From Rhizobium brockwellii (GTDB taxonomy: Bacteria > Pseudomonadota > Alphaproteobacteria > Rhizobiales > Rhizobiaceae), in assembly GCF_000769405.2 (NCBI RefSeq), contig NZ_CP053439.1:2170001-2234000 (forward strand): a DNA stretch of 64,000 nt, in the 5' to 3' direction. Under the pieces are notes generated by a model. That model did no database searches and was not told where the DNA came from. It worked only from the letters and a program-made list of their open reading frames with translations. Shown one piece after another: positions 1-64,000 of this stretch. The translations under genes and the position numbers were made by a program. The first letter of the stretch is position 1, and each line of letters begins with the position of its first letter.

Positions 1-816
1 CCTCCGCCATTGCAGGGCGAGATAATTCAAGTCAAACCGGATGCCAGCACCGGCGTAGTGGTGCTCGGCGGCTCCAGTGGCCGGGTCGATGTGGCCCGCG
101 CCAGGTTGTTTGCGAGCCAGGGGGCAACAGTCATAGCGCTTCGCTGGTTCGGCGGAGAAGGCCAGGTGCCAGGCATTTGCGAGGTGCCGCTGGAAACGTT
201 TTTCTCTGCCACGGACCACCTGGTGGGACTCGGCTGTAAACGCATCGTCCTGGTGGGAACATCGAAAGGCGCCGAAGCTGCCCTGCTCACGGCGGTATAC
301 GATCCGCGCATCAGCGCGGTCGTCGCCATGAGCCCTTCGTCCGTCGTCTGGGGAAATATCGGTCCAGGGCTTGATGGCATCAGCTGGCCGGAGCGCTCGT
401 CGTGGACATTGCGAGGCACGCCGCTTCCCTTTGTTTCGTCGGACCCAGAATGGGTGCGAGAATACCGAGACGAGCTGGTCGCCTATCGGGGCCTGTTCGA
501 ACGATGCCTTCAGGTGCACGAGTCTGAGATCGACGCGGCGGCTATCCCTTTGGAGAGAACGAATGCCGAAATTCTGCTCGTAGCAGGATGCGATGACGCG
601 CTCTGGCCATCAGACAAATTTGCCGCATCACTTGTTCGGAGGCGCGCAGGTTTTGGTTTGTACACCCAGATTGTCTTGGGAGAAGATGCGGGCCATCGCA
701 TTCTGCTGCCGGGCGAAACGACTTCCCGATCATCGCTGCGCGCTCATGGTGGAAGTGACGAGGCCGACGCCAAATTGGGACGACTTGCGTGGGGACATAT
801 TGTCGACATGCTATAG
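1..816 (+). CDS. Acyl-CoA thioester hydrolase/BAAT C-terminal-type alpha/beta hydrolase (5' partial)
   Basis: Predicted serine hydrolase with an alpha/beta fold like the C-terminal domain of bile acid-CoA:amino acid N-acyltransferase/acyl-CoA thioesterases. Seen: a nucleophile elbow GTSKGAE in the first third, a probable acid in GCDDALWPSD, and a final His in DAGHRI, in the order expected for a Ser-Asp-His triad. The frame stays open to the left edge (a TTG lies at 10), so the true start is probably outside the window. It stops at 816, convergent with the inositol-monophosphatase pair. The N-terminal beta-sandwich of animal homologues is not present in the visible part. The substrate cannot be told from sequence; dienelactone hydrolase-like enzymes are the alternative reading. 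Confidence 0.7.
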   Translation, partial: PPPLQGEIIQVKPDASTGVVVLGGSSGRVDVARARLFASQGATVIALRWFGGEGQVPGICEVPLETFFSATDHLVGLGCKRIVLVGTSKGAEAALLTAVYDPRISAVVAMSPSSVVWGNIGPGLDGISWPERSSWTLRGTPLPFVSSDPEWVREYRDELVAYRGLFERCLQVHESEIDAAAIPLERTNAEILLVAGCDDALWPSDKFAASLVRRRAGFGLYTQIVLGEDAGHRILLPGETTSRSSLRAHGGSDEADAKLGRLAWGHIVDML

Positions 817-875
817 CGTGAACGCTGCAGTGATTTGATCGCTCACGGAAAAGCTCTACGCTTAAAGGCGAGTGT

Positions 876-1700
876 TCAAACCGTAAAAACCTCGCGCCGC
901 AGCAAGTCCCATGAGGCCTTGTCGGGGGTAATCAGCAGCCCGCCATCGAGATGATGCGGCAGGTAGGGCGAGCCGTCGAAGCGCGCTGCATAGGCGCCTG
1001 CCTCCTGCGAGATCAGCGTGCCGGCCAGGTGATCCCAGGGCATCAGCTTGTTGTACATGAGGTAATGCACATGGCCGCCGGCAAAGGTGCGGTATTCGTG
1101 GGCCGCACAGCGGTAATTGGTGAGGAAGCGCACCTTGGCAAGATTGCCGAGCACTTCGGCGCGCTTCTCCTTCGGCAGGTAGCCGGTCGAGGCCATGCCG
1201 ACCATATGCTCCAGGCCCACGGGCGCTGCGACCGAGAGCCGCTCTGCGCCGCCTTCCGGCCGCCGCAGCCAGGCGCCGCCGCCCTTTTCCGCCATCACCC
1301 AGTCGTCGCCCATAGGATCGTAAATGATACCGGCAACCGTCTCGCCGCCGGAGATAACGGACGCCATGACGCCGAAGGCCGGGATGCCGGCGGCAAAATT
1401 GAACGTGCCGTCAACAGGATCGACGACGATCGCAAGATCGGCATGTTCGAGGCTGCCAAGCAAATCAGGATCGGCCGCGACCGATTCTTCGCCAAGGAAC
1501 AGCGCGCCCGGCCAGAGTTGCGCAGCTTCCGCCTTGATCATCCGCTCGGCCTGCTCATCGGCCTCGGTGACGAGATCGGTCGCCTCGCTCTTGGCGCGCA
1601 CGTCGTCCTGACCAAGCCGGCGGAAGCGCGGCAGGATCTCTGCCTTCGCCGCGCGGCGCAGCAGATCGGCAAGAACGGTCACGTCGACAGTCGAAGTCAT
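876..1700 (-). CDS. Inositol monophosphatase family protein (copy 1)
   Basis: Mg2+-dependent phosphatase of the inositol monophosphatase/SuhB/HisN superfamily, 274 residues. The metal-binding motifs are all visible: GEE at residues 70-72, DPVDGT at 94-99 and WDHLAG at 222-227. The start ATG at 1700 has a good Shine-Dalgarno (GAGGA, 7 nt upstream). It lies 40 bp downstream of a paralogue on the same strand, so the two are probably co-transcribed. Substrate is unknown; candidates in the superfamily are inositol-1-phosphate, histidinol-phosphate or PAP. Both copies have His in WDHLAG, where many family members have Ala or another small residue, so they form a subfamily of their own. The family is certain, the substrate is not. 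Confidence 0.85.
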   Translation of the reverse strand: MTSTVDVTVLADLLRRAAKAEILPRFRRLGQDDVRAKSEATDLVTEADEQAERMIKAEAAQLWPGALFLGEESVAADPDLLGSLEHADLAIVVDPVDGTFNFAAGIPAFGVMASVISGGETVAGIIYDPMGDDWVMAEKGGGAWLRRPEGGAERLSVAAPVGLEHMVGMASTGYLPKEKRAEVLGNLAKVRFLTNYRCAAHEYRTFAGGHVHYLMYNKLMPWDHLAGTLISQEAGAYAARFDGSPYLPHHLDGGLLITPDKASWDLLRREVFTV

Positions 1701-1740
1701 GTCAAATCCTCACGCTTAGGTCTCTCAGGAGAACTTTGAA

Positions 1741-2568
1741 TCAGATGCCGACGATCTCGCGTCGGATGAGCTGCCAGCTCTCCCGGTCGGGCGCAGAGAT
1801 GATGCCACCCGTCGTCTCGCCGGGGCGATAGGGCGTGCCGTCGAATTTCGCCGTATGGCCGCCAGCCTCCTGATGCGCGAGCACGCCGGCCAGGTGATCC
1901 CAGGGCATCAGCTTCGCATGGCCGATGAAATGCATCTTGCCGGAGGCGACCATCCAATATTCGTAGGCCGAGCAGTTGAAGGCAAAGGTCATCCGGATCT
2001 TTGCCATGTTGGCGCAAATGCGCGCACGATCCGGGTCATCCATATGGCCCCATGAGAAGCCGCCGACCATCTGTTTCAATGTCGTGGCTTCGGCGACCTT
2101 CAGCTTTGTCGACTGCCCGTCCCGGCGTGTCAGCATAGTGCCCGCGCCTTTGATCGCCGTCACCGTGTCACCGAGAACGGGATCGTGAATGATGCCGGCG
2201 ACCGTCTCGCCGTTGATCGTCACCGCTAGCATCGTCCCGAAGACGGGCAGCCCGGAGGCAAAATTGAACGTCCCGTCGACAGGGTCAATGACGAAGGCGA
2301 GCTCGGCATCGGCAAGTGCCGGCACCACGGACCGGTCGGCGTCATAAGCCTCCTCGCCGACGACGAGCGCTGTAGGAAAGCGCTCTCTCAGCGCCGCGGT
2401 GACCCGGTGTTCGGCAAGCAGGTCCGCCTGGGTCACCAGATCGATTTCTGAAGTCTTTTCCGAAACATCGGCAGCGCCGAGATTGCGGAAACGCGGCATA
2501 ATTTCGGCTTGCGCCGCCTCCCTGACGCAATCGCCGAGAAAGAGAATATCCTGGTCTGAAATAATCAT
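1741..2568 (-). CDS. Inositol monophosphatase family protein (copy 2)
   Basis: Paralogue of the gene just downstream (876-1700) and first of the pair. About 275 residues when started at the ATG at 2568, which has AGGA 7 nt upstream; the more upstream ATG at 2586 has no convincing ribosome-binding site. Metal-binding motifs GEE (about residues 71-73), DPVDGTFNF (about 95-103) and MPWDHLAG near residue 225 are intact, so the enzyme should be active. The two copies share layout and motifs but differ widely elsewhere, pointing to an old duplication with possible division of substrates. A palindromic intergenic element separates it from ttcA upstream. Confidence 0.85.
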   Translation of the reverse strand: MIISDQDILFLGDCVREAAQAEIMPRFRNLGAADVSEKTSEIDLVTQADLLAEHRVTAALRERFPTALVVGEEAYDADRSVVPALADAELAFVIDPVDGTFNFASGLPVFGTMLAVTINGETVAGIIHDPVLGDTVTAIKGAGTMLTRRDGQSTKLKVAEATTLKQMVGGFSWGHMDDPDRARICANMAKIRMTFAFNCSAYEYWMVASGKMHFIGHAKLMPWDHLAGVLAHQEAGGHTAKFDGTPYRPGETTGGIISAPDRESWQLIRREIVGI

Positions 2569-2605
2569 GCGAAATCCTGCCTTCATTCAATAGCCAGCCT
2601 GCATA

Positions 2606-2705
2606 CAGCGCCGCGCGTCTTTTTAGACGCAAAGGACGCTGTAACACTATAAATTGCTGCATAATTCTATCCTTCAATCGATTCCGATTTAAGGAATTAT
2701 GCAGT
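2606..2705. repeat. Two-hairpin palindromic intergenic element
   Basis: A compact element of two palindromes between ttcA and the phosphatase pair. The first hairpin is closed by CAGCG/CGCTG (2606-2610 and 2637-2641) with an inner GCGTCT-TTTT-AGACGC. The second has an 11-bp stem, 2657-2667 pairing with 2694-2704, with a further inverted repeat inside. There is no coding capacity. The layout and wording resemble short dispersed repeats common in Rhizobium chromosomes; that family assignment is inference. Confidence 0.7.
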
Positions 2706-2715
2706 AGCCGGCCTT

Positions 2716-3585
2716 TCATGAAGGATCGGTGACACCAAGGGTGGAAAAGTCGAAGAGTTTCGGGTCGAGCAGATGCGACGGGTTCACATGCGAAAGCGCC
2801 CGCAGCATCGTATCCTTGCGGCCCGGCATCCGCCGCTCAATATCGGCGAGCATGTCCTTCATCGCATTGCGCTGCAGCCCGTCCTGCGAGCCGCAGAGAT
2901 CACAGGGAATGATCGGAAACTGCATGGCGACGGCAAACTTCGCGAGGTCGTCCTCAGCGGCATAGGCAAGCGGCCGGAGCACCATCAGATCGCCCTCATC
3001 GTTCAGAAGCTTCGCCGGCATCGAGGCGAGCCGGCCGCCATGGAAGAAATTCATGAAGAAGGTTTCGAGAATGTCCTCGCGGTGGTGGCCGAGCACCAGC
3101 GCATCGCAACCCTCTTCACGCGCGACGCGGTAGAGATTGCCGCGACGCAGCCGTGAACAGAGCGAACAATAGGTGGCGCCTTCGGGCACCTTCTCCTTCA
3201 CGATCGAATAGGTATCCCGATACTCGATCCGGTGCTGGACACCAATCCTGGTGAGATAATCCGGCAGCACGTGCTTGGGGAAGTTCGGCTGCCCTTGGTC
3301 GAGATTGCAGGCGATCAGTTCGACCGGCAGCAAACCGCGCCATTTGAGATCGAGCAGCAGCGCCAGCAGCCCGTAGGAATCCTTGCCGCCGGAAAGGCCG
3401 ACCAGCCAGCGCTTCTGGCCCTTCAGCATGTCGAAATCATCGAAGGCCTGACGCACCTGCCGCAGCAGGCGTTTGCGCAGCTTGTTGAAGGAGACGGAAC
3501 GCGGCGCATCGGCAAACAGGGCATGGCCGCTGCTGTCGGCCTCGCCACTCTCCAACTCGTCGGCGATATTGGCTGCGATATTCAT
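2716..3585 (-). CDS. ttcA: tRNA 2-thiocytidine(32) synthetase TtcA
   Basis: Adenylates C32 of certain tRNAs and inserts sulfur, using an oxygen-sensitive Fe-S cluster. About 289 residues from the ATG at 3585; a TTG at 3597 is an alternative start with a weak SD. The PP-loop ATP pyrophosphatase motif SGGKDS is at about residues 65-70. The two Cys pairs of the TtcA family are present: CSLC at about 140-143 and CDLC at about 228-231, together with [13 protein letters not shown] typical of the family. The protein is of normal family length. It may be read as a single unit; upstream on the same strand is glsA, 60 bp away, so read-through is possible. Confidence 0.93.
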
Positions 3586-3645
3586 GATGTCGTCCAATCA
3601 AAAGTCCCGACCTGCCTTAGCAGAAAGCCGCCTGGCAACACAGCG

Positions 3646-4575
3646 TCAATCGCCGAAAACCGACCAGCCCGTGCGCGCCGCAAGCATCTCCAGCGCTGCA
3701 GCGCCGAGCTGCGAATTGCCGACCTTGTTCAGCCCCGGCGACCACACCGCGATCGAGGCAATGCCCGGCGCCACCGCGAAGATGCCGCCGCCGACGCCGC
3801 TCTTGCCAGGCAGGCCGACATGATAGGCAAAGTCGCCCGAGCCGTCGTAATGGCCGCAGGTCAGCATCAGCGCATTGATGCGCCGCGCCCGCTTCGGCGA
3901 GACCACCGAATGGCCGGTCGTCGGATTGCTGCCGCGCGCCGCCAGGAACAGCCCGGCGCGGGCGAGTTGCTCGCAGCTCATCGACAGCGCGCATTGATGG
4001 AAATAAACGCCGAGCACGTGGTCGACGGGATGGTCAAGATTGCGGTAGGCGCGCATGAAGTTGGCAAGCGCGAAATTGCGGTATCCGGTCTGCGTTTCTG
4101 AGCGCGCCACCTTGTCGTCGATGGTGATCGACTCGTCATCGGCGAGATAACGCACGAAACGCAGCAGCTCGCCGATTGCCTCGCGCGGCGCATGGCCGGC
4201 CATGACGACGTCGCTGACGGCGATCGCGCCGGCATTGATGAAGGGATTTCGGGGGATGCCGCTCTCGTGCTCGAGCTGGACGATCGAGTTGAAAGCCGAT
4301 CCGGAGGGTTCGCGTCCGACGCGCTTCCACAGCCCCTCGCCGACCTTGCCGAGCGCCAGCGTCAGCATGAAGACCTTCGATATACTCTGGATCGAGAAGG
4401 CGGTATCGGCATTGCCGACGCGATAGACTTTGCCGTCGACGGTGACGATCGCCATGCCGAACTGCTTCGGGTCGACCTTCGCCAACTCCGGAATATAGTC
4501 CGCGACCTTGCCCTCGCCGATCCGCGGCTGGATATCGGCGTATATGCTATCGAGGGTCGCCTGCAAATCCGTCAT
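3646..4575 (-). CDS. glsA: Glutaminase (beta-lactamase-fold GlsA/YbaS family)
   Basis: Hydrolyses L-glutamine to glutamate and ammonia. 309 residues, the usual length for bacterial glutaminase. The catalytic serine motif S-x-x-K appears as SISK in [12 protein letters not shown] (about residue 65), and the family blocks [27 protein letters not shown] and GKSGVGGGI follow in order. The start at 4575 gives GGAGAG 8 nt upstream; a longer in-frame extension to 4632 would run through the rpsD terminator and is rejected. Glutaminase of this family is known in R. etli as part of glutamine/glutamate cycling. It lies directly downstream of the rpsD terminator and so probably has its own promoter or relies on read-through. 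Confidence 0.92.
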
Positions 4576-4593
4576 CGCTTCTCTCCAGATCGC

Positions 4594-4620
4594 AAAAAAG
4601 CCGCTCGAAAGAGCGGCTTT
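4594..4620 (-). terminator. Rho-independent terminator of rpsD
   Basis: A perfect 10-bp stem (4597-4606 with 4611-4620) closes a GAAA loop; on the minus strand it is followed by six Ts (4599-4594). It lies 58 bp after the rpsD stop and ends where the glsA leader begins. Confidence 0.9.
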
Positions 4621-4677
4621 CCGTATATCCACGCATGCTGTTGTCCCGCAATCGGTTTCGACTGCGAGACGAATGCA

Positions 4678-5295
4678 TTAACGCGAATAGAATTCGACGA
4701 CCAGATGCGGTTCCATGACGACCGGGAACGGAACGTCGCTGAGCGTCGGAACGCGGCCGAAGGTTGCGACCATCTTGTTGTGATCGACTTCAATGTAATC
4801 GGGAACGTCGCGCTCAGCGAGGCTGACGGCTTCCAGAACGATCACCAGCTGCTTCGACTTTTCGCGAACTTCGATGACGTCGCCGGCCTTGCAGCGGTAA
4901 GAACCGATGTTGACGCGCACGCCGTTGACCGAGACGTGGCCATGGTTGACGAACTGACGGGCAGCAAAGACCGTCGGAACGAACTTGGCGCGATAGACGA
5001 TTGCGTCCAGGCGCGACTCCAGCAGGCCGATCAGGTTTTCAGAGGTGTCGCCCTTGCGGCGGTCGGCTTCGGCGAAGATCGCGCGGAACTGCTTCTCGCG
5101 CAGGTCACCGTAGTAACCCTTGAGCTTCTGCTTGGCGCGCAGCTGCACACCGAAGTCCGAAAGCTTGCCCTTGCGGCGCTGGCCGTGCTGACCCGGGCCG
5201 TATTCGCGGCGGTTCACCGGGGACTTCGGACGGCCCCAGATGTTTTCGCCCATACGGCGGTCAATTTTGTACTTGGACGATTCGCGCTTGCTCAT
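4678..5295 (-). CDS. rpsD: 30S ribosomal protein S4
   Basis: Primary 16S rRNA-binding protein that nucleates 30S assembly, 205 residues. The ATG at 5295 is preceded by AAAGGA and gives the standard N-terminus [19 protein letters not shown]. The N-terminal domain has no cysteine cluster, so this is the zinc-free (C-minus) form. The S4 RNA-binding fold follows ([14 protein letters not shown]...[18 protein letters not shown]). It stands alone, away from the S13-S11-alpha operon where rpsD lies in E. coli, as is usual in alphaproteobacteria. It has its own promoter, a leader of about 165 nt and its own terminator. Confidence 0.98.
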
Positions 5296-5466
5296 CGTAT
5301 TTCCTTTCAAAGGTTTATGACGGTTTGTTGCCAAACCGCGCGAAGGAAACACGCCCTCCTCTGGTCTTTTCTAAGACCTGACAGGATGTTCCGGTTAGCG
5401 AACAGGAACGATCCACGGGACATGTCAAATGAAACACCGGACATTGCTGCCCGGTGCTTGCGGCGG

Positions 5467-5495
5467 TCTTTAGAGGCCCGTCATGAAAATGTCAA
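5467..5495 (-). promoter_or_regulatory. Predicted sigma-70 promoter of rpsD
   Basis: Minus strand: a perfect -35 TTGACA (5495-5490), a 17-bp spacer and -10 TAAAGA (5472-5467). The predicted leader to the rpsD ATG is about 165 nt and contains several hairpins, for example GGTCTT/AAGACC at 5363-5378 and CACCGG/CCGGTG near 5434-5456. Confidence 0.65.
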
Positions 5496-5519
5496 CAGCG
5501 GCAAACCCGGAAAGCGCCA

Positions 5520-7037
5520 CTATTCCGCCGCCAGCGGCTGGTCGCCCGTGTCGGGGGCATTGGCGTCGCCCGGCACCGTCTGGCAGTCCATATCAGGGAA
5601 AGCGACGATACGCTTGCCGGAAAAATCGGCGTGCACGACGATGATGCCCTGCTCCTCGAAATAGCCAAGCAGGCGCCGGGCGCGGCGGGCGGAATGGGTG
5701 CCGTAGGCGCGGGCGATGCGGGCGTCCGACGGACACGGCTCGCCGCAGACGGCAGCCTTGGCGAGCATCAGAAAGACGCCCTGCAGATCGTCGGTGACGC
5801 CCGATGACAGCGACAGCGCCGTCGCCCAGGCATCCGTCGCAGCTGTCGTCGCATCGACGCCGGAACGCGAGATCGCCACGCGCCGGCGGAAATCCGGCAG
5901 CGCGATCGGCGGTCCCGGGACGCGGCGCATGCGCAGCCTTACCAGAAAATCCTGGTAGAGCACCGAATCGGTGCGGAAGGCGGAGGTGGGATCGTCGAGG
6001 ATTTCGGCAAGCACACCTGCAAGGCGCTCCTCCCGCTCCTCGGCGGAGACTTCCACCTGGCTCGCCCTTGTCTCGGCAGGTGCGGCCGATGCCGCCGGCG
6101 TCGAGCGCGAGAGTTCGGCCAGAATATCGGTCGTCGGCCGCGGCGCCGGCGGGGCGCGGCGCATCAGCGGGCGCTGGAATTCCTCCGGATCGGGCGTGAA
6201 GATCAGGTCTTCGACATCCTGCGGCGCATCCGGCAGCGGCATCAGCTTCGGGCTGGAAGAGCGCGCCGAGGTCTCCACCGCGCCGATCTGGATCGGCAGC
6301 GGCCGGCGCGACAGCGCCGGCCCGAGGGCGACGAAATTGCCGCGCTTCAGATCACGGAACATCTCGGCCTGGCGCCGGTCCATACCGAGCAGGTCGGCGG
6401 CACGCGCCATGTCGATATCGAGAAAGGTGCGGCCCATCAGGAAGTTCGAGGCCTCGGCGGCGACGTTCTTGGCGAGCTTGGCAAGCCGCTGCGTCGCGAT
6501 CACGCCGGCAAGACCGCGTTTACGCCCGCGGCACATCAGATTGGTCATCGCGCCGAGCGACATCTTGCGCGCATCTTCCGAGACATCGCCACCGACCGAC
6601 GGGGCAAACATCTGCGCCTCGTCGACCACGACAAGAACCGGATACCAGTATTCGCGATCGGCATCGAACATGCCGTTGAGGAAGGCGGCGGCGGCGCGCA
6701 TCTGGTCTTCGAGATCGAGGCCTTCGAGCGTCAGCACGCAGGAAACGCGATGCTGGCGAATGCGGTTGGCGATGCCGGCAAGCTCCGCCTCGGTCCGCTC
6801 GCCGTCGACCACGACATGGCCGAACCTGTCGCTGAGGGTGACGAAGTCACCCTCGGGATCGATGATGACCTGCTGCACCCATTGCGCCGATTGCTCGAGC
6901 AGGCGGCGCAGCAGATGTGACTTGCCCGATCCGGAATTGCCCTGCACGAGCAGACGGGTCGCCAGCAACTCCTCGATATCGAGCGTCGCCGGAGCGCCGG
7001 ACGCCAGTCCCATATCGATGCCAACCTGCACGTCCAA
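5520..7037 (-). CDS. HerA/DUF87-type ATP-binding protein
   Basis: AAA+-like ATPase of the HerA/FtsK superfamily, 505 residues. Walker A GNSGSGKSHLL starts at residue 33, a Walker B VLVVVDEAQMF lies near residue 157, and the stretch GRKRGLAGVIATQRLAKLAKNV has the sensor/arginine region of HerA-like helicases. After about residue 265 comes a Pro-rich linker and then a C-terminal region with winged-helix character (ARAYGTHSARRARRLLGYFEEQGIIVV). No nuclease partner (NurA, SIR2 or similar) is adjacent: rpsD lies downstream and an MFS gene upstream. This argues against a two-gene defence or end-resection module here. The role is unknown; DNA translocation or remodelling is inferred from the family only. 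Confidence 0.75.
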   Translation of the reverse strand: MDVQVGIDMGLASGAPATLDIEELLATRLLVQGNSGSGKSHLLRRLLEQSAQWVQQVIIDPEGDFVTLSDRFGHVVVDGERTEAELAGIANRIRQHRVSCVLTLEGLDLEDQMRAAAAFLNGMFDADREYWYPVLVVVDEAQMFAPSVGGDVSEDARKMSLGAMTNLMCRGRKRGLAGVIATQRLAKLAKNVAAEASNFLMGRTFLDIDMARAADLLGMDRRQAEMFRDLKRGNFVALGPALSRRPLPIQIGAVETSARSSSPKLMPLPDAPQDVEDLIFTPDPEEFQRPLMRRAPPAPRPTTDILAELSRSTPAASAAPAETRASQVEVSAEEREERLAGVLAEILDDPTSAFRTDSVLYQDFLVRLRMRRVPGPPIALPDFRRRVAISRSGVDATTAATDAWATALSLSSGVTDDLQGVFLMLAKAAVCGEPCPSDARIARAYGTHSARRARRLLGYFEEQGIIVVHADFSGKRIVAFPDMDCQTVPGDANAPDTGDQPLAAE

Positions 7038-7065
7038 TTCCCTTAAAAATTCCCGGCCCGTCTCT

Positions 7066-7112
7066 AGATCAGGATGATTTTAGGCCCGATCGGCCTAAAA
7101 TCATCCTGATCT
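7066..7112. repeat. Perfect 21-bp inverted repeat
   Basis: Positions 7066-7086 pair perfectly with 7092-7112 around a 5-nt centre (CGATC). No T-run follows on either strand, so it is not a classic terminator. It lies between the HerA-like gene and an MFS gene, next to a second repeat (7126-7175). Confidence 0.85.
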
Positions 7113-7125
7113 ACATCAAAGAAAT

Positions 7126-7175
7126 AGAGCATGATGTCGTCCGAAAACCGCGCACACTTTTCGGCATCATGCTCT
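7126..7175. repeat. Dispersed 50-bp palindromic repeat, copy A
   Basis: Outer arms AGAGCATGATG (7126-7136) and CATCATGCTCT (7165-7175) and inner arms CCGAAAA/TTTTCGG. A near-identical copy lies at 21587-21634 in this window, showing that it is a dispersed family. Confidence 0.88.
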
Positions 7176-7248
7176 AGCAGATTCGCAGGCACTGTTGTCG
7201 TCAAACCTTTAAGAACCCACAGGAAAGCCAGCCCTGGGAAATAGGGTT

Positions 7249-8424
7249 TCACACCGCCTCGCGCTCGACGAGGTCGCCCGCCATGTCCTTCTGCGTCGGA
7301 ATCAGCAAACGTGTGCAGAGCAGGCTGACGAAAAGCGGTACCAGCAAGACCGCAAGCCCCGCGCGCAAGCCCAGGAGTTCGCCGAGAAAGCCGATGATCG
7401 GCGGCCCGATGAGAAAACCGCTCAGGGCTGCGAAAGAGAGCGTCGCAACGCTTGAAGCGGGCGGGCGGTCAGTCAGCGAAGCGACGGCCGTCACCGCAAG
7501 CGGAAACCCGACCGAGACGCCGACACCGACTGCGGCAAAGCCGAGTAGCGCAAGCGGCGTCGCCGGTGCAAGGAGAACGACGAGCATGCCGGCAAGCGAG
7601 GCGATGCCGCAGCCACGGGCAATGGCAACCGCGCCGAAGCGGCCTTTCATGTAATCACCGCTGAAGCGCCCCGCCGCAACCATGAAAGCGAAAACCGAAT
7701 AACCGAGGCCGGTTTGCGCGCCTTCTGCATTCATGACATCGCGGAGGTAGACCGCCGACCAATCGGCGATCGCACCTTCGGTCATCGTCACGCCGAAGAC
7801 GAAGGCGCAGATCCCGAGCAGAGCAAGACTGGGCAGCTTGAAGCCGGTCATTGCCTGCGAATTCTCCGCATGGTGACTTTCCGGCAATTTCGGCAAGCGC
7901 AGGCTGGCAATCAGGGCAGCCGGCAGGATAGCGATCGCCGTGATCAGGATCGACCAGTGCGGCGAAAGCCCGATGGCTATGGCACCAACGCCGATCAGGC
8001 TGCCGGCCATGATGCCGAAGCTCCAGAAGCCGTGGCAGCGGCTCATGATGATCAGCCCCGTCGCCTTCTCCGTGACATCGGCCTCGACATTCATGCCGAG
8101 TTCCACCGTCGAAAGCGCGACCCCAACGACAATCAAGGCGAAGAATAGAAGCATGGCGCTGGGCGCGAAGGCTGGAAGCGAAACCACGGCAAGAAAGAAG
8201 ATGAAACCATAGATGATCGCCATGCGCCCGCCGATGCGCGAGACGAGGCGGCCGGCAAACGGCAGGGTGATCAGCGTGCCGATCGGCAATCCCAGAAGTG
8301 CGACGGCGAGATCGGCGGTGCCGAGTTCGAGCTTCGCCTGGATATCAGGAATGCGCGGCAACCAGGCGCCAAAGGCTATCGGCTGCAGAAAGAAGATCAG
8401 CATGACAAGTCTTTGCAGCGGCAC
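7249..8424 (-). CDS. MFS transporter
   Basis: Inner-membrane permease of the major facilitator superfamily, 391 residues with about 12 predicted hydrophobic segments. The loop between helices 2 and 3 reads FAGRLVSRIGGRMAIIYG, the usual MFS motif position, and the protein splits into two six-helix halves around KLPESHHAENSQ near residue 187. It resembles the fucose-permease/YbjJ-like branch. No substrate can be assigned. The neighbour murI is on the same strand upstream with 95 bp between, and a large palindrome follows the stop. Confidence 0.85.
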   Translation of the reverse strand: MPLQRLVMLIFFLQPIAFGAWLPRIPDIQAKLELGTADLAVALLGLPIGTLITLPFAGRLVSRIGGRMAIIYGFIFFLAVVSLPAFAPSAMLLFFALIVVGVALSTVELGMNVEADVTEKATGLIIMSRCHGFWSFGIMAGSLIGVGAIAIGLSPHWSILITAIAILPAALIASLRLPKLPESHHAENSQAMTGFKLPSLALLGICAFVFGVTMTEGAIADWSAVYLRDVMNAEGAQTGLGYSVFAFMVAAGRFSGDYMKGRFGAVAIARGCGIASLAGMLVVLLAPATPLALLGFAAVGVGVSVGFPLAVTAVASLTDRPPASSVATLSFAALSGFLIGPPIIGFLGELLGLRAGLAVLLVPLFVSLLCTRLLIPTQKDMAGDLVEREAV

Positions 8425-8519
8425 GGCGCATCCCTTTGTGATTGAGCGGCAAACACCCGCCCGCGATTCCCCGCGGAGATCTTGCGCGATGACATCGCTG
8501 AAATAAAGCGCGCAGTGCC

Positions 8520-9323
8520 TTATCGCGTGCTGAGACCGAAACCCTGCATCAGTCGGCGCGTCGCAAAATCGGGATTGCCGGACGTAAAGACGGCAAAGTC
8601 GAAATTATCGGGGTGAACGGCATCGGCGATCTGCGGAACGAGTGTGCGCGCGCGCCGGGCAATGGCTTCTGCCGGATCCAGCCAGTCCACCGGCCAAGGC
8701 GCCAGTCTGCGGAATAGATTGGCCATGAAGGGATAGTGCGTGCAGGCAAGCACGACGATATCGGTCCTCTGACTGTCCTTCTCGACGAAGCATTGATCAA
8801 TTTCGGCAAGCACGGCGTCGTCGGAGATGGCGTCACCGCGAATATAGGCCTCCGCCATGCGCGCCAGGTTCTCCGAGCCGACGAGCCGCACATGACATTG
8901 CTGGGCGAAGGACTGGATGAGATCGCGCGTATAGGCGCGCTTGACCGTGCCCGGCGTCGCGAGCACCGAGACCAGGCCGGAGCGCGTGCGCTCCGCTGCC
9001 GGTTTGATCGCCGGAACAGTGCCGACGAAGGTCATCTGCGGAAAGGCGGCGCGCAGATCGGCACCGACAAGCGTGAAGGCCGTGTTGCAGGCGATGATGC
9101 AGACTTCTAGATCGTGCTCTTCGAGCAGCCGGCCGAAGAGACCGATCACCCGCTCTTTCAGCGCCTGCTCCTCCCAGCCGCCATAGGGAAAGCCGGCATC
9201 GTCGGCGACATAGATGAAGCCGCGTTCCGGCATCAGTACGCGCACCTCGCGCAACACGGTCAGCCCGCCAATGCCGGAATCGAAGACGAGGACGGGTTTC
9301 AGCTCATGCGTCGGCGCTGTCAT
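8520..9323 (-). CDS. murI: Glutamate racemase
   Basis: Converts L- to D-glutamate for peptidoglycan; 267 residues. The two catalytic cysteines are visible in CNTAFT and CTHYPF, with the N-terminal [11 protein letters not shown] block. The start at 9323 ([17 protein letters not shown]) gives the standard N-terminus; the reading frame extends further upstream inside trmJ but without family similarity. It overlaps the end of trmJ by 20 bp, so translation is likely coupled. The FUSC-trmJ-murI order on one strand suggests a single transcript. Confidence 0.94.
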
Positions 9324-10134
9324 CTGGCGGTGTTTCCTTGGTCGCGGTCGGGAACCGGCCGCCGCGCGGGCTCTTGCGCGAGAAGCGGTCGAGGGAAGAG
9401 ATGACGCCGCGCAGCACGCTGATTTCCTGCTCCGTGAAAGCCCGGCGGGATAGAACAGCGCGCAGATTGTCGACCATTTTTGGCTTTTTCCCGGCAGGAT
9501 GGAAATAACCGCGCGCATCGAGCGCCTCTTCCAACTGGTCGAACAGGCCGAACAGCTGTTCCTTGGTCGAAGGCGTTTGCCCCGTCGCCTGGAAGGGCAC
9601 GGCGCCGAGATCCTCCATGCCGGATTTCATCCATTCATAGGACATCAGCAGCACGGCCTGGGCGATGTTCAGCGAGGCGAAGGCCGGGTTGACGGGAAAG
9701 GTGACGATCTCGTCGGCAAGCGCCACTTCCTCGTTGGTCAGCCCCCAGCGCTCGCGCCCGAAGAGGATGCCGGTGCCCTCGCCGGCTCGGAACCTCGCCC
9801 GAAGCGTTTCGGCGGCGATGACCGGCGAGCGCACCGGCTTGTAGCCGTCGCGCTCGCGCGCCGTCGTCGCATAGACGAAATTAAGATCGGCAACGGCCTG
9901 CTCCAGCGTGTCGTAGACCTTGGTGGCCTCGATGACGTGATCGGCCTTGGAGGCGGTTGCCAGGGCTTTCTCGTTCGGCCAGCCGTCGCGCGGATTGACG
10001 AGGCGGAGTTCTGCAAGGCCGAAATTCGCCATGGCGCGCGCCACCATGCCGATATTCTCGCCCATCTGCGGCTCGACCAGAATGATGGCCGGTCCTTCGG
10101 CCAGAAGTTGACGTTCGCTGTTGGTGCCTGCCAT
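9304..10134 (-). CDS. trmJ: tRNA (cytidine/uridine-32 2'-O)-methyltransferase TrmJ-type (SpoU family)
   Basis: SPOUT-class RNA 2'-O-methyltransferase, 276 residues from the ATG at 10134. The three SpoU motifs are present: motif 1 [14 protein letters not shown], motif 2 [22 protein letters not shown] and motif 3 [16 protein letters not shown]. The helical C-terminal extension fits TrmJ rather than short TrmL. The gene begins 4 bp after the FUSC stop and overlaps murI at its 3' end. The exact target nucleotide is by family analogy. Confidence 0.88.
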
Positions 10135-10138
10135 GATC

Positions 10139-12217
10139 TCAACCCTGTTTCGAGCGCGCAATAGCCTCGCCCGGTGCAAACGGCAAGATGTCGGCCTGCG
10201 GATAGAGCCGTTCCAGCGCCGAACCGATCATTTCGAGCCCGAGTCTTGCGCCGTCGCGCGACAGCGGCAGATGCCGTCCTGTCGTCCGCGACGCCCTGCG
10301 CTCGATGAAGAAACAGGCCGAGCCCTGCGCAGCCGCATCCTTCGTCAGCGCCAGATCCGCCGCGATAAGCTTTTTCAGGTCGTCTCCCACCGCCGGCGCT
10401 TTGGAACTCTTCGCCAGGATGCGTGACCAATAGGTGCAGGAGAGAAAGACCGCCAGCGTCTGGCGGATCTGGCCAGGCCGCGTCACCACCGACCAGGATG
10501 AGCCGAGCGGCTTGGCCGCCACCGTCACGTCGCGGTAGCAGGCATCGATCTTCTGCGACAGCGCGATCAGCTCGAAGCCGCTCTTGCCCTCGCCGATCGC
10601 CGCCAGCAGGCCGTCCAGCGCCTGAAACCAGCGGGCAAGTGCCGCATCGAGCGCGCCGCGCGTGCGGGCCGGGAAAACGAGGAAGGCGACCGCCGTTCCG
10701 GCCACAGCCCCGATCACCGTCTCCCCGATGCGCAGCTGCAGCAGATCAAGCGTCAGCACCCCGGTCATGCCATAGACTAGGCAGAGCACGATCGAGATGA
10801 AGAAGGTCATCGTCGCATAGGATACTTGCAGGAAATAGAAAGCGAGGAAGATGCAGACGGCCGCAACCGGAATGGCGATGACAGGCTGCCCCGAAATCAG
10901 CGTCGCCAGCACGAGGCCGATCGCAATGCCGAACACGGTGCCGAGCGAGCGCGACAGTGCCTTCATCGCCGTGTCGCCGCGCGAATTGGTGTTGGTGAAG
11001 ACCAGGAAAGCGGCAAGCACCGCCCAGAACCAGCGCTCGCGCGACAAGAGCAGACCGAAGCCCATGGCGAGCGCCGAGGCGAGCGTGATCTGCAGTGCCG
11101 AGCGCAGCAGCGGATTGGCGAATGAAAAGTCGATCTTCTCGGGCTGTGCCGTGTCCTTGACGGCATCGATACCGGCAAAGCCGGAAGCCTGCCCCTCGCC
11201 GATCGCCTGCGTCAATTGCTGCCGCGACTCGCCGAGCCAAAGCAGCGCCCGCACGGTTTCGCCTTGCGGCTCGTCCTTGATGGCTTCGGCCATCTCCTCA
11301 TAGGTGGCGAGCTCCGCCTTGTCGGCCTCGATCACGGCATGGACGAGCGCAAAGGGCGGCAGGCTCTGGAAGCTCACCACGATCGCGCTCTCGGCGGCGA
11401 GATGCGCATCGAAGAGCCGGATCGCGAGTTCCGCGGCGGGATTGGAAGCACCGTCGAAGACGCCGGCCGGTGGGCGTGGAATGAAGCTCTCGGCCATCAG
11501 CACCACTTCCTTCAGCCGGTCCTCCAGCTGGCGCAGCTCCTGCCGGTCGGCCTCGCCGATATGGCCGCAGCCGGCAAGGGCCGCGAGCTTGAAGAGGATC
11601 TGGTTGATCCGGCCCCGGACGCTTTCAAGCGAGCGCAGCAAGTCGCGACGCCAGTCATCTGGCAGCAGCACCGCTCTCACCACATGGCCGACCAGCACCG
11701 CGACGACGGGGCCGGCAGCCACATAAGGCAGTTGGCCAAGCGACGGTTTGAAATAGGCGCCCATGAAATAGGAGGTGAAGGCGAACATGCCGATCGCAAA
11801 GCCACGCGGCCCGAACACCCGCCCGGCTGATGCGATCGCAATCACCACCAGGAAGACGAGATCGGAGAGAAGGCGGCGATCCTCGAGCCCCGCCGCGATG
11901 CCGACGACGGCAAGGCTCGCGACACAACCCAAAAGCCGGGTCACCAGCTGGCGTGAATTGCCCTTGTCGCGCACCGCGATCCCGCCCTCGATCGACAGCA
12001 CGATGCCGAGGCCGAAGGCCGCCGTCGGCAGCGGCACGATCAACATCTGGATAGCAAACAGGATGGCGAAGGAGAGGATGATCGTCAGCGTCACCCGCGA
12101 AGCCGTGCGTAGGCGCGAGAGCGCCGGATCGTTGGCAAGCAGCCAGTCGCGGAACTGAAAACCGGAAAACAAATGAAGCCCCTCATGCCGCCCAGAGATC
12201 GACAGATACCGCCGCAC
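10139..12217 (-). CDS. FUSC family membrane protein (AaeB/YccS-like efflux)
   Basis: Large membrane protein of 692 residues with two hydrophobic blocks, about residues 40-185 and 385-525, each of five to six segments, separated by a cytoplasmic helical region and followed by a soluble C-terminal domain. This duplicated layout is that of the FUSC/ArAE family (fusaric acid resistance, AaeB aromatic acid efflux). The reading frame starts with a GTG at 12217 with no clear SD, so the true start may lie a few codons downstream. No AaeA-like membrane-fusion partner is adjacent. It is the first gene of a run with trmJ and murI. Substrate unknown. Confidence 0.82.
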   Translation of the reverse strand: MRRYLSISGRHEGLHLFSGFQFRDWLLANDPALSRLRTASRVTLTIILSFAILFAIQMLIVPLPTAAFGLGIVLSIEGGIAVRDKGNSRQLVTRLLGCVASLAVVGIAAGLEDRRLLSDLVFLVVIAIASAGRVFGPRGFAIGMFAFTSYFMGAYFKPSLGQLPYVAAGPVVAVLVGHVVRAVLLPDDWRRDLLRSLESVRGRINQILFKLAALAGCGHIGEADRQELRQLEDRLKEVVLMAESFIPRPPAGVFDGASNPAAELAIRLFDAHLAAESAIVVSFQSLPPFALVHAVIEADKAELATYEEMAEAIKDEPQGETVRALLWLGESRQQLTQAIGEGQASGFAGIDAVKDTAQPEKIDFSFANPLLRSALQITLASALAMGFGLLLSRERWFWAVLAAFLVFTNTNSRGDTAMKALSRSLGTVFGIAIGLVLATLISGQPVIAIPVAAVCIFLAFYFLQVSYATMTFFISIVLCLVYGMTGVLTLDLLQLRIGETVIGAVAGTAVAFLVFPARTRGALDAALARWFQALDGLLAAIGEGKSGFELIALSQKIDACYRDVTVAAKPLGSSWSVVTRPGQIRQTLAVFLSCTYWSRILAKSSKAPAVGDDLKKLIAADLALTKDAAAQGSACFFIERRASRTTGRHLPLSRDGARLGLEMIGSALERLYPQADILPFAPGEAIARSKQG

Positions 12218-12284
12218 GAGCGGAAATCAAACCGCCAGAGAAAAAGATCACGATCGAATCTCGACGGCCTCGAATGTCGCGCGC

Positions 12285-12812
12285 CTATTGGCCCTTGGCA
12301 ATCAGCGCCATCGTCGCCTTCAGGGAATCATGGGCCTGCGTTTCGATATTCTCGGTTACGATATCGTCGATTACGGGCTGGCCTGCCTCTTCGATCACTT
12401 CGAAGCGAACGGTCGTCGTGTCCTTGGCGTCGGGCGCGTCCGTGCAGGCAGATTTCCGGAAGCGCACCGTCACCTCGGTCGTCCCGTTGACCGCTGGCGC
12501 TGCCGCCATCGCGAGGTCTTCCAGCGGGCATGCATCCTGGCCGTTGACGATCACGTCGTAGTCGAAGGGCGATATGCCGTCGTCATCGACAGCAGGAAAT
12601 TGCGCCGCCGCCTGGTATTTCGCGACGAAATCGCGGCTGTAGAGGCGGTCGAGCCGGGAGGCGTCGAAGATGTCGGTCCAGTCGCTGTTATTGTCGGCCC
12701 AGTTGCTCCTCGTCGCCTCCATGATCTCCTTAACTGGAGCGGTAACGTCAGCGGCATGGCCGATGCCGGAAAAGGCAATAAGGCTTGCGATAACAACGGT
12801 GATTGTCTTCAT
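12285..12812 (-). CDS. Secreted hypothetical protein
   Basis: 175 residues with a clear signal peptide (MKTITVVIASLIAFSGIGHA, cleavage likely after AHA near residue 20), so periplasmic. The mature part begins with a helix (PVKEIMEATRSNW) and has an acidic Asp-rich segment, two cysteines (DACPLED and SACTDAP) that could form a disulfide, and beta-strand stretches (TTEVTVRFRK, TTTVRFEVIEE). This resembles small DUF3828-like periplasmic proteins, but I do not recognise a function. It is a single gene, divergent from icd. Confidence 0.7.
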   Translation of the reverse strand: MKTITVVIASLIAFSGIGHAADVTAPVKEIMEATRSNWADNNSDWTDIFDASRLDRLYSRDFVAKYQAAAQFPAVDDDGISPFDYDVIVNGQDACPLEDLAMAAAPAVNGTTEVTVRFRKSACTDAPDAKDTTTVRFEVIEEAGQPVIDDIVTENIETQAHDSLKATMALIAKGQ

Positions 12813-12909
12813 GGTCGAATGTCCGGGGGCGGCAGATCGAGGCGGACACTAGCTAAATTCCAGCGCTTGGCAATGGCGGCAAAAACGCATTCTCGAGCCC
12901 CTTGCAGCT

Positions 12910-12937
12910 TTGCGTTCCCTGATCACAATGCTATAGC
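12910..12937 (+). promoter_or_regulatory. Candidate promoter of icd
   Basis: TTGCGT (12910-12915), a 16-bp spacer and TATAGC (12932-12937), about 63 bp before the icd start. A reasonable but unproven sigma-70 match. Confidence 0.35.
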
Positions 12938-13000
12938 GCTCCTCATCACATCACCCACCCGGGACGCCGGTCCCCATTGAAGCTCGAACGAGGCAGATAC

Positions 13001-14212
13001 ATGAACAAGATCAAGGTCGCCAATCCCGTCGCCGATCTCGACGGCGATGAAATGACGCGCATCATCTGGCAGCTTATCAAGGACAAGCTGATCCATCCGT
13101 ATCTCGACCTCGACATCGATTATTTCGACCTCTCCGTCGAAAACCGCGACGCCACCAACGACCAGGTCACCGTCGACGCCGCCAACGCCATCAAGAAATA
13201 CGGCGTCGGCATCAAGTGCGCGACGATCACGCCGGACGAAGACCGCGTCAAGGAATTCAATCTCAAGCAGATGTGGAAGAGTCCGAACGGCACAATCCGC
13301 AACATTCTCGGCGGCGTCATCTTCCGCGAGCCGATCATTTGCAAGAACGTACCACGCCTGGTTCCCGGCTGGACCAAGCCGATCGTTGTCGGCCGCCATG
13401 CCTTCGGCGACCAGTACCGTGCCACCGACTTCCGCTTCCCCGGCAAGGGCAAGCTGACGATCAAGTTCGTCGGCGAAGACGGCACGGTTATTGAGAAGGA
13501 CGTCTTCGACGCCCCCGGCTCCGGCGTTGCCATGGCCATGTACAATCTCGACGAGTCGATCCGCGAATTCGCCCGCGCTTCGATGATGTACGGCCTGATG
13601 CGCAAATGGCCAGTTTACCTGTCGACCAAGAACACCATTCTCAAGGCCTATGACGGTCGCTTCAAGGATATCTTCGAAGAGGTGTACCAGACCGAATTCA
13701 AGGATCAGTTCAAGGAAGTCGGCATCACCTACGAACACCGCCTGATCGACGACATGGTCGCCTCGGCGCTGAAGTGGTCGGGCGGTTATGTCTGGGCCTG
13801 CAAGAATTATGACGGCGACGTCCAGTCCGACACGGTCGCCCAGGGCTTCGGCTCGCTCGGCCTGATGACCTCGGTTCTCCTCACTCCGGATGGCAAGACG
13901 GTGGAAGCCGAAGCTGCCCATGGCACGGTAACGCGCCACTATCGCCAGCACCAGAAGGGCCAGGAAACCTCGACCAACTCGATCGCCTCGATCTTCGCCT
14001 GGACGCGTGGCCTGGCGCATCGCGCCAAGCTCGACGACAATGCCGAGCTTGCCCGCTTTGCCGCAACGCTCGAAAAGGTCTGCGTCGACACTGTCGAATC
14101 CGGTTTCATGACCAAGGATCTCGCCCTGCTCATCGGACCCGATCAGCCGTGGCTCTCCACCACAGCTTTCCTCGACAAGATCGACGAGAACCTGCAGAAG
14201 GCCATGGCATAA
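13001..14212 (+). CDS. icd: NADP-dependent isocitrate dehydrogenase
   Basis: TCA-cycle enzyme converting isocitrate to 2-oxoglutarate with NADPH formation. 403 residues, matching the dimeric eukaryote-like class (type II) usual in rhizobia rather than the E. coli class. Visible: the substrate loop [13 protein letters not shown], the metal-binding region [23 protein letters not shown] and the NADP site [17 protein letters not shown]. The ATG at 13001 follows GAGG and gives the standard start [18 protein letters not shown]. It is a single gene closed by a strong terminator. Confidence 0.97.
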
Positions 14213-14236
14213 GCCGGTCTTTTCGGTATAGCATTG

Positions 14237-14263
14237 AAACGGCGGGGATTTCCCCGCCGTTTT
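14237..14263 (+). terminator. Rho-independent terminator of icd
   Basis: A 12-bp GC-rich stem (14237-14248 with 14251-14262) followed by TTTT, starting 25 bp after the icd stop. Confidence 0.9.
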
Positions 14264-14282
14264 CATTTGCGAGGATGAACCG

Positions 14283-14729
14283 ATGAAGGCAACCGTGCGC
14301 CCGCTCGAACCCATTGACCGCGCCGCCTGGGAGCCCTTGTGGGCCGCCTATCAGCGCTTCTACGAGGTGGTCATTCCGCCTGAAACGACGGATCTCACCT
14401 GGGCGCGTTTCCACGATCCTGACGAGCCGATGCATGCGCTCGGCGCCTTCGGTGGAGACGATCGTCTCGTCGGCATCGTCCATGCTATCTTTCACCGCTC
14501 CTCTTGGCTGCCGCAATGGACCTGCTATCTGCAGGATCTTTACGTCGAGGACAGCCAGCGCGGGCTCGGTACCGGCGCTGCCCTGATCGAAGCCGTCGCC
14601 GATCTCGCGCGCGCCAACGGCGCAGGCAGGCTCTATTGGATGACGCACGAGACCAATGCAACGGCACGCCAGCTCTACGACAGGATCGCCGAGCGCTCCG
14701 GCTTCATCCAGTATCGCAAGGCGCTCTGA
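14283..14729 (+). CDS. GNAT family N-acetyltransferase
   Basis: 148-residue acetyl-CoA-dependent acetyltransferase. The acetyl-CoA-binding motif A is QDLYVEDSQRGLGTGAALIEAV (core QRGLGTG, about residues 97-103), followed by the motif B-like WMTHETNATARQLYDRI. SD GAGG lies 8 nt before the ATG. The target (amine, antibiotic or protein N-terminus) cannot be read from sequence. It lies 77 bp before a GST gene on the same strand, so the two may be co-transcribed. Confidence 0.85.
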   Translation: MKATVRPLEPIDRAAWEPLWAAYQRFYEVVIPPETTDLTWARFHDPDEPMHALGAFGGDDRLVGIVHAIFHRSSWLPQWTCYLQDLYVEDSQRGLGTGAALIEAVADLARANGAGRLYWMTHETNATARQLYDRIAERSGFIQYRKAL

Positions 14730-14805
14730 CGATCGGGGCTTGCAGGCTGATATCGCTGCCCTATTGATTCCGTGGGACAGATAAAGGGAACACGAGGAGG
14801 ATTTC

Positions 14806-15432
14806 ATGACCGAGGAACTGGTATTCTATACGAACCCGATGTCGCGCGGGCGCATCGCACGCTGGATGCTGGAGGAGATCGGTCAGCCCTACCGCACCGA
14901 ATACCTGACCTTCGGCGAAACGATGAAGGCGCCGGAATATCTCTCGGTCAACCCGATGGGCAAGGTGCCGGCGATCCGCCACGGCGATACCGTCGTCACC
15001 GAGTGCGCGGCGATCTGCGCCTATCTCGCCGAGACCTTTCCTGAGAAGGCGCTGGCGCCGAGACCGGAGGAGCGTGCCCGCTATTATCGCTGGATGTTCT
15101 TTGCCGCCGGTCCGCTCGAATCGGCGGTGACGATGAAGGCTCTCGGCTTCGAAATTCCGCAGGAACGCCTTCGCATGGCCGGCTGCGGCGGTTTCGGCGA
15201 CGTGATGAACACGCTCGAGAAAGCCGTCTCCGCTTCGACCTACGTCACCGGCGAACGCTTCACCGCCGCCGACGTCTATGTCGGCTCCCATATCGCCTGG
15301 GGCCTCGGCTTCGGCTCCATCGAGAAACGCCAGGCCTTCGTCGACTATTTCGGCCGCATCAACGAGCGTGAGGCCTATAAGCGGGCGAACGCCCTTGATG
15401 ACGAAGCTATCAAGACCATGCAGGCTGCTTGA
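14806..15432 (+). CDS. Glutathione S-transferase family protein
   Basis: 208 residues with an N-terminal thioredoxin-like domain (YTNPMSRGRIARWMLEEIG, then NPMGKVPAIRHGDTVVTECAAICAYLAE including the conserved cis-Pro and the E-(S/C) glutathione-binding position) and an all-helical C-terminal domain with FTAADVYVGSHIAWG. Start at 14806 with a perfect AGGAGG. Probable cytosolic detoxification or thiol transfer; the substrate is unknown. It converges with the AraC-type regulator, with a GC-rich hairpin between. Confidence 0.88.
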   Translation: MTEELVFYTNPMSRGRIARWMLEEIGQPYRTEYLTFGETMKAPEYLSVNPMGKVPAIRHGDTVVTECAAICAYLAETFPEKALAPRPEERARYYRWMFFAAGPLESAVTMKALGFEIPQERLRMAGCGGFGDVMNTLEKAVSASTYVTGERFTAADVYVGSHIAWGLGFGSIEKRQAFVDYFGRINEREAYKRANALDDEAIKTMQAA

Positions 15433-15451
15433 GCGTGGTCCTGAGCATCTT

Positions 15452-15479
15452 GGGGACGCGGCATATCCGCCGCGTCCCC
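15452..15479. terminator. GC-rich hairpin between convergent genes
   Basis: An 11-bp stem GGGGACGCGGC/GCCGCGTCCCC with a 6-nt loop lies between the stops of the GST and AraC-type genes. There is no T-run, so it may terminate weakly or with help from both sides. Confidence 0.45.
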
Positions 15480-15490
15480 GATCGACGGAC

Positions 15491-16342
15491 TCAGACGAGC
15501 GGCATGTAAATATCCGTCAGCAGCTCGGTCGGCGGCACTTCGCGCGGATTGTTGAGATATTCCTCGAACATCACCCTGTCCTTCAGCTGCCGGCCGGATT
15601 TCGGCAGCCATTCGGCAAAGAGCCACTGATAGGATTTGGGCATATTGGCATAGGGACCCTTGTGGCGCAGCACCGCATAATCGCCGCCGTCGATCGTGCG
15701 CCGCTCGAACGGCGCATCAACAGCCACCTCAGAAACGCCGGTGACACCGGCAATCGAGCGCAGCTTTTCCTCGGGCACGATGTCGGGATCGTCGAGATAG
15801 ACGCCGATCATCCGCATGTCTGGCCTGGCGAGGCCGCGGGCATAAAGAGTGCCGAACAGCGTCTCGAAGGCCTTGTCGATCTGCATGTAGGAACCGGTAT
15901 GGGGAACGCCGATCAGCTCGATCGGTCCAATCTCGCGTATGGTAACGTCTAACATGGCTTTGGTCTTTCCGTTAGGTGAAGGCTCATAGGCTTTGTGGCT
16001 TCCCTCTTTCCGGTAGCGGGCCGGCGGCATGCCGTAGACCGACTTGAAAATACGATTGAAGGATTGGAGATTGGGATAGCCTGATTGCTTCGCAATTTCG
16101 CTGACGGCAAGTTCCGTGCGGACGATCTCGCCAGCCGCGTGATGCAGCCTGAGCCGCTTGACTGTTGCCGCCAGCGTCTCGCCGTAAATCGCCCGGTAGA
16201 TCCTGTGCCAGTGATAGCTGGACATGCAGGCAATTTCGGCAAGGCGCTCCATATCCAGCTCCTCGTCGAGGTGGTCGTGAATATAGGCCGAAACCCGTCT
16301 CAGACGGTTTTCATAAAGTGCCCATGCCGTTTCGCCATTCAT
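15491..16342 (-). CDS. AraC-family regulator with GyrI-like effector domain
   Basis: 283-residue transcription factor. Two helix-turn-helix motifs of the AraC/MarA/Rob type lie in the first 115 residues (MERLAEIACMSSYHWHRIYRA and VSEIAKQSGYPNLQSFNRIFKSVYG), and the rest (from about residue 130) is a GyrI-like/AraC_E_bind small-molecule domain (LDVTIREIGPIELIGVPHTG). This order is that of Rob/BltR-type multidrug or stress regulators. Start at 16342 with GAGG upstream. It may act on the neighbouring GST gene, but no operator was identified. Confidence 0.87.
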   Translation of the reverse strand: MNGETAWALYENRLRRVSAYIHDHLDEELDMERLAEIACMSSYHWHRIYRAIYGETLAATVKRLRLHHAAGEIVRTELAVSEIAKQSGYPNLQSFNRIFKSVYGMPPARYRKEGSHKAYEPSPNGKTKAMLDVTIREIGPIELIGVPHTGSYMQIDKAFETLFGTLYARGLARPDMRMIGVYLDDPDIVPEEKLRSIAGVTGVSEVAVDAPFERRTIDGGDYAVLRHKGPYANMPKSYQWLFAEWLPKSGRQLKDRVMFEEYLNNPREVPPTELLTDIYMPLV

Positions 16343-16434
16343 ATCGGAACCTCGTGCAAATCGATCGACTTGAGAGAACCATAACTCGATTTGACAAATC
16401 CTGCTGACTTGCCCCCGCACTAGCCGGTGAAATG

Positions 16435-16464
16435 AAAAAGGCGGAAGCCAAGCCTCCGCCTTTT
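16435..16464 (-). terminator. Rho-independent terminator of alaS
   Basis: Stem AAAGGCGGAGGC/GCTTCCGCCTTT on the minus strand (one G-T pair), followed by a run of T, 26 bp after the alaS stop. Confidence 0.85.
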
Positions 16465-16489
16465 CGAAACGCATTGATGAGCCGGCTAA

Positions 16490-19144
16490 TCAGCCGGCGA
16501 GTGCCACAGCAACCGCCTCGATCGCCTCATCGGCCTTGGACCCATCAGGGCCACCGGCCTGCGCCATGTCGGGCCGGCCGCCACCACCCTTGCCGCCGAG
16601 GGCGGCTGAGGCGACGCGGACGAGATCGACGGCGCTGAAGCGCTCAACGAGATCCGGCGTCACCGCGACGACAGCACTCGCCTTGCCATCGTCGGAAACG
16701 CCGATAAGCGTGACAACGCCCGAACCGATGCTGGTCTTGCCGTCATCGGCAAGCCCCTTCAAATCCTTGGGATCGACGCCCGAAATCGCCTTACCGAGGA
16801 ACTTGACGCCGGCGACTTCGCGCACGGCATCGACCGAGCCGCCCTGCCCGCCGCCCATGGCGAGTTTGCGCTTGGCGTCAGCCAGTTCCTTTTCGAGCTT
16901 GCGGCGCTCGTCCATCAGCGCTTCGACACGCGATAGCACTTCGCCCGGCTGCACCTTCAGCGAGGCGGCAAGCGTCTTAACGCGTTCGTCCTGTTCGGCC
17001 AGATATTCGCGCGCCGATTCGCCGGTGACGGCCTCGATACGGCGAACGCCGGCGCCGACGGCACTTTCGCCGAGAACGCGGATCAGCCCGATCTGGCCGG
17101 TGGCCCCGACATGCGTGCCGCCGCAGAGTTCGATCGAATAGGCCTTGCCGGCCTTGGCGCCGCGCACGCCCTCGCCCATCGCCACGACGCGGACTTCATC
17201 GCCATATTTCTCGCCGAACAGCGCCATCGCGCCTTCGGCGATCGCATCGTCGACGCTCATCAGCCTCGTGGTAACTGGCGAATTCTGCAATACGATCTCG
17301 TTGGCCATATCCTCGACGATCTTCAGTTCCTCGGCCGACATCGGCTTCGGATGCGAAACGTCGAAGCGCAGGCGCTCTGGCGCGACCAGCGAACCCTTCT
17401 GGGCAACATGGGTGCCGAGCACTTCGCGCAGCGCCTCGTGCAGCAGGTGGGTCGCAGAATGGTTGGCGCGCAGCCGCGAACGGCGGGCATGATCGACCGT
17501 CAGCACGACCGCATCGCCGTCCTTGAACACGCCGTCGCTGACAATACCCTGATGCACGAACAGACCTTCGCCCCTCTTCTGCGTATCGGAAATCTCGATC
17601 TTGCCGTGGTCGGACGAGATCACGCCGGTATCGCCCATCTGGCCGCCGGATTCGCCGTAGAACGGCGTCTGGCTGACGACGATCTGCACCTTGTCGCCGG
17701 CCTTGGCCTCGGTCGAAACCGCGCCCTCTTTGACGATCGCCTGCACGACGCCTTCAGCCGTTTCGGTGTCGTAGCCCAGGAATTCGGTCGCACCGTGTTT
17801 TTCCTTGAGTTCGAACCAGATGGTTTCCGTCGCCTTCTCGCCGGAACCGGCCCAGTGCGAGCGGGCTTCGGCCTTCTGGCGCTGCATCGCATCGGTGAAG
17901 CCGGAGATGTCGACGCCGATCTCACGGGCACGCAGTGCATCCTGCGTCAGATCGAGCGGGAAGCCGTAGGTGTCGTAGAGCTTGAAGGCGGTCTCACCAT
18001 CCAGCATATCGCCCTTGGAAAGATCCGTCGTCGCGTCCGACAGAAGCGACAGACCGCGTTCCAGCGTCTTGCGGAAACGGTTTTCCTCCAGCTTCAGCGT
18101 TTCCGAGATCAGCGCCTCGGCGCGCACCAGTTCGGGATAGGCGCGGCCCATCTGCTGCACCAGCGTCGGCAGCAGTTTGTAGACCAGCGGCTCCTTGGCG
18201 CCGAGCAGCTGTGCATGGCGCATGGCGCGGCGCATGATGCGGCGCAGCACATAACCGCGGCCCTCATTCGACGGAAGCACGCCGTCGGCGATCAGGAAGG
18301 CCGAGGAGCGCAGGTGGTCGGCAATGACACGGTGGCTGGCGCTGCCTTCCGCCTTAACGCCCATCGTGTCCTCGATGGTGCCGATCAGTGTGCGGAAGAG
18401 ATCGGTGTCGAATACGCTCTGAACGCCCTGCAGAACGGCGGCCATGCGCTCCAGTCCCATGCCGGTATCGATCGACGGACGCGGCAGCGGCGAGCGCTCG
18501 CCGGGTGCGGTCTGCTCGAACTGCATGAAGACGAGGTTCCAGAATTCCAGAAACCGGTCGCCATCTTCCTCCGGGGAGCCCGGAGGGCCGCCCCAAACAT
18601 TCTCACCCTGGTCGATGAAGATTTCCGAGCACGGGCCGCAGGGGCCGGTATCGCCCATCTGCCAGAAATTGTCAGAGGTTGGGATGCGAATGATCTTGTC
18701 GTCGGAAAAGCCGGCGATCTTCTTCCACAGCGTCGCAGCTTCTTCGTCCTCGGAATAGACGGTCACCAGCAGGCGGTTCTTCGGAAGGTCGAAGCCCTCG
18801 GTGACGAGCTTCCAGGCAAGCTCGATCGCATTCTCCTTGAAATAGTCGCCGAAGGAGAAGTTGCCGAGCATCTCGAAGAAGGTCAGGTGACGTGCAGTAT
18901 AGCCGACATTGTCGAGGTCGTTGTGCTTGCCGCCGGCTCGCACGCATTTCTGCGAAGTCGTCGCCGTCGAATAGGGACGCTTTTCGAGGCCGGTGAAGAC
19001 GTTCTTGAACTGCACCATGCCGGCATTGGTGAACATCAGCGTCGGGTCGTTGCGCGGCACGAGCGGGCTCGACGGAACGATCTCATGGCCGTTCTTCTTG
19101 AAATAGTCGAGGAAGGTCGACCGGATATCGTTCACGCCGCTCAT
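16490..19144 (-). CDS. alaS: Alanyl-tRNA synthetase
   Basis: Class II aminoacyl-tRNA synthetase charging tRNA-Ala, 884 residues. The N-terminal catalytic domain begins [20 protein letters not shown]. The editing domain zinc motifs are visible as HSATHLLH and CGGTHV, and a C-terminal domain with a Gly-rich end ([18 protein letters not shown]) closes the protein, all as in bacterial AlaRS. Start at 19144; an in-frame upstream extension to 19189 lacks similarity. It sits downstream of recA, as is common in alphaproteobacteria, but the recA terminator lies between them. Confidence 0.98.
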
Positions 19145-19230
19145 GCTATGCCCTTCAATGCTGCCGGAGGCAGGTAAATACAAATCCATCGGCTTTTAAC
19201 GTTCGCCCCCGCCACTGTCCAGCAGACAAA

Positions 19231-19268
19231 CAAAACCGGCCGCATTCTCATCATGAATGCGGCCGGTT
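19231..19268 (-). terminator. Rho-independent terminator of recA
   Basis: A 14-bp stem (19234-19247 with 19255-19268) with a 7-nt loop; on the minus strand it is followed by TTTTGTTTG. It starts 31 bp after the recA stop. Confidence 0.9.
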
Positions 19269-19298
19269 GGAACTGTCCGATGAGTTTAAGCGCGAAAA

Positions 19299-20393
19299 TT
19301 ACATTTCCGCGGTGGCATCGCCATCACCGTCATCGGGCTCCGGTCCGCCATTCTGCAGGAAGCGGTCGGCGATCAGGCCGGCATTCTGGCGCAGCGACAG
19401 TTCGATCTCGCGGGCGAGGTCCGGATTATCGCGCAGGAAGGTCTTGGCGTTTTCGCGGCCCTGGCCGAGACGCTGGCTGTTATAGGAGAACCAGGCGCCC
19501 GACTTTTCGACGATGCCGGCCTTGACGCCGAGATCGACCAGTTCGCCGGTCTTGGAAACACCCTCACCATACATGATGTCGAACTCGACCTGTTTGAAGG
19601 GCGGCGCCATCTTGTTCTTGACGACCTTGACGCGGGTCTGGTTGCCGATCACCTCTTCGCGCTCCTTGACCGCGCCGATGCGGCGGATGTCGAGGCGCAC
19701 GGAGGCGTAGAATTTCAGCGCATTGCCGCCCGTAGTCGTTTCCGGCGAGCCGAACATGACGCCGATCTTCATGCGGATCTGGTTGATGAAGATCACCATG
19801 GTGTTCGACTTCGAAATCGAAGCGGTGAGCTTGCGCAGCGCCTGGCTCATCAGTCGTGCCTGCAGGCCGGGAAGGCTGTCGCCCATCTCGCCTTCGATTT
19901 CGGCACGCGGCGTCAGGGCCGCAACCGAATCAACGACAAGAACGTCGACGGCGCCGGAGCGCACCAGCGTATCGGTGATTTCGAGCGCCTGCTCGCCGGT
20001 ATCGGGCTGCGAGATCAAAAGGTTCTGCAGGTCGACGCCAAGCTTGCGGGCATAGACGGGATCGAGTGCATGTTCGGCATCGACGAAGGCGCAGATGCCA
20101 CCCTTCTTCTGCGCTTCGGCAATCGTCTGCAATGCAAGCGTCGTCTTACCGGAGCTTTCCGGCCCGTAGATTTCGACGATGCGACCCCTCGGCAGGCCAC
20201 CAACGCCGAGTGCAATATCGAGGCCAAGCGAGCCGGTCGAGATCGTCTCGATCTCGACAACATTCTCGTTGGAGCCGAGTTTCATAATCGAGCCCTTGCC
20301 GAACGACCGCTCTATCTGTGAGAGTGCCGCTTCAAGCGCCTTGCTTTTGTCCACCGATTTGTCCTCTACCAGCCGCAATGAATTCTGAGACAT
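19299..20393 (-). CDS. recA: Recombinase RecA
   Basis: Strand-exchange protein and LexA co-protease, 364 residues. Walker A GPESSGKT is at about residues 77-84, followed by the MAW motif region and the L1/L2 DNA-binding loops ([19 protein letters not shown]), and an acidic C-terminal tail ([15 protein letters not shown]). The ATG at 20393 gives [18 protein letters not shown], the usual rhizobial start. An SOS operator overlaps the predicted promoter upstream, so it is expected to be DNA-damage induced. Confidence 0.98.
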
Positions 20394-20437
20394 CCGATCC
20401 ACCTTTAGGTTATTGAAGCCGCTCTAGCAATGTCGAG

Positions 20438-20466
20438 TTTGTACCCTATTTGTTCCATTTTCGCAA
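20438..20466 (-). promoter_or_regulatory. recA promoter with overlapping SOS (LexA) operator
   Basis: On the minus strand TTGCGAAAATGGAACAA (20466-20450) fits TTG-N11-CAA, the recA operator described for R. etli. It overlaps a -35 TTGCGA (20466-20461), which with a 17-bp spacer leads to -10 TACAAA (20443-20438). LexA bound here would block polymerase. Confidence 0.75.
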
Positions 20467-20622
20467 TAGGCGATCAAATAATTGAAAGAAAAAGGTAAAA
20501 CGACCCGTGTTCTGTATTTGTTTTATCGATGAAAAGCAACGACTTAGGTTTGAAGTGCTGACACGAGCTGCGCAAGGCGCATCGCATCGATTCGCCTTTC
20601 GGGCATCGGGGGAGCGGCTCGC

Positions 20623-21567
20623 ATGAAGAAAAAGATTCTTGTTCTCGGCGGCGCCCATATCGATCGGCGCGGCCGTATCTCCGGCGAGACGGCGCCTGGC
20701 GCCAGCAATCCCGGCACCTGGTTCGAGGAGCCGGGCGGCGGTGGCTTCAATGCGGCGCGCAACCTGGCAAGGCTCGGTTTTCAGGTGACGATGATCTCGC
20801 CGCGCGGCGGCGATCCGATGGGCGAGACGGTCGGAGAAGCTGCCGATTTCGCCGGCATCGACGACCGGCCCTTCGTCTTCCTTGACCGCAAGACGCCGAG
20901 CTATACGGCGATCATCGAGAAGGACGGCAATCTGGTGATCGCCCTTGCCGACATGGATCTCTACCGCTTCTTCGTGCCGCGGCGTCTCTCCATCCGCTGG
21001 GTGCGGGAGGCCTTCGCCGCCCATGATTTCATCCTCTTCGACGCCAACATGCCGGAAGAGACGGTCGCCGCGATCGTCGCGAAGGCTCGTTCGCTAGGCA
21101 AGCCCGTCGCGGCAATCGCCATCTCGCCGGCCAAGGTGGTCAGGCTCAAACCCTGCATCGGGGATATCGACTACCTGTTCCTGAATGAGGCAGAAGCTGC
21201 CGCCCTCGCTGGTGAGCGGCCGGAAGACGCCGCCGGCTGGCCACCGTTGCTGAACGAGATCGGCATCAGGAACGCCGTCGTCACCCGAGGCCGGCGCGAG
21301 CTCGTCGCGCTTTGCGACGGCCGCGCCGTGACGCTGCAGCCGCCGATTGCCGACACCGTCGCCGATGTCACCGGTGCCGGCGATTCCCTTGCGGCCGGCA
21401 CGCTCGCCGCATTGATATCAGGCCTGCCGCTCGAAGAGGCCGTCCGCCACGGCACCGCGGCCGCCATACTGACCGTGCAGTCGCGGCATGCCGTCAACGA
21501 AAATCTGACGCCCGATCTGCTGAATGAGGCGCTTGCCCTTGTCCCCAAGGTCAGAATTCTGCATTGA
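20623..21567 (+). CDS. psuK: Pseudouridine kinase (PfkB family)
   Basis: PfkB/ribokinase-family sugar kinase of 314 residues. The N-terminal signature is FEEPGGGGFNAARNLARLGF and the C-terminal catalytic block is DVTGAGDSLAAGTL, with the Asp of GAGD as base. Specificity for pseudouridine is inferred from the gene next door, pseudouridine-5'-phosphate glycosidase: together they turn pseudouridine into uracil and ribose-5-phosphate. Start ATG at 20623 with a GGGGGAG SD. It is divergent from recA. A dispersed repeat lies in the 88-bp gap to psuG, but co-transcription is still likely. Confidence 0.85.
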   Translation: MKKKILVLGGAHIDRRGRISGETAPGASNPGTWFEEPGGGGFNAARNLARLGFQVTMISPRGGDPMGETVGEAADFAGIDDRPFVFLDRKTPSYTAIIEKDGNLVIALADMDLYRFFVPRRLSIRWVREAFAAHDFILFDANMPEETVAAIVAKARSLGKPVAAIAISPAKVVRLKPCIGDIDYLFLNEAEAAALAGERPEDAAGWPPLLNEIGIRNAVVTRGRRELVALCDGRAVTLQPPIADTVADVTGAGDSLAAGTLAALISGLPLEEAVRHGTAAAILTVQSRHAVNENLTPDLLNEALALVPKVRILH

Positions 21568-21586
21568 AGCGGCGAATTAAATAGTT

Positions 21587-21634
21587 GAGCATCATGTCGA
21601 CCGAAAACCGCTCACACTTTTCGGCATCATGCTC
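21587..21634. repeat. Dispersed 50-bp palindromic repeat, copy B
   Basis: Nearly identical to 7126-7175 (arms GAGCATCATG/CATCATGCTC, inner CCGAAAA/TTTTCGG). It lies inside the psuK-psuG gap and ends about 20 bp before the psuG start. Confidence 0.88.
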
Positions 21635-21655
21635 CGTCGATCACAGGACAAGACC

Positions 21656-22582
21656 ATGACCAAGCCCATCTCCCCTCTTCTGCCGATCGCCTATTCGAAG
21701 GAAGTCGCCAGCGCCAAGCAGCGCGGCGCGCCGCTGGTGGCGCTGGAATCGACGATCATCACCCACGGCATGCCCTATCCCGGCAATATCGAGATGGCCC
21801 GCAGCGTCGAGGCGATCATCCGCGAACAGGGGGCGGTGCCGGCAACGATCGCCGTCATTCACGGCACGCTGCATATCGGCCTTGAAGCTGCGGAACTGGA
21901 GCAACTCGCCAAGGCGACCGAAGTCATGAAGGTGTCGCGCGCCGATCTCGCCTTCGCCATCGCCGAACGCCGCACGGGCGCCACCACGGTTGCGGCGACG
22001 ATGATAGCGGCGGCGCGCGCCGGCATCCGTGTTTTCGCCACAGGCGGCATCGGCGGCGTGCACCGCGGCGCCGAGGAAAGTTTCGATATATCAGCCGATC
22101 TGGAGGAACTGGCGCGCACCGGCGTCATCGTCGTCTGCGCCGGCGCCAAGGCGATCCTCGACATTCCGAAGACGCTAGAGGTGCTGGAAACCCGCGGCGT
22201 GCCTGTCGTAACTTATGAAAGCGAGGAATTCCCCGCCTTCTGGTCGCGCTCCTCCGGCATCCGCAGCCCGCTGTCGCTGAACAGCCCGGCCGCCATCGCC
22301 AATTTCCAGACGGTTCGCGAACAACTCGGCATCGACGGCGGCATGCTCGTCGCCAATCCGGTACCGGAGGCCGACGAGATCGCGAGCGAGGAGATGGAAA
22401 TCTATATCGAGCGGGCGCTCGACAGCGCCGACCGCGACGAAGTCACCGGCAAGGCGGTAACGCCCTATCTTCTATCGACCATCTTCGACCTGACGGATGG
22501 CCAAAGCCTCAAGACCAATATTGCACTCGTCGAAAACAATGCGCGGCTTGCGGCTGAGATCGCGGTAGCGCTGGGGGAATGA
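21656..22582 (+). CDS. psuG: Pseudouridine-5'-phosphate glycosidase
   Basis: Cleaves the C-C glycosidic bond of pseudouridine 5'-phosphate to uracil and ribose-5-phosphate. 308 residues from the ATG at 21656. Family blocks are clear: VALESTIITHGMPYPGNIEMA near the N-terminus, RRTGATTVAATMIAA, and FATGGIGGVHRGAEESFDISADL in the middle, plus NPVPEADEI. The frame is open to a start at 21629 inside the repeat, which is rejected. Works with psuK in pseudouridine salvage, probably from RNA turnover or the environment. Confidence 0.94.
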   Translation: MTKPISPLLPIAYSKEVASAKQRGAPLVALESTIITHGMPYPGNIEMARSVEAIIREQGAVPATIAVIHGTLHIGLEAAELEQLAKATEVMKVSRADLAFAIAERRTGATTVAATMIAAARAGIRVFATGGIGGVHRGAEESFDISADLEELARTGVIVVCAGAKAILDIPKTLEVLETRGVPVVTYESEEFPAFWSRSSGIRSPLSLNSPAAIANFQTVREQLGIDGGMLVANPVPEADEIASEEMEIYIERALDSADRDEVTGKAVTPYLLSTIFDLTDGQSLKTNIALVENNARLAAEIAVALGE

Positions 22583-22631
22583 GGGGTGATGGGGCTGGGC
22601 CAGCATGGCCTTCAAAACGGTCGCGCCGTGT

Positions 22632-22806
22632 AAGCCCCCCCTGCCCTGCCGGGCATCTTCCCCACAGGTGGGGAGATGATAAGCGGCGAGACCTTCGCAC
22701 CACATCAACGTTTCGCCGAGCTGCAATGGATACTTGGCTAGGGAAGTCGCTGCGCTCAGCCGATCTCCCCACCTGTGGGAGATGCCCGGCAGGGCAGAGG
22801 GGGCTT
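22632..22806. repeat. 175-bp mosaic element with long inverted arms
   Basis: Arms of about 43 bp (22632-22677 and 22763-22806) are inverted copies with a few mismatches and one indel. Each arm contains an inner palindrome of the form CCCCAC/GTGGGG, and about 85 bp of unrelated sequence separates the arms. No transposase is present. It resembles the rhizobial intergenic mosaic elements (RIME-type); that assignment is inference. It fills the gap between the convergent psuG and cckA. Confidence 0.8.
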
Positions 22807-22841
22807 GCACGGCACAGCTTCCCCGACAACCATCCCTTCCC

Positions 22842-25445
22842 TCACCCGTCCAACGTCTCCTTCACCACAACAGCGAGCTGTTTCAGCGAAAACGGCTTCG
22901 GCAGGAAGCCAAATTTCGCTTCCGGCGGCAGGTTGCGGGCAAAGGCATCTTCGGCATAGCCGGAAACGAAGATGAACTTCATGTCGGGATAGGTCTTGCG
23001 CAGCTCGCGCAGCAGTGTCGGGCCGTCCATTTCGGGCATGACGACGTCGGAAACGACGATATCGACCTTGCCGTCGAGTTCTTCCAAGATGGCCAGCGCC
23101 TCGACGCCCGAGCCCGCCTCGTGCACGGTGTAGCCGCGCGTTTCCAACATGCGCTTGCCGCCGCGGCGCACCGCCTCCTCGTCCTCGACGAGAAGGATAA
23201 CGGCCGATCCCGTCAGGTCTTCCGGCTGCTGAGGCGATACTGGCAGCGGCACCACTTCGGCTCCGGCGATGGCGCCATCGATCGAACCCGCTTCGGCGAC
23301 AACCGCCGGCTCCGGGATGTGGCGCGGCAGGAAGACGCGGAAGGTCGTGCCTTTGCCGACTTCGGATTCCGGCTGGATGTAACCGCCCGACTGTTTGACG
23401 ATGCCGTAGACCATGGCGAGCCCGAGGCCGGTGCCCTTGCCGACATCCTTGGTGGTGAAGAACGGCTCGAAGATCTTGTCCATGATTTCAGGTGCGATGC
23501 CTGTGCCGTTATCCGCAACCTCGACCAGCACCATGTCCTCGGCCGGCATGTAGGAGTAGTTGAAGGCCGAGACCTCGGCAGCGGTCAGGTTTCGGGTGCG
23601 CAATGTCAGCGTGCCACCCTCTGGCATCGCGTCGCGCGCATTGACGCAGAGATTGATCAGCACCTGCTCGAACTGCGAAAGGTCTGTTTTAACAGGCCAG
23701 AGGTCGCGGCCATATTGCACGTCGAGCTTGACATTGGTGCCAGAAAGCAGCCGGTCGACCAGCATGCGCAGGTCGCCGACGACATCGGTCAGGTTCAGCA
23801 CCGAGGGCCGCATCGTCTGCTTGCGTGAGAAGGCGAGCAGTTGGCGCACCAGCACTGCGGCGCGGTTGGCGTTGCGCTTGATCTCTATCAGATCGGCGAA
23901 GCTGGCATCGGCCGGCCGCGCCTGCAGCAGCAGATGGTCGGAGGAAAGCAGGATCGCCGTCAGCACGTTGTTGAAATCATGCGCGATGCCGCCGGCGAGC
24001 GTTCCCACAGCATTCATCTTCTGCGTCTGCGCCATCTGCGCTTCCAGCGCCTTCTGCTCGGTCACCTCGACGGCGTAGACGATCGCCGCTTCCTCGGGCG
24101 CCTCGTCGCTCTGGTCGATGACGGCATTGACATAGAAGCGGAAATAGCGCGCCTCGTCGGTCGGTGTACGGGTGTCGAGCGGCGCGATATCGCCCTGCCG
24201 GTCCTTGGCCGCCGCCAGCGCCGCGGCCAGCTGTGGCCGGTCGCTTTCCTGCACGATGGTTTCGAGATGCGGCGCCTTTTCGAGATCGTCGCGCGAGACG
24301 ACGCCGGAGAACATCTTCAGGAACGGCGCATTGGTCCGCAAGATGCGCCCGTTGCCGTCGACCGAGGCGATCGCCATCGGCGTATTGTTGAAGAAGCGGG
24401 TGAAACGCATGGCGGCGGCCGAAGCGGACTGGCCGCCAGCATCGCTCTTTTCACGTGCCAACACGATCGTCCGGCTTTCGCCGGGTGCGCCGTCGCGCAT
24501 CGAGGTGACGCTGTGGATGATCTGCACCGGCAGGCTCTGGCCATTGCTCTTGCGCAGGTCGAGATCGAGCGTCACGGTCTTTTTCAGGCCGGGTTCGGCC
24601 TGCACCGACTGAATCAGCGCCAGCCCCTCGCCCGCCACGACGTCGCCGATCGTCATCGAGCCCGGCACGAACTTGGTGAGGTCAAGACCCAGCCACTCGG
24701 CAAGCGTCGCATTCAGGTAGAAGATCTCGCCCTTCCTGCCGGCGGAAAAGAAGCCGGCCGGCGCATGGTCGAGATAATCGATCGCGTTCTGCAATTCCTT
24801 GAAGAAGCGCTCCTGGTCGTCACGCTCAGTGGTGATGTCGGTGATCTGCCAGATCTGCAGCGGCTTGCCGCCGTTCTCCTCCGGCTGCAGCAGCCGCGCC
24901 TTCAGCCGGTACCAATGCGCGCCGGAGCTGTTGCTGCCAGGCCCGACGGCGCGCAGCAGGCGGAATTCCTCGCGGCCTTCCTTGCCCTCGCGCAAACCGT
25001 TGACCAGCCTGTAGAGCGCTTCGTTGGATTCGCGGTGGCGCGACAGCAGCGTTTCCAGCGTCTGCACCTCAGTCGCCTTGCGCGCGCCGGTCAGCGCACC
25101 ATAGGCGGCATTGGCATAGATGATCCGGCCCTTTTCGTCGGTGATCAGCGTTCCGTCGGGATGGCTGTTGAGGAAGGCGCGCGCCAGGCTGTCGGACTGG
25201 CGCTGCGGCATCACCTCGATGAAGCCGATGACCGAGGATACCAGGAAGAAGATGCCGACCATGGCGAGCACGCCGAGACCGCCAAGCACGACCTCGTTGT
25301 CGAGCGACTTTTTGAAGAAGACGAAGGCGCCCGCAGCCGCGATCAGCACGAGCGCCAGCAGAAGAATGCGCAAGACCGTGCCAGAACGCCCCCCACGATC
25401 CACAAGCGGTGCGTTATAGTCGTCGGCCTGACGCGGTTTCGTCAT
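22842..25445 (-). CDS. cckA: Hybrid histidine kinase CckA
   Basis: Membrane-bound cell-cycle kinase/phosphatase feeding phosphate through ChpT to CtrA and CpdR. 867 residues: two N-terminal transmembrane segments (about 25-43 and 53-75), PAS-type sensory regions (about 85-210, 215-330 and 345-470), a HisKA domain with H489 in GGIAHDFNN, the HATPase boxes ([43 protein letters not shown]) and a C-terminal receiver with phospho-acceptor D800 in [11 protein letters not shown]. This order and length are those of alphaproteobacterial CckA. Single gene. A perfect CtrA box occurs about 11 kb away, before rgsE. Confidence 0.95.
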
Positions 25446-25750
25446 ATATTCCTCACATAAGCCCTCCCGCTTCGTAGCACGAACACGAAGCAGGAATCAG
25501 GCACTCTTTTCCTTCTTAGCAATTTGCCGCGTCGGCAAAAACACCGCTAGCCGGCAAGACTGCTTGAATTCACAGGCAACAGCGCCATCTGCCCCAGAAG
25601 CCCACCGCTGCCACCCGCGCGCAAGGTCGCCGGGTGCAAGCAGCGGAACACGAAATCGCGTTCTCCCGTGACTGGACAGCACCGGCGGCCCTTGCCTAAG
25701 GAACGGAAAAGTCGTCAATATGTGCCGAATGCGAAATGGAGTAAGTGACT
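25446..25750. other. Intergenic region cckA / FliO-family gene
   Basis: 305 bp between divergent genes, expected to hold both promoters. I see no confident promoter, CtrA box or repeat in it. A 73-codon minus-strand frame (25497-25718) has no SD or recognisable features and is not called. Confidence 0.5.
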
Positions 25751-26800
25751 ATGTTGGATGATGTTGTCGGAGCTTATGGCAGCCGTTTCCTGCTTGCGGC
25801 CGGTGGCGTCAGTCTGGCGCTTGTCCTGCTCATCATCGTGCTCTGGGTGATCCGCAGCCGGGCGCCCTCGCCCTTCGTGCGCGGCGGCCGCAACCGCCAG
25901 CCCCGCCTACAGGTGCTGGATGCCGCAGCCGTCGATGCCCGTCGCCGGCTGGTGCTGGTGCGCCGCGACGACGTCGAGCACCTGATCATGATCGGCGGCC
26001 CCAGCGATATCGTCATCGAAAGCCGCATCCTGCCCGCGGCGGCCGAACAGCCGGACAGCGCCATCCACCCGCAGCCCGTCGAGCAGCGTCCGATATCCGT
26101 CGCGCGGCCTGAAACGCCGCCGGTCTCGCCACCGCGCCCGCCGGTCGCAGCCCGTGTTGAGCCGGCCACCGAGCCCTCTTTCTCCGCGCCGGTTTCGCCG
26201 GAGCCGCGCCCGCGCCCAGAACCGCCGGCCCAACCGCCGGCCCAGCCCGCCGTGGCCCCCCCGGTGGTCACGAGCCCTCTTCCGGCAGAGCCCGTGACAG
26301 CTCCACTGTCGGCCGAACGCGACACTCCTCTGCGTGCCGTGCCGCCCCAGCCGCGTCCGCTGGAGCGTCCCGCCGCTCCCGCAGCCGCGCAGCCTGCACA
26401 GTTTCACGATGCCTCAAGTGCCGCCGAGATCCTCGATGCCGCCCGCCAGCGCGTGCTGCCGCAACAGCGCATTGAACCCGAGGTCTCCGCCCCGCCTGTC
26501 CAGGACATGCCGGCGGCCGCACGCGCCGCACCGGGTGGCGCCGAAGACGATTCGGCTGCGCAGTCGGCAGCAGCGAGCCGTCTTGATTTCCAGCGGGTGT
26601 TGGAACAGGAAATGTCGAACAACCTGACGGCCGAACGCATCGTGCCGGCGCCGGCAAACCAAGCGCCTCGGCCCGGAGCGCAGCCCGGAAACCTGCCGCG
26701 CCGCGATCCGGAAATGGCCCCGATCACCGGCGCCGATACCGATCTGCAAAAGGAAGTCGCCCGCATCTTCGGCGAGATGAGCGTCAACCGCGACAAGTGA
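25751..26800 (+). CDS. FliO-family single-pass membrane protein with long Pro-rich tail
   Basis: 349 residues from the ATG at 25751 (GGAG 9 nt upstream; a GTG two codons earlier is too close to the SD). One transmembrane segment at about residues 13-34 is followed by a FliO/MopB-like small domain (RQPRLQVLDAAAVDARRRLVLVRRDDVEHLIMIGGPSDIVIES), then about 200 residues rich in Pro/Ala and a short conserved C-terminus (DLQKEVARIFGEMSVNRDK). FliO assists assembly of the flagellar export gate, but no flagellar genes are near; the neighbour is cckA. A non-flagellar envelope role is possible. The domain call is moderately sure, the function is not. Confidence 0.7.
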   Translation: MLDDVVGAYGSRFLLAAGGVSLALVLLIIVLWVIRSRAPSPFVRGGRNRQPRLQVLDAAAVDARRRLVLVRRDDVEHLIMIGGPSDIVIESRILPAAAEQPDSAIHPQPVEQRPISVARPETPPVSPPRPPVAARVEPATEPSFSAPVSPEPRPRPEPPAQPPAQPAVAPPVVTSPLPAEPVTAPLSAERDTPLRAVPPQPRPLERPAAPAAAQPAQFHDASSAAEILDAARQRVLPQQRIEPEVSAPPVQDMPAAARAAPGGAEDDSAAQSAAASRLDFQRVLEQEMSNNLTAERIVPAPANQAPRPGAQPGNLPRRDPEMAPITGADTDLQKEVARIFGEMSVNRDK

Positions 26801-26840
26801 TCGGGCGCGACAAGTGACCGGGGCACGACAAGTGAGCGGA
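26789..26840. repeat. Three short tandem units over the FliO-family stop codon
   Basis: About 17-bp units starting CGCGACAAGTGA (26789), CGCGACAAGTGA (26806) and CACGACAAGTGA (26824). The first unit encodes the final RDK-stop, so the 3' end appears to have been duplicated in tandem. Confidence 0.75.
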
Positions 26841-27230
26841 AACGCACGTCCGACCTTCCTTCATCACCAAGTTGCATAAAAGCCGCAATGCGGCGACTTT
26901 CAGTTCCCGATGCGCCAGGGGACTCCATCTTGTGCCGATAATTTGTTATCGCTCCGGTTGAAGAGCGTTGGCGCATCGAGGTCATACTTTGCCTAAGTAA
27001 ATACCGGTCTCACTCCAGTTTCACCCGTACTGCCGGACAGCGACACGCTGACGGCGTATGAACATTGTTCATCGGGTGGTGGCGAGAGACCGGTTTGGCA
27101 TTGTTGACATGTGCCATGTGCAGCTCCGCTGTCTCAGCTCTTCCGCCGCCCAGAACATCGCCACACCGCGCCCGCAAGGGCTTTCTCACGCACCATACTG
27201 GTGGACTTCCGAACGGAAGACCAACACGAT
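26801..27230. other. 430-bp intergenic region
   Basis: Holds the tandem 17-bp units, a small hairpin GCCGC-AAT-GCGGC (26882-26894) that could weakly terminate the FliO-family transcript, and the unresolved promoter of the DUF1062 gene. Overlapping short plus-strand frames here lack starts or SDs and are not called. Confidence 0.5.
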
Positions 27231-27866
27231 ATGTGCAATACCCTTCGGGTCCGATGGACCATTCTGCCGAAAACAGCGCCCCAGCCTTGGATTGTATGCA
27301 GCGGCTGCGGGGGCCTCAGAGCTTTCCGATGCAGTGACAAGATCCGGCTCAACGCCAATGGCCGCAAGCTCGATGCCTGGCTTATCTACAAATGCTCGAC
27401 CTGCGAAAAGACGTGGAACCGTCCGATCTTCGAGCGCCGCAATGTTCGCGACATCGATCCCGCAGTCCTCGAGGCGTTGCAGTCCAACGAGCCTGATTGG
27501 ATCCGCGCAGAAGCGTTCAACCTCGAGGCTCTCAGGCGCAAGTCGCAGCGTGTCAACGAGTTTGCCGAATTTGAAATCGCAAAAGAGATGCAGCAGGACA
27601 TTGCCAATTGGACGAGACTGGAAATCGAACTGATGGTCCCGTTTCCATCAAGCACGCGCCTCGACCGCCTGCTGGCGTCCGAGTTGCAAGTTTCACGCAC
27701 CCGGCTACAGGCTCTTCACGATAGTGGCATGCTGCAGACGGATTCGAATCGAGCCGACGTTTTGCGGCGGCGGATCAAGAACGGCACCAGGGTTGCAGTC
27801 GACCTCGCCGCCGAGACCAGTCGGGAGCAATGGTGGAGGTCTGTGGCGACCGGAAGCTCACCGTAA
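27231..27866 (+). CDS. DUF1062 domain protein
   Basis: 211 residues from the ATG at 27231. Near the N-terminus are two CxxC pairs, CSGCGG and CSTCEK, about 33 residues apart, that form a likely zinc ribbon (WIVCSGCGGLRAF...WLIYKCSTCEKTW). A middle helical part (residues about 75-135) and a C-terminal S4-like segment (STRLDRLLASELQVSRTRLQALHDSGML) follow, suggesting RNA contact. This fits the uncharacterised DUF1062 family. Its frame extends upstream to 27111 but without an SD. It ends 8 bp before a strong terminator. Function unknown; an RNA- or ribosome-related role is inference from the ribbon and S4-like segment. Confidence 0.75.
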   Translation: MCNTLRVRWTILPKTAPQPWIVCSGCGGLRAFRCSDKIRLNANGRKLDAWLIYKCSTCEKTWNRPIFERRNVRDIDPAVLEALQSNEPDWIRAEAFNLEALRRKSQRVNEFAEFEIAKEMQQDIANWTRLEIELMVPFPSSTRLDRLLASELQVSRTRLQALHDSGMLQTDSNRADVLRRRIKNGTRVAVDLAAETSREQWWRSVATGSSP

Positions 27867-27873
27867 TTGTAAA

Positions 27874-27905
27874 AGGCGCCGCGATCTGATCGCGGCGCCT
27901 ATTTT
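27874..27905 (+). terminator. Rho-independent terminator after the DUF1062 gene
   Basis: A perfect 12-bp stem (27874-27885 with 27889-27900) with a 3-nt loop, then ATTTT. Confidence 0.9.
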
Positions 27906-27929
27906 GCTTTCATGCCTGCATGAAAACTC

Positions 27930-28349
27930 TCATTCGTCGCGATAGACCTTTTCGCGGCGTTCGTGACGCTCCTGCGCTTCGATCGACAGTGTCGCGATCG
28001 GGCGGGCGTCGAGACGCTTGAGGCCGATCGGTTCACCGGTTTCCTCGCAATAGCCGTAGGTGCCGTCGTCGATGCGCTGCATTGCCGCGTCGATCTTCGA
28101 AATCAGCTTTCTCTGCCGATCACGGGCGCGAAGTTCGATCGCCCGATCTGTTTCCGACGACGCCCGGTCGGCGAGGTCGGGATGGTTTGCGCTTTCCTCG
28201 GCCAGATGGTCGAGTGTCTCCCGCGCTTCTCTAAGGATATCATTTCTCCATGCAACCAGCTTCGCCCTGAAGTAGGCGCGCTGGTTTACGTTCATGAATT
28301 CTTCCTCTTCCGAGGGAACGTAATTGCTAAGATCGATCTTCTCACTCAA
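27930..28349 (-). CDS. dksA: RNA polymerase-binding transcription factor DksA (cysteine-poor type)
   Basis: 139-residue DksA that binds the RNA polymerase secondary channel and potentiates ppGpp. The start is a TTG at 28349, chosen because AGGAGA lies 7 nt upstream; the ATG at 28370 has no SD. The N-terminal part (YVPSEEEEFMNVNQRAYFRAKL) and coiled-coil tip region are typical. The zinc-finger position reads YGYCEETGEPIGLKRLDARPIATLS: only the first of four cysteines remains and the others are Thr, Ala and Ser, as in other alphaproteobacterial DksA proteins. Zinc binding is therefore unlikely. An 18-bp palindrome lies upstream (28433-28450). Confidence 0.93.
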   Translation of the reverse strand: MSEKIDLSNYVPSEEEEFMNVNQRAYFRAKLVAWRNDILREARETLDHLAEESANHPDLADRASSETDRAIELRARDRQRKLISKIDAAMQRIDDGTYGYCEETGEPIGLKRLDARPIATLSIEAQERHERREKVYRDE

Positions 28350-28432
28350 CGCGATTCTCCTGAAGAACATCTCATCTGGCCGGGTGTATATCCCAAGCGC
28401 TAGTCGCGATTCAAGCCAAATACGACAGGTAA

Positions 28433-28450
28433 ACAGATTTTTAAATCTGT
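28433..28450. promoter_or_regulatory. Palindrome upstream of dksA
   Basis: ACAGATTT-TT-AAATCTGT, a perfect 8-bp dyad about 84 bp upstream of the dksA start in an AT-rich stretch between divergent genes. It could be an operator; the binding protein is unknown. Confidence 0.45.
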
Positions 28451-28625
28451 CACAGTTTTCGGCTAACAGACTATTTTCTCATCATTATTCCGGCTTGCGT
28501 TTTTTGCTTCGCCTTCAAAACGCCGTGTTATCAGCCGCGTTTTGGCCAGCTGGAGCGGCGCCAACGGTTGACGCCGGCCGATTGCAACCGCTACTGAAAA
28601 GGTCCGCTGGATCCTGGATTTGCCC

Positions 28626-29120
28626 ATGACCGTACGCCTGCCTCCACCCAACCGCATCTATCTCCTGCGCCATGCCGAGGCCGCCTGGGCCGAACCCGGA
28701 CAGCGGGATTTCGACCGGCCGCTCAACGAAAAGGGCTTTGGCGATGCCGAAATCATCGCCGACAAGGCCGCCGACAAGGGCTACCGTCCCGATCTTCTGA
28801 TCAGTTCAACTGCGCTGCGCTGCCGCGATACCGCCGATGCGGTCTACCGGGCGATGGGCCTCACGCTCGAGGTTCGTTATGTCGACGCGCTCTATAATGC
28901 CACGGTCGACACCTATCTCGAGATCATCGATGCGCAGGACGAATCTGCCGTCATGCTGGTCGGCCACAATCCGACCACGGAGCAGGCGCTGGAGGCGCTG
29001 ATCGGTCACGAGGCGATGGTAAGCGCCCTTCCCGGCGGCTTCCCGACGGCTGGCCTCGCCGTCGTCGACTACGACGCTTCTGCCACCGTCTGGCGCCTCA
29101 CCGATTTCGTGGTCGTCTGA
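28626..29120 (+). CDS. SixA-like histidine phosphatase family protein
   Basis: 164-residue member of the histidine phosphatase (phosphoglycerate mutase) superfamily. The catalytic RHAE motif is in IYLLRHAEA (His at about residue 16) and the second catalytic His is in VMLVGHNPTTEQ. The short length and single-domain layout match SixA, which dephosphorylates Hpt histidines. Whether it acts on the Hpt protein at 36 kb is only a suggestion. Start ATG at 28626; a TTG two codons earlier is possible. A dispersed repeat follows the stop. Confidence 0.85.
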   Translation: MTVRLPPPNRIYLLRHAEAAWAEPGQRDFDRPLNEKGFGDAEIIADKAADKGYRPDLLISSTALRCRDTADAVYRAMGLTLEVRYVDALYNATVDTYLEIIDAQDESAVMLVGHNPTTEQALEALIGHEAMVSALPGGFPTAGLAVVDYDASATVWRLTDFVVV

Positions 29121-29130
29121 AGACTTCAAA

Positions 29131-29250
29131 GCAATTCCAGCAAAAGTGTGCCGCGGTTTGCCAGGCAAAGCGCGAAGCGCTTTTGCCGGGAATTGCGAAA
29201 AAACAAGGAAGTAGAGCATTTCCGTGATTCGAAGAAACGGAAATGCTCTA
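29131..29250. repeat. Tandem pair of palindromic intergenic elements
   Basis: First unit: GCAATTCC (29131-29138) with GGAATTGC (29189-29196) as outer arms. Second unit: a perfect 14-bp stem (29212-29225 with 29237-29250) and an 11-nt loop. Both look like members of rhizobial dispersed repeat families (inference). The open frame upstream of ycjX runs through this element and is not real coding sequence. Confidence 0.78.
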
Positions 29251-29318
29251 GCGCCGCTTCTTTTGCGGGCGGCGCACCCTCCCTATATTGCGGGGCAGTC
29301 ACCAACCGGAATCGCGCC

Positions 29319-30794
29319 TTGCCGCCACGCCTGACATCTTTTGCCGATGACGCCCGCATCGCCTTCGACAATCTCGCCGATAGGGCGAGCGGCCTCGTCA
29401 ATCCGACCGTGCGGCTCGGTGTCACCGGCCTCTCCCGCTCCGGTAAAACGGTCTTCATCTCCTCGCTGGTCCACAATCTGTTGAATGGCGGCCGCCTGCC
29501 GCTGTTCGAGCCGGTCCAATCTGGCCGCGTCTCGGCGGTGCGGCTCGAGCCGCAGCCCGACGATGCGGTGCCGCGCTTCCAGTACGAGGACCATATCCGC
29601 GCGCTGGTGAAGGACCGTATCTGGCCGGATTCGACCCGGGCTATATCCGAACTGCGCATCACGCTGGATTATCAGAGCGCCAGCGGTTGGAACCGGCTGT
29701 TTTCGCCCGGCCGCCTGTCGATCGATATCGTCGATTACCCCGGCGAATGGCTGCTCGACCTGCCTCTGCTCGGCAAGGATTATCGCACCTTCAGCGAGGA
29801 AACGATTGCGCTTGCCGAAACCGGCATCCGCTCCGAGCTGTCGCGGGAATGGCTGGCGCTAACGCGCGCCGCCGATATCCACGCCAGCGCCGACGAAATG
29901 GTCGCCCGCGACCTCGCCACCGCCTTTGCCGATTATCTCAAGGCCTGCAAGGCCGATGAACGCTCGCTTTCCACCCTGCCGCCTGGCCGCCTGCTTCTGC
30001 CCGGCGATCTCGACGGGTCGCCGGCGTTGACCTTCGCGCCGCTAGCTCTGCCGCCGGACGGACGTCCCGGCCGCGGCTCGCTCTGGACGATGATGGAGCG
30101 GCGCTACGAGGCCTACAAATCCGTCGTCGTCAAGCCTTTCTTCCGCGAGCATTTCGCCCGGCTCGACCGACAGATCGTGCTGGTCGATGCGCTGCAGGCG
30201 ATGAACCGCGGCCCCGAAGCCGTGCAGGATCTGGAACGCGCGCTGACCGATGTGCTGGCCTGTTTCCGCCCCGGCACCAATTCGCTGCTTTCCTCCCTGC
30301 TCGGGCGCCGCATCGACCGCGTGCTGGTCGCTGCCACCAAGGCCGACCATCTCCACCATGAAAGCCACGACCGGCTCGATGCGCTGACCCGCCGTCTTGT
30401 CGATCGCGCCATCGACCGCATCGGCATGGCCGGCGCCGGCATCGACGTCATGGCGCTAGCGTCCGTGCGCGCCACCCGCGAGGCGACCGTCAAACGTGAT
30501 GGCCATGAACTGCCGGTCATCGTCGGCACGCCGATGGAGGGCGAAACCATCGCCGGCGAGCGTTTTGACGGCCAGAGAAAGACCGCAATCTTCCCCGGCG
30601 ACCTGCCGCAGGATCCTGAAAGCCTGTTCGATCGCCTCGCTGCGGGCGACACCGGCCTGCAACTGCCCGATGTCAACGTCGTCAGGTTCCGCCCGCCGCA
30701 ACTCGAGGAAACCGGCGGCGGCATCAAGCTGTCGGTGCCGCATATCCGCCTCGACCGCGCCATGCAGTTCCTGTTCGGAGACCGTCTCGCATGA
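29319..30794 (+). CDS. ycjX: YcjX family P-loop protein
   Basis: GTP/ATP-binding protein of the YcjX family (DUF463), 491 residues when started at the TTG at 29319, the first plausible start after the repeat element (29131-29250). P-loop GLSRSGKT at about residues 37-44, family blocks DYPGEWLLDLPLL, FREHFARLDRQIVLVDALQAMNRG and VLVAATKADHLHHESHDRL (an NKxD-like TKAD). In E. coli, ycjX-ycjF belong to the psp envelope-stress regulon; no psp genes are present here. It overlaps the next gene by 4 bp (ATGA), a coupled pair. The start codon is the weak point of the call. Confidence 0.88.
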   Translation: MPPRLTSFADDARIAFDNLADRASGLVNPTVRLGVTGLSRSGKTVFISSLVHNLLNGGRLPLFEPVQSGRVSAVRLEPQPDDAVPRFQYEDHIRALVKDRIWPDSTRAISELRITLDYQSASGWNRLFSPGRLSIDIVDYPGEWLLDLPLLGKDYRTFSEETIALAETGIRSELSREWLALTRAADIHASADEMVARDLATAFADYLKACKADERSLSTLPPGRLLLPGDLDGSPALTFAPLALPPDGRPGRGSLWTMMERRYEAYKSVVVKPFFREHFARLDRQIVLVDALQAMNRGPEAVQDLERALTDVLACFRPGTNSLLSSLLGRRIDRVLVAATKADHLHHESHDRLDALTRRLVDRAIDRIGMAGAGIDVMALASVRATREATVKRDGHELPVIVGTPMEGETIAGERFDGQRKTAIFPGDLPQDPESLFDRLAAGDTGLQLPDVNVVRFRPPQLEETGGGIKLSVPHIRLDRAMQFLFGDRLA

Positions 30795-31870
30795 GCAAGC
30801 CCCCGTCCGATCCGCCGCGCCGCGCACCCGCCGCCTTCAGCTACGAGGACGAGGCTGCCGATCCGCGCGACAACGGCCGGCAGGGAGAGCAGCGGCGCAA
30901 GCCGGAAAGCTTCTCCGAAAATATCGTTGTTACACCTGACGAGGACGACCCTTTCGTCAATCCCGACAAGGATCTGAGCGCGGTCCCCGTCGCAACGCCG
31001 CTGAGACGTCGCACCTCCTTCGGCAAGATCGCCGCCGGCGCCTTCGGCATCCTGCTGTCGCTCGCCATCGGCCTCTGGACCGATAGCCTGATCCGCGATC
31101 TCTTCACCCGCGCCGACTGGCTGGGTTATGCAGCTCTTGCCGTGCTGGCGGTCGGCATCCTTGCCGTGCTGGCCCTCGTCATCCGCGAAACATCAGGCAT
31201 GATGCGCCTTGCCGCCGTCCAGCAGATCAAGGCCGAAGCCGAGGCGGCGATCCTCGAGACGCGGCCGGCCAAGGCGCGCGCCGTCGTCGCCCAACTGACA
31301 ACGCTGTTGTCGGCAAATCCTGAAACATCGAAGGGCCGCGCGACGCTGAAGGCGACCGAAGGCGAGGTCATCGATCCCCCGCATCTGATTGCACTAGCAG
31401 AACGCGAACTGCTCGCCCCCCTCGATCGCAAGGCCAGGGCACTCATCGTCAACGCCTCCAAGCGTGTCTCGATCGTCACCGCCGTCAGCCCGCGCGCCGT
31501 CGTCGATCTGCTCTATGTGCTCTATGAGGCGGTGCGCCTCATCCGCGCTATGGCCGAGTTGTACGGCGGCCGTCCCGGCACGCTCGGCATGTTCCGCCTG
31601 CTACGTGATGTGCTGGCACATCTGGCCGTCACCGGCTCGATCGCGGTCGGCGACAGCCTGGTCCAGCAGGTGCTCGGCCATGGGCTTGCCTCGAAGCTCT
31701 CGGCCCGGCTTGGCGAAGGGGTCATCAACGGCCTTATGACCGCTCGCATCGGAATCGCGGCGATGGATCTCTGCCGCCCGCTCGCCTTCCGCGCCCTGAA
31801 GCGGCCGGGAATCGGTGATTTCATCGGCGATCTCACCCCTTCCATGTCACCGCGCGGCAACAATCCTTGA
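30791..31870 (+). CDS. ycjF: YcjF family inner-membrane protein (TIGR01620/DUF697)
   Basis: 359 residues: a charged N-terminal region of about 70 residues, two transmembrane segments (about 76-98 and 108-130), and a C-terminal DUF697 domain (IVNASKRVSIVTAVSPRAVVDLLYVLYEAVRLIRAMAELYGGRPG). It is translationally coupled to ycjX through a 4-bp overlap, which supports joint function at the membrane. The role is unknown beyond envelope-stress association of homologues in enterobacteria. Confidence 0.87.
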   Translation: MSKPPSDPPRRAPAAFSYEDEAADPRDNGRQGEQRRKPESFSENIVVTPDEDDPFVNPDKDLSAVPVATPLRRRTSFGKIAAGAFGILLSLAIGLWTDSLIRDLFTRADWLGYAALAVLAVGILAVLALVIRETSGMMRLAAVQQIKAEAEAAILETRPAKARAVVAQLTTLLSANPETSKGRATLKATEGEVIDPPHLIALAERELLAPLDRKARALIVNASKRVSIVTAVSPRAVVDLLYVLYEAVRLIRAMAELYGGRPGTLGMFRLLRDVLAHLAVTGSIAVGDSLVQQVLGHGLASKLSARLGEGVINGLMTARIGIAAMDLCRPLAFRALKRPGIGDFIGDLTPSMSPRGNNP

Positions 31871-32080
31871 ACGAAGCAGCGATTCCGCAGCTTTCGCTTA
31901 CCCTAGCGTAAGGCCGAAGAAATTTCAGCAGATTCAAGGCTCTAGTGACGGGATTTCAAAATCAATGCCGCGCAAAAGCCTTGTATTGCCTTGCATTTCT
32001 GCACAATCGAAAGGAAGGATTAACCATTCTTCGGCAAAACTTGCAGCCAGTTCGTGAGTGGTGTTTGCCAAGGAAAATCC

Positions 32081-32632
32081 ATGTATTCGCGCAAGTTTCT
32101 TATCGTATGCGGTTTGGCCGCCGCGGCATTGTCTCCCGTCGCAGATGTCGCTCCGGCAGCCACCGCTGCAACCCGTGACAAGGCCTTCTTCGATTCCGTC
32201 GCCGGCTCATGGAAGGGCCCCGGCGAAATCGTCGCCGGCAAGTACAAGGGCACGAAATTCACCTGCAACCTGATCGGTGAGCCCACCGGCGACAGCAGCG
32301 CCGGTATCAAGCTCGACGGCACCTGCCGCGTCGGCGTCTTCAAGCAGCCAATGACCGCCATCATCTCGCAGTCGGGCTCGAGCTACAAGGGCAAGTTCCT
32401 CGACGGCGCCGCCGGCAAGGGCCTTGACGTCGTCTCCGGCGCCGTCAGCGAGGATACCGTCGTCGTCGGCATCAACCGCGCCAAGCTGAACGGCGCGATG
32501 ATCGCCCGCGTGCGTGACGACAAGACGATGAACGTCACCGTTTCGGTGAAGGTCGAAAGCCAGATGATCCCGGTGATCGGCCTGACGCTGACCCGCCAAG
32601 TCGACGAGATGGCCGTCGGCTCCATCCAGTAG
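32081..32632 (+). CDS. Secreted hypothetical protein
   Basis: 183 residues from the ATG at 32081 (AAGGAA upstream). Signal peptide about residues 1-27 (MYSRKFLIVCGLAAAALSPV, cleavage near APA). The mature part begins FFDSVAGSWKGPGEIVAGKYKGTKFTCNL, with two cysteines (FTCNLIG and GTCRVG) about 25 residues apart, and is rich in beta strands and Gly, suggesting a small periplasmic beta-barrel or lipocalin-like fold. I do not recognise a function. It is a single gene with a terminator, convergent with folK. Confidence 0.75.
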   Translation: MYSRKFLIVCGLAAAALSPVADVAPAATAATRDKAFFDSVAGSWKGPGEIVAGKYKGTKFTCNLIGEPTGDSSAGIKLDGTCRVGVFKQPMTAIISQSGSSYKGKFLDGAAGKGLDVVSGAVSEDTVVVGINRAKLNGAMIARVRDDKTMNVTVSVKVESQMIPVIGLTLTRQVDEMAVGSIQ

Positions 32633-32660
32633 ACAAACCGCGCAGCGGATTTTCCTGAAG

Positions 32661-32681
32661 CGGCGGGCCTCCCGCCGTTTT
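32661..32681 (+). terminator. Terminator after the secreted protein gene
   Basis: CGGCGGG-CCT-CCCGCCG followed by TTTTCC, 29 bp after the stop; it also lies close to the folK stop on the other strand. Confidence 0.75.
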
Positions 32682-32700
32682 CCGTTTCAGCTTCCCTGCG

Positions 32701-33228
32701 TCAGGCGCTCAGCCACCAGTCACGGCTGTCGTCGGCGATCTCGATGCCGGCCACCTCGGCATCCGACAGCCAGTTACTGACCGCCCTGCCCCTGACCAGA
32801 AGACCCGGCGCGATATCGGCAAGCGGCATCAGTACGAAACCGCGATCGGTCATTCGCGGATGCGGCAGTTCCAGCCGCGGCGCGTCCTGAATGACGTCGC
32901 CATAGGTCAGCACGTCGATATCGAGCGTGCGCGGACCCCAGCGCTCGATGCGCTCGCGTTTCATCTCCCGTTCGATCGACAGGCAGACATCGAGCAAAGC
33001 TTCCGGATGGAGCCGGGTCTTAACGGCGGCGCATGCGTTGAAGAAGAAGGATTGGTCGGTCTTACCCCAGGGCGGCGTGCGATAGAGCCGCGACACCGCC
33101 GCAACCCGGCAGTCGTCCCGCCCGTCCAGCCTCTGCAGCGCGGCTGCCATCGCCTTCACGGGGTCGCCGATATTGCCGCCGAGACCGAGTGTGGCGGATT
33201 GCAATGCGGCCTCAGGCAAAGTGCTCAA
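32701..33228 (-). CDS. folK: 2-amino-4-hydroxy-6-hydroxymethyldihydropteridine pyrophosphokinase
   Basis: Folate synthesis: transfers pyrophosphate from ATP to hydroxymethyldihydropterin. 175 residues with the HPPK blocks GLGGNIGDPVKAM, SRLYRTPPWG, QSFFFNACAAV and the signature RWGPRTLDIDVLTYGD. It overlaps the end of folB by 17 bp, so it is the last gene of a folP-folB-folK operon. Confidence 0.96.
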   Translation of the reverse strand: MSTLPEAALQSATLGLGGNIGDPVKAMAAALQRLDGRDDCRVAAVSRLYRTPPWGKTDQSFFFNACAAVKTRLHPEALLDVCLSIEREMKRERIERWGPRTLDIDVLTYGDVIQDAPRLELPHPRMTDRGFVLMPLADIAPGLLVRGRAVSNWLSDAEVAGIEIADDSRDWWLSA

Positions 33229-33577
33229 CGCTCACCTGCACGAAATCGAGCACGCCAGGCACGGGCGCGTTCGGCTTGCGCACCGTGATCTTCGCCCGCC
33301 GGATCTGCGGGAATGTCTCGCAGAGCCCCTTGGCGATATCGAGCGCCAGGGACTCGATCAGGTAGCGCCGCTTACCGGTGACGATCTGCTCGATCACGGT
33401 GAAGGCGATGCCGTAATTGACGGTATCGTTGATCGAATCGCTTTCAAGCGCCTCGCCGGCGACGACATCGAGCTCGGCATCGACGAAGAAGCGCTGACCG
33501 AGGAATTCCTCCTCGTCATGTACGCCGTGGCGCGCGAAGAAGGCGCAGTTCTGCAGCGTGATCGTGTAGGTGGTCAT
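33212..33577 (-). CDS. folB: Dihydroneopterin aldolase
   Basis: Converts dihydroneopterin to 6-hydroxymethyldihydropterin and glycolaldehyde. 121 residues. The family blocks LQNCAFFARHGVHDEEEFLGQRFFVD, NDTVNYGIAF, YLIESLALDIAKGL and ITVRKPNAPVPG include the active-site Glu and Lys. Its ATG overlaps the folP stop (ATGA). Confidence 0.95.
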   Translation of the reverse strand: MTTYTITLQNCAFFARHGVHDEEEFLGQRFFVDAELDVVAGEALESDSINDTVNYGIAFTVIEQIVTGKRRYLIESLALDIAKGLCETFPQIRRAKITVRKPNAPVPGVLDFVQVSVEHFA

Positions 33578-34443
33578 GTCGGCCGCTTCCTCTCGAATTC
33601 CTGGCGCGCATTGAGCATAGCATCGGCGATATCAAGCGCATCCCTGTTGATTGCGACATTGTGCACGCGGAAAACCGCAGCCCCTTGAAGTCTGAGCAGC
33701 GCGCTGGTCGCAGCCGTCGCTGCATCCCTGTCCTGCGCCTCACGCCCCGTCACCGCGCCGAGGAAGCGTTTGCGCGACGTACCGGCAAGTAGCGGCAGAC
33801 CGAAGCGGGAAAGTTCGGAAAACCGCGCCATCAGCTCCAGGTTTTCTTCCGCCGTCTCCTTGGCAAAGCCGAAGCCCGGATCGAGCACGATGCGGTCGCG
33901 GTTGACGCCTGATGCAGCGGCGATATCAAGCGACCGTTCGAGGAAATGGACCTGGTCGGCAATCACATCGACAAGTTTTACCCTGTCGCGGCCGGTATGC
34001 ATGATGCAGAGCCCGGCTCCGGTCACCGCAGCAATATCGGCGATATCGGGCTCCTTCTGCAGCCCGAAGACGTCGTTGACGATATGGGCGCCGGCACTGA
34101 TCGCAAGCCGCGCCGTCTCGGCGCGATAGGTGTCGATCGAGATTAGCGCTTGGGTGCGGCCGCGCAGCGCCTCGATGACGGGCAGCACGCGCGCCTGTTC
34201 CTCGGATGGACTGACCTTTGCTGCGTTCGGCCGGGTCGATTCGCCGCCGATATCGACAATGCCGGCACCCTCGCTCACCGCCCGCAACGCCTGTTCGACT
34301 GCTGCATCGACGGTTTCAAAGCGTCCGCCGTCGGAAAAGGAGTCCGGCGTCACGTTGATAATCGCCATGATCACCGAACGACGGCCGAGTTCGATCTCCC
34401 GGCCTTGGCCGACACGCCATATGCTGCCTTCGAGCCCTGTCAC
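33574..34443 (-). CDS. folP: Dihydropteroate synthase
   Basis: Condenses hydroxymethyldihydropterin pyrophosphate with p-aminobenzoate; the sulfonamide target. About 289 residues from a GTG at 34443, preceded by GGGA. The frame is open to 34530, but that start would leave only 14 bp to the divergent DUF922 gene, so the GTG is preferred. Motifs: IINVTPDSFSDGG (diphosphate loop), DIGGESTRPNA, INDVFG-like HIVNDVFGL, DPGFGFAKETAEN-like DPGFGFAKE, and GTSRKRFLG. First gene of the fol operon. Confidence 0.95.
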   Translation of the reverse strand: MTGLEGSIWRVGQGREIELGRRSVIMAIINVTPDSFSDGGRFETVDAAVEQALRAVSEGAGIVDIGGESTRPNAAKVSPSEEQARVLPVIEALRGRTQALISIDTYRAETARLAISAGAHIVNDVFGLQKEPDIADIAAVTGAGLCIMHTGRDRVKLVDVIADQVHFLERSLDIAAASGVNRDRIVLDPGFGFAKETAEENLELMARFSELSRFGLPLLAGTSRKRFLGAVTGREAQDRDAATAATSALLRLQGAAVFRVHNVAINRDALDIADAMLNARQEFERKRPT

Positions 34444-34544
34444 CAGACTTATCCCATTGATGACGAAAAAAGCGCCATCCGATATTGCGCTTGCGGTGGC
34501 TATGCCCCAAGCTCCCGTCGATTTCAACACGGGTTGCGTTCAGA

Positions 34545-35171
34545 ATGCCGTTTGCAGTGCGTTATATGGTCTTCCCTATTGCCTTTTCCATTGCTCTTTC
34601 CCTCTGCAGCCCCGCGGCAGCCGAAGTGATCGCATCGAAAAGCTATTCCTATTTCGACATTCGCGGCAAAACCGCCGACGAACTCGACCGCGAACTCAGC
34701 CGGCGCGGCCCGACTGCGAGCGGTTCCTCGGCGCGCCATCCCGGCGCCACGAAGATCCGCTTCGGCGGCGAGGCAACCTATATCCAGGATAACGGGCGCT
34801 GCCGCGTCGGCAACGTCAAGGTCACGGTCCACACCCAGATCATCCTGCCGCGCTGGAGCAGCCGCAAGGGCGCCAGCAAGGAGCTGTCGATGATCTGGGA
34901 CGCGTTGTCGAGCGATATCAAGCGCCACGAGGAACGCCATGCCGAGATCGCCCGCGATCAGGCCCGTGCCATGGAGCGCGCCATTCGCGCACTGCGGCAG
35001 CAGCGTAGCTGCGAAGTCATGCAGGAACTCGTCTCCGACGAATCAGCTCGCGGTATAGAGGAGCACGACCGGCAGCAGGCGCGATTCGACCGGGTCGAGG
35101 CGGTCAACTTCCAGAAGCGCATGCTGAGGCTGCTGAACAATCGAATCAACGGCCGAGCCGGTGCAAAATAA
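34545..35171 (+). CDS. DUF922 putative Zn-dependent protease, secreted
   Basis: About 208 residues from the ATG at 34545, or 201 from 34566. Signal peptide MVFPIAFSIALSLCSPAAA, so periplasmic. The mature protein carries a HEERH zinc-metalloprotease motif in DIKRHEERHAEIARDQ, with DIRGKTADELDRELSRRGP before it and the TKIRFGGEATYIQDNGRCRVGNVKVTVHTQIILPRW block of DUF922. Protease activity is inferred from the motif only. Divergent from folP. Confidence 0.82.
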   Translation: MPFAVRYMVFPIAFSIALSLCSPAAAEVIASKSYSYFDIRGKTADELDRELSRRGPTASGSSARHPGATKIRFGGEATYIQDNGRCRVGNVKVTVHTQIILPRWSSRKGASKELSMIWDALSSDIKRHEERHAEIARDQARAMERAIRALRQQRSCEVMQELVSDESARGIEEHDRQQARFDRVEAVNFQKRMLRLLNNRINGRAGAK

Positions 35172-35298
35172 GGCTTTTTCAGTCGGGTTGCGAGCGGAAA
35201 ACCTTAGCCGCGCAACGAAACTTGTGCGAAACTTGCACCCTCCCCAGCGATTGAAGGGTCATTTTTCATCCTGGCAGACTCAACCGGAACGCGTTAAT

Positions 35299-35427
35299 AT
35301 GAACACATTCGAAAGTTCAGGTACGGATCTGCACTTTCATCGCTGGGTTCTCCTGGCGCGTTCTGAAGCCGCGGATGTTCCTCCCTCATCCGTAGGTAAT
35401 GCGCCCGCCTCGCCTCGCTCGCTCTAG
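35299..35427 (+). CDS. Small ORF of 42 codons ending in a terminator hairpin
   Basis: ATG at 35299 with GGAA about 10 nt upstream; the 42-residue product begins MNTFESSGTDLHFHRWVLL and ends in PASPRSL. The stop lies inside a strong terminator hairpin (35411-35447), and the next gene is on the other strand, so this is either a small protein gene, the coding part of a small RNA, or a leader-peptide relic without its operon. I do not recognise the peptide. It has no transmembrane segment or signal peptide. Confidence 0.4.
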   Translation: MNTFESSGTDLHFHRWVLLARSEAADVPPSSVGNAPASPRSL

Positions 35428-35447
35428 CGCGCGAGGCGTCTTTTTTT
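35411..35447 (+). terminator. Strong rho-independent terminator
   Basis: CGCCTCGC pairs with GCGAGGCG (35411-35418 with 35431-35438), extended inward by CGC/GCG, then TCTTTTTTT. It ends a transcript covering the small ORF, and possibly read-through from the DUF922 gene 240 bp upstream. Confidence 0.88.
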
Positions 35448-35484
35448 ATCGAGTTTTTCGGCGACGTTTGAAGCGCAGTACGCG

Positions 35485-35805
35485 TCAGGCCTGGCGTTCC
35501 GGCACGTGCACCACGAGCCCGTCATAGACAGCCTTCATCCGGATCTGACAGGACAGCCGCGAGGTCGGGCGCACATCGAAGGCGAAGTCGAGCATGTCCT
35601 CTTCCATCGCTTCCGGCTGGCCGACCTTCTCCGTCCACTCCTCGTCGACATAGACATGACAGGTCGCGCAGGCGCAGGCGCCGCCGCATTCGGCCTCGAT
35701 GCCGGGCACCGAATTGCGCACGGCATTCTCCATCACGGTGGAGCCTTGGTCGACGTCGAGGTCGAAGCGCGTGCCGTCGAAGGCGACGATGGTAAGTTTG
35801 GGCAT
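35485..35805 (-). CDS. [2Fe-2S] ferredoxin, adrenodoxin/FdVI type
   Basis: 106-residue electron carrier. The four cluster ligands are C40, C46, C49 and C86 (CGGACACATC...RLSCQI), spaced C-x5-C-x2-C as in adrenodoxin and Rhodobacter capsulatus ferredoxin VI, and the length equals that of FdVI. The acidic helix [10 protein letters not shown] is the usual partner-binding face. Single gene; the electron acceptor is unknown, Fe-S assembly or a P450 being typical for the class. Confidence 0.94.
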
Positions 35806-35946
35806 CAGGACTATTTCCGGTCTTCAAGTGGGTGGGCGGATTTTTCTTCCGACAATTCGACGCGTCAGTCAATATTGGGAAATCCGCGACAGCCTCGCAG
35901 ATCGGGCCTTCGCCCGCCGTCTTCAAAGCGTCATAAGGGACGTCGC

Positions 35947-35982
35947 AAAAAGACCCGCGGTTCCGCAATGGAACAACGGGCC
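35947..35982 (-). terminator. Terminator downstream of the Hpt gene
   Basis: Imperfect hairpin (GACCCG...CGGGCC outer, GTTCC/GGAAC inner) with TTTTT following on the minus strand; it lies 86 bp after the Hpt stop. Confidence 0.6.
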
Positions 35983-36001
35983 TCGTTCGAACAGTATCTT
36001 T

Positions 36002-36060
36002 ATGTCGGTCGCCCAAAAGTGTGCAGCAGTTTTGGGACAACGACATGCATCGTATAAAAC
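36002..36060. repeat. Palindromic intergenic element
   Basis: Outer arms ATGTCG (36002-36007) and CGACAT (36041-36046), inner arms CCCAAAA (36012-36018) and TTTTGGG (36030-36036). The wording resembles a dispersed rhizobial repeat; no second copy of this subtype was found in the window. Confidence 0.6.
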
Positions 36061-36067
36061 TTAGAGA

Positions 36068-36451
36068 TCAGCCGCGGCAGAGCTTCAAGATGAAATTCTC
36101 GGCGTCGATGACGGCGGCACCCAGCGCCGCCGTCGCGCCGGCATCGCCGCCGTTTTCCTCGACGGCTTCCGCCGTCTGCGACACGCGGAAGGCGCCGACC
36201 GAGCTTGCCGCGCCCTTCAATCGATGCGCGGCTGCGCCGATGCGGATGGTTTCACCGCTGGCAATATCCTGGAGACAGGCGCGGGCCTGGCGCGCAAACA
36301 TCTGAAGGACTTCGATTTCCAGCGTCTTGTCGCCCATCGTCTGCTTTGCGAGATGGACCAGATCGATCGGCCGGACCTTCGAGGGACACGGTCCCTTTGC
36401 ATTATCCGGCGCCTCGAATACGATGTTCAATGCCGCCATCTGGGCTGCCAT
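36068..36451 (-). CDS. Hpt domain phosphotransfer protein
   Basis: 127-residue histidine phosphotransfer protein from the ATG at 36451 (GGGAG upstream). The phospho-accepting His is H76 in AAHRLKGAASSVGA, matching the HxLKG consensus, inside a four-helix bundle (residues about 30-127). There is no kinase or receiver domain, so it is a free-standing relay element. Cognate partners are not adjacent: its divergent neighbour is the giant rgsE-like gene, with which it shares a promoter region containing a CtrA box. It is distinct from ChpT, which has a degenerate ATPase domain. Confidence 0.88.
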   Translation of the reverse strand: MAAQMAALNIVFEAPDNAKGPCPSKVRPIDLVHLAKQTMGDKTLEIEVLQMFARQARACLQDIASGETIRIGAAAHRLKGAASSVGAFRVSQTAEAVEENGGDAGATAALGAAVIDAENFILKLCRG

Positions 36452-36911
36452 TGCCAATTCTCCCGTCTCTGTCGTCCGCAGTTGCAACAGTTCTGCGTCA
36501 GGAGGGTGGCCATCCCGTTAAATTCCGGCACATTCAGGGCGGAAATCTCGCCATATGGTTAATGTCCGTTAAATATCCCTAAATTATTGGTTTTTAAGCG
36601 GTGTCCAAGATTCAAAGATGTTAACAACGGGTTAACGAGCCATGAATCTCAAGCCTTCATTAATTGTGTGAAGAGCCCAGATGTGTCACTACGATACTGG
36701 TGGAGCGGGTTTATGGTACGCGCCTTTGCCGAGCGAGTGGATAATGGTAGTGTTTTGATACCTTCCGTTTGAAAAAGCGGCTATCTACTCTGAAATGACA
36801 TGCTTATCCGTCCTTCGTTGGGATGGAGGGCTGGAACGGCAAAGTTGTTCCCGGTAGGCGGAAGCCGGGGATGTGCGGTTGGGCCGGCTGACAGTAATGA
36901 GGCATACCCGA
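36452..36911. other. Divergent promoter region hpt / rgsE
   Basis: 460 bp, AT-rich between 36540 and 36660, with no gene. It holds a perfect CtrA box (36621-36636), a second TTAA-N6-TTAA with spacing one short (36559-36572) and a GATTC site suited to CcrM methylation (36610-36614). The rgsE leader from here on would be long (about 275 nt from the CtrA box to the ATG). Confidence 0.6.
36621..36636 (+). promoter_or_regulatory. CtrA binding site
   Basis: TTAACAACGGGTTAAC, an exact match to the CtrA consensus TTAA-N7-TTAAC, 276 bp upstream of the rgsE start and 170 bp upstream of the hpt start. Confidence 0.7.
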
Positions 36912-39900
36912 ATGGCGAACAATAAATATAACGAGTCGATTGAGGACAAGGCGTTCAAGGCATTGGACGAGGCGCTCCAGATCGACTTCAGCAAGGATAA
37001 CGTACCGTCTCGCCGCGGCGACGCGCCCCAGGCCCCGGAGGCTAATGTGTCTGATCCAGTAAATGCGCGTAATCAGCAGGCCCAGGAAGAAGCGCAGCGC
37101 CGCAGCCGCCGCGGTGCCGCCGGCGAGCAAACCTCCAGGGGTCCGACCTTCGCGCCCGCCAACGATGCCAGCCGCAATACGCCCGCCTCGATCCTGAAAT
37201 CCTTTGACGGCGCCTCCAGCCGCTCCGCGGTACGCACCGCCACCCTGTTTTCCGTGCTTTGGGTCATGGCCGGCCTCGGTCTGATGTCGCTGCTTTATTC
37301 TCCACTGATCTGGCAGATCCGTTCGCTCGCCGATCTCGTCGCCCTGCCCGGCGTCATCGCCGGCCTCGTCGGAATCATCATTCCCGTGATGATGTTCTAT
37401 GCCTTCGCCATTATGATCTCCCGCGCCCAGGACATGCGCAACGCCGCCCGCTCCATGGCAGAGGTGGCATTGCGCCTGGCAGAACCGGAAACCATCGCCT
37501 CCGAGCGCATCATGACGGTTGGCCAGGCCGTGCGCCGTGAGGTCTCGGCCATGAATGAGGGCATCGAGCGCACCATCGCTCGTGCCTCCGAGCTGGAAAC
37601 GCTCGTCCATTCCGAAGTCAATGCCCTTGAACGTTCCTATGCCGACAACGAGTTGCGCGTGCGCGGCCTCGTCCACGAACTCGGCTCAGAGCGCGAGGCG
37701 ATCGTCAACCACGCCGACCGTATCCGCACCTCGATCGGCAGCGTGCACGACCAGTTGAAGGAAGAGCTGTCGCTTGCGACCGAAGAGATCGCGGTGCGGC
37801 TTGCCACATCGGGCGAAGCCTTCGCCTCGCTGATCGATACACGCGCCGCGACGATCCTGGAAAAGTCAGACAGCGCCCTGCAGTCGATGGGCAGCCTGCT
37901 CGCAGCCAAGACCGATACCCTGTTGCAGACACTGAACGCATCGGGTTTTGCGCTGGCCACCGAATTCGACAATCGCCTCGAAGCCCTGTCCGTCAATCTC
38001 AACGACCATGGCGAAAGGCTGCTCAGCCAATTCGAGACGCGCGCCTCGACCATGGACAGCAGCACGGAAAAGCTGAATGCGGCGCTGAACGAGCGTACGC
38101 ACCAGCTCAACGAGATATTGATCGCCCGCACCCGCGAGATCAACGAGAGCCTGACGTCAGGCGAACGCACGATCGGCGGCACACTCGACGACGTGCTGTC
38201 GAAGTTGAACAGCGCGCTCGACGAAAAGGGTGCAAGCTTCCGCCAGAGCCTGCAGACCACGGCCGACGACGCCGTCATGGATCTCGATGTGCGCTCCGGC
38301 TTCTTCGAGGAGCGGCTGCAGACGACCGTCGCCCACCTGTCGACCGCCTTCGACGAACGTGTCGCCGAATTCACCAGCGCCTTCGATAAACGCACAGGCT
38401 CGCTCGACACCAAGCTGATGGAGAGCCTCGCCCGTATCAACGAGACGCTGACCGGTGGCTCGGATTCGATCGACGGCATCCTGAATTCCGGCATCGACCG
38501 CCTTGGTTCGTCGATATCAGACCAGTCGCTGGCGCTCGCCACCACGCTCGCCACCGGCCACGAAGTGCTGGAAAGCACGCTCGGCAGCCGCGCGGAAGAA
38601 ATCACCACGGCACTCACCAGCCGCACCGGCGAACTGACCTCGGCGCTGCAGAGCGCTACGTCTGACATCGCGCTGACGCTTGCATCGGGCACCTCCGAGC
38701 TGCAGAACAACCTTCAGACACGCTCGGCCGAGTTCCGCGACACGCTGCGCACCACCACCACCGATTTGACGACTGCCGTTGCCGCCGGCACCGAACAGGT
38801 GACCGCTGCCTTCGGCGGTCGCGCCGAGGAGCTAAGCGGCGTGCTTGCCGCGCGTGCGGCCGAAATCAGCGAAGCGCTCGGCACGGCCCACGGCCGTATC
38901 GACAGCGTCATGGCAGAGCGCGGCGGCGCACTGGTCGAGGCGCTGACCACCCATCACGGCCGCTTCGAGGAAGCGCTGACGACCCGCTCCGACGCCATCA
39001 TCAATGCCGTCTCCGGCACCCATGACCGTCTTGCCGAGACGCTCGACGAAAAAGCGATGGCGCTTGCCATCTCTCTGAACGAGAGCCAGGCCCGCATCGA
39101 GGACACGCTCGAGACCCGCTCCGCAGCGCTGCTGCATGCGGTATCAAGCACGCATGACCGCCTCTCCGAGACGCTCGACGAAAAGGCGATGGCGCTCGCC
39201 ATTTCCCTCAGCGAAAACCAGGCCCGCATCGAGGATACGCTAGAGACCCGTTCCGAGGCCTTCCTCAAGGCCGTGTCTGGCACTCATGATCGCCTGTCAG
39301 AAACGCTGGACAGCAAGGCGGCCGCCCTTACGACCTCGCTCGACGAGCGCCATGCCCGCATCGAGGATGCGCTTGGAACGCGCGCCGAGGCTCTGCTGAA
39401 CACCGTATCCGGCACGCGCGACCGTCTTGCCGAGACGCTCGACGAAAAGACCGTGGCGCTCGCCGTTTCCTTGAACGAGAGCCAGGCCCGCATCGAGGAT
39501 ACGCTGGAAACCCGTTCCGCGGCTCTGCTGAACGCCGTCTCCGGCACCCATGACCGTCTGTCCGAGACCCTCGACGAGAAAGCGATGACGCTCGCCATCT
39601 CGCTCAATGAGAGCCAGTCACGGATCGAAGACACGCTGGAAGCCCGCTCGGAATCCTTCCTCAAGGCCGTGTCCGGCACGCACGACCGTCTCTCGGAAAC
39701 GCTCGACGAAAAGGCGACGGCGATCGCCGCCTCCCTGAACGAGGGCCAGAGCCGCCTGCAGGACACGCTGGAGAGCCGCTCGGAATCCTTCCTCAATGCG
39801 GTCTCCGCCACCCACGACCGCCTGTCCGAGACACTCGACGATCGGGCGATGGCGCTTGCCATCTCGCTGAACGAGAGCCAGAGCCGTCTTGAGGAGACGC

Positions 39901-42900
39901 TGACAACAGGCGCCGAGGCGATCACCAATGCGGTTTCCGGCACGCATGTCGGCCTGAACGGTGTGCTCGACCAGAAGGCCGCCGCCCTCGCCACCTCGCT
40001 GAACGAAGGCCAGGCTCGCCTCGAGGAAGCCTTGGGGCACCGCACCGCCGCGATCATCGGCGCCGTAATGGCAACCCACGACCGGCTCACCGATACGCTC
40101 GATGAAAAGACCATGGCGCTCGCCATTTCGCTCGATGATAACCAGAGCCGCTTCGACAGTGTGCTCGAAGCTCGCAGCAACGCCATCATGGAGGCCGTCT
40201 CCGGTGCCGAAGCCCGAGTCGCCGGCGCCTTCTCCGACAAGACCGATGCAATCCGCACCGCCTATACTGATAATCAGCAGCGGCTCGAAAATGCGCTTTC
40301 CGAACATAGCGCCGCCCTCTCAGGCGTTCTCGATACCGGCGGCGCCCGCTTCGAGGATCTCGTCGGCGGCTTGACCGGCCGCATCGAAGGCCGTCTGACG
40401 GATGCACATACACGGCTCGGAGGCCTCGCCGACGAGGCCGCAGCGCGCATCGAGGGTGGGCTTGCCTCTGCCCATGAACGCATGCGCACGACCCTCGAAG
40501 ACCGCGCCAACGCTATCGACCTGTCGCTGAACCAGGCCCATGCGCTGATCAGCGATACGCTGGCCGAACAGGCGACCAGCATCGGCACCTCGGTGGCGAC
40601 GAGCGTCGGCATGCTAGAATTGTCGCTTGAGCACCGTGAAGCCGCGATCCGCCAGGCGATCGATGCCGGCGCCCAGACATTGGAAGATCGCATGCATGCC
40701 GGCGCCGGCCAGATCGCCGACCGCTTCCAGGAGGCGGCAAATGCGATTTCGAGTTCCACTCAGAACTTCTCCGCTAATCTCGATCGGTCGGTCGAAAGCC
40801 TGACGGGCCGTTTTGAAGAAACTGGATCGCGCGTTGAATCTGGTCTCTCAGCGATCGAGACCCGTATCCGCGACGGCGTCGGCGGCGTTGCCGAAAAGGT
40901 CGAAGCAGCAAGCGGCCAGCTGTCCGGCGTGCTTGCCGACGGCGTCTCCCGTATCGGCGCGCTCAGCGACGATGCTACTCAGCGCATCTCGGCGACGCTC
41001 GAAGGCAGCGCCGCAAACCTCACTCAGGCGATCGACAGCCGCACCGCCAATCTGGCCGAGACGCTGGACAGCCGTACCATCAGCCTGACGGGGGCCATCG
41101 AGGGCCGCACCGCGAGCCTCGGCGAAACCCTCGACCGCGGCAATGAACGCATCGAGGAACGCCTCTCCACAATGGACCGTGCGTTGACCGTCGGCCTCGA
41201 GGCCGTCAACCGCACCATCGAAGGCAAGGCCGCCGGTCTCGCCTCGACGCTGCGCAACGCGGTTGCCGACGCGGCCCAGGGAATGGAAGGCGAAGCGACG
41301 AGAACCACCGAACTGCTTGGCAAGACCGGCCAGCAATTCGCCGAGGATCTCAATGCTAAAAGCGACGAATTCACCCGCACCATGGATGAGCGCTCGTCAC
41401 AGATCGTCACCCGCGTCGCCGAAGCCCAGAACCGGCTGGCAAGCCAGGCCGCTGCCGTTGCCCAGACCTTCTCGGAAGCCGGCAATGCCATCGTCAACAA
41501 GGTCGCCGAGGCCGAGACCATCGTCGGCACGCAGGTCAATGCCATCTCCAAGGTGCTGTCGGATGCCGGCCAGTCTCTGGAGACACGCGGCAATGCCATC
41601 CGCTCGACCCTGTCGGGCGCCGGCACCGAGATTTCCGCCACCATGGCAGATGTCGACCGGGCGCTCGAAGCCCGCAGCAGCGCCATTCGCACCACCCTCG
41701 AAGAGCGTGCCCGCGAGATCGATACGACGTTCTCCGAGATCGACCGGGCGCTGGAAGCACGCGGCAACTCGATCCGCTCGACGCTCGAAGAGCGCACCCG
41801 CGACCTCAATTCGATGCTATCAGGCCGTTCGGTCGAATTGACCCGCATCCTCGACGAAACGGCCCGCCCGATCATCGACCGGTACACCGATGCCGGCGAG
41901 CAGGCCGCCGCCCGCATCACCGCCGCGGCCAACCTCAGCGCCGACCGTCTGCGCGCCGAAAACGAAGCGCTCGCCAGCGCCGTTGCCGCCCGCACCGAGA
42001 ATGTCGCCAATGCCGTCAGCGCCATCGAGAATAGCCTGGTCGGCAACGTCAACGGCCTCGTCGAGCGCATGTCGGAAAGCAGTGCGGCGATGGCGATGAT
42101 GATGAACCGCGCCGCCGAGCAGTTGACCAGCGTCGACGGTCGTCTCGGCGATACCACCACGCGCTTTGCCGACTCCGCCACCAGGGCCGCTGAAATGGTC
42201 TCCGCCTCGACCAGGCTTCTCGAAGGCAAGGTTGACCGCCTCTCCGACATCTCGGGCCAGACGCTGTCACAGGTCGGCGGCATCATCGGCCGCTTCGACG
42301 AACACTCCAAGGTCCTGACCCAGGCCTCGCAGCTTCTCGGCGCCGCCCAATCCAACCTCGCCTCGACGCTCGAAGAGCGCGAGAGCGCGCTGCAGACACT
42401 CTCTGTCGGCCTCGTCCAGCGCTCCGCCGAGATCGAAAAGACCATGCAAGGCCTCGGCAGCATGATCGAGACCGTGTTCGAGCGGGCAGAGCAGCGCTCC
42501 AGCCAGGTTACCGGCAATTTGCGCCAGGGCGTGCAGTCCTCCTTCGCCGATATCGGCCGCATTCTCACCGAAACCGAGAAGCGTGCCCAGGAAGCGGCAG
42601 AGACGATGCGCGAGGCGATCACCCGCGCCGGCGACGAAGCCAATACGACGATCGACGGCACCTTTGCCAATGTCGAGCGCCGTTCCGGCGATCTCTCCAA
42701 TCGCATTCGCGGCGGTCTCACCGCCTCGCTGTCGGAAGTCGAGCGCATGCTCGGCGAAGCTGGCCGCGCGTCCGATGGCGCCGCCCAGAACATGCGGGAA
42801 GCGCTGCGCGAGGCGATCGATGATGCCGTCGGCCGCTTCTCCGGCGCCACCGAGGATATCCGCCGCTCTGCGGCCGATATCCGTAACGAGCTTGACGCCA

Positions 42901-43775
42901 CCCGCGCCGAGCTGAAGCGCGGCGCTTTCGATCTTCCCGAGGAAGCCAAGGAAAGCGCCTCGGCCATGCGCCGGGCCGTCGCCGAGCAGATCAAGGCGCT
43001 GCAGGATATCTCCCAACTCGTCGGCCGCTCCAGCCAGCAGCTCGAGATCTCCGAGCCTGTCGCCCGCACACTCGCTCAGGTGCAGCCTGCCCCGCGTCCC
43101 GCCCAGCCGGTCACAGCCCAGCCGCCGCAGCCGGCAGCACCGCCGCCGATCGAAGCGACAGGTCTGCGCGGAACGATCGCACCGTCTGCGCCGGCTGCCG
43201 CTCCCCAGCGCGCCGCCCCGCAGCCTGCACCCGCTCGCCAGGAAACAGGCCGCCCGGAAACAGGTCGCCAAGAGCCGGCACGTCCGGAAAGCGGCGGCTG
43301 GATCAGCGATCTCCTGCGTGGCGCATCGCGTGAGGAGGCGGCCGACGAGGCCGCGGCCGCCCGTGTTCCCGCCCGCCCGGCGGAAACTGCCGCACCGGCC
43401 GCGCGCAGCAACGATAGCCGCAATCCGCGCCACGTTGTCGAATCGCTGAACTCGCTCTCGGTCGATATCGCCCGCGCCATCGATCACGACGCCTCGGTCG
43501 ATCTCTGGCGCCGTTACCAGCGCGGCGAGCGCGACGTCTTCACCCGCCGCCTCTACACGCTGAAGGGCCAGCAGACCTTCGACGAGATCAAGCGCAAATA
43601 TGACCGCGAACCGGAGTTCCGCACCGCCGTCGACCGCTACATCGGTGATTTCGAAAAGCTGCTCGCCGACGTCGCCCGCACCGACCCGAACCGGACGGTG
43701 ACGCAGTCCTACCTCACCTCGGATACGGGCAAGGTCTACACGATGCTCGCTCATGCCGCAGGCAGGCTCGGCTGA
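36912..43775 (+). CDS. rgsE: Giant hendecad-repeat polar growth protein (GPR/RgsE-like)
   Basis: 2287 residues from the ATG at 36912. An N-terminal cytoplasmic stretch (1-110) precedes two transmembrane helices (about 111-134 and 145-169), then about 1900 residues of nearly continuous 11-residue helical periodicity, a Pro-rich linker (about 2055-2165) and a conserved C-terminal domain of about 120 residues (RNPRHVVESLNSLSVDIARAID...). Residues 701-1096 are nine near-identical 44-residue units. Size, layout and apolipoprotein-like repeats match Agrobacterium Growth Pole Ring protein and Sinorhizobium RgsE, needed for unipolar growth. Orthology is inferred from memory of those proteins. A CtrA box lies upstream. 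Confidence 0.85.
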   Translation: MANNKYNESIEDKAFKALDEALQIDFSKDNVPSRRGDAPQAPEANVSDPVNARNQQAQEEAQRRSRRGAAGEQTSRGPTFAPANDASRNTPASILKSFDGASSRSAVRTATLFSVLWVMAGLGLMSLLYSPLIWQIRSLADLVALPGVIAGLVGIIIPVMMFYAFAIMISRAQDMRNAARSMAEVALRLAEPETIASERIMTVGQAVRREVSAMNEGIERTIARASELETLVHSEVNALERSYADNELRVRGLVHELGSEREAIVNHADRIRTSIGSVHDQLKEELSLATEEIAVRLATSGEAFASLIDTRAATILEKSDSALQSMGSLLAAKTDTLLQTLNASGFALATEFDNRLEALSVNLNDHGERLLSQFETRASTMDSSTEKLNAALNERTHQLNEILIARTREINESLTSGERTIGGTLDDVLSKLNSALDEKGASFRQSLQTTADDAVMDLDVRSGFFEERLQTTVAHLSTAFDERVAEFTSAFDKRTGSLDTKLMESLARINETLTGGSDSIDGILNSGIDRLGSSISDQSLALATTLATGHEVLESTLGSRAEEITTALTSRTGELTSALQSATSDIALTLASGTSELQNNLQTRSAEFRDTLRTTTTDLTTAVAAGTEQVTAAFGGRAEELSGVLAARAAEISEALGTAHGRIDSVMAERGGALVEALTTHHGRFEEALTTRSDAIINAVSGTHDRLAETLDEKAMALAISLNESQARIEDTLETRSAALLHAVSSTHDRLSETLDEKAMALAISLSENQARIEDTLETRSEAFLKAVSGTHDRLSETLDSKAAALTTSLDERHARIEDALGTRAEALLNTVSGTRDRLAETLDEKTVALAVSLNESQARIEDTLETRSAALLNAVSGTHDRLSETLDEKAMTLAISLNESQSRIEDTLEARSESFLKAVSGTHDRLSETLDEKATAIAASLNEGQSRLQDTLESRSESFLNAVSATHDRLSETLDDRAMALAISLNESQSRLEETLTTGAEAITNAVSGTHVGLNGVLDQKAAALATSLNEGQARLEEALGHRTAAIIGAVMATHDRLTDTLDEKTMALAISLDDNQSRFDSVLEARSNAIMEAVSGAEARVAGAFSDKTDAIRTAYTDNQQRLENALSEHSAALSGVLDTGGARFEDLVGGLTGRIEGRLTDAHTRLGGLADEAAARIEGGLASAHERMRTTLEDRANAIDLSLNQAHALISDTLAEQATSIGTSVATSVGMLELSLEHREAAIRQAIDAGAQTLEDRMHAGAGQIADRFQEAANAISSSTQNFSANLDRSVESLTGRFEETGSRVESGLSAIETRIRDGVGGVAEKVEAASGQLSGVLADGVSRIGALSDDATQRISATLEGSAANLTQAIDSRTANLAETLDSRTISLTGAIEGRTASLGETLDRGNERIEERLSTMDRALTVGLEAVNRTIEGKAAGLASTLRNAVADAAQGMEGEATRTTELLGKTGQQFAEDLNAKSDEFTRTMDERSSQIVTRVAEAQNRLASQAAAVAQTFSEAGNAIVNKVAEAETIVGTQVNAISKVLSDAGQSLETRGNAIRSTLSGAGTEISATMADVDRALEARSSAIRTTLEERAREIDTTFSEIDRALEARGNSIRSTLEERTRDLNSMLSGRSVELTRILDETARPIIDRYTDAGEQAAARITAAANLSADRLRAENEALASAVAARTENVANAVSAIENSLVGNVNGLVERMSESSAAMAMMMNRAAEQLTSVDGRLGDTTTRFADSATRAAEMVSASTRLLEGKVDRLSDISGQTLSQVGGIIGRFDEHSKVLTQASQLLGAAQSNLASTLEERESALQTLSVGLVQRSAEIEKTMQGLGSMIETVFERAEQRSSQVTGNLRQGVQSSFADIGRILTETEKRAQEAAETMREAITRAGDEANTTIDGTFANVERRSGDLSNRIRGGLTASLSEVERMLGEAGRASDGAAQNMREALREAIDDAVGRFSGATEDIRRSAADIRNELDATRAELKRGAFDLPEEAKESASAMRRAVAEQIKALQDISQLVGRSSQQLEISEPVARTLAQVQPAPRPAQPVTAQPPQPAAPPPIEATGLRGTIAPSAPAAAPQRAAPQPAPARQETGRPETGRQEPARPESGGWISDLLRGASREEAADEAAAARVPARPAETAAPAARSNDSRNPRHVVESLNSLSVDIARAIDHDASVDLWRRYQRGERDVFTRRLYTLKGQQTFDEIKRKYDREPEFRTAVDRYIGDFEKLLADVARTDPNRTVTQSYLTSDTGKVYTMLAHAAGRLG
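39012..40199 (+). repeat. Nine tandem 132-bp units inside rgsE
   Basis: Each unit encodes 44 residues of the pattern SGTHDRLSETLDEK-AMALAISLNESQ-ARIEDTLETRS-AALLNAV, i.e. four 11-residue turns. Units stay exactly in register from 39012 to 40199; a tenth degenerate unit starts at 40200. Confidence 0.92.
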
Positions 43776-43805
43776 ACTCGCTGATCTGAACTGGAATTAT
43801 CCGGG

Positions 43806-43834
43806 AAGCCGCTTGAACATGTATCAGGCGGCTT
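43806..43834 (+). terminator. Hairpin after rgsE
   Basis: An 11-bp stem (43806-43816 with 43824-43834, one G-T pair) with a 7-nt loop, 30 bp after the stop; the T-run is short. Confidence 0.5.
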
Positions 43835-43864
43835 TCGCCATCCAGCCACGGAAACCTCCCCGAC

Positions 43865-44425
43865 ATGACCAAGGCCCTTGTGATCATCGACGTCCAGAAT
43901 GCCATCCTCTTCGGCAAAGCCTCGCCGGAGCGGCAACCTCAAGTCGACGCCGCACTCGACCAGACCATCGCACGGCTGGCCGCGCTGCAGGAAAAAGCTC
44001 GGCAGGCAGGCGCGCCGATCGTACTCGTTCAGCATGACGGCGACAGCGGCCATCGATTGGCTGTCGGCACGCCGGGTTGGGCGCTGCGCGACGAGATCGC
44101 GCCGAGGCAGGCCGAGGTCGTTGTGCGCAAGAAAAGCGCCGACTCCTTCTTCGAGACCGATCTTGCAGAACGCCTGGGCGAACGATCGGTCACTCACCTC
44201 GTCGTCGGTGGATGCATGTCCCAATTCTGCGTCGACACGACAGTCAGGCGAGCCGTGTCGCTCGGATATGATGTGACGTTGATTGCCGATGGTCACACGA
44301 CCGGCGACACGGCGACCTTCACCTTCTCCGAGATCATTGCCCATCACAATGAAACATTGGATGGTTTCGATGCGGGCAAGGCGACGGTAGAAATCCGCCC
44401 CGGCGCCGAGATCGCCTTCTCATAA
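43865..44425 (+). CDS. Isochorismatase-family cysteine hydrolase
   Basis: 186 residues of the isochorismatase/nicotinamidase fold. The catalytic triad is visible: Asp in ALVIIDVQN (about residue 9), Lys in VVRKKSADSF, and Cys in HLVVGGCMSQFCVDTTVRRA, with a cis-peptide VGGC. Substrate class (nicotinamide, N-carbamoyl compounds or others) cannot be assigned. The start at 43865 is the usual MTKALVIIDVQ form. Lies 89 bp after rgsE; probably its own unit. Confidence 0.88.
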   Translation: MTKALVIIDVQNAILFGKASPERQPQVDAALDQTIARLAALQEKARQAGAPIVLVQHDGDSGHRLAVGTPGWALRDEIAPRQAEVVVRKKSADSFFETDLAERLGERSVTHLVVGGCMSQFCVDTTVRRAVSLGYDVTLIADGHTTGDTATFTFSEIIAHHNETLDGFDAGKATVEIRPGAEIAFS

Positions 44426-44642
44426 AGTTTTTCAGGCAGCACGAAAACCGGGACCATCAAGCGGCTCCGGTTAGACTGTGACATTTGCGACATACCGGGG
44501 GCGGTCCCTCGAATAGAGGATGTTCTCGAAGCGGATCACACCCTTTGCGCGGCCGAGGCGCATCACTGGAGTATTACCGTTCTTGCCCCGCCAATGTAAC
44601 TGAAGTAGGTGCGGAGGAGAGGCAATTGATGCCGCGATCTTT

Positions 44643-46004
44643 CTATTGAGCATTGCCGCCATCAGTCCGGGCCAGATCATCTGACGCCCAAGCCTGAATT
44701 GCCTGATTGAACACACGCTCACCGTCCTCGCCCTTTTCAAGCGTCAGCAGCGCTCGTGTGCCGTTCTGATAAAAGATCGGCAAATCAATCCATCGGCGTT
44801 TACCAAGCAATTCGATGTTTTTGGCGCGAGCATCAGGCAAACCATTGAGCGCCAGCATATAGAGAGTGTCAGTGACCTTGCCGGCCACGGCTATCAACAT
44901 GTCACCGCGAGCGCCTTCCGTGGTCTTCATCGACATGCTCGTCCAACTATTAATTCCACCTCCTTCAAATCCTGCCGCGATCTGAAACGATAGTTCGAAG
45001 AGATGGCTCGCAGCGATCGATAGATCCGTGTTTCTTTCCAGCGTCAGTACAGCCGTCAGGTTACGCTGCGGAATTTCCATGTGGCCCCGCACGACTGGAT
45101 CGGAGTGGCCCTTGCCGTCAGTCCGCATATCGATTGACCAAGTCACCGAGCCAGCCAGTGCCGTCGGCTCCGGCATTCCAACTCTCTCCTCATAGAGAAC
45201 CATTTGAGCTTTGGTAGCCGGCAAATTGGTGGCGGAGGATGGGCTGAGATAGACAGGTTCCTCGGGCAAGCTGGAATATTCGAACGGTGTCTGCTGGCCA
45301 TCGGTTTTATTTCGGACATAGGCAGAGACGCGTCTGAAAAGAAAATTCACCTCGAGCCCGGGCATCTCCAGGAACTTCAGCAGGCCCTCGGTATAGGGGC
45401 TGTGATCGGAATCGACGCCATTTGCAGTGGCGCCCGCCTCCGCCGAATAGCTGACGAGCAAATTCGGCGTTGGTTCGATCCCCGCAAGCCCTCGTCCGAT
45501 GGAACGGCTGGCTCCGTTTGGCTTCATTTTCAGCACAAAGGGATTCTTGCGGTATACGTCGAGAAGGACGATGCGAAGACCTTTGACGCTGCGAACAGCA
45601 TCCAGAACGTTGTCCAACGTCACGGTTTCAGGGGTCGCCTGCGCATCTGTGCTTAAAGTGGCATCCGTCGGAATGAGATAGTTGGAGCCGTTAGGCTCTA
45701 TTCCGTGTCCGGCGTAGAATACCACGGCGATATCTGCCCCGGCCGCAACATCGGAAAACGTCGACAGAGCGGAATCGAATTCAACCTTTGTCGCATCATG
45801 AACGACCGTCACCTCGAAACCCATTCGCCGAAGCGCTGCGCCGATAGCAGTCGCGTCATTTCCGGGGTTCCGAATCTTTTCGACCTGGCTATAGGCCGAG
45901 TTGCCAATCACCAGCGCAACGCGTGCAGATGACGCAAGGCTGGAAAGAGCAGAGAAGATGAGCACACATAGGCCAACGACCAAAACCATTGCCGAGCGCA
46001 TCAT
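44643..46004 (-). CDS. Caspase-like (peptidase C14) protein lacking the catalytic cysteine
   Basis: 453 residues: signal peptide (about 1-26), a caspase-like p20 domain (about 27-250) and a C-terminal beta-rich region of unknown kind (about 275-450). The p20 domain keeps RVALVIGNSAY, the catalytic His H100 in VVFYAGHG and the LLD strand, but where active homologues have LDACR it reads LDVYR, with Tyr at 151 (codon TAC at 45554-45552). The mature protein contains no cysteine at all, so it cannot be a cysteine protease. The frame is otherwise intact, suggesting a binding or scaffold role in the periplasm. Single gene; no gasdermin or toxin partner nearby. Confidence 0.85.
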   Translation of the reverse strand: MMRSAMVLVVGLCVLIFSALSSLASSARVALVIGNSAYSQVEKIRNPGNDATAIGAALRRMGFEVTVVHDATKVEFDSALSTFSDVAAGADIAVVFYAGHGIEPNGSNYLIPTDATLSTDAQATPETVTLDNVLDAVRSVKGLRIVLLDVYRKNPFVLKMKPNGASRSIGRGLAGIEPTPNLLVSYSAEAGATANGVDSDHSPYTEGLLKFLEMPGLEVNFLFRRVSAYVRNKTDGQQTPFEYSSLPEEPVYLSPSSATNLPATKAQMVLYEERVGMPEPTALAGSVTWSIDMRTDGKGHSDPVVRGHMEIPQRNLTAVLTLERNTDLSIAASHLFELSFQIAAGFEGGGINSWTSMSMKTTEGARGDMLIAVAGKVTDTLYMLALNGLPDARAKNIELLGKRRWIDLPIFYQNGTRALLTLEKGEDGERVFNQAIQAWASDDLARTDGGNAQ

Positions 46005-46290
46005 AGAAATCCCACCTCACGCAGCGTAATGCTGTCTTCCAGCGCCTTAGATCGAAATGAGCGTTGCCGCAAGGATTGTGCGAGATCCGACGCTTCATTC
46101 CTCGCTGCAGGCCGAAAGCCGCTCGACGTCGGCAAGGCCAAAGCCTGACATGGTGAGACAAAAGGAATCAGCTGTGGATGACCCTTTTTTATTGCCCGCT
46201 CTCCTTCATTCCGTCACAAACTTTTCTGATCCGCTCACATTAAAGCGAATGGCTCACTCCACCATCCAAACGATAGAGACAGCAACATTG

Positions 46291-47166
46291 ATGACCAAGA
46301 CGACATCCCGGCTCCTTGCCACCGCGCTCTCTTCCTTTTTCCTGATCGGCGCTTTCACTCAGGTTCAGGCAGGCCAGGCAAGCTTCGTCGTGGATGTGCA
46401 ATCCGGCCAGATCCTCGAAGGTTCCAATCAGGACGATCTAAACTATCCGGCGTCGCTGACCAAGATGATGACGCTCTATCTCGCCTTCGAAGCCTTGCAT
46501 GACGGACGTCTCAACTGGGATCAGAAGCTCACCATGTCGGAAAATGCCGAGAGCAAGGAGCCCTTCAAGCTCGCCGTCGGCGCCGGCCGCAAGGTGACGC
46601 TGCGCGAAGCGGTCGAAGGGATTGTCGTGCTCTCCGCCAACGATGCGGCTGTGGCGATCGCCGAGCAGCTTGGCGGCTCCGAACAGGCTTTCGCCAAGGC
46701 GATGACCGACAAGGCACGTCAGCTCGGCATGAAGGATACGGTCTTCAAGAATCCGTCGGGACTTCCCGATCCTGAGCAGGTCACCACGGCGCGTGATATG
46801 GCGACACTCGGCGTTTCGCTGATGCGCGACTTCCCGGAGGAGTTCAAACTCTTCTCCATGCGCGGCTTCCAGTTCCGCGGCATGAAGCTGCGCGGCCACA
46901 ACAACCTCATGTATCGCTATGACGGCGTCGACGGCATCAAGACCGGCTACACCGACGCATCGGGCTACAATGTCGTGACGTCGGCGCTGAAGGATGGCCG
47001 CCGCGTGGTCGGCGTCGTCATGGGCGAAAAGACCGCGAGCATACGCGACGACAAGATGGCAAGCTTGCTGGACAGCACTCTCTCGCCGTCATCGACCGCC
47101 ACAGCTTCCACGACACCGGGCAGCCAGCCGGGTGCGACCATGACGGATTCGCAGCCGACCAAATAG
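46291..47166 (+). CDS. D-alanyl-D-alanine carboxypeptidase (PBP5/6 type)
   Basis: Periplasmic serine peptidase trimming peptidoglycan pentapeptides. 291 residues from the ATG at 46291, with a signal peptide (cleavage near VQA, about residue 27). Penicillin-binding motifs: SLTK at 55-58, SAN at 115-117 and KTG at 217-219. It is shorter than E. coli PBP5 and lacks the C-terminal amphipathic membrane anchor; instead it ends in a Ser/Thr/Pro-rich tail. It could therefore be soluble. The frame is open upstream to 46057, with an alternative ATG at 46249. Confidence 0.9.
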   Translation: MTKTTSRLLATALSSFFLIGAFTQVQAGQASFVVDVQSGQILEGSNQDDLNYPASLTKMMTLYLAFEALHDGRLNWDQKLTMSENAESKEPFKLAVGAGRKVTLREAVEGIVVLSANDAAVAIAEQLGGSEQAFAKAMTDKARQLGMKDTVFKNPSGLPDPEQVTTARDMATLGVSLMRDFPEEFKLFSMRGFQFRGMKLRGHNNLMYRYDGVDGIKTGYTDASGYNVVTSALKDGRRVVGVVMGEKTASIRDDKMASLLDSTLSPSSTATASTTPGSQPGATMTDSQPTK

Positions 47167-47201
47167 GCCCGATGAGCAGAGACTTGCCGTCCGGATTTTG
47201 C

Positions 47202-47307
47202 TAGCGCATCGGCCCGAAAATCGGAATCGATTTTCGTAAAGCACGATGTGTAGACTCAAAGAGTTAGAGCGCCCTTTGTGCGTCCCAAAAGACGCATGGC
47301 GCTCTAA
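47202..47307. repeat. Pair of palindromic intergenic elements
   Basis: First unit around CGAAAATCG/CGATTTTCG (47215-47236). Second: TTAGAGCGCC (47264-47273) with GGCGCTCTAA (47298-47307) and inner GCGTC/GACGC. The second unit shares the GCGTC...GACGC core and overall wording with the element at 2606-2641. It lies between the convergent carboxypeptidase and GGDEF genes. Confidence 0.72.
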
Positions 47308-47311
47308 CGGG

Positions 47312-48565
47312 TTATCTGAAAGCCACTTCCAGGTGCTGCCGGTCTTGCGCGATCACCCTGCAATTCGTTTCGAATCCTTCGCCTTTGATGGCCAGAATGA
47401 ATTCCGAAGGAATGCCTGATGAATTGGAGACCGAAATGCCGGCGCTCTCCGATCCAATGGATTTGACGGTGCAGTCGATGGTCGAGCGCCGATCGTTGAA
47501 CAGGATCGAACCCGCCTTCAGCACCCGCCGTCGAGCGCCAATGGCGTGATCGGCGTGGATCGAGCTCCACGACACGCAACGATTCCGTCCGCCATGCTTG
47601 GCCTGATACATCGCCGCATCCGCCTGAGCCAGCAGGGTCTCGATCTCTTTGCTGACGATCGAGAGTGCCGAAGTTCCGAAGCTGGCTGTCACGGTCAGAG
47701 CGCCATGATCGCCGCGAATGATCTCAGAGGCGATGGCGGCTCTGAGTTTCTCGGCAACTGCAGCGGCACCTTCCCGATCGACATGCGGCAGGATGACGGC
47801 AAATTCCTCGCCGCCAAGACGGCCGAACAGATCGCCGGCTCGAAGGGTCGCCTTGCAGGTCGATGCCACCGCCTTGAGGACCTCGTCTCCGGCCGCATGC
47901 CCATGCGTATCGTTCACCTTCTTGAAATGGTCGATATCGAAGACGATGCACGACAGGTGGTGCTTGTGCCGCAAAGCGAGCGAAATAAGCTGATCTGCCT
48001 CCTGCTTGAAGGCACGCCGCGTCATCGCCTCGGTGAGGCTGTCGATGGCGGCCGACTGCAAGAGCTCGATGCGGTCCATCGCGGCGCCCGCCAGTTCCTC
48101 GAGAATGCCGAGATCTCTGTTGCCGAACGATCTTGGCCTCCGGTCGATCGCGCATACCGTTCCGATCACGTGCCCGGCTTTTGTTCTCAACGGCACACCG
48201 GCATAAAAACGAATATTGTCCTCGCCCGTCACCGAAGGATGCTGTGAAAACCGCGAGTCCTTGGTAGCGTCCTGCACGACAACAGGCCTTTCACAGTCCA
48301 CGACGTAGCGGCAGAACGTGTCTTCGCGCGACACCTCGTCGGCTGAAAGGCCGGAGCAAGCCTTGTACCATTGCCGATGCGCATCGATCAGTGAGACGAT
48401 GCCGATGTCGATGGAAAAGATCTCCTTTATCAGGCGTACGATCCTCTCGAAGCCCTCGTCCCTCGGAGTGTCGAGGAGATCAAGCTGCTGCAGCGCAGCC
48501 AGGCGATCATTTTCACGTTGGATCGCCTCCAATGACGATTTCCCGAATATTCGTGCAGCCACCAT
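47312..48565 (-). CDS. GAF-GGDEF diguanylate cyclase with PilZ-like C-terminus
   Basis: 417 residues from the ATG at 48565 (perfect AGGAGG upstream). An N-terminal GAF domain (about 25-165), a GGDEF domain (about 170-330) with active-site GGEEF at 251-255 and the product-inhibition site RAGD at 242-245, exactly five residues before it, so it should be an active, feedback-inhibited c-di-GMP synthase. The last 85 residues (AGSILFNDRRSTIDCTVKSIGSESAGISV) resemble a PilZ domain without a clear RxxxR motif. It has no membrane segment and is probably cytosolic. Confidence 0.9.
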   Translation of the reverse strand: MVAARIFGKSSLEAIQRENDRLAALQQLDLLDTPRDEGFERIVRLIKEIFSIDIGIVSLIDAHRQWYKACSGLSADEVSREDTFCRYVVDCERPVVVQDATKDSRFSQHPSVTGEDNIRFYAGVPLRTKAGHVIGTVCAIDRRPRSFGNRDLGILEELAGAAMDRIELLQSAAIDSLTEAMTRRAFKQEADQLISLALRHKHHLSCIVFDIDHFKKVNDTHGHAAGDEVLKAVASTCKATLRAGDLFGRLGGEEFAVILPHVDREGAAAVAEKLRAAIASEIIRGDHGALTVTASFGTSALSIVSKEIETLLAQADAAMYQAKHGGRNRCVSWSSIHADHAIGARRRVLKAGSILFNDRRSTIDCTVKSIGSESAGISVSNSSGIPSEFILAIKGEGFETNCRVIAQDRQHLEVAFR

Positions 48566-48712
48566 GCAGCATTCCTCCTGAAAGGGATTGCATGATGCGT
48601 TCCATAAATTCATGAAGAAATTGAATACGATGGCGACCACTATGCCATGGGGTCAACTATTTTTCAGAATCGACAACCCTCGATATTCACGGGGCGACCT
48701 CGGAATTCCAGT

Positions 48713-49324
48713 TCAGATTGAGCGCAGCGTCCAACTGACGATCTCGGAGGCAACCATGGAGAAGGCGCGGTCGAGGCCTTTGACGAAGCCGTCATTGTCG
48801 CCGCCGGCCGGCGCCATGGCGCGGAACACCTTCTGAGCGCGCACCGAGCCGTTGCGGTCATTGAGGATCTTGGCAGAGATCTCGACCACCGCCTGGTTGC
48901 CCTTAGAAGCATCGATCTCAAAGGAGCGGATATCGGTGACGATCTGGTAGTCGATCGCCAGCCCCTGCCCCGGCATGCCGACGCCGCCGAGCTTGCCCGA
49001 GTTCTCGAAAGCTTCCACCAGCTTCGACTGCACTATGCGCGGCAGCTTGTCGCCCCACTGCGCCTTTGAGAGATACTGGATTTCCGAAGGCGAAACGCGG
49101 ATGACGATCTGTTCGCTGTCAAGCGACCTTAGCGCCGTCGGGCTGGCGATCAGGATCTGGCGGGATTTGGCCGCGGGTCCGCTGCCATCGACAGCGGCGG
49201 GCAGGTCATAGGTGTCGTTCTTGGCCGCGGTGCCGCACCCCGAAAGGATCAGCGCCGTCAGCGGCAGCGCGATCACCATTCCCCTGATCCAAGAACGGCG
49301 CGACAACAGATGCGATGCGACCAT
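48713..49324 (-). CDS. ABC-type transport auxiliary lipoprotein (PqiC-like)
   Basis: 203 residues with a lipoprotein signal peptide: charged start, hydrophobic core and lipobox LSGC (Cys at about residue 30), so it is membrane-anchored in the periplasm. The mature part fits the ABC transport auxiliary component family (YLSKAQWGDKLPRIVQSKLVEAFENSG, IDYQIVTDIRSFEID). Fourth gene of the mlaE-mlaF-mlaD operon, 24 bp after mlaD. It probably plays the PqiC/MlaA-side role of linking the MCE protein to the outer membrane; this is inference from context. Confidence 0.85.
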   Translation of the reverse strand: MVASHLLSRRSWIRGMVIALPLTALILSGCGTAAKNDTYDLPAAVDGSGPAAKSRQILIASPTALRSLDSEQIVIRVSPSEIQYLSKAQWGDKLPRIVQSKLVEAFENSGKLGGVGMPGQGLAIDYQIVTDIRSFEIDASKGNQAVVEISAKILNDRNGSVRAQKVFRAMAPAGGDNDGFVKGLDRAFSMVASEIVSWTLRSI

Positions 49325-49348
49325 ATTAGGCTACCCCTGACTTCCCAG

Positions 49349-50719
49349 TTAACGCCGCGTCCGGCCGTCATATTGCTTCACCGTGTCCCCGCCGAAGATC
49401 AGGCGTTGCGGATTGCGGTCGAAGTTGGTGATCGTATCGTTCAGATTGCTCACGGTTCCGCGCATGTCGTTGACGAGAGTCTGCACGTCGCGCAAGCCGC
49501 CGCTCGAGAATTTCTGCAGGTTGTCGGCAATCGGCCCAATGCGCGAATTCAGGTTGTCGGCCACCTTCTTGAAGGATTCCAGCGTATCGCGCGCTTCAGT
49601 GAACAGCGATTGCGTATTGTCGGTTCCGAGCAGCGCGTCGACCTTGATGAGAATGCCGTCGATGCGGGTCGAGGCCGAATTCAGCTTGTTGGAAAGCTGC
49701 GACACGTCCTGGATCGTCTGGTCGATATCTTTCTGACGCGCCGAAACCGTGTTGGCGACATCGCGGATCGAGGCGACGGCAGCGCGAGCATCCTTGGTCG
49801 CTTGCGCGATGTCGTCGACCGAGCCCTTCACCTTCGCCGGGTCGATCTGGGCAACGAGCGTATCGACGCGGTCGAGTGTCGCCTGCGCCTGCTTGCCGAA
49901 ATCATTGAAGGTGGTGGCCGTCTGGTCGAATTTCTGGATCGCACCCTTGAGGTCGCCGGAGGCATCGGCGACATTGGCGGTAATCTTCTCGGCATTGGAG
50001 ACGATGTTGTCGATCTTCTGCGCATCGACCGCCTTGACCAGCGACTCGACGGCTTGAAGCGTCGAATCGACACGGCCGGAGACCGCCTTCACCGTATCGG
50101 AGAGCTGGCCGACGCTCTGCAGGAAGGCGTCGATATTGCCGGAATTCTTGGCAAGCGCATCCGAGAACGTCTCGGCATTCTTGAAAGTCTCGGTCAGCGG
50201 CCCGCGCGAATCTTCGATGAAACCCTGAAGTTCGCCGACTGCGTCGTTGGCGCGATCGAGAATCTTGTCAGCCGTCGCCAGAAGATTGGTGACGCTCGAC
50301 TGGTCGGCAACGATGACGGCGCGTTTGCCGTTGTCGATCGCATGCTGGAGAATGCTTTCCTCGCCCTTGCGGCCGCCCGAGAGTTCGATATAGGCAGCCC
50401 CGGTCAAACCCTGGATTTCAAGGGCGGCCTTGGTGGAGGGATAGATCGGCGCGTCGGTGCGCACCTGGGTGAAGGCCAGCGAATATTGCGGATCGTCGGC
50501 ATCGATCGACAGCGTTTGCACCGAGCCGATCTGGATGCCGTTGAAGCGCACCGGCGAGCCGACGCTGAGGCCGTTGGCCGAGCCCGGAATACGCACGATC
50601 AGTTCCGTCATCGGGCCGCCGCGGCCATATTCGGCCATCCAGTAGACGAAGCCGAAGGCAGCCGCGATCACCAGCACCGTGAAAAAACCGACAATCGTGT
50701 AATTGGCTTTGGTTTCCAT
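49349..50719 (-). CDS. mlaD: MlaD/MCE-domain lipid transport protein
   Basis: 456 residues: an N-terminal transmembrane anchor (YTIVGFFTVLVIAAAFGFVYWMA, about 7-29), one MCE domain (about 38-125; VRFNGIQIGSVQTLSID, GLTGAAYIELSGG) and a long helical tail (about 150-440) of repeating hydrophobic pattern. This single MCE plus long helix layout is commoner in alpha-proteobacterial and Mce-type systems than in E. coli MlaD (183 residues). It is the substrate-binding, ring-forming part of a phospholipid importer/exporter with MlaE and MlaF. It starts 9 bp after mlaF. Confidence 0.9.
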   Translation of the reverse strand: METKANYTIVGFFTVLVIAAAFGFVYWMAEYGRGGPMTELIVRIPGSANGLSVGSPVRFNGIQIGSVQTLSIDADDPQYSLAFTQVRTDAPIYPSTKAALEIQGLTGAAYIELSGGRKGEESILQHAIDNGKRAVIVADQSSVTNLLATADKILDRANDAVGELQGFIEDSRGPLTETFKNAETFSDALAKNSGNIDAFLQSVGQLSDTVKAVSGRVDSTLQAVESLVKAVDAQKIDNIVSNAEKITANVADASGDLKGAIQKFDQTATTFNDFGKQAQATLDRVDTLVAQIDPAKVKGSVDDIAQATKDARAAVASIRDVANTVSARQKDIDQTIQDVSQLSNKLNSASTRIDGILIKVDALLGTDNTQSLFTEARDTLESFKKVADNLNSRIGPIADNLQKFSSGGLRDVQTLVNDMRGTVSNLNDTITNFDRNPQRLIFGGDTVKQYDGRTRR

Positions 50720-50728
50720 CTTATCCGG

Positions 50729-51574
50729 TCACTTTCCGCTGCTGTCGTGCCGCGCGGCAGCATCGTTCTGCGGCACAATCGACCGCGCGCGTTTGCCCTT
50801 GAAATAGGCCTGCACCCACGGATCGTCATAGGCCAGCATGTCGTCGATCGTGCCTTCCACCATTACTCGCTTCTTTCCGAGCACGGCAATACGGTCGCAG
50901 ACCGAAAACAGGCTGTCGAGGTCGTGCGTGACCATATACACGGTCAATCCCAGACTATCGCGCAGGTTGGCGATCAGTTCGTCGAATTCGGCCGCACCGA
51001 TCGGGTCGAGGCCGGAGGTCGGCTCGTCCAGGAAGACGAGTTCCGGATCGAGTGACAGTGCGCGGGCAAGGGCTGCGCGCTTGATCATGCCGCCGGACAG
51101 TTCGGATGGATATTTGTCGGCGGCATCGGCTGCAAGCCCGACCATGCGGATCTTCAGATGCGCCAACTCGTCCATCAGCGAGGTCGGCAGATCGAGATAT
51201 TCGCGCATCGGCACCTGGATGTTTTCCTTGACCGTCAGCGACGAGAACAGTGCCCCCTGCTGGAACAGCACGCCGAGCCGCATGTCAAGCGCGTTACGCT
51301 GCGGTTCGTCGAGCTCATCGAAATCCTGGCCGAGGATCTTGATCGTGCCGGAGCGGCGCGGCAACAGCCGGAGCACAGTGCGCATCAGCACCGATTTACC
51401 GGTGCCCGACGCGCCGACGAAGCCCAGAATCTCGCCGCGGTAGATATTGAGGTTCAGATTGTCGAGCACGACCTTGGAACCGAAGCCGACGGTGACGTCG
51501 CGCGCCGACAGCACGATGTCCCTTTCGTCCTTGTCTTCCATATCGATCGGTTTCTCGTCCACGCGGTCCGCCAT
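50729..51574 (-). CDS. mlaF: ABC transporter ATP-binding protein, MlaF type
   Basis: 281 residues from the ATG at 51574; the frame extends to 51607 with other possible starts. Walker A GASGTGKS, signature LSGGM, Walker B ELVFLDEPTSGLD and the H-loop VTHDLDSL are all intact. Sequence around the Walker A (GFVGASGTGKSVLMRTVLRLL) and the LLFQQGALFSSLTVKEN-type Q-loop (GVLFQQGALFSSLTV) are characteristic of MlaF. It lies 1 bp after the mlaE stop. Energises lipid transport between the membranes. Confidence 0.94.
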   Translation of the reverse strand: MADRVDEKPIDMEDKDERDIVLSARDVTVGFGSKVVLDNLNLNIYRGEILGFVGASGTGKSVLMRTVLRLLPRRSGTIKILGQDFDELDEPQRNALDMRLGVLFQQGALFSSLTVKENIQVPMREYLDLPTSLMDELAHLKIRMVGLAADAADKYPSELSGGMIKRAALARALSLDPELVFLDEPTSGLDPIGAAEFDELIANLRDSLGLTVYMVTHDLDSLFSVCDRIAVLGKKRVMVEGTIDDMLAYDDPWVQAYFKGKRARSIVPQNDAAARHDSSGK

Positions 51575-51575
51575 C

Positions 51576-52745
51576 CTAGAAATCGATCGCTGCATAAAAC
51601 ATCGCAAACAGCCCGTCCATCAAGATGACGACGAAAATCGCCTTCACCACAGCGGCCGTCACGTGCTGGCCGAGGGATTCCGCACTGCCGCCGACCTTCA
51701 GCCCCTCGACGGCGGCGACGATGCCGATGACCAGCGCCATGAACGGCGCCTTGATCATGCCTGAGAGCACCGTCGACAGCGTCACCGCTTCGTGCAGACG
51801 CGACAGGAAATTGGCGAAGGTAATGCCGGAATAGCCCCAGGCGACGGCGGCAGCCCCTCCCAGCGAGGCGAAATTCGCCAACACCGTCAGAAGCGGCAGC
51901 GCGATGGTCAGTGCCACCAGTCGCGGGAAGATCAGCACGCCGATCGGGTTCAGGCCCATCACCTTCAGCGCGTCGATCTCTTCGCGCATCTTCATCGAAC
52001 CGATTTCGGCGGTGATCGCGCTGCCCGAGCGGCCGGCAATCATGATCGAAGTCAGAAGCACGCCGATTTCGCGCAGTTGCAGGATGCCGACGAGATCGAC
52101 GACGAAGACCTCAGCGCCGAAGTAGCGCAGCTGGAAGGCGCCCTGCTGAGCGATGATCGCCCCGATCAGAAACGACATCAACAGAATGATCGGAACGGCG
52201 CGAACACCCATATGATCGATCTGGTTGACGATCGAGGCCGGCGAAACGCCGCTGCCGCGGCCGAACTTCATCTGCGCGCCGCGCACCGCCGAGCCGAGGA
52301 TATACATGGCGGCGGCGAAATTGTCCCAGACCTCATAGGTCATCTTGCCGATCGGCGCGAAGATGCGCGCGGCAAGCGAGACTTTCTCCACCTGTTCCGG
52401 CTCGGGCTTGGCCGGCTCCTCGGAAAACATCTCCAGCATTTCGTCGATATGCGGATTGGTGCCTTCGAAGCGAACCGCCCGCCCGCCCGCCTCTTCTTGC
52501 TTCTTCAGCCGGCACAGCAGCCAAATGCCGGCGGTGTCGATCTCCGAAATCTCCGAGAGGTCTACCGTCAGGTCCCCAGTCTTCTTCTGCAGGAGCTTTT
52601 CGAAATCGCGTAGCACCAGATGGATGTAGGCGCTGCGCCAATTTCCCTGAAGACGCACACGCTGTCCCGAGCCATCAGCCTGGTCGTCCACATCAAGGGA
52701 GGCGGCGTTGCGATTCTCGGCGTTCAAGATACTTATGTCTTTCAA
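51576..52745 (-). CDS. mlaE: MlaE-family permease with N-terminal STAS domain
   Basis: 389 residues. An N-terminal STAS-like domain (about 25-110; TGDLTVDLSEISEIDTAGIWLLCRL) is fused to an MlaE permease (about 130-389) with five or so membrane helices and the motifs GVRAVPIILLMSFLIGAIIAQQG and EIGSMKMREEIDALKVMGLNPI. In E. coli the STAS protein is a separate gene (mlaB); here it is fused. The first codon of the frame is TTG at 52745 with a weak SD. First gene of the operon. Confidence 0.9.
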   Translation of the reverse strand: MKDISILNAENRNAASLDVDDQADGSGQRVRLQGNWRSAYIHLVLRDFEKLLQKKTGDLTVDLSEISEIDTAGIWLLCRLKKQEEAGGRAVRFEGTNPHIDEMLEMFSEEPAKPEPEQVEKVSLAARIFAPIGKMTYEVWDNFAAAMYILGSAVRGAQMKFGRGSGVSPASIVNQIDHMGVRAVPIILLMSFLIGAIIAQQGAFQLRYFGAEVFVVDLVGILQLREIGVLLTSIMIAGRSGSAITAEIGSMKMREEIDALKVMGLNPIGVLIFPRLVALTIALPLLTVLANFASLGGAAAVAWGYSGITFANFLSRLHEAVTLSTVLSGMIKAPFMALVIGIVAAVEGLKVGGSAESLGQHVTAAVVKAIFVVILMDGLFAMFYAAIDF

Positions 52746-52844
52746 GGCTTACAGCGACATTGCCGAATCGCGAAGCAGATCGTTCGCCCGGCGCGTCAAT
52801 ATACAGAAGCACCGTGCAATTTCCATGCTTGCAGGAGAGCAATA

Positions 52845-53828
52845 ATGCCGCGCACCCTCGATATCCAGATGAATTCCTTTCCGATTGCCGGGACCTTCAC
52901 CATCTCACGCGGGGCAAAGACCGAAGCCGAGGTTATCACCTGTACGCTTGTCGAAGAGGGCGCGCAGGGGCGCGGCGAATGCGTGCCTTACCGCCGCTAC
53001 GGCGAGACCATGGAGAGCGTTTTCGCCCAGATCGAGGCGGCGCGACCGCTGATCGAGGCCGGCATTTCACGCCATGACCTGCTGTCGGCCATGCCGCCGG
53101 GCGCGGCCCGCAACGCCGTCGATTGTGCCCTCTGGGACCTCCAGGCAAAGCAGACAGGAGACAGCGTCGCCGCCCGCCTCGGCATTGCCGCTCCGCAGCC
53201 GCTCACCACCGCTTACACCATCTCGCTCGGTGAACCGGAGGTGATGGCCGCCCAAGCGCGAGAACATGCCGGCCGCGCCCTGCTGAAGGTCAAGGTCGGC
53301 ACTGGCGACGATGAAAGCCGCATCCGCGCCGTCCGCGCCGCCGCGCCCGATGCCAAAATCATTCTCGACGCCAATGAGGGCTGGCCGGAGGCCGTGTTGG
53401 AGCGTCATCTCCATATCGCCGCGGAAGCAGGCATCGCTCTCGTCGAGCAGCCACTGCCGGCCGGCCGCGATGGGCTGCTCGCCGAAATCCGCCGCCCGCT
53501 CCTCGTCTGCGCCGATGAGAGTGTCCACCACACCGGCGATCTCGCAAGCCTTGCCGACCGCTACGACGCGATCAACATCAAGCTCGACAAGACCGGCGGC
53601 CTGACGGAGGCGCTGTCGATGAAGGCCGAGGCCGAACGGCTCGGATTCAGTATCATGATCGGCTGCATGGTCGGCACCTCGCTTGCCATGGCGCCCGCCG
53701 TTCTGCTCGCCCAGAATGCCGATTTCGTCGATCTCGACGGTCCGCTGCTGCTTGCCCGCGACCGCGAACCCGGCCTGCGCTACGCCGCTTCGCTGGTCTT
53801 TCCACCCGGAAGCACCCTTTGGGGCTGA
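52845..53828 (+). CDS. Dipeptide epimerase (L-Ala-D/L-Glu type, enolase superfamily)
   Basis: 327 residues from the ATG at 52845 with AGGAG upstream. Enolase-superfamily muconate lactonizing fold: catalytic lysine pair in LLKVKVG, metal ligands in ILDANEGW, LVEQPL and ADES, and a second lysine in INIKLDKTGG. These match L-Ala-D/L-Glu epimerases, which recycle murein peptides to L-Ala-L-Glu. No murein peptide hydrolase is adjacent. The gene ends inside the 3' end of the convergent MFS gene (49-bp overlap). Confidence 0.9.
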   Translation: MPRTLDIQMNSFPIAGTFTISRGAKTEAEVITCTLVEEGAQGRGECVPYRRYGETMESVFAQIEAARPLIEAGISRHDLLSAMPPGAARNAVDCALWDLQAKQTGDSVAARLGIAAPQPLTTAYTISLGEPEVMAAQAREHAGRALLKVKVGTGDDESRIRAVRAAAPDAKIILDANEGWPEAVLERHLHIAAEAGIALVEQPLPAGRDGLLAEIRRPLLVCADESVHHTGDLASLADRYDAINIKLDKTGGLTEALSMKAEAERLGFSIMIGCMVGTSLAMAPAVLLAQNADFVDLDGPLLLARDREPGLRYAASLVFPPGSTLWG

Positions 53829-55000
53829 AGATAGTAGGCGAAGATGACGAGGCCGAGGCCGGAAAACGCGACCAGCGCCATGACGTAATAGCTGACGACG
53901 CCGAGCCAGGCATAGAGATAACCCGACGCCAGGGTCATCAGCGCCATCGCCATGCCGACATAGAAGAAATAGGCGCCCTGTGCCGAAGATTCCTGCGTCT
54001 CCTGCACCGTCGCCATGATCCGTCGCTGCACGCCGGTATGCACGAAGGCATAGGTGAAGCCGTGGAAACATTGCAGCAGGAAGAAACCGGCAAAACCGGT
54101 ATTCATCGGAAACAGGATCCAGCGGCAGACGCTGATGGCGCAGCCGAAGCGGATCAGCGTCCAGGCATCGAAGCGACGGTTGAGACGCTTCGACAGGAAG
54201 AACACCGTCACTTCCGAGGCGACGCCGGCGCTCCAGAGCAGGCCGACCTCAGTGCCGGAGAAGCCGAGCTGATGCCAGTAGATTGAGGAGAAAGCGTTCA
54301 GCACCGCATGGCTCGATTGCTGGATGGCGACGCCGATCAGAAGCAGCAGCAGGTGTGGCTCGCGCAGGCCACTGCCGGTAGCGGCTGGAATGTTGATCGG
54401 CTGGCCGCGCCGTCGCGTTGGCCCGATGCGCGGACAGAAGATCGCCATGACCACGGTCATGGCAAAGCCGAACACCATGACATCAAGCACCATTCCGCCG
54501 CCCCACCGGCTGATCATCTGGCCACCGACAAGCGTCGAGACGATGAAGGCGATGGAGCCCCACACGCGCATCGACCCGTAATCGAGCCCCCAGCGGCGCA
54601 CGCCCGAAATGACGATCGATTCGACGACGGGCACATAAGGCGCGAAGGTAGCGCCCTGCAGCGCATAGACGATCGTCACCGGCCAGAAGGTCGTCGTCCA
54701 GAACAACGCGACCGCCGTCAGCAACGACAGGCCGCCCGACCAGAGCAGCACGTCGGCGCGCTCCTTCAATCGATCGGCGATCATGGCGACGACAGGCGCC
54801 ACCAGCACGCGAACCACCATGGGTATGGCAAGGATGATGCCGATCTCATGATCGCTGAAGCTATGGGTCGCGAGCCAGACGGGAAAGAACGGCAGGACGA
54901 TGCCGTTGACGAGCAGCGGCGCACAATAGGAAAGCGCACTGAGAAGCCGGAAGCGCGGCGGCGCTCCCTCACCCGTCGGGGAATTTTGAGCGGGAATCAT
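53780..55000 (-). CDS. MFS transporter (MFS_1-like)
   Basis: 406 residues and about 12 membrane segments. Conserved stretches YGSMRVWGSIAFIV and FHGFTYAFVHTGVQRRI fit the MFS_1-like branch that includes LacY/nucleoside:proton symporter relatives and the HcaT group. Motif A is partial (MIADRLKERADVLLW). Substrate unknown. Its last 49 bp overlap the 3' end of the convergent epimerase gene, a hint that it could serve dipeptide or muropeptide uptake, but this rests on position only. Confidence 0.85.
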   Translation of the reverse strand: MIPAQNSPTGEGAPPRFRLLSALSYCAPLLVNGIVLPFFPVWLATHSFSDHEIGIILAIPMVVRVLVAPVVAMIADRLKERADVLLWSGGLSLLTAVALFWTTTFWPVTIVYALQGATFAPYVPVVESIVISGVRRWGLDYGSMRVWGSIAFIVSTLVGGQMISRWGGGMVLDVMVFGFAMTVVMAIFCPRIGPTRRRGQPINIPAATGSGLREPHLLLLLIGVAIQQSSHAVLNAFSSIYWHQLGFSGTEVGLLWSAGVASEVTVFFLSKRLNRRFDAWTLIRFGCAISVCRWILFPMNTGFAGFFLLQCFHGFTYAFVHTGVQRRIMATVQETQESSAQGAYFFYVGMAMALMTLASGYLYAWLGVVSYYVMALVAFSGLGLVIFAYYLQPQRVLPGGKTSEAA

Positions 55001-55165
55001 GGGTGGACCTGAAGGAAACTGGACGTTGTCCTAACACACCACCCTGGAGGCGACTATTGCGAGAAATAGCCGTTCTGAAACGTTTTAGAAAATAAATAGG
55101 GCCTGTCGCCTGACGGTAACGGCTAAATTCGATGGAGCGCAGGCGCGGATGCGCCCGCGCCAAAA

Positions 55166-55978
55166 TCAGGCGGCTTGCGGGGCCAGTTCGCCCTCGTCAT
55201 GCATTTCGATAGCGGCAAGCGCAGGTACGCTGCTGGCGAGCGCCCGCCAGGTGATCAGTTCGAACGTGCCATCCTCATGCTCGGCGACTGCCGTGCAGCT
55301 TTCCACCCAATCGCCGGTGTTGATGTAGCGGATACCGTCCATGTCCTGGATGATGGCATGATGGATATGTCCGCAGATCACCCCATCGGCGCCGTTTTTG
55401 CGAGCTTCCTCGGCCACGACGCGCTCAAATTCGCCGATGAAGTTGACGGCATGCTTGACCTGCAGCTTCGCCCAGGCCGAGAACGACCAGTAGGGCATGC
55501 CAAGTCGGCGGCGCACCGCCGCCAGGATGATATTGATGCGGATTGCCGTGTCATAGGCCCAGTCGCCGAGATAGGCGAGCAGTCGGGCATTGCGGACGAC
55601 GACGTCGAACTCGTCGCCATGCAGGATCAGATATTTTCTGCCGTCGGCGCCGTCATGCATCATGCGCTCGACGACCTCGATGCCGCCGAAATGCATGCCG
55701 GGGAAGGCGCGCAGGAATTCGTCGTGATTGCCGGGAATATAGACGACGCGCGTACCCTTGCGAGCCTTGCGCAACAGCTTCTGGACGACGTCGTTGCAGA
55801 CCTGCGGCCAGTACCAGCTGCGCTTCAGGCGCCAGCCGTCGACAATGTCGCCAACGAGCACGATCGTATCGGCCTCATGGTGGCGCAGGAAATCCAAGAG
55901 GAAGTCGGCCTTCGCGGCCTTCGAGCCGAGATGGACATCGGAAATGAAGAGCGTGCGGAAATGTCTGGGTTCCATCAT
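55166..55978 (-). CDS. LpxH-like metallophosphoesterase (UDP-2,3-diacylglucosamine diphosphatase family)
   Basis: About 270 residues from the ATG at 55978 (a GTG at 55987 and ATG at 55975 are alternatives). Calcineurin-like two-metal site: DVHLG, GDIVDGW, GNHDE, LHGDEFD and GHIHHA, with the Arg/Trp-rich RSWYWPQ between, as in UDP-2,3-diacylglucosamine diphosphatase relatives. Rhizobia normally use LpxI for that lipid A step, so this may be a paralogue with another nucleotide-sugar or lipid substrate. Divergent from a histidine phosphatase gene 220 bp away. Confidence 0.85.
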   Translation of the reverse strand: MMEPRHFRTLFISDVHLGSKAAKADFLLDFLRHHEADTIVLVGDIVDGWRLKRSWYWPQVCNDVVQKLLRKARKGTRVVYIPGNHDEFLRAFPGMHFGGIEVVERMMHDGADGRKYLILHGDEFDVVVRNARLLAYLGDWAYDTAIRINIILAAVRRRLGMPYWSFSAWAKLQVKHAVNFIGEFERVVAEEARKNGADGVICGHIHHAIIQDMDGIRYINTGDWVESCTAVAEHEDGTFELITWRALASSVPALAAIEMHDEGELAPQAA

Positions 55979-56197
55979 GTCTTTCACGAGCTACCGCTCA
56001 TGTCCCATCTTTCATCTAGCCTTCCAAAACCAGACTCGTGTTTCAGGAAGATGACAAGCTGGGGAAAAGCCCTGCAAACCTGTTCATTCCGCGCGGGCAG
56101 TATGCCCGTCGCCGCCAGGTCCGGCGACAAGGTTGCCCTGTTCATTCAGGGCGTTCATGATGGCGCCGATTCCATATCCGACAATGCGGGATGGCTG

Positions 56198-56947
56198 ATG
56201 CGTCTCTTTCTCGTTCGCCACGGCGAATCCCTCGGCAACATCAACGAACAGGCCTACCGCCAATTCGGCGATCACAACGTGCCGCTGACGCAGTGGGGCC
56301 ATCGGCAGGCTCTCGAAGCAGGCGGCGTGATCGCGTCCTATCTCAAGGCATTGCCGAGCGCGGGTTTCGGCAAGCTGCATATCTGGTATTCGCCCTTTCT
56401 GAGGACCCGGCAGAGCAAAGATGCGCTGCTCGAAGCACTGCCGGAAAGTTTTGTCGGCGATATCAGGGAGGACTATCTGTTGCGCGAGCAGGATTTCGGT
56501 CTCTTCACCGAAATCTACGACCACGCCGAACAGAAGCAGAAGTTTCCCGACGAGTTCGAAAAATGGGCGAGGCTGCGCAGTAACAGCGGCAAGTTCTACG
56601 CACGGCCGCCGGATGGCGAAAGCCGGGCGGATGTGGCCCAGCGGGTGCGCCTGTTCCTGCAGACCGTCATGCACGACGCCGAAAATGGCGACCACAACGT
56701 CGTGATCGTCGGTCATGGCGTCACCAACCGGGCGGTCGAAATGAATTTTCTGCACCGCCCTGTCGAGTGGTTCGAGCGCTCCGACAATCCCGGAAACGCC
56801 GATATCACGCTGATCGAGGGGACGCGCACGCAAGGATACGAATCGATCCTGCTGCATCAGGCGGCCGACCGGCAGCTGGGACAGGAAGGCGAACTGCGCG
56901 ATGCCTATGGCGCCGACGTGACGCTTACGCCGAAGCCGATGGCATAA
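56198..56947 (+). CDS. Histidine phosphatase family protein
   Basis: 249 residues from the ATG at 56198. The first catalytic His is in FLVRHGESLGN (RHGE, residue 8) and the second in VVIVGHGVTNRAVEM, with HIWYSPFLRTRQSKD and LREQDFGLFTE between, as in the phosphoglycerate mutase-like branch. The frame stays open about 1 kb upstream through the neighbouring gene, but this part is shadow. Substrate unknown. It converges with the RND operon, with a GC-rich hairpin after the stop. Confidence 0.88.
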   Translation: MRLFLVRHGESLGNINEQAYRQFGDHNVPLTQWGHRQALEAGGVIASYLKALPSAGFGKLHIWYSPFLRTRQSKDALLEALPESFVGDIREDYLLREQDFGLFTEIYDHAEQKQKFPDEFEKWARLRSNSGKFYARPPDGESRADVAQRVRLFLQTVMHDAENGDHNVVIVGHGVTNRAVEMNFLHRPVEWFERSDNPGNADITLIEGTRTQGYESILLHQAADRQLGQEGELRDAYGADVTLTPKPMA

Positions 56948-56977
56948 CTCCCTAAATCGAACCGCCGCAAAGGTCTG

Positions 56978-57004
56978 TGGCGGGTTGCGCAAGGCAACCC
57001 GCCA
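56978..57004. terminator. GC-rich hairpin between convergent genes
   Basis: An 11-bp stem TGGCGGGTTGC/GCAACCCGCCA with a 5-nt loop, lying between the histidine phosphatase and RND pump stops. No T-run on either strand. Confidence 0.5.
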
Positions 57005-57014
57005 ACTCGTCACC

Positions 57015-60000
57015 TCAGCTCGGCGACGTCACCGGCGCAGCTTCCTGCCCCGCCGGAGCCTCCTCATTCACAGTCTCCGGCCGCTTCGTCCTCAAGAGAC
57101 GCAGCACGAAGACGAAGAAGACGGGAACGAAGAAGATCGCCAGCACCGTCGCCGAGATCATGCCGCCAAGCACGCCCGTGCCGATGGCATTCTGGCTGGC
57201 CGCACTTGGCCCGGTGGCGATCGCCAGCGGCACCACGCCCAAAGTGAAGGCGAGCGAGGTCATGATGATCGGCCGGAAGCGCAGACGGGCGCCTTCGATC
57301 GCGGCATCCATCAGCGATTTCCCCTCGGCAAAACCGTCCTTGGCGAATTCGACGATCAGGATGGCGTTCTTCGCCGACAGTCCGATGATCGCGATCAGGC
57401 CGACCTTGAAGTAGATGTCGTTGGACATGTCGCGGCTCATCACCGCAAGCACGCAGCCGATGACGCCGAGCGGCACGACCAACATCACCGACAACGGGAT
57501 GGACCAGCTCTCGTAAAGCCCCGACAGCAGCAGGAAGACGAAAAGAATACTAAGACCGAACAGGAACGGCGCCTGCGATCCCGATCTGAGCTCCTCCAGC
57601 GACTGGCCGGTCCATTCGAAGCCGAAGCCGTCGGGAAGTTCCGAGGCCAGCCGCTCCATTTCGCCAATTGCCGCCCCCGACGAATATCCCGGCGCTGGAG
57701 CGCCGGAAATACGCACTGAAGGGTAGCCGTTATAACCGACGATCTGCGCCGGCCCTTTCTGCCATTCTGCGACAGCGAAGGAAGACAGCGGCACCATGCC
57801 GCCGCTCGCATTGCGGACATTGAGCTTCATAAGGTCTTCCGCCTGAAGTCTGCTCTTGTCCTGCGCCTGCACGATGACGCGCTGCATGCGGCCCGAATTC
57901 GGGAAGTCGTTGACATAGCTCGAACCGAGATTCGCGGTGATCGTGCTGTTGATGTCGGCGAAGGCAACGCCGAAGGTATTCGCCTTTTCGCGATCGATGA
58001 CCAGCACGAGCTGGGCCGAGTCAGGCATGCCTTCCGGCCGGATACCCGCGATAATGGGGTTCTGCGATGCCTTGCCGATCAGCATTCCCGCCGCCTCTGT
58101 CAGTGCCGCCTGGCCTTTCGCCCCGCGATCCTGAAGGCGGAAGGTGAAGCCGTTGGTCGTGCCGAACCCTTCGATCGGCGGCGGCGACAGCGCGAAGGAT
58201 GTGGCGTCCTTCAGCCCAAACAGCTGCATATTGGCGCGGTTGGAGATCTCCTGTACCGAATTGCCGGCGCCGCGTTGGGCCCAGTCCTTGAGCGTGACGA
58301 ACACCAGGGCGGCGTTCGGTCCCTGCCCCGAGAAGCTGAAGCCTTGGATCGCGACGACGTTGGCAACGGCCGGCTCCTTCTTGAAGATCGCTTCGATGCT
58401 TTCGAGCGAGGCCACCGTGCGGTTGCGGCTCGCCTCCGGCGGTCCCTGCACGTCGACGATCAGAAAGCCCTGATCCTCGTCCGGCACGAAGCTGCTCGGC
58501 AGGTTGACGAAGAGATAGCCAAGGCCGATGAGCAGCGCGACATAAACGGCCATGACCCGCCAGGAGTGCTTGGCCAGTCCCTCGACGGTGCGGGCATAGC
58601 GCCCGGTCAGCCGGTCGAAGTTGCGGTTGAACCAGCCGGCGATGCCCTTCTTCTCGTGATGGCCCTTGATCGGTTTCAGGAAAGTGGCGCAGAGCGCCGG
58701 CGTCAGCGACAACGCCAAGAAGGCGGAAAACAGGATGGATACGACCATGGTCAGGCTGAACTGGCGATAGATGATGCCGGTTGAACCCGGGAAGAACGCC
58801 ATCGGCACGAAGACGCAGGAGAGAACCAGCGTGATCCCGAGGATCGCGCCGGTGATTTGCCGCATCGCCTTTTTGGTCGCTTCCTTCGGCGACAGCCCTT
58901 CCACCGCCATCAGCCGCTCGACGTTTTCCACCACCACGATGGCGTCGTCGACGAGAATGCCGATGGCAAGCACCATCGCGAACATCGTCAGCACGTTGAT
59001 CGAGAAGCCGGCGGCATACATGACGGCAAGCGTCCCGAGCAGCGCGACGGGCACGACGAGCGTCGGAATGATGGTGTAGCGGAAGCTCTGCAGGAAGATG
59101 AGCATGACGACGAAGACGAGCGCCACGGCTTCTGCGAGCGTATGCGCCACCTTCTCGATCGATGCCGAAACGAACGGGCTGGTATCATAGGGCACGGAAT
59201 ATTCGACGCCATCAGGGAAGAAGCGTGAAAGCTCCTCCATCTTCGCCTTGACCAGGTTGGACGTATTGACGGCATTGCCCTTCGACGACAGCTGGATGGC
59301 GATGGCGGCGCTCGGCTGCCCGTTCAAGCGGGTAGAGAAGCTGTAGCTCTCGCTGCCCTCTTCGATGCGCGCGACGTCGCGCAGCCTGACGTTCGATCCG
59401 TCGGCGTTGGCGCGCAGCACGATGTCTCCGAACTCCTTGATGTCGGTCAGCTGCCCCTTCACCAACACGGTCGCCGTCAGGTCCTGCGAGATCGGATTGG
59501 GTGCTGCGCCGATCTGGCCAGCTGCGACCTGGGCGTTCTGCGCCGAGATCGCCGCGCTGATGTCGGATGCTGTCAGGTTCAGGCCAACCATCTTGTCGGG
59601 ATCGATCCAGATGCGCATCGCCCGCTGCGAGGCAAACAGCTGGGCTCGGCCGACGCCCTCGAGACGGCGCAGCTCGCCGATGACGTTTCGGTTGAGATAG
59701 TCGCCGAGCGCCACCTCGTCGGTCTTCCCGTCCGTCGAGGTCAGCGAGATGAACATCAGGAAGCCTGAGGACGCCTCCTCGACGGTGATGCCCTGATCCT
59801 TGACGGATTGCGGCAGCCGCGGTTCGACACGGCGGATGGCATTCTGAACGTCGACGGAAGCCTGGTCGATATCGGTGCCGGCCGCAAAGGTCGCGGTGAT
59901 CGTCATTGCGCCCGATGTATCCGACGTCGACTCGAAATAGGAAAGGTGCTCGACCCCGTTCAGCTCTTCCTCGATCTGGCGGGTGACGCCCTGATAGATA

Positions 60001-60167
60001 TCCTGCGGCGATGCGCCGGGATAGCTGGTGGTGATGCTGAGTTGCGGCGGCGCGACCTTGGGGTATTGCGCGACCGGCAGGAACGGCAACGCGATCAGGC
60101 CGGCGATGGAGATGAAAATCGCAAAGACCCACGCAAGGATCGGGCGATCGATAAAGAAACGTGCCAT
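57015..60167 (-). CDS. RND efflux pump inner-membrane transporter (HAE1/AcrB type)
   Basis: 1050-residue proton-driven drug exporter. Twelve transmembrane helices in the usual 1+5+1+5 arrangement with two large periplasmic loops. N-terminus MARFFIDRPILAWVFAI and SSYPGASPQDIY-like TTSYPGASP are typical. The proton relay Asp pair is present in GILVDDAIVVVENVER (about residues 405-410), and the relay Lys lies in GLSAKNAILIVEFAK. Hydrophobic multidrug specificity is by family. It starts 5 bp after the adaptor stop. No outer-membrane channel gene is in the window. Confidence 0.95.
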   Translation of the reverse strand: MARFFIDRPILAWVFAIFISIAGLIALPFLPVAQYPKVAPPQLSITTSYPGASPQDIYQGVTRQIEEELNGVEHLSYFESTSDTSGAMTITATFAAGTDIDQASVDVQNAIRRVEPRLPQSVKDQGITVEEASSGFLMFISLTSTDGKTDEVALGDYLNRNVIGELRRLEGVGRAQLFASQRAMRIWIDPDKMVGLNLTASDISAAISAQNAQVAAGQIGAAPNPISQDLTATVLVKGQLTDIKEFGDIVLRANADGSNVRLRDVARIEEGSESYSFSTRLNGQPSAAIAIQLSSKGNAVNTSNLVKAKMEELSRFFPDGVEYSVPYDTSPFVSASIEKVAHTLAEAVALVFVVMLIFLQSFRYTIIPTLVVPVALLGTLAVMYAAGFSINVLTMFAMVLAIGILVDDAIVVVENVERLMAVEGLSPKEATKKAMRQITGAILGITLVLSCVFVPMAFFPGSTGIIYRQFSLTMVVSILFSAFLALSLTPALCATFLKPIKGHHEKKGIAGWFNRNFDRLTGRYARTVEGLAKHSWRVMAVYVALLIGLGYLFVNLPSSFVPDEDQGFLIVDVQGPPEASRNRTVASLESIEAIFKKEPAVANVVAIQGFSFSGQGPNAALVFVTLKDWAQRGAGNSVQEISNRANMQLFGLKDATSFALSPPPIEGFGTTNGFTFRLQDRGAKGQAALTEAAGMLIGKASQNPIIAGIRPEGMPDSAQLVLVIDREKANTFGVAFADINSTITANLGSSYVNDFPNSGRMQRVIVQAQDKSRLQAEDLMKLNVRNASGGMVPLSSFAVAEWQKGPAQIVGYNGYPSVRISGAPAPGYSSGAAIGEMERLASELPDGFGFEWTGQSLEELRSGSQAPFLFGLSILFVFLLLSGLYESWSIPLSVMLVVPLGVIGCVLAVMSRDMSNDIYFKVGLIAIIGLSAKNAILIVEFAKDGFAEGKSLMDAAIEGARLRFRPIIMTSLAFTLGVVPLAIATGPSAASQNAIGTGVLGGMISATVLAIFFVPVFFVFVLRLLRTKRPETVNEEAPAGQEAAPVTSPS

Positions 60168-60172
60168 CGACT

Positions 60173-61351
60173 TTACTCCGGCTTCTTGGCGTCACCGGAC
60201 GCGAGCTGGCCATCCCGCCACTCTTCCGGCGCGACCTTTGCGCCCGGCTGCAGCTTCTGGCCGCCGTCGACGACGACGCGCTCACCTGATGACAGGCCGC
60301 TTTCGACCACCCATTCGTTGCCGGCGGATTGACCGAGCTCGACGTCGCGCGATTGCGCCACGTCTCCCTCCTGGACGACATAGACCTGCGCCTTGCCGTC
60401 GGCCGTGCGGATGACGGCGCGCTGCGGGATGAGGATCGCCTTCTCCCGCACGGCCTGCTCGATCCGGACGCGGACGTAAAGGCCCGGCAGCAGGTCGCCC
60501 TTCGGATTGGGGAATTCACCGCGAAGGGTGACCTGACCCGTCGTCGCATCGACGCTGGCGCTGCTAAAGAGCAGCTTGCCGGCTTCGCCATAGACCGTGC
60601 CGTCGTCGAAGACGAGCTTGATGTCGGCCTTGCCCGGTTCGTTCGATGTGAGGCTGCCGTTCTCGACTGCCCGCTTCAGCGCCAGCAGGTCTCCGGAGGA
60701 TTGCATGAAGTCGGCATAAACGGGGTCGATCTGCTGGATCATCGCCAGCGCGTCGCCGGCGTCGGCCGTCACCAGCGCGCCTTCCGTCACCAGCGCGCCG
60801 CCGATGATGCCTGATATCGGCGCGCGAACTTCGGTATAGCCGAGATTGATCTTCGCTTCGTCGAGTGCGGCCTGCGCCAGCGCGACATCGGCATCGGCCT
60901 GGGCAAGGGCGACGGCGGCCGCATCGTATTCGATACCGCTTGCAACATCGCGGTCGCGCAGCGACTTCTGCCGGTCCAACTGCTGGCGGGCATTCAGCTG
61001 CGTCGCCTTGGCGCGATCGAGGCTTGCCTGGGCACTTGCCACCCGCACCCGGAATAGCGCCGGATCGATCCGGTAAAGCACATCGCCCTGATGAACGAGG
61101 CTGCCCTGCTCGAAGATCCGTTCCTCCAGGATGCCGGAAACCCTGGCCCGCACTTCGGAAACGCGCGTCGCCGCAATGCGGCCGGGCAGCTCGCTGACCA
61201 CGGGAAGCGGGCGGGCGCTAAGCGTCAGGACGCTGACGGCAGCAGGCGGCATCGCGCCGCCTTCCTGAGCGTAAGCCGGCAGGCCGGCGCCGAATATTAG
61301 CGCCAGGACAAGCGTGTAACCAAATGATTTCGTTCGAAAAAGCATGTTCAT
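60173..61351 (-). CDS. RND periplasmic adaptor (AcrA/MexA type)
   Basis: 392 residues from the ATG at 61351, which has AGGAAGG upstream; the frame upstream of that lies in the leader. Signal peptide about residues 1-28 (ending AYA). No lipobox Cys, so it is probably anchored only by association. Order: lipoyl halves (ARVSGILEERIFEQGSLVHQGDVLYRID and GYTEVRAPISGIIGGALVTEGALVT) around an alpha-hairpin (about 110-185), then beta-barrel and membrane-proximal domains. First gene of the efflux operon; divergent from its likely TetR repressor. Confidence 0.94.
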   Translation of the reverse strand: MNMLFRTKSFGYTLVLALIFGAGLPAYAQEGGAMPPAAVSVLTLSARPLPVVSELPGRIAATRVSEVRARVSGILEERIFEQGSLVHQGDVLYRIDPALFRVRVASAQASLDRAKATQLNARQQLDRQKSLRDRDVASGIEYDAAAVALAQADADVALAQAALDEAKINLGYTEVRAPISGIIGGALVTEGALVTADAGDALAMIQQIDPVYADFMQSSGDLLALKRAVENGSLTSNEPGKADIKLVFDDGTVYGEAGKLLFSSASVDATTGQVTLRGEFPNPKGDLLPGLYVRVRIEQAVREKAILIPQRAVIRTADGKAQVYVVQEGDVAQSRDVELGQSAGNEWVVESGLSSGERVVVDGGQKLQPGAKVAPEEWRDGQLASGDAKKPE

Positions 61352-61380
61352 TAGCCTTCCTGCTGGTCCCGCTGGGGTCC

Positions 61381-61417
61381 AAAAAAGCACAGCCCGCCGA
61401 AATGACGTTCGGCGGGC
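61381..61417 (-). terminator. Leader hairpin of the efflux operon
   Basis: On the minus strand a 10-bp stem (61417-61408 with 61401-61392, 6-nt loop) is followed 5 nt later by six Ts (61386-61381), about 30 nt before the adaptor ATG. It could act as an attenuator or weak terminator in the 5' leader. Confidence 0.5.
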
Positions 61418-61452
61418 CTCCTCAGCCGACAGATAGTCGATCTTTTTTTGCT

Positions 61453-61480
61453 TTGCAAGATACCTACCGGTTGGTATGAT
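61453..61480 (+). promoter_or_regulatory. Promoter of the TetR gene
   Basis: -35 TTGCAA (61453-61458), 16-bp spacer, -10 TATGAT (61475-61480). The spacer holds the TetR-type palindrome, so the regulator would repress itself. Confidence 0.55.
61460..61477. promoter_or_regulatory. TetR-type operator
   Basis: ATACCTACCGGTTGGTAT, an 18-bp near-perfect palindrome (only one symmetric base pair breaks the dyad), between the divergent efflux operon and TetR gene. Typical site size and position for an AcrR-like repressor. Confidence 0.7.
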
Positions 61481-61583
61481 AGCATTATCATAATCGGAAC
61501 TCCCATGGCTCGGCGATCCCGGGAGTGATACTGATCCTGTCGCGCGCCTCGGCGCGAAGCTTATCTCGAACACAGGTCATGCA

Positions 61584-62144
61584 TTGGTAGATAGCCCCCG
61601 CAACAGAAAGAAACAGCCGGACGTCGTGCGGCAGGCTCTTCTCGATTGCGCCACCAAGCTGGCGCTTGAGCATGGTCTCGCCGCAGTCAGCCTGCAGGCG
61701 GTCGCAAGTGCTGCCGGCGTGACCAAGGGAGGGTTGTTTCACCACTTCCCCAATAAGCAGGCGCTTATAGAGGCCGTGTTCGACGGCATGATGGAAAACC
61801 TCGACCGCGAGATCGATGAGGAACTGGAAAAGGATAAGGGCGGCCACGGCACATTCACCCGCGCCTATGTCCGCACCCTGTTTGCCGACCGCGCCCTCAA
61901 CAATAGCCCATGGTCGGCGCAAACGATGACCGTGCTCGCCGACCCCTACTCCAAAAGCCTTTGGCACAGATGGATGAATGACCGGCTGGTCAGGCACGCC
62001 GAAACCGACATGGGAATGCGGCTCGAGATCGTTCGCCTGGCGGCGGACGGAGCATGGCTTGCCCATGTTCTGAGGCCTGACGACCATGCCGGTTCGGACG
62101 ACGCGGCGCTGTTGCACGAATTGATCGAACTCACCGAAAGGTGA
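61584..62144 (+). CDS. TetR/AcrR-family transcriptional regulator
   Basis: 186 residues. The N-terminal helix-turn-helix (residues about 15-62; AVSLQAVASAAGVTKGGLFHHFPNKQALIEAVF) is the TetR signature, and the C-terminal helical domain (about 70-186) would bind the inducer. The start is a TTG at 61584: a nearby ATG (61579) runs into a stop within four codons. ACAGG lies upstream. It is divergent from the RND operon, with a palindromic operator between, so it is the likely drug-responsive repressor of the pump and of itself. Confidence 0.9.
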   Translation: MVDSPRNRKKQPDVVRQALLDCATKLALEHGLAAVSLQAVASAAGVTKGGLFHHFPNKQALIEAVFDGMMENLDREIDEELEKDKGGHGTFTRAYVRTLFADRALNNSPWSAQTMTVLADPYSKSLWHRWMNDRLVRHAETDMGMRLEIVRLAADGAWLAHVLRPDDHAGSDDAALLHELIELTER

Positions 62145-62203
62145 CAAGCGATTGGCGCCTCATCCCGCGCCCGAGTATATCACCCGAGCGCGGGATGGTC
62201 GGG

Positions 62204-63643
62204 CTAGGCAGCGCGCACAGCCGCCATCGGTTTGACGTTCTGATTCATCCGGAACAGATTGTTCGGATCGTAGCGCCGCTTGATCTCGGCAAGGCGAGCG
62301 TAGTTGGCGCCGTAGGCAGTCTCGACGCGGTCGCCTTCGTCTTCGGGCATAAAGTTGATGTAGGCGGTGCCGACCGCATGCGGCTTGGTTGCCTCGAACA
62401 GCTCCCGCGCCCAACCAATGCAGCTTCCATCCATCCCGGCTTCCCGCCAGCGCGCATGCACATTCATGACGAAATGCGAGCTGCGCTGCGGAAATGCAGT
62501 TGCTTCAGTGGGCACGCGGCCAGCGGCACCACCGACATGGCCGATGAATATCTCGCATTCCGGTCCGGGCAGCTTGCGCACGGCCTTGAGCAGCACGTCG
62601 ATCGCAGCATCAGAGAGGGAGGCGAAATCCTGGCTCTTCCAATAATTGCGCGCCCCTGGCGTGAGCAACGGGTCGAATGCCTGTTGCCAACCGGTGAACG
62701 GCACCGGGCCGACGACGTCGGCAATCGGATTTCCGATCGCGCGCAATCTGGCCGCGGCCTTTTCGCCGGCGGCGATTTCTCCGCAATAGCACATGGCGAG
62801 CACCACGATCTCCTTGCCGTGCCATTCGGCAGGAAGGAACGGCAGCGGCGGCGCCTGGCGCATCACCACCCAGCAGGTCAGTTCGTCAGGCGCTGCTTCC
62901 AGCGCCTGTCGGTACTCCTTGAGCACCTTTTCCGCATCGGCAAAGGGGTGTACGACCAGCCCGGCCAGAACCTCTGTGTTGAGAGGGTTGAGCTGGAATT
63001 CGAAGGAAGTGACAACGCCGAAATTGCCGCCGCCGCCGCGCAACGCCCAGAAGAGGTCCGGCCTTTCCGTCTCACTCGCCTTGACCAGCCCGCCATCGGC
63101 CGTCACCACATCAACCGAAAGCAGATTATCGAGCGTCAGCCCGAATTTGCGGGTCAGCCAGCCGAAACCGCCGCCGAGCGTAAGCCCGGCGATGCCGGTG
63201 GTGGAATTGATGCCGGTCGGCAGCACCAGCCCGAAGGCCAGCGTTTCCTTGTCGACGTCGGCAAGTGTTGCGCCGGGCTCGATCCTGGCGCGCTTGGTCT
63301 GCGGATCCACCCGCACCGATTTCATCGCCGACAGGTCGATGACGATACCGCCCTCGCAGACGGCGTTGCCGGCAATACCGTGCCCACCGCCACGCACCGA
63401 AACGAGCAGATTATTGTCGCGTGCAAACCGCACCGCCCGCACGACATCGGCAGCACCGGCGCAACGCGCGATAAGCCCGGGCCGGCGGTCGATCATCGCA
63501 TTCCAGATCGTCCGCGCTTCGTTGTAATCCATGTCTTTACTGGTTAGGAGACTGCCGCGAAATCCGGCGGCAAAAGCATCGATGGCCACGTCATTGACCA
63601 TCGTCTGGCCCCTTTGCAGGGTCGTGAGGTTCAAATTGTCCAT
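62204..63643 (-). CDS. FAD-linked oxidase with BBE (berberine bridge) domain
   Basis: 479 residues from the ATG at 63643, with GGAGGA at good spacing. PCMH-type FAD-binding domain (about 40-210): VRGGGHGIAGNAVCEGGIVIDLS with the His that links FAD at its 8-alpha position, and TLGGGFGWLTRKFGLT, where bicovalent members have a Cys that is missing here, so a single covalent link is expected. C-terminal BBE domain with YGANYARLAEIKRRYDPNNLFRMNQN. Oxidises sugars, alcohols or other small molecules; substrate unknown. No Tat or Sec signal is evident. It stands 59 bp from the TetR gene, convergent. Confidence 0.9.
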   Translation of the reverse strand: MDNLNLTTLQRGQTMVNDVAIDAFAAGFRGSLLTSKDMDYNEARTIWNAMIDRRPGLIARCAGAADVVRAVRFARDNNLLVSVRGGGHGIAGNAVCEGGIVIDLSAMKSVRVDPQTKRARIEPGATLADVDKETLAFGLVLPTGINSTTGIAGLTLGGGFGWLTRKFGLTLDNLLSVDVVTADGGLVKASETERPDLFWALRGGGGNFGVVTSFEFQLNPLNTEVLAGLVVHPFADAEKVLKEYRQALEAAPDELTCWVVMRQAPPLPFLPAEWHGKEIVVLAMCYCGEIAAGEKAAARLRAIGNPIADVVGPVPFTGWQQAFDPLLTPGARNYWKSQDFASLSDAAIDVLLKAVRKLPGPECEIFIGHVGGAAGRVPTEATAFPQRSSHFVMNVHARWREAGMDGSCIGWARELFEATKPHAVGTAYINFMPEDEGDRVETAYGANYARLAEIKRRYDPNNLFRMNQNVKPMAAVRAA

Positions 63644-63892
63644 GATTTCCTCCATGCGACCGGCGCCCCGCACCGTCGCGGCCGGCATCCTGCGCCTGTT
63701 GAGGTCGTCAAACAAGTTTTCCAAAAGGATTAGCTAACCGGGGCAACCATATCGACCGCCTGGCATCAAGGCCGAATAGTCGTGCCGTGGGCACCCACCA
63801 CGAAAACTTCTCCCACCACCCATTTCCATACTGTCCCCCTCACCCGATTGATGTATGGAGAAAGTTCAAAAAAGACGTGCACGGAGGCGGCG

Positions 63893-64000
63893 ATGGATCA
63901 CCCGGAAAAATCGAAGACGGAAAAGAACCTGACAAGCGGCGATCTCGACGAACAGGCGCTTTTCTTCCACCGCTATCCCCGCCCCGGCAAGCTTGAGATC
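63893..64000 (+). CDS. NADP-dependent malic enzyme (5' part, cut by window edge)
   Basis: ATG at 63893 with a strong GGAGG a few nt upstream; 36 codons are visible. The stretch SGDLDEQALFFHRYPRPGK (from about residue 15) matches the N-terminus of rhizobial malic enzymes of the MaeB-like type with a C-terminal phosphotransacetylase-like domain (Dme/Tme). They convert malate to pyruvate with NAD(P)H formation. Which of the two paralogues it is cannot be told from this fragment. Confidence 0.8.
   Translation, partial: MDHPEKSKTEKNLTSGDLDEQALFFHRYPRPGKLEI

What the first reader, a model, noticed from the sequence alone, without database searches (positions are those of the whole stretch)
36912..43775. 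Giant 2287-residue hendecad-repeat protein at a CtrA-linked locus
Almost the whole protein after two membrane helices follows an 11-residue helical period (44 = 4 x 11 in the tandem block), which favours a right-handed or straight coiled coil hundreds of nm long, or membrane-surface amphipathic helices as in apolipoproteins. It then ends in a Pro-rich linker and a conserved C-terminal domain. Agrobacterium GPR and Sinorhizobium RgsE have this layout and organise the growth pole. Here the exact repeat number, register and the conserved C-terminus are visible.
Basis: partly seen in the sequence, partly recalled or inferred. Interest (0 to 1): 0.8.

Follow-up and report, generated by a model that had tools for sequence, protein, structure and literature searches.

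The report
Rhizobium growth-pole ring protein (GPR/RgsE)
This giant gene is the Rhizobium version of a known protein that organises one-ended cell growth in rhizobia; its very long helical rod changes length mostly in steps of 11 amino acids, a pattern that makes its unknown architecture testable.

Summary
Confirmed: ATG 36912 to stop 43775, 2287 aa, two N-terminal membrane helices, a long rod of 11-residue periodicity, a Pro-rich linker, a conserved C-terminal domain. By synteny and sequence it is the Rhizobium orthologue of Agrobacterium GPR / Sinorhizobium RgsE: a new member of a known kind.

Not found in print in my searches: (1) Register lock. Among 58 Rhizobium proteins, 51 of 51 rod gaps between relatives at least 80% identical are multiples of 11 (37 of 37 distinct), against 1 of 156 linker/C-terminal gaps at any identity. 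Sinorhizobium is looser (9 of 28). (2) The C-terminal domain, not in Pfam, occurs across Alphaproteobacteria, including Brevundimonas TipN, the new-pole marker; a loose GPR-TipN similarity is already in print. (3) Rod period is 3.642 or more in 68 of 83 order proteins and below 3.605 in 39 of 42 outside; the rest lie between. Weak short rods depend on method.

Most likely mechanism (inferred): a membrane-anchored, extended coiled-coil scaffold holding the C-domain far from its anchor. Lipid-lying helices and back-folded bundles are not excluded.

The parts
36912..43775 (+). gpr/rgsE orthologue, 2287 aa plus stop
36912..36992 (+). conserved N-terminal segment, residues 1-27
   Evidence: start conserved in Rhizobium; 65% identity to S. 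meliloti 4H41 over 26 aligned residues
37239..37301 (+). membrane helix 1, about residues 110-130
   Evidence: hydropathy; boundaries approximate, set by eye
37350..37418 (+). membrane helix 2, about residues 147-169
   Evidence: hydropathy; boundaries approximate, set by eye
37710..41291 (+). rod with near-constant 11-residue register, residues about 267-1460
38964..40151 (+). nine 44-residue (4 x 11) tandem units, residues 685-1080
41292..42866 (+). second part of the rod, residues about 1461-1985, local period 3.57-3.66 with phase drift
42936..43397 (+). Pro-rich linker, residues 2009-2162
   Evidence: proline positions; variable linker length
43398..43772 (+). conserved C-terminal domain, residues 2163-2287, predicted as six helices
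36621..36635 (+). CtrA-box-like TTAA-N7-TTAA
   Evidence: CtrA motif recalled, binding not shown
36068..36487 (-). divergent stand-alone Hpt gene, conserved neighbour
   Evidence: Pfam PF01627; synteny
35485..35805 (-). 2Fe-2S ferredoxin gene, conserved neighbour
   Evidence: Pfam PF00111; synteny

Best explanation
The gene encodes the Rhizobium orthologue of GPR/RgsE, the membrane-anchored growth-pole scaffold of the order. Shown here: orthology, anatomy, 11/3 periodicity, rod indels that in Rhizobium mostly keep the register, and a C-terminal domain shared across Alphaproteobacteria, TipN included. [quoted passage not shown] Inferred: a two-helix membrane hairpin anchors the protein with the rod in the cytoplasm; the rod is an essentially continuous helix (1460 residues without proline, about 220 nm at a recalled 0.15 nm per residue) that pairs with copies of itself through the narrow a/e stripe, giving a stiff, straight to right-handed coiled coil; lateral pairing builds the ring lattice; and the Pro-rich linker and C-domain at the far tip recruit client proteins.
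For: C-domain found once in nearly every order genome (142 of 150; 99 of 101 in the family draw; 60 of 60 in the genus draw, the window's own included). Conserved neighbourhood, counted on loci with 1.2 kb or more upstream: Hpt in 76 of 76 named, 33 of 39 family, 29 of 39 order loci (28 of these divergent); ferredoxin in 76 of 76, 36 of 39, 37 of 39. S. meliloti 4H41 orthologue: 2094 aa, 51% identity overall, 89% in the C-domain; published RgsE is 2089 aa. Hendecad: (position a 83% and e 86% large hydrophobic, d 72% small, basic residues at h and k). Register lock: 51 of 51 rod gaps, 37 of 37 distinct, are multiples of 11 at 80% identity or more; at any identity 87 of 96, against 1 of 156 in linker/C and 0 of 30 in the N region. 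Alignment-free: 22 distinct rod-start-to-mid lengths fall in two classes mod 11, while 28 linker lengths fall in ten. 1460 residues without proline. Published two-hybrid and pulldown links of RgsE to RgsA, RgsS and TolQ, and loss of function on C-terminal deletion of GPR.
Against: No structure or oligomer was computed for the rod. Published GPR foci are 50 nm wide and the authors argue the helix must fold back. GPR lacking its C-terminal 332 residues still forms paired foci, so the C-domain is not needed for ring formation; yet the shorter deletion of 221 residues forms none on its own. From about residue 1460 on the register is not strict. Rod length varies from 179 to 2312 aa in the order set by the procedure, so it is no fixed ruler. 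RgsE is dispensable in S. meliloti, with slow aberrant growth. In Sinorhizobium only 9 of 28 rod indels are multiples of 11.
Confidence: 0.68

Rival explanations
1. The rod lies on the inner membrane as amphipathic helices, as in apolipoproteins, and organises lipids at the pole.
For: PF01442 (apolipoprotein) matches at 222 bits, cut-off 90; the Agrobacterium authors favour a lipid role.
Against: Hydrophobic stripe narrow (two large residues per 11), basic residues on one flank only, net charge about -6 per 100 residues, HeliQuest-type discriminant mean -0.03 (formula and threshold recalled) with 3.2% of windows over 0.68. An 11/3 period alone may bring a PF01442 match (inference).
Confidence: 0.2
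2. The multiples of 11 are a mutational by-product: degenerate 33-bp units recombine, and selection on register is not needed.
For: The tandem block is a true DNA repeat, and 26 of 37 distinct indels at 80% identity or more lie in or near it (residues 640-1125). Lengths of 29, 58, 87 and 116 in Sinorhizobium look like copies of another unit.
Against: Outside residues 640-1125, 11 of 11 distinct indels at 80% identity or more are still multiples of 11, though the inserted DNA is only 39-79% like its nearer neighbour. The 18- and 29-residue exceptions are also near whole helical turns.
Confidence: 0.3
3. The rod folds back into short antiparallel segments, giving a compact node at each focus.
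For: Published 50-nm foci; Gly-Gly pairs and phase shifts occur in the rod.
Against: 1460 residues without proline and near-constant phase over about 1200 residues. Foci of a tagged end may mark only the anchors.
Confidence: 0.25
4. The GPR-TipN resemblance is convergence of coiled-coil proteins, not homology.
For: The N-module profile also gives 20.8 bits to an unrelated coiled-coil ORF of the window (MlaD-like, 49349-50719), within the range of two of three TipN loci, 17.6 and 22.1. TipN C-domain scores are low (28-32 bits for the three loci) and they sit on a very long branch.
Against: The C-domain model is a compact six-helix domain; its profile, built without TipN, hits 122 of 122 TipN-type proteins (mostly near-copies) and 0 of 162 shuffled and 0 of 162 reversed sequences, and among 721 ORFs only family members. 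hhalign C-domain 95-97%, N-module 98%, controls under 1%.
Confidence: 0.08

Closest known systems
GPR (Atu1348, 2115 aa), Agrobacterium tumefaciens
   Same: Two N-terminal membrane helices, about 1700-residue helical region matching PF01442, Pro-rich region, C-terminus needed for function; same order and family
   Different: Sequence of Atu1348 itself not compared here (Agrobacterium vitis CG78 used: 52% overall, 91% C-domain); here 2287 aa with nine 44-residue tandem units
RgsE (SMc00190, 2089 aa), Sinorhizobium meliloti
   Same: Orthologue in strain 4H41: same neighbours, 51% overall, 89% C-domain
   Different: No perfect CtrA box found upstream there; rod indels in the genus include 18 and 29-type lengths
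TipN (new-pole marker, Caulobacterales)
   Same: N-terminal membrane segments, helical rod and a divergent C-domain; published as a new-pole marker
   Different: Rod 293-340 residues with a period of 3.589 in three proteins; Caulobacter crescentus TipN itself not examined, Brevundimonas proteins, several named tipN, were
Apolipoprotein A1/A4/E domain, PF01442
   Same: Over Pfam's cut-off; 11-residue helical periodicity of that family is recalled
   Different: Membrane-anchored giant, acidic, narrow hydrophobic stripe

Membership tests
GPR/RgsE | Two N-terminal membrane helices followed by a long helical region | tested here: met
   cytoplasmic topology itself not tested
GPR/RgsE | Pro-rich linker and conserved C-terminal domain | tested here: met
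GPR/RgsE | Single-copy orthologue with conserved neighbourhood | tested here: met
GPR/RgsE | Growing-pole localisation, ring and shape phenotype | not testable with these tools
   published for Agrobacterium and Sinorhizobium, localisation for Brucella; not for this strain
PF01442 apolipoprotein | Profile match over the curated cut-off | tested here: met
   222.2 bits, cut-off 90
PF01442 apolipoprotein | Lipid-binding amphipathic helices | tested here: inconclusive
   composition argues against; no binding data
Heptad coiled coil | 3.5-residue hydrophobic period | tested here: not met
   power 0.0 at 3.5, 88.3 at 11/3
TipN | Shared C-terminal domain | tested here: met
TipN | Polarity function (ParA/PopZ timing) | not tested
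   nothing here bears on it
CtrA regulon | TTAA-N7-TTAA upstream, conserved | tested here: inconclusive
   55 of 58 Rhizobium but 8 of 39 family and 8 of 39 order; no binding data

The most novel reading that the evidence does not exclude
An ancestral alphaproteobacterial new-pole landmark of TipN type, with a rod of about 25/7 residues per turn, was turned into the polar-growth ring of Hyphomicrobiales when its rod changed to an 11/3 period and lengthened. Since then the rod has been register-locked, most strictly in Rhizobium: it evolves by adding or removing whole hendecads, so that rod handedness and phase, not exact length, are what selection keeps.
Probability: 0.3. Interest if true: 0.78.

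Novelty: new member of a known kind. Interest (0 to 1): 0.55.

Why it matters
How rhizobia and their relatives grow from one pole without the usual MreB machinery is open (absence of MreBCD stated in a paper passage), and the architecture of the giant ring protein is unknown. The 11-residue lock gives a simple in vivo test: rod insertions of 11 should be tolerated where 4 or 7 are not. The class-wide C-domain, not in Pfam, and the split in rod period tie the growth ring to the Caulobacterales polarity marker and give many short relatives that are easier to study than a 2300-residue protein. Relatives in Erythrobacter are now annotated merely as 'ATPase'.

Tried and rejected

Selections and drops. 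Genus draw: 60 genomes, 57 fetched plus the window's own; G250 (fragment) and G275 (open frame 1464) not fetched. Family draw: 99 of 101 matched; order draw: 142 of 150 matched. Full genes were taken for 40 same-family genomes (37 from the family draw only, G069 in both draws, G105 and G136 from the order draw) and 40 other order genomes, and for 40 class genomes outside the order (156 of 387 matched, six of these in the order). L233 gave no frame and L240 was too short. In one search, two of 44 outside-order rods were too short to measure, and the named loci L171-L250, except L209 and L215, were left out. TipN proteins are mostly near-copies, so 122 of 122 is few independent cases. Rod periods depend on method for weak rods: by the whole-rod spectrum three order proteins with short rods (L165, L167, L169) peaked at 3.56-3.58 and L116 at 3.598; by the windowed procedure the same four give 3.649, 3.641, 3.654 and 3.615.

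Papers. PMC8262873: abstract, passages and sections 9 and 12. PMC7327166, PMC9938171, PMC10127582, PMC13170164, PMC8546619, PMC9731437: passages. PMC4433202: a term search with no hits. Others: search listings only. The 2019 PNAS paper on GPR and the 2006 TipN papers were not read. Absence from print rests in the held open-access library; supplements were not available.

Full report
WHAT IS THERE. The window lies in a 7.1-Mb genome whose nearest named loci are Rhizobium; R. sophorae, R. ruizarguesonis and R. laguerreae have the identical C-terminal 129 residues. The gene runs from ATG 36912 to stop 43775 and encodes 2287 residues. The start is conserved in the 57 fetched genus members. Order of parts: a short conserved N-terminus, two membrane helices (about 110-130 and 147-169), a helical rod to about residue 1985, a Pro-rich linker (2009-2162) and a C-terminal domain (2163-2287).

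PERIODICITY. Over residues 240-1960 the large-hydrophobic signal peaks at 3.667 with power 88; at 3.5 it is 0.0. In 132-residue windows the phase drifts by only about a third of a turn between residues 267 and 1460, then moves on, with local periods of 3.57-3.66. Aligned on the 11-residue register (residues 301-1440), positions a and e are 83% and 86% large hydrophobic, d is 72% small, acids are commonest at b, c, f, g and j, and basic residues sit at h and k. The 44-residue tandem block holds nine units with 26-40 of 44 matches to the consensus. There is no proline between residues 193 and 1652; across the 58 Rhizobium proteins the longest proline-free stretch is 1207-1548 residues.

REGISTER LOCK. 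I fetched 57 further full genes from the genus, linked the 58 proteins by a minimum spanning tree and counted gaps. In the rod, 87 of 96 gaps are multiples of 11; at 80% identity or more, 51 of 51. In the N region it is 0 of 30 and in linker plus C-terminus 1 of 156, at any identity. Counting each site and length once: 37 of 37 at 80% or more, 61 of 68 overall. Outside the tandem block 38 of 42 gaps are multiples of 11, 15 of 15 for the close pairs, although the inserted DNA there is only 0.39-0.79 like its nearer neighbour. Alignment-free check: the distance between two unique conserved 7-mers at rod start and mid-rod takes 22 values from 967 to 1308 in 58 of 58 proteins and falls in two classes mod 11 (45 and 13); mid-rod to rod end takes 5 values in 49 proteins, 46 in one class, 2 and 1 in others; 28 linker lengths in the same 49 spread over ten classes. 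Against a strict rule: nine exceptions of 1, 10, 18, 23, 29 and 76 residues occur, all between pairs under 80% identity, and in 15 Sinorhizobium/Ensifer-type proteins only 9 of 28 rod gaps are multiples of 11, the rest including 18, 29 (seven times), 58, 87 and 116, but also 1 and 3. Whole numbers of helical turns describe most of these, not all. Repeat-mediated mutation and selection on register both predict the pattern; the data do not fully separate them.

ORTHOLOGY. The C-domain is found in 142 of 150 order genomes, 99 of 101 in the family draw and 60 of 60 in the genus draw, nearly always once. All three genomes drawn from one order family (f36; completeness 99, 76 and 86%) lacked a match, unexplained. 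The S. meliloti 4H41 gene encodes 2094 residues from its first methionine and is 51% identical overall, 67% in the N-module, 45% in the rod and 89% in the C-domain. Counted on loci with at least 1.2 kb upstream, a divergent Hpt gene and a ferredoxin gene stand beside gpr in 76 of 76 named loci; Hpt in 33 of 39 family and 29 of 39 order loci, 28 of the latter divergent. Papers describe GPR as a 200-nm six-focus ring needed for polar growth, and RgsE as polar, linked to RgsA, RgsS and TolQ, and non-essential with a strong shape defect; in Brucella abortus RgsE is at the new pole.

CLASS-WIDE FAMILY AND TipN. A profile of 56 C-domains hits 156 of 387 genomes of the class, six of the hits in the order. 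Of 40 outside proteins fetched, 30 show two or more N-terminal membrane segments at the cut-off used (three of the other ten are cut by a contig end), and all 40 have the domain at the C-terminus, with acidic rods. One is an Erythrobacter protein that NCBI calls 'ATPase'. Weak hits in one family proved to be Brevundimonas proteins whose relatives NCBI names tipN. A C-domain profile without TipN hits 122 of 122 TipN-type proteins, mostly near-copies, and none of 162 shuffled or 162 reversed sequences; among 721 ORFs its 44 hits are the 40 class proteins, three TipN and the window's gene. Profile-profile probability is 95-97% for the C-domain and 98% for the N-module, controls under 1%. The N-module alone is weaker evidence, because an unrelated coiled-coil ORF scores 20.8 bits where three TipN loci score 17.6, 22.1 and 36.7. 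A similarity of GPR to TipN is already stated in print, and another paper calls TipN analogous; the passages I saw do not show the shared domain.

TWO ROD GEOMETRIES. With one windowed procedure for all, 68 of 83 order proteins have a rod period of at least 3.642 and 15 lie between 3.605 and 3.642 (lowest 3.615). Outside the order 39 of 42 measurable rods lie below 3.605 (median of all 3.58, near 25/7) and 3 lie between (highest 3.623), so the two sets touch only in the middle band. For weak short rods the method matters: a whole-rod spectrum put three short order proteins at 3.56-3.58 and one long one at 3.598. On a C-domain tree the labels cluster strongly (16 changes against a shuffled mean of 50.8), but the tree rests on 129 columns, many forks are open, five order proteins with 11/3-type rods fall beside outside proteins, and TipN sits on a very long branch. 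Taking a relaxed helix as 3.6 or slightly more (recalled), 3.66 implies a slight right-handed and 3.57 a slight left-handed supercoil; that is inference.

MECHANISM. The narrow stripe with one basic flank, net charge of about -6 per 100 residues and low lipid-binding score fit helix-helix pairing better than lipid surfaces. A continuous rod of about 220 nm (0.15 nm per residue, recalled) would fit a 200-nm ring only if it runs along or across it. The paper's figure of 600 nm for an extended 1700-residue helix seems to use a rise larger than that of a helix; at 0.15 nm it would be about 255 nm. I propose that membrane anchors make the visible foci and the rods bridge between them. The C-domain, not needed for ring formation but needed for function, would recruit clients at the far end.

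CtrA. The only TTAA-N7-TTAA of the window lies at 36621-36635. It is present in 55 of 58 Rhizobium upstream regions against 0.006 expected per sequence, in 8 of 39 family and 8 of 39 order loci against 0.018 and 0.009 expected, and missing from the Sinorhizobium/Ensifer and A. vitis loci. So it is mainly a Rhizobium trait of uncertain target.

VERDICT. An ordinary member of a known and important family, with a real and testable regularity that I did not find described. The protein is a new member of a known kind; the register lock and the rod-period split give the finding its interest.

Noticed in passing
window 44643-46004 (-): Caspase-family protein (PF00656) in which the stretch that usually holds the catalytic cysteine reads LLDVYRKNPF, so probably an inactive caspase homologue; the usual motif is recalled.
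   Followed up: partly
window 36068-36487 (-): Stand-alone Hpt phosphotransfer gene, divergent from gpr and conserved beside it across much of the order; partner not sought.
   Followed up: partly
L336, L337, L338, L341: Mini-versions with open frames of 330-377 aa in class family f70: membrane segments and a divergent C-domain with almost no rod.
   Followed up: partly
order genomes G036, G078, G113 (family f36): All three genomes drawn from this order family lack a detectable C-domain; loss, divergence or (in two) incomplete assembly.
   Followed up: no
Sinorhizobium/Ensifer loci among L091 and L196-L242: Rod indels of 29, 58, 87 and 116 residues suggest a 29-residue (8-turn) unit there instead of 44.
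   Followed up: no
window 49349-50719 (-): MlaD/MCE-family protein with a long helical tail that also matches coiled-coil profiles.
   Followed up: no
P0001 and relatives (Erythrobacter and others): Family members annotated 'ATPase' or 'chromosome segregation ATPase', probably misnamed because of their coiled coil.
   Followed up: partly
L316, open frames upstream of its main ORF: The N-terminal module of this relative lies in a 202-aa frame separated from the main frame by a stop; described only.
   Followed up: no
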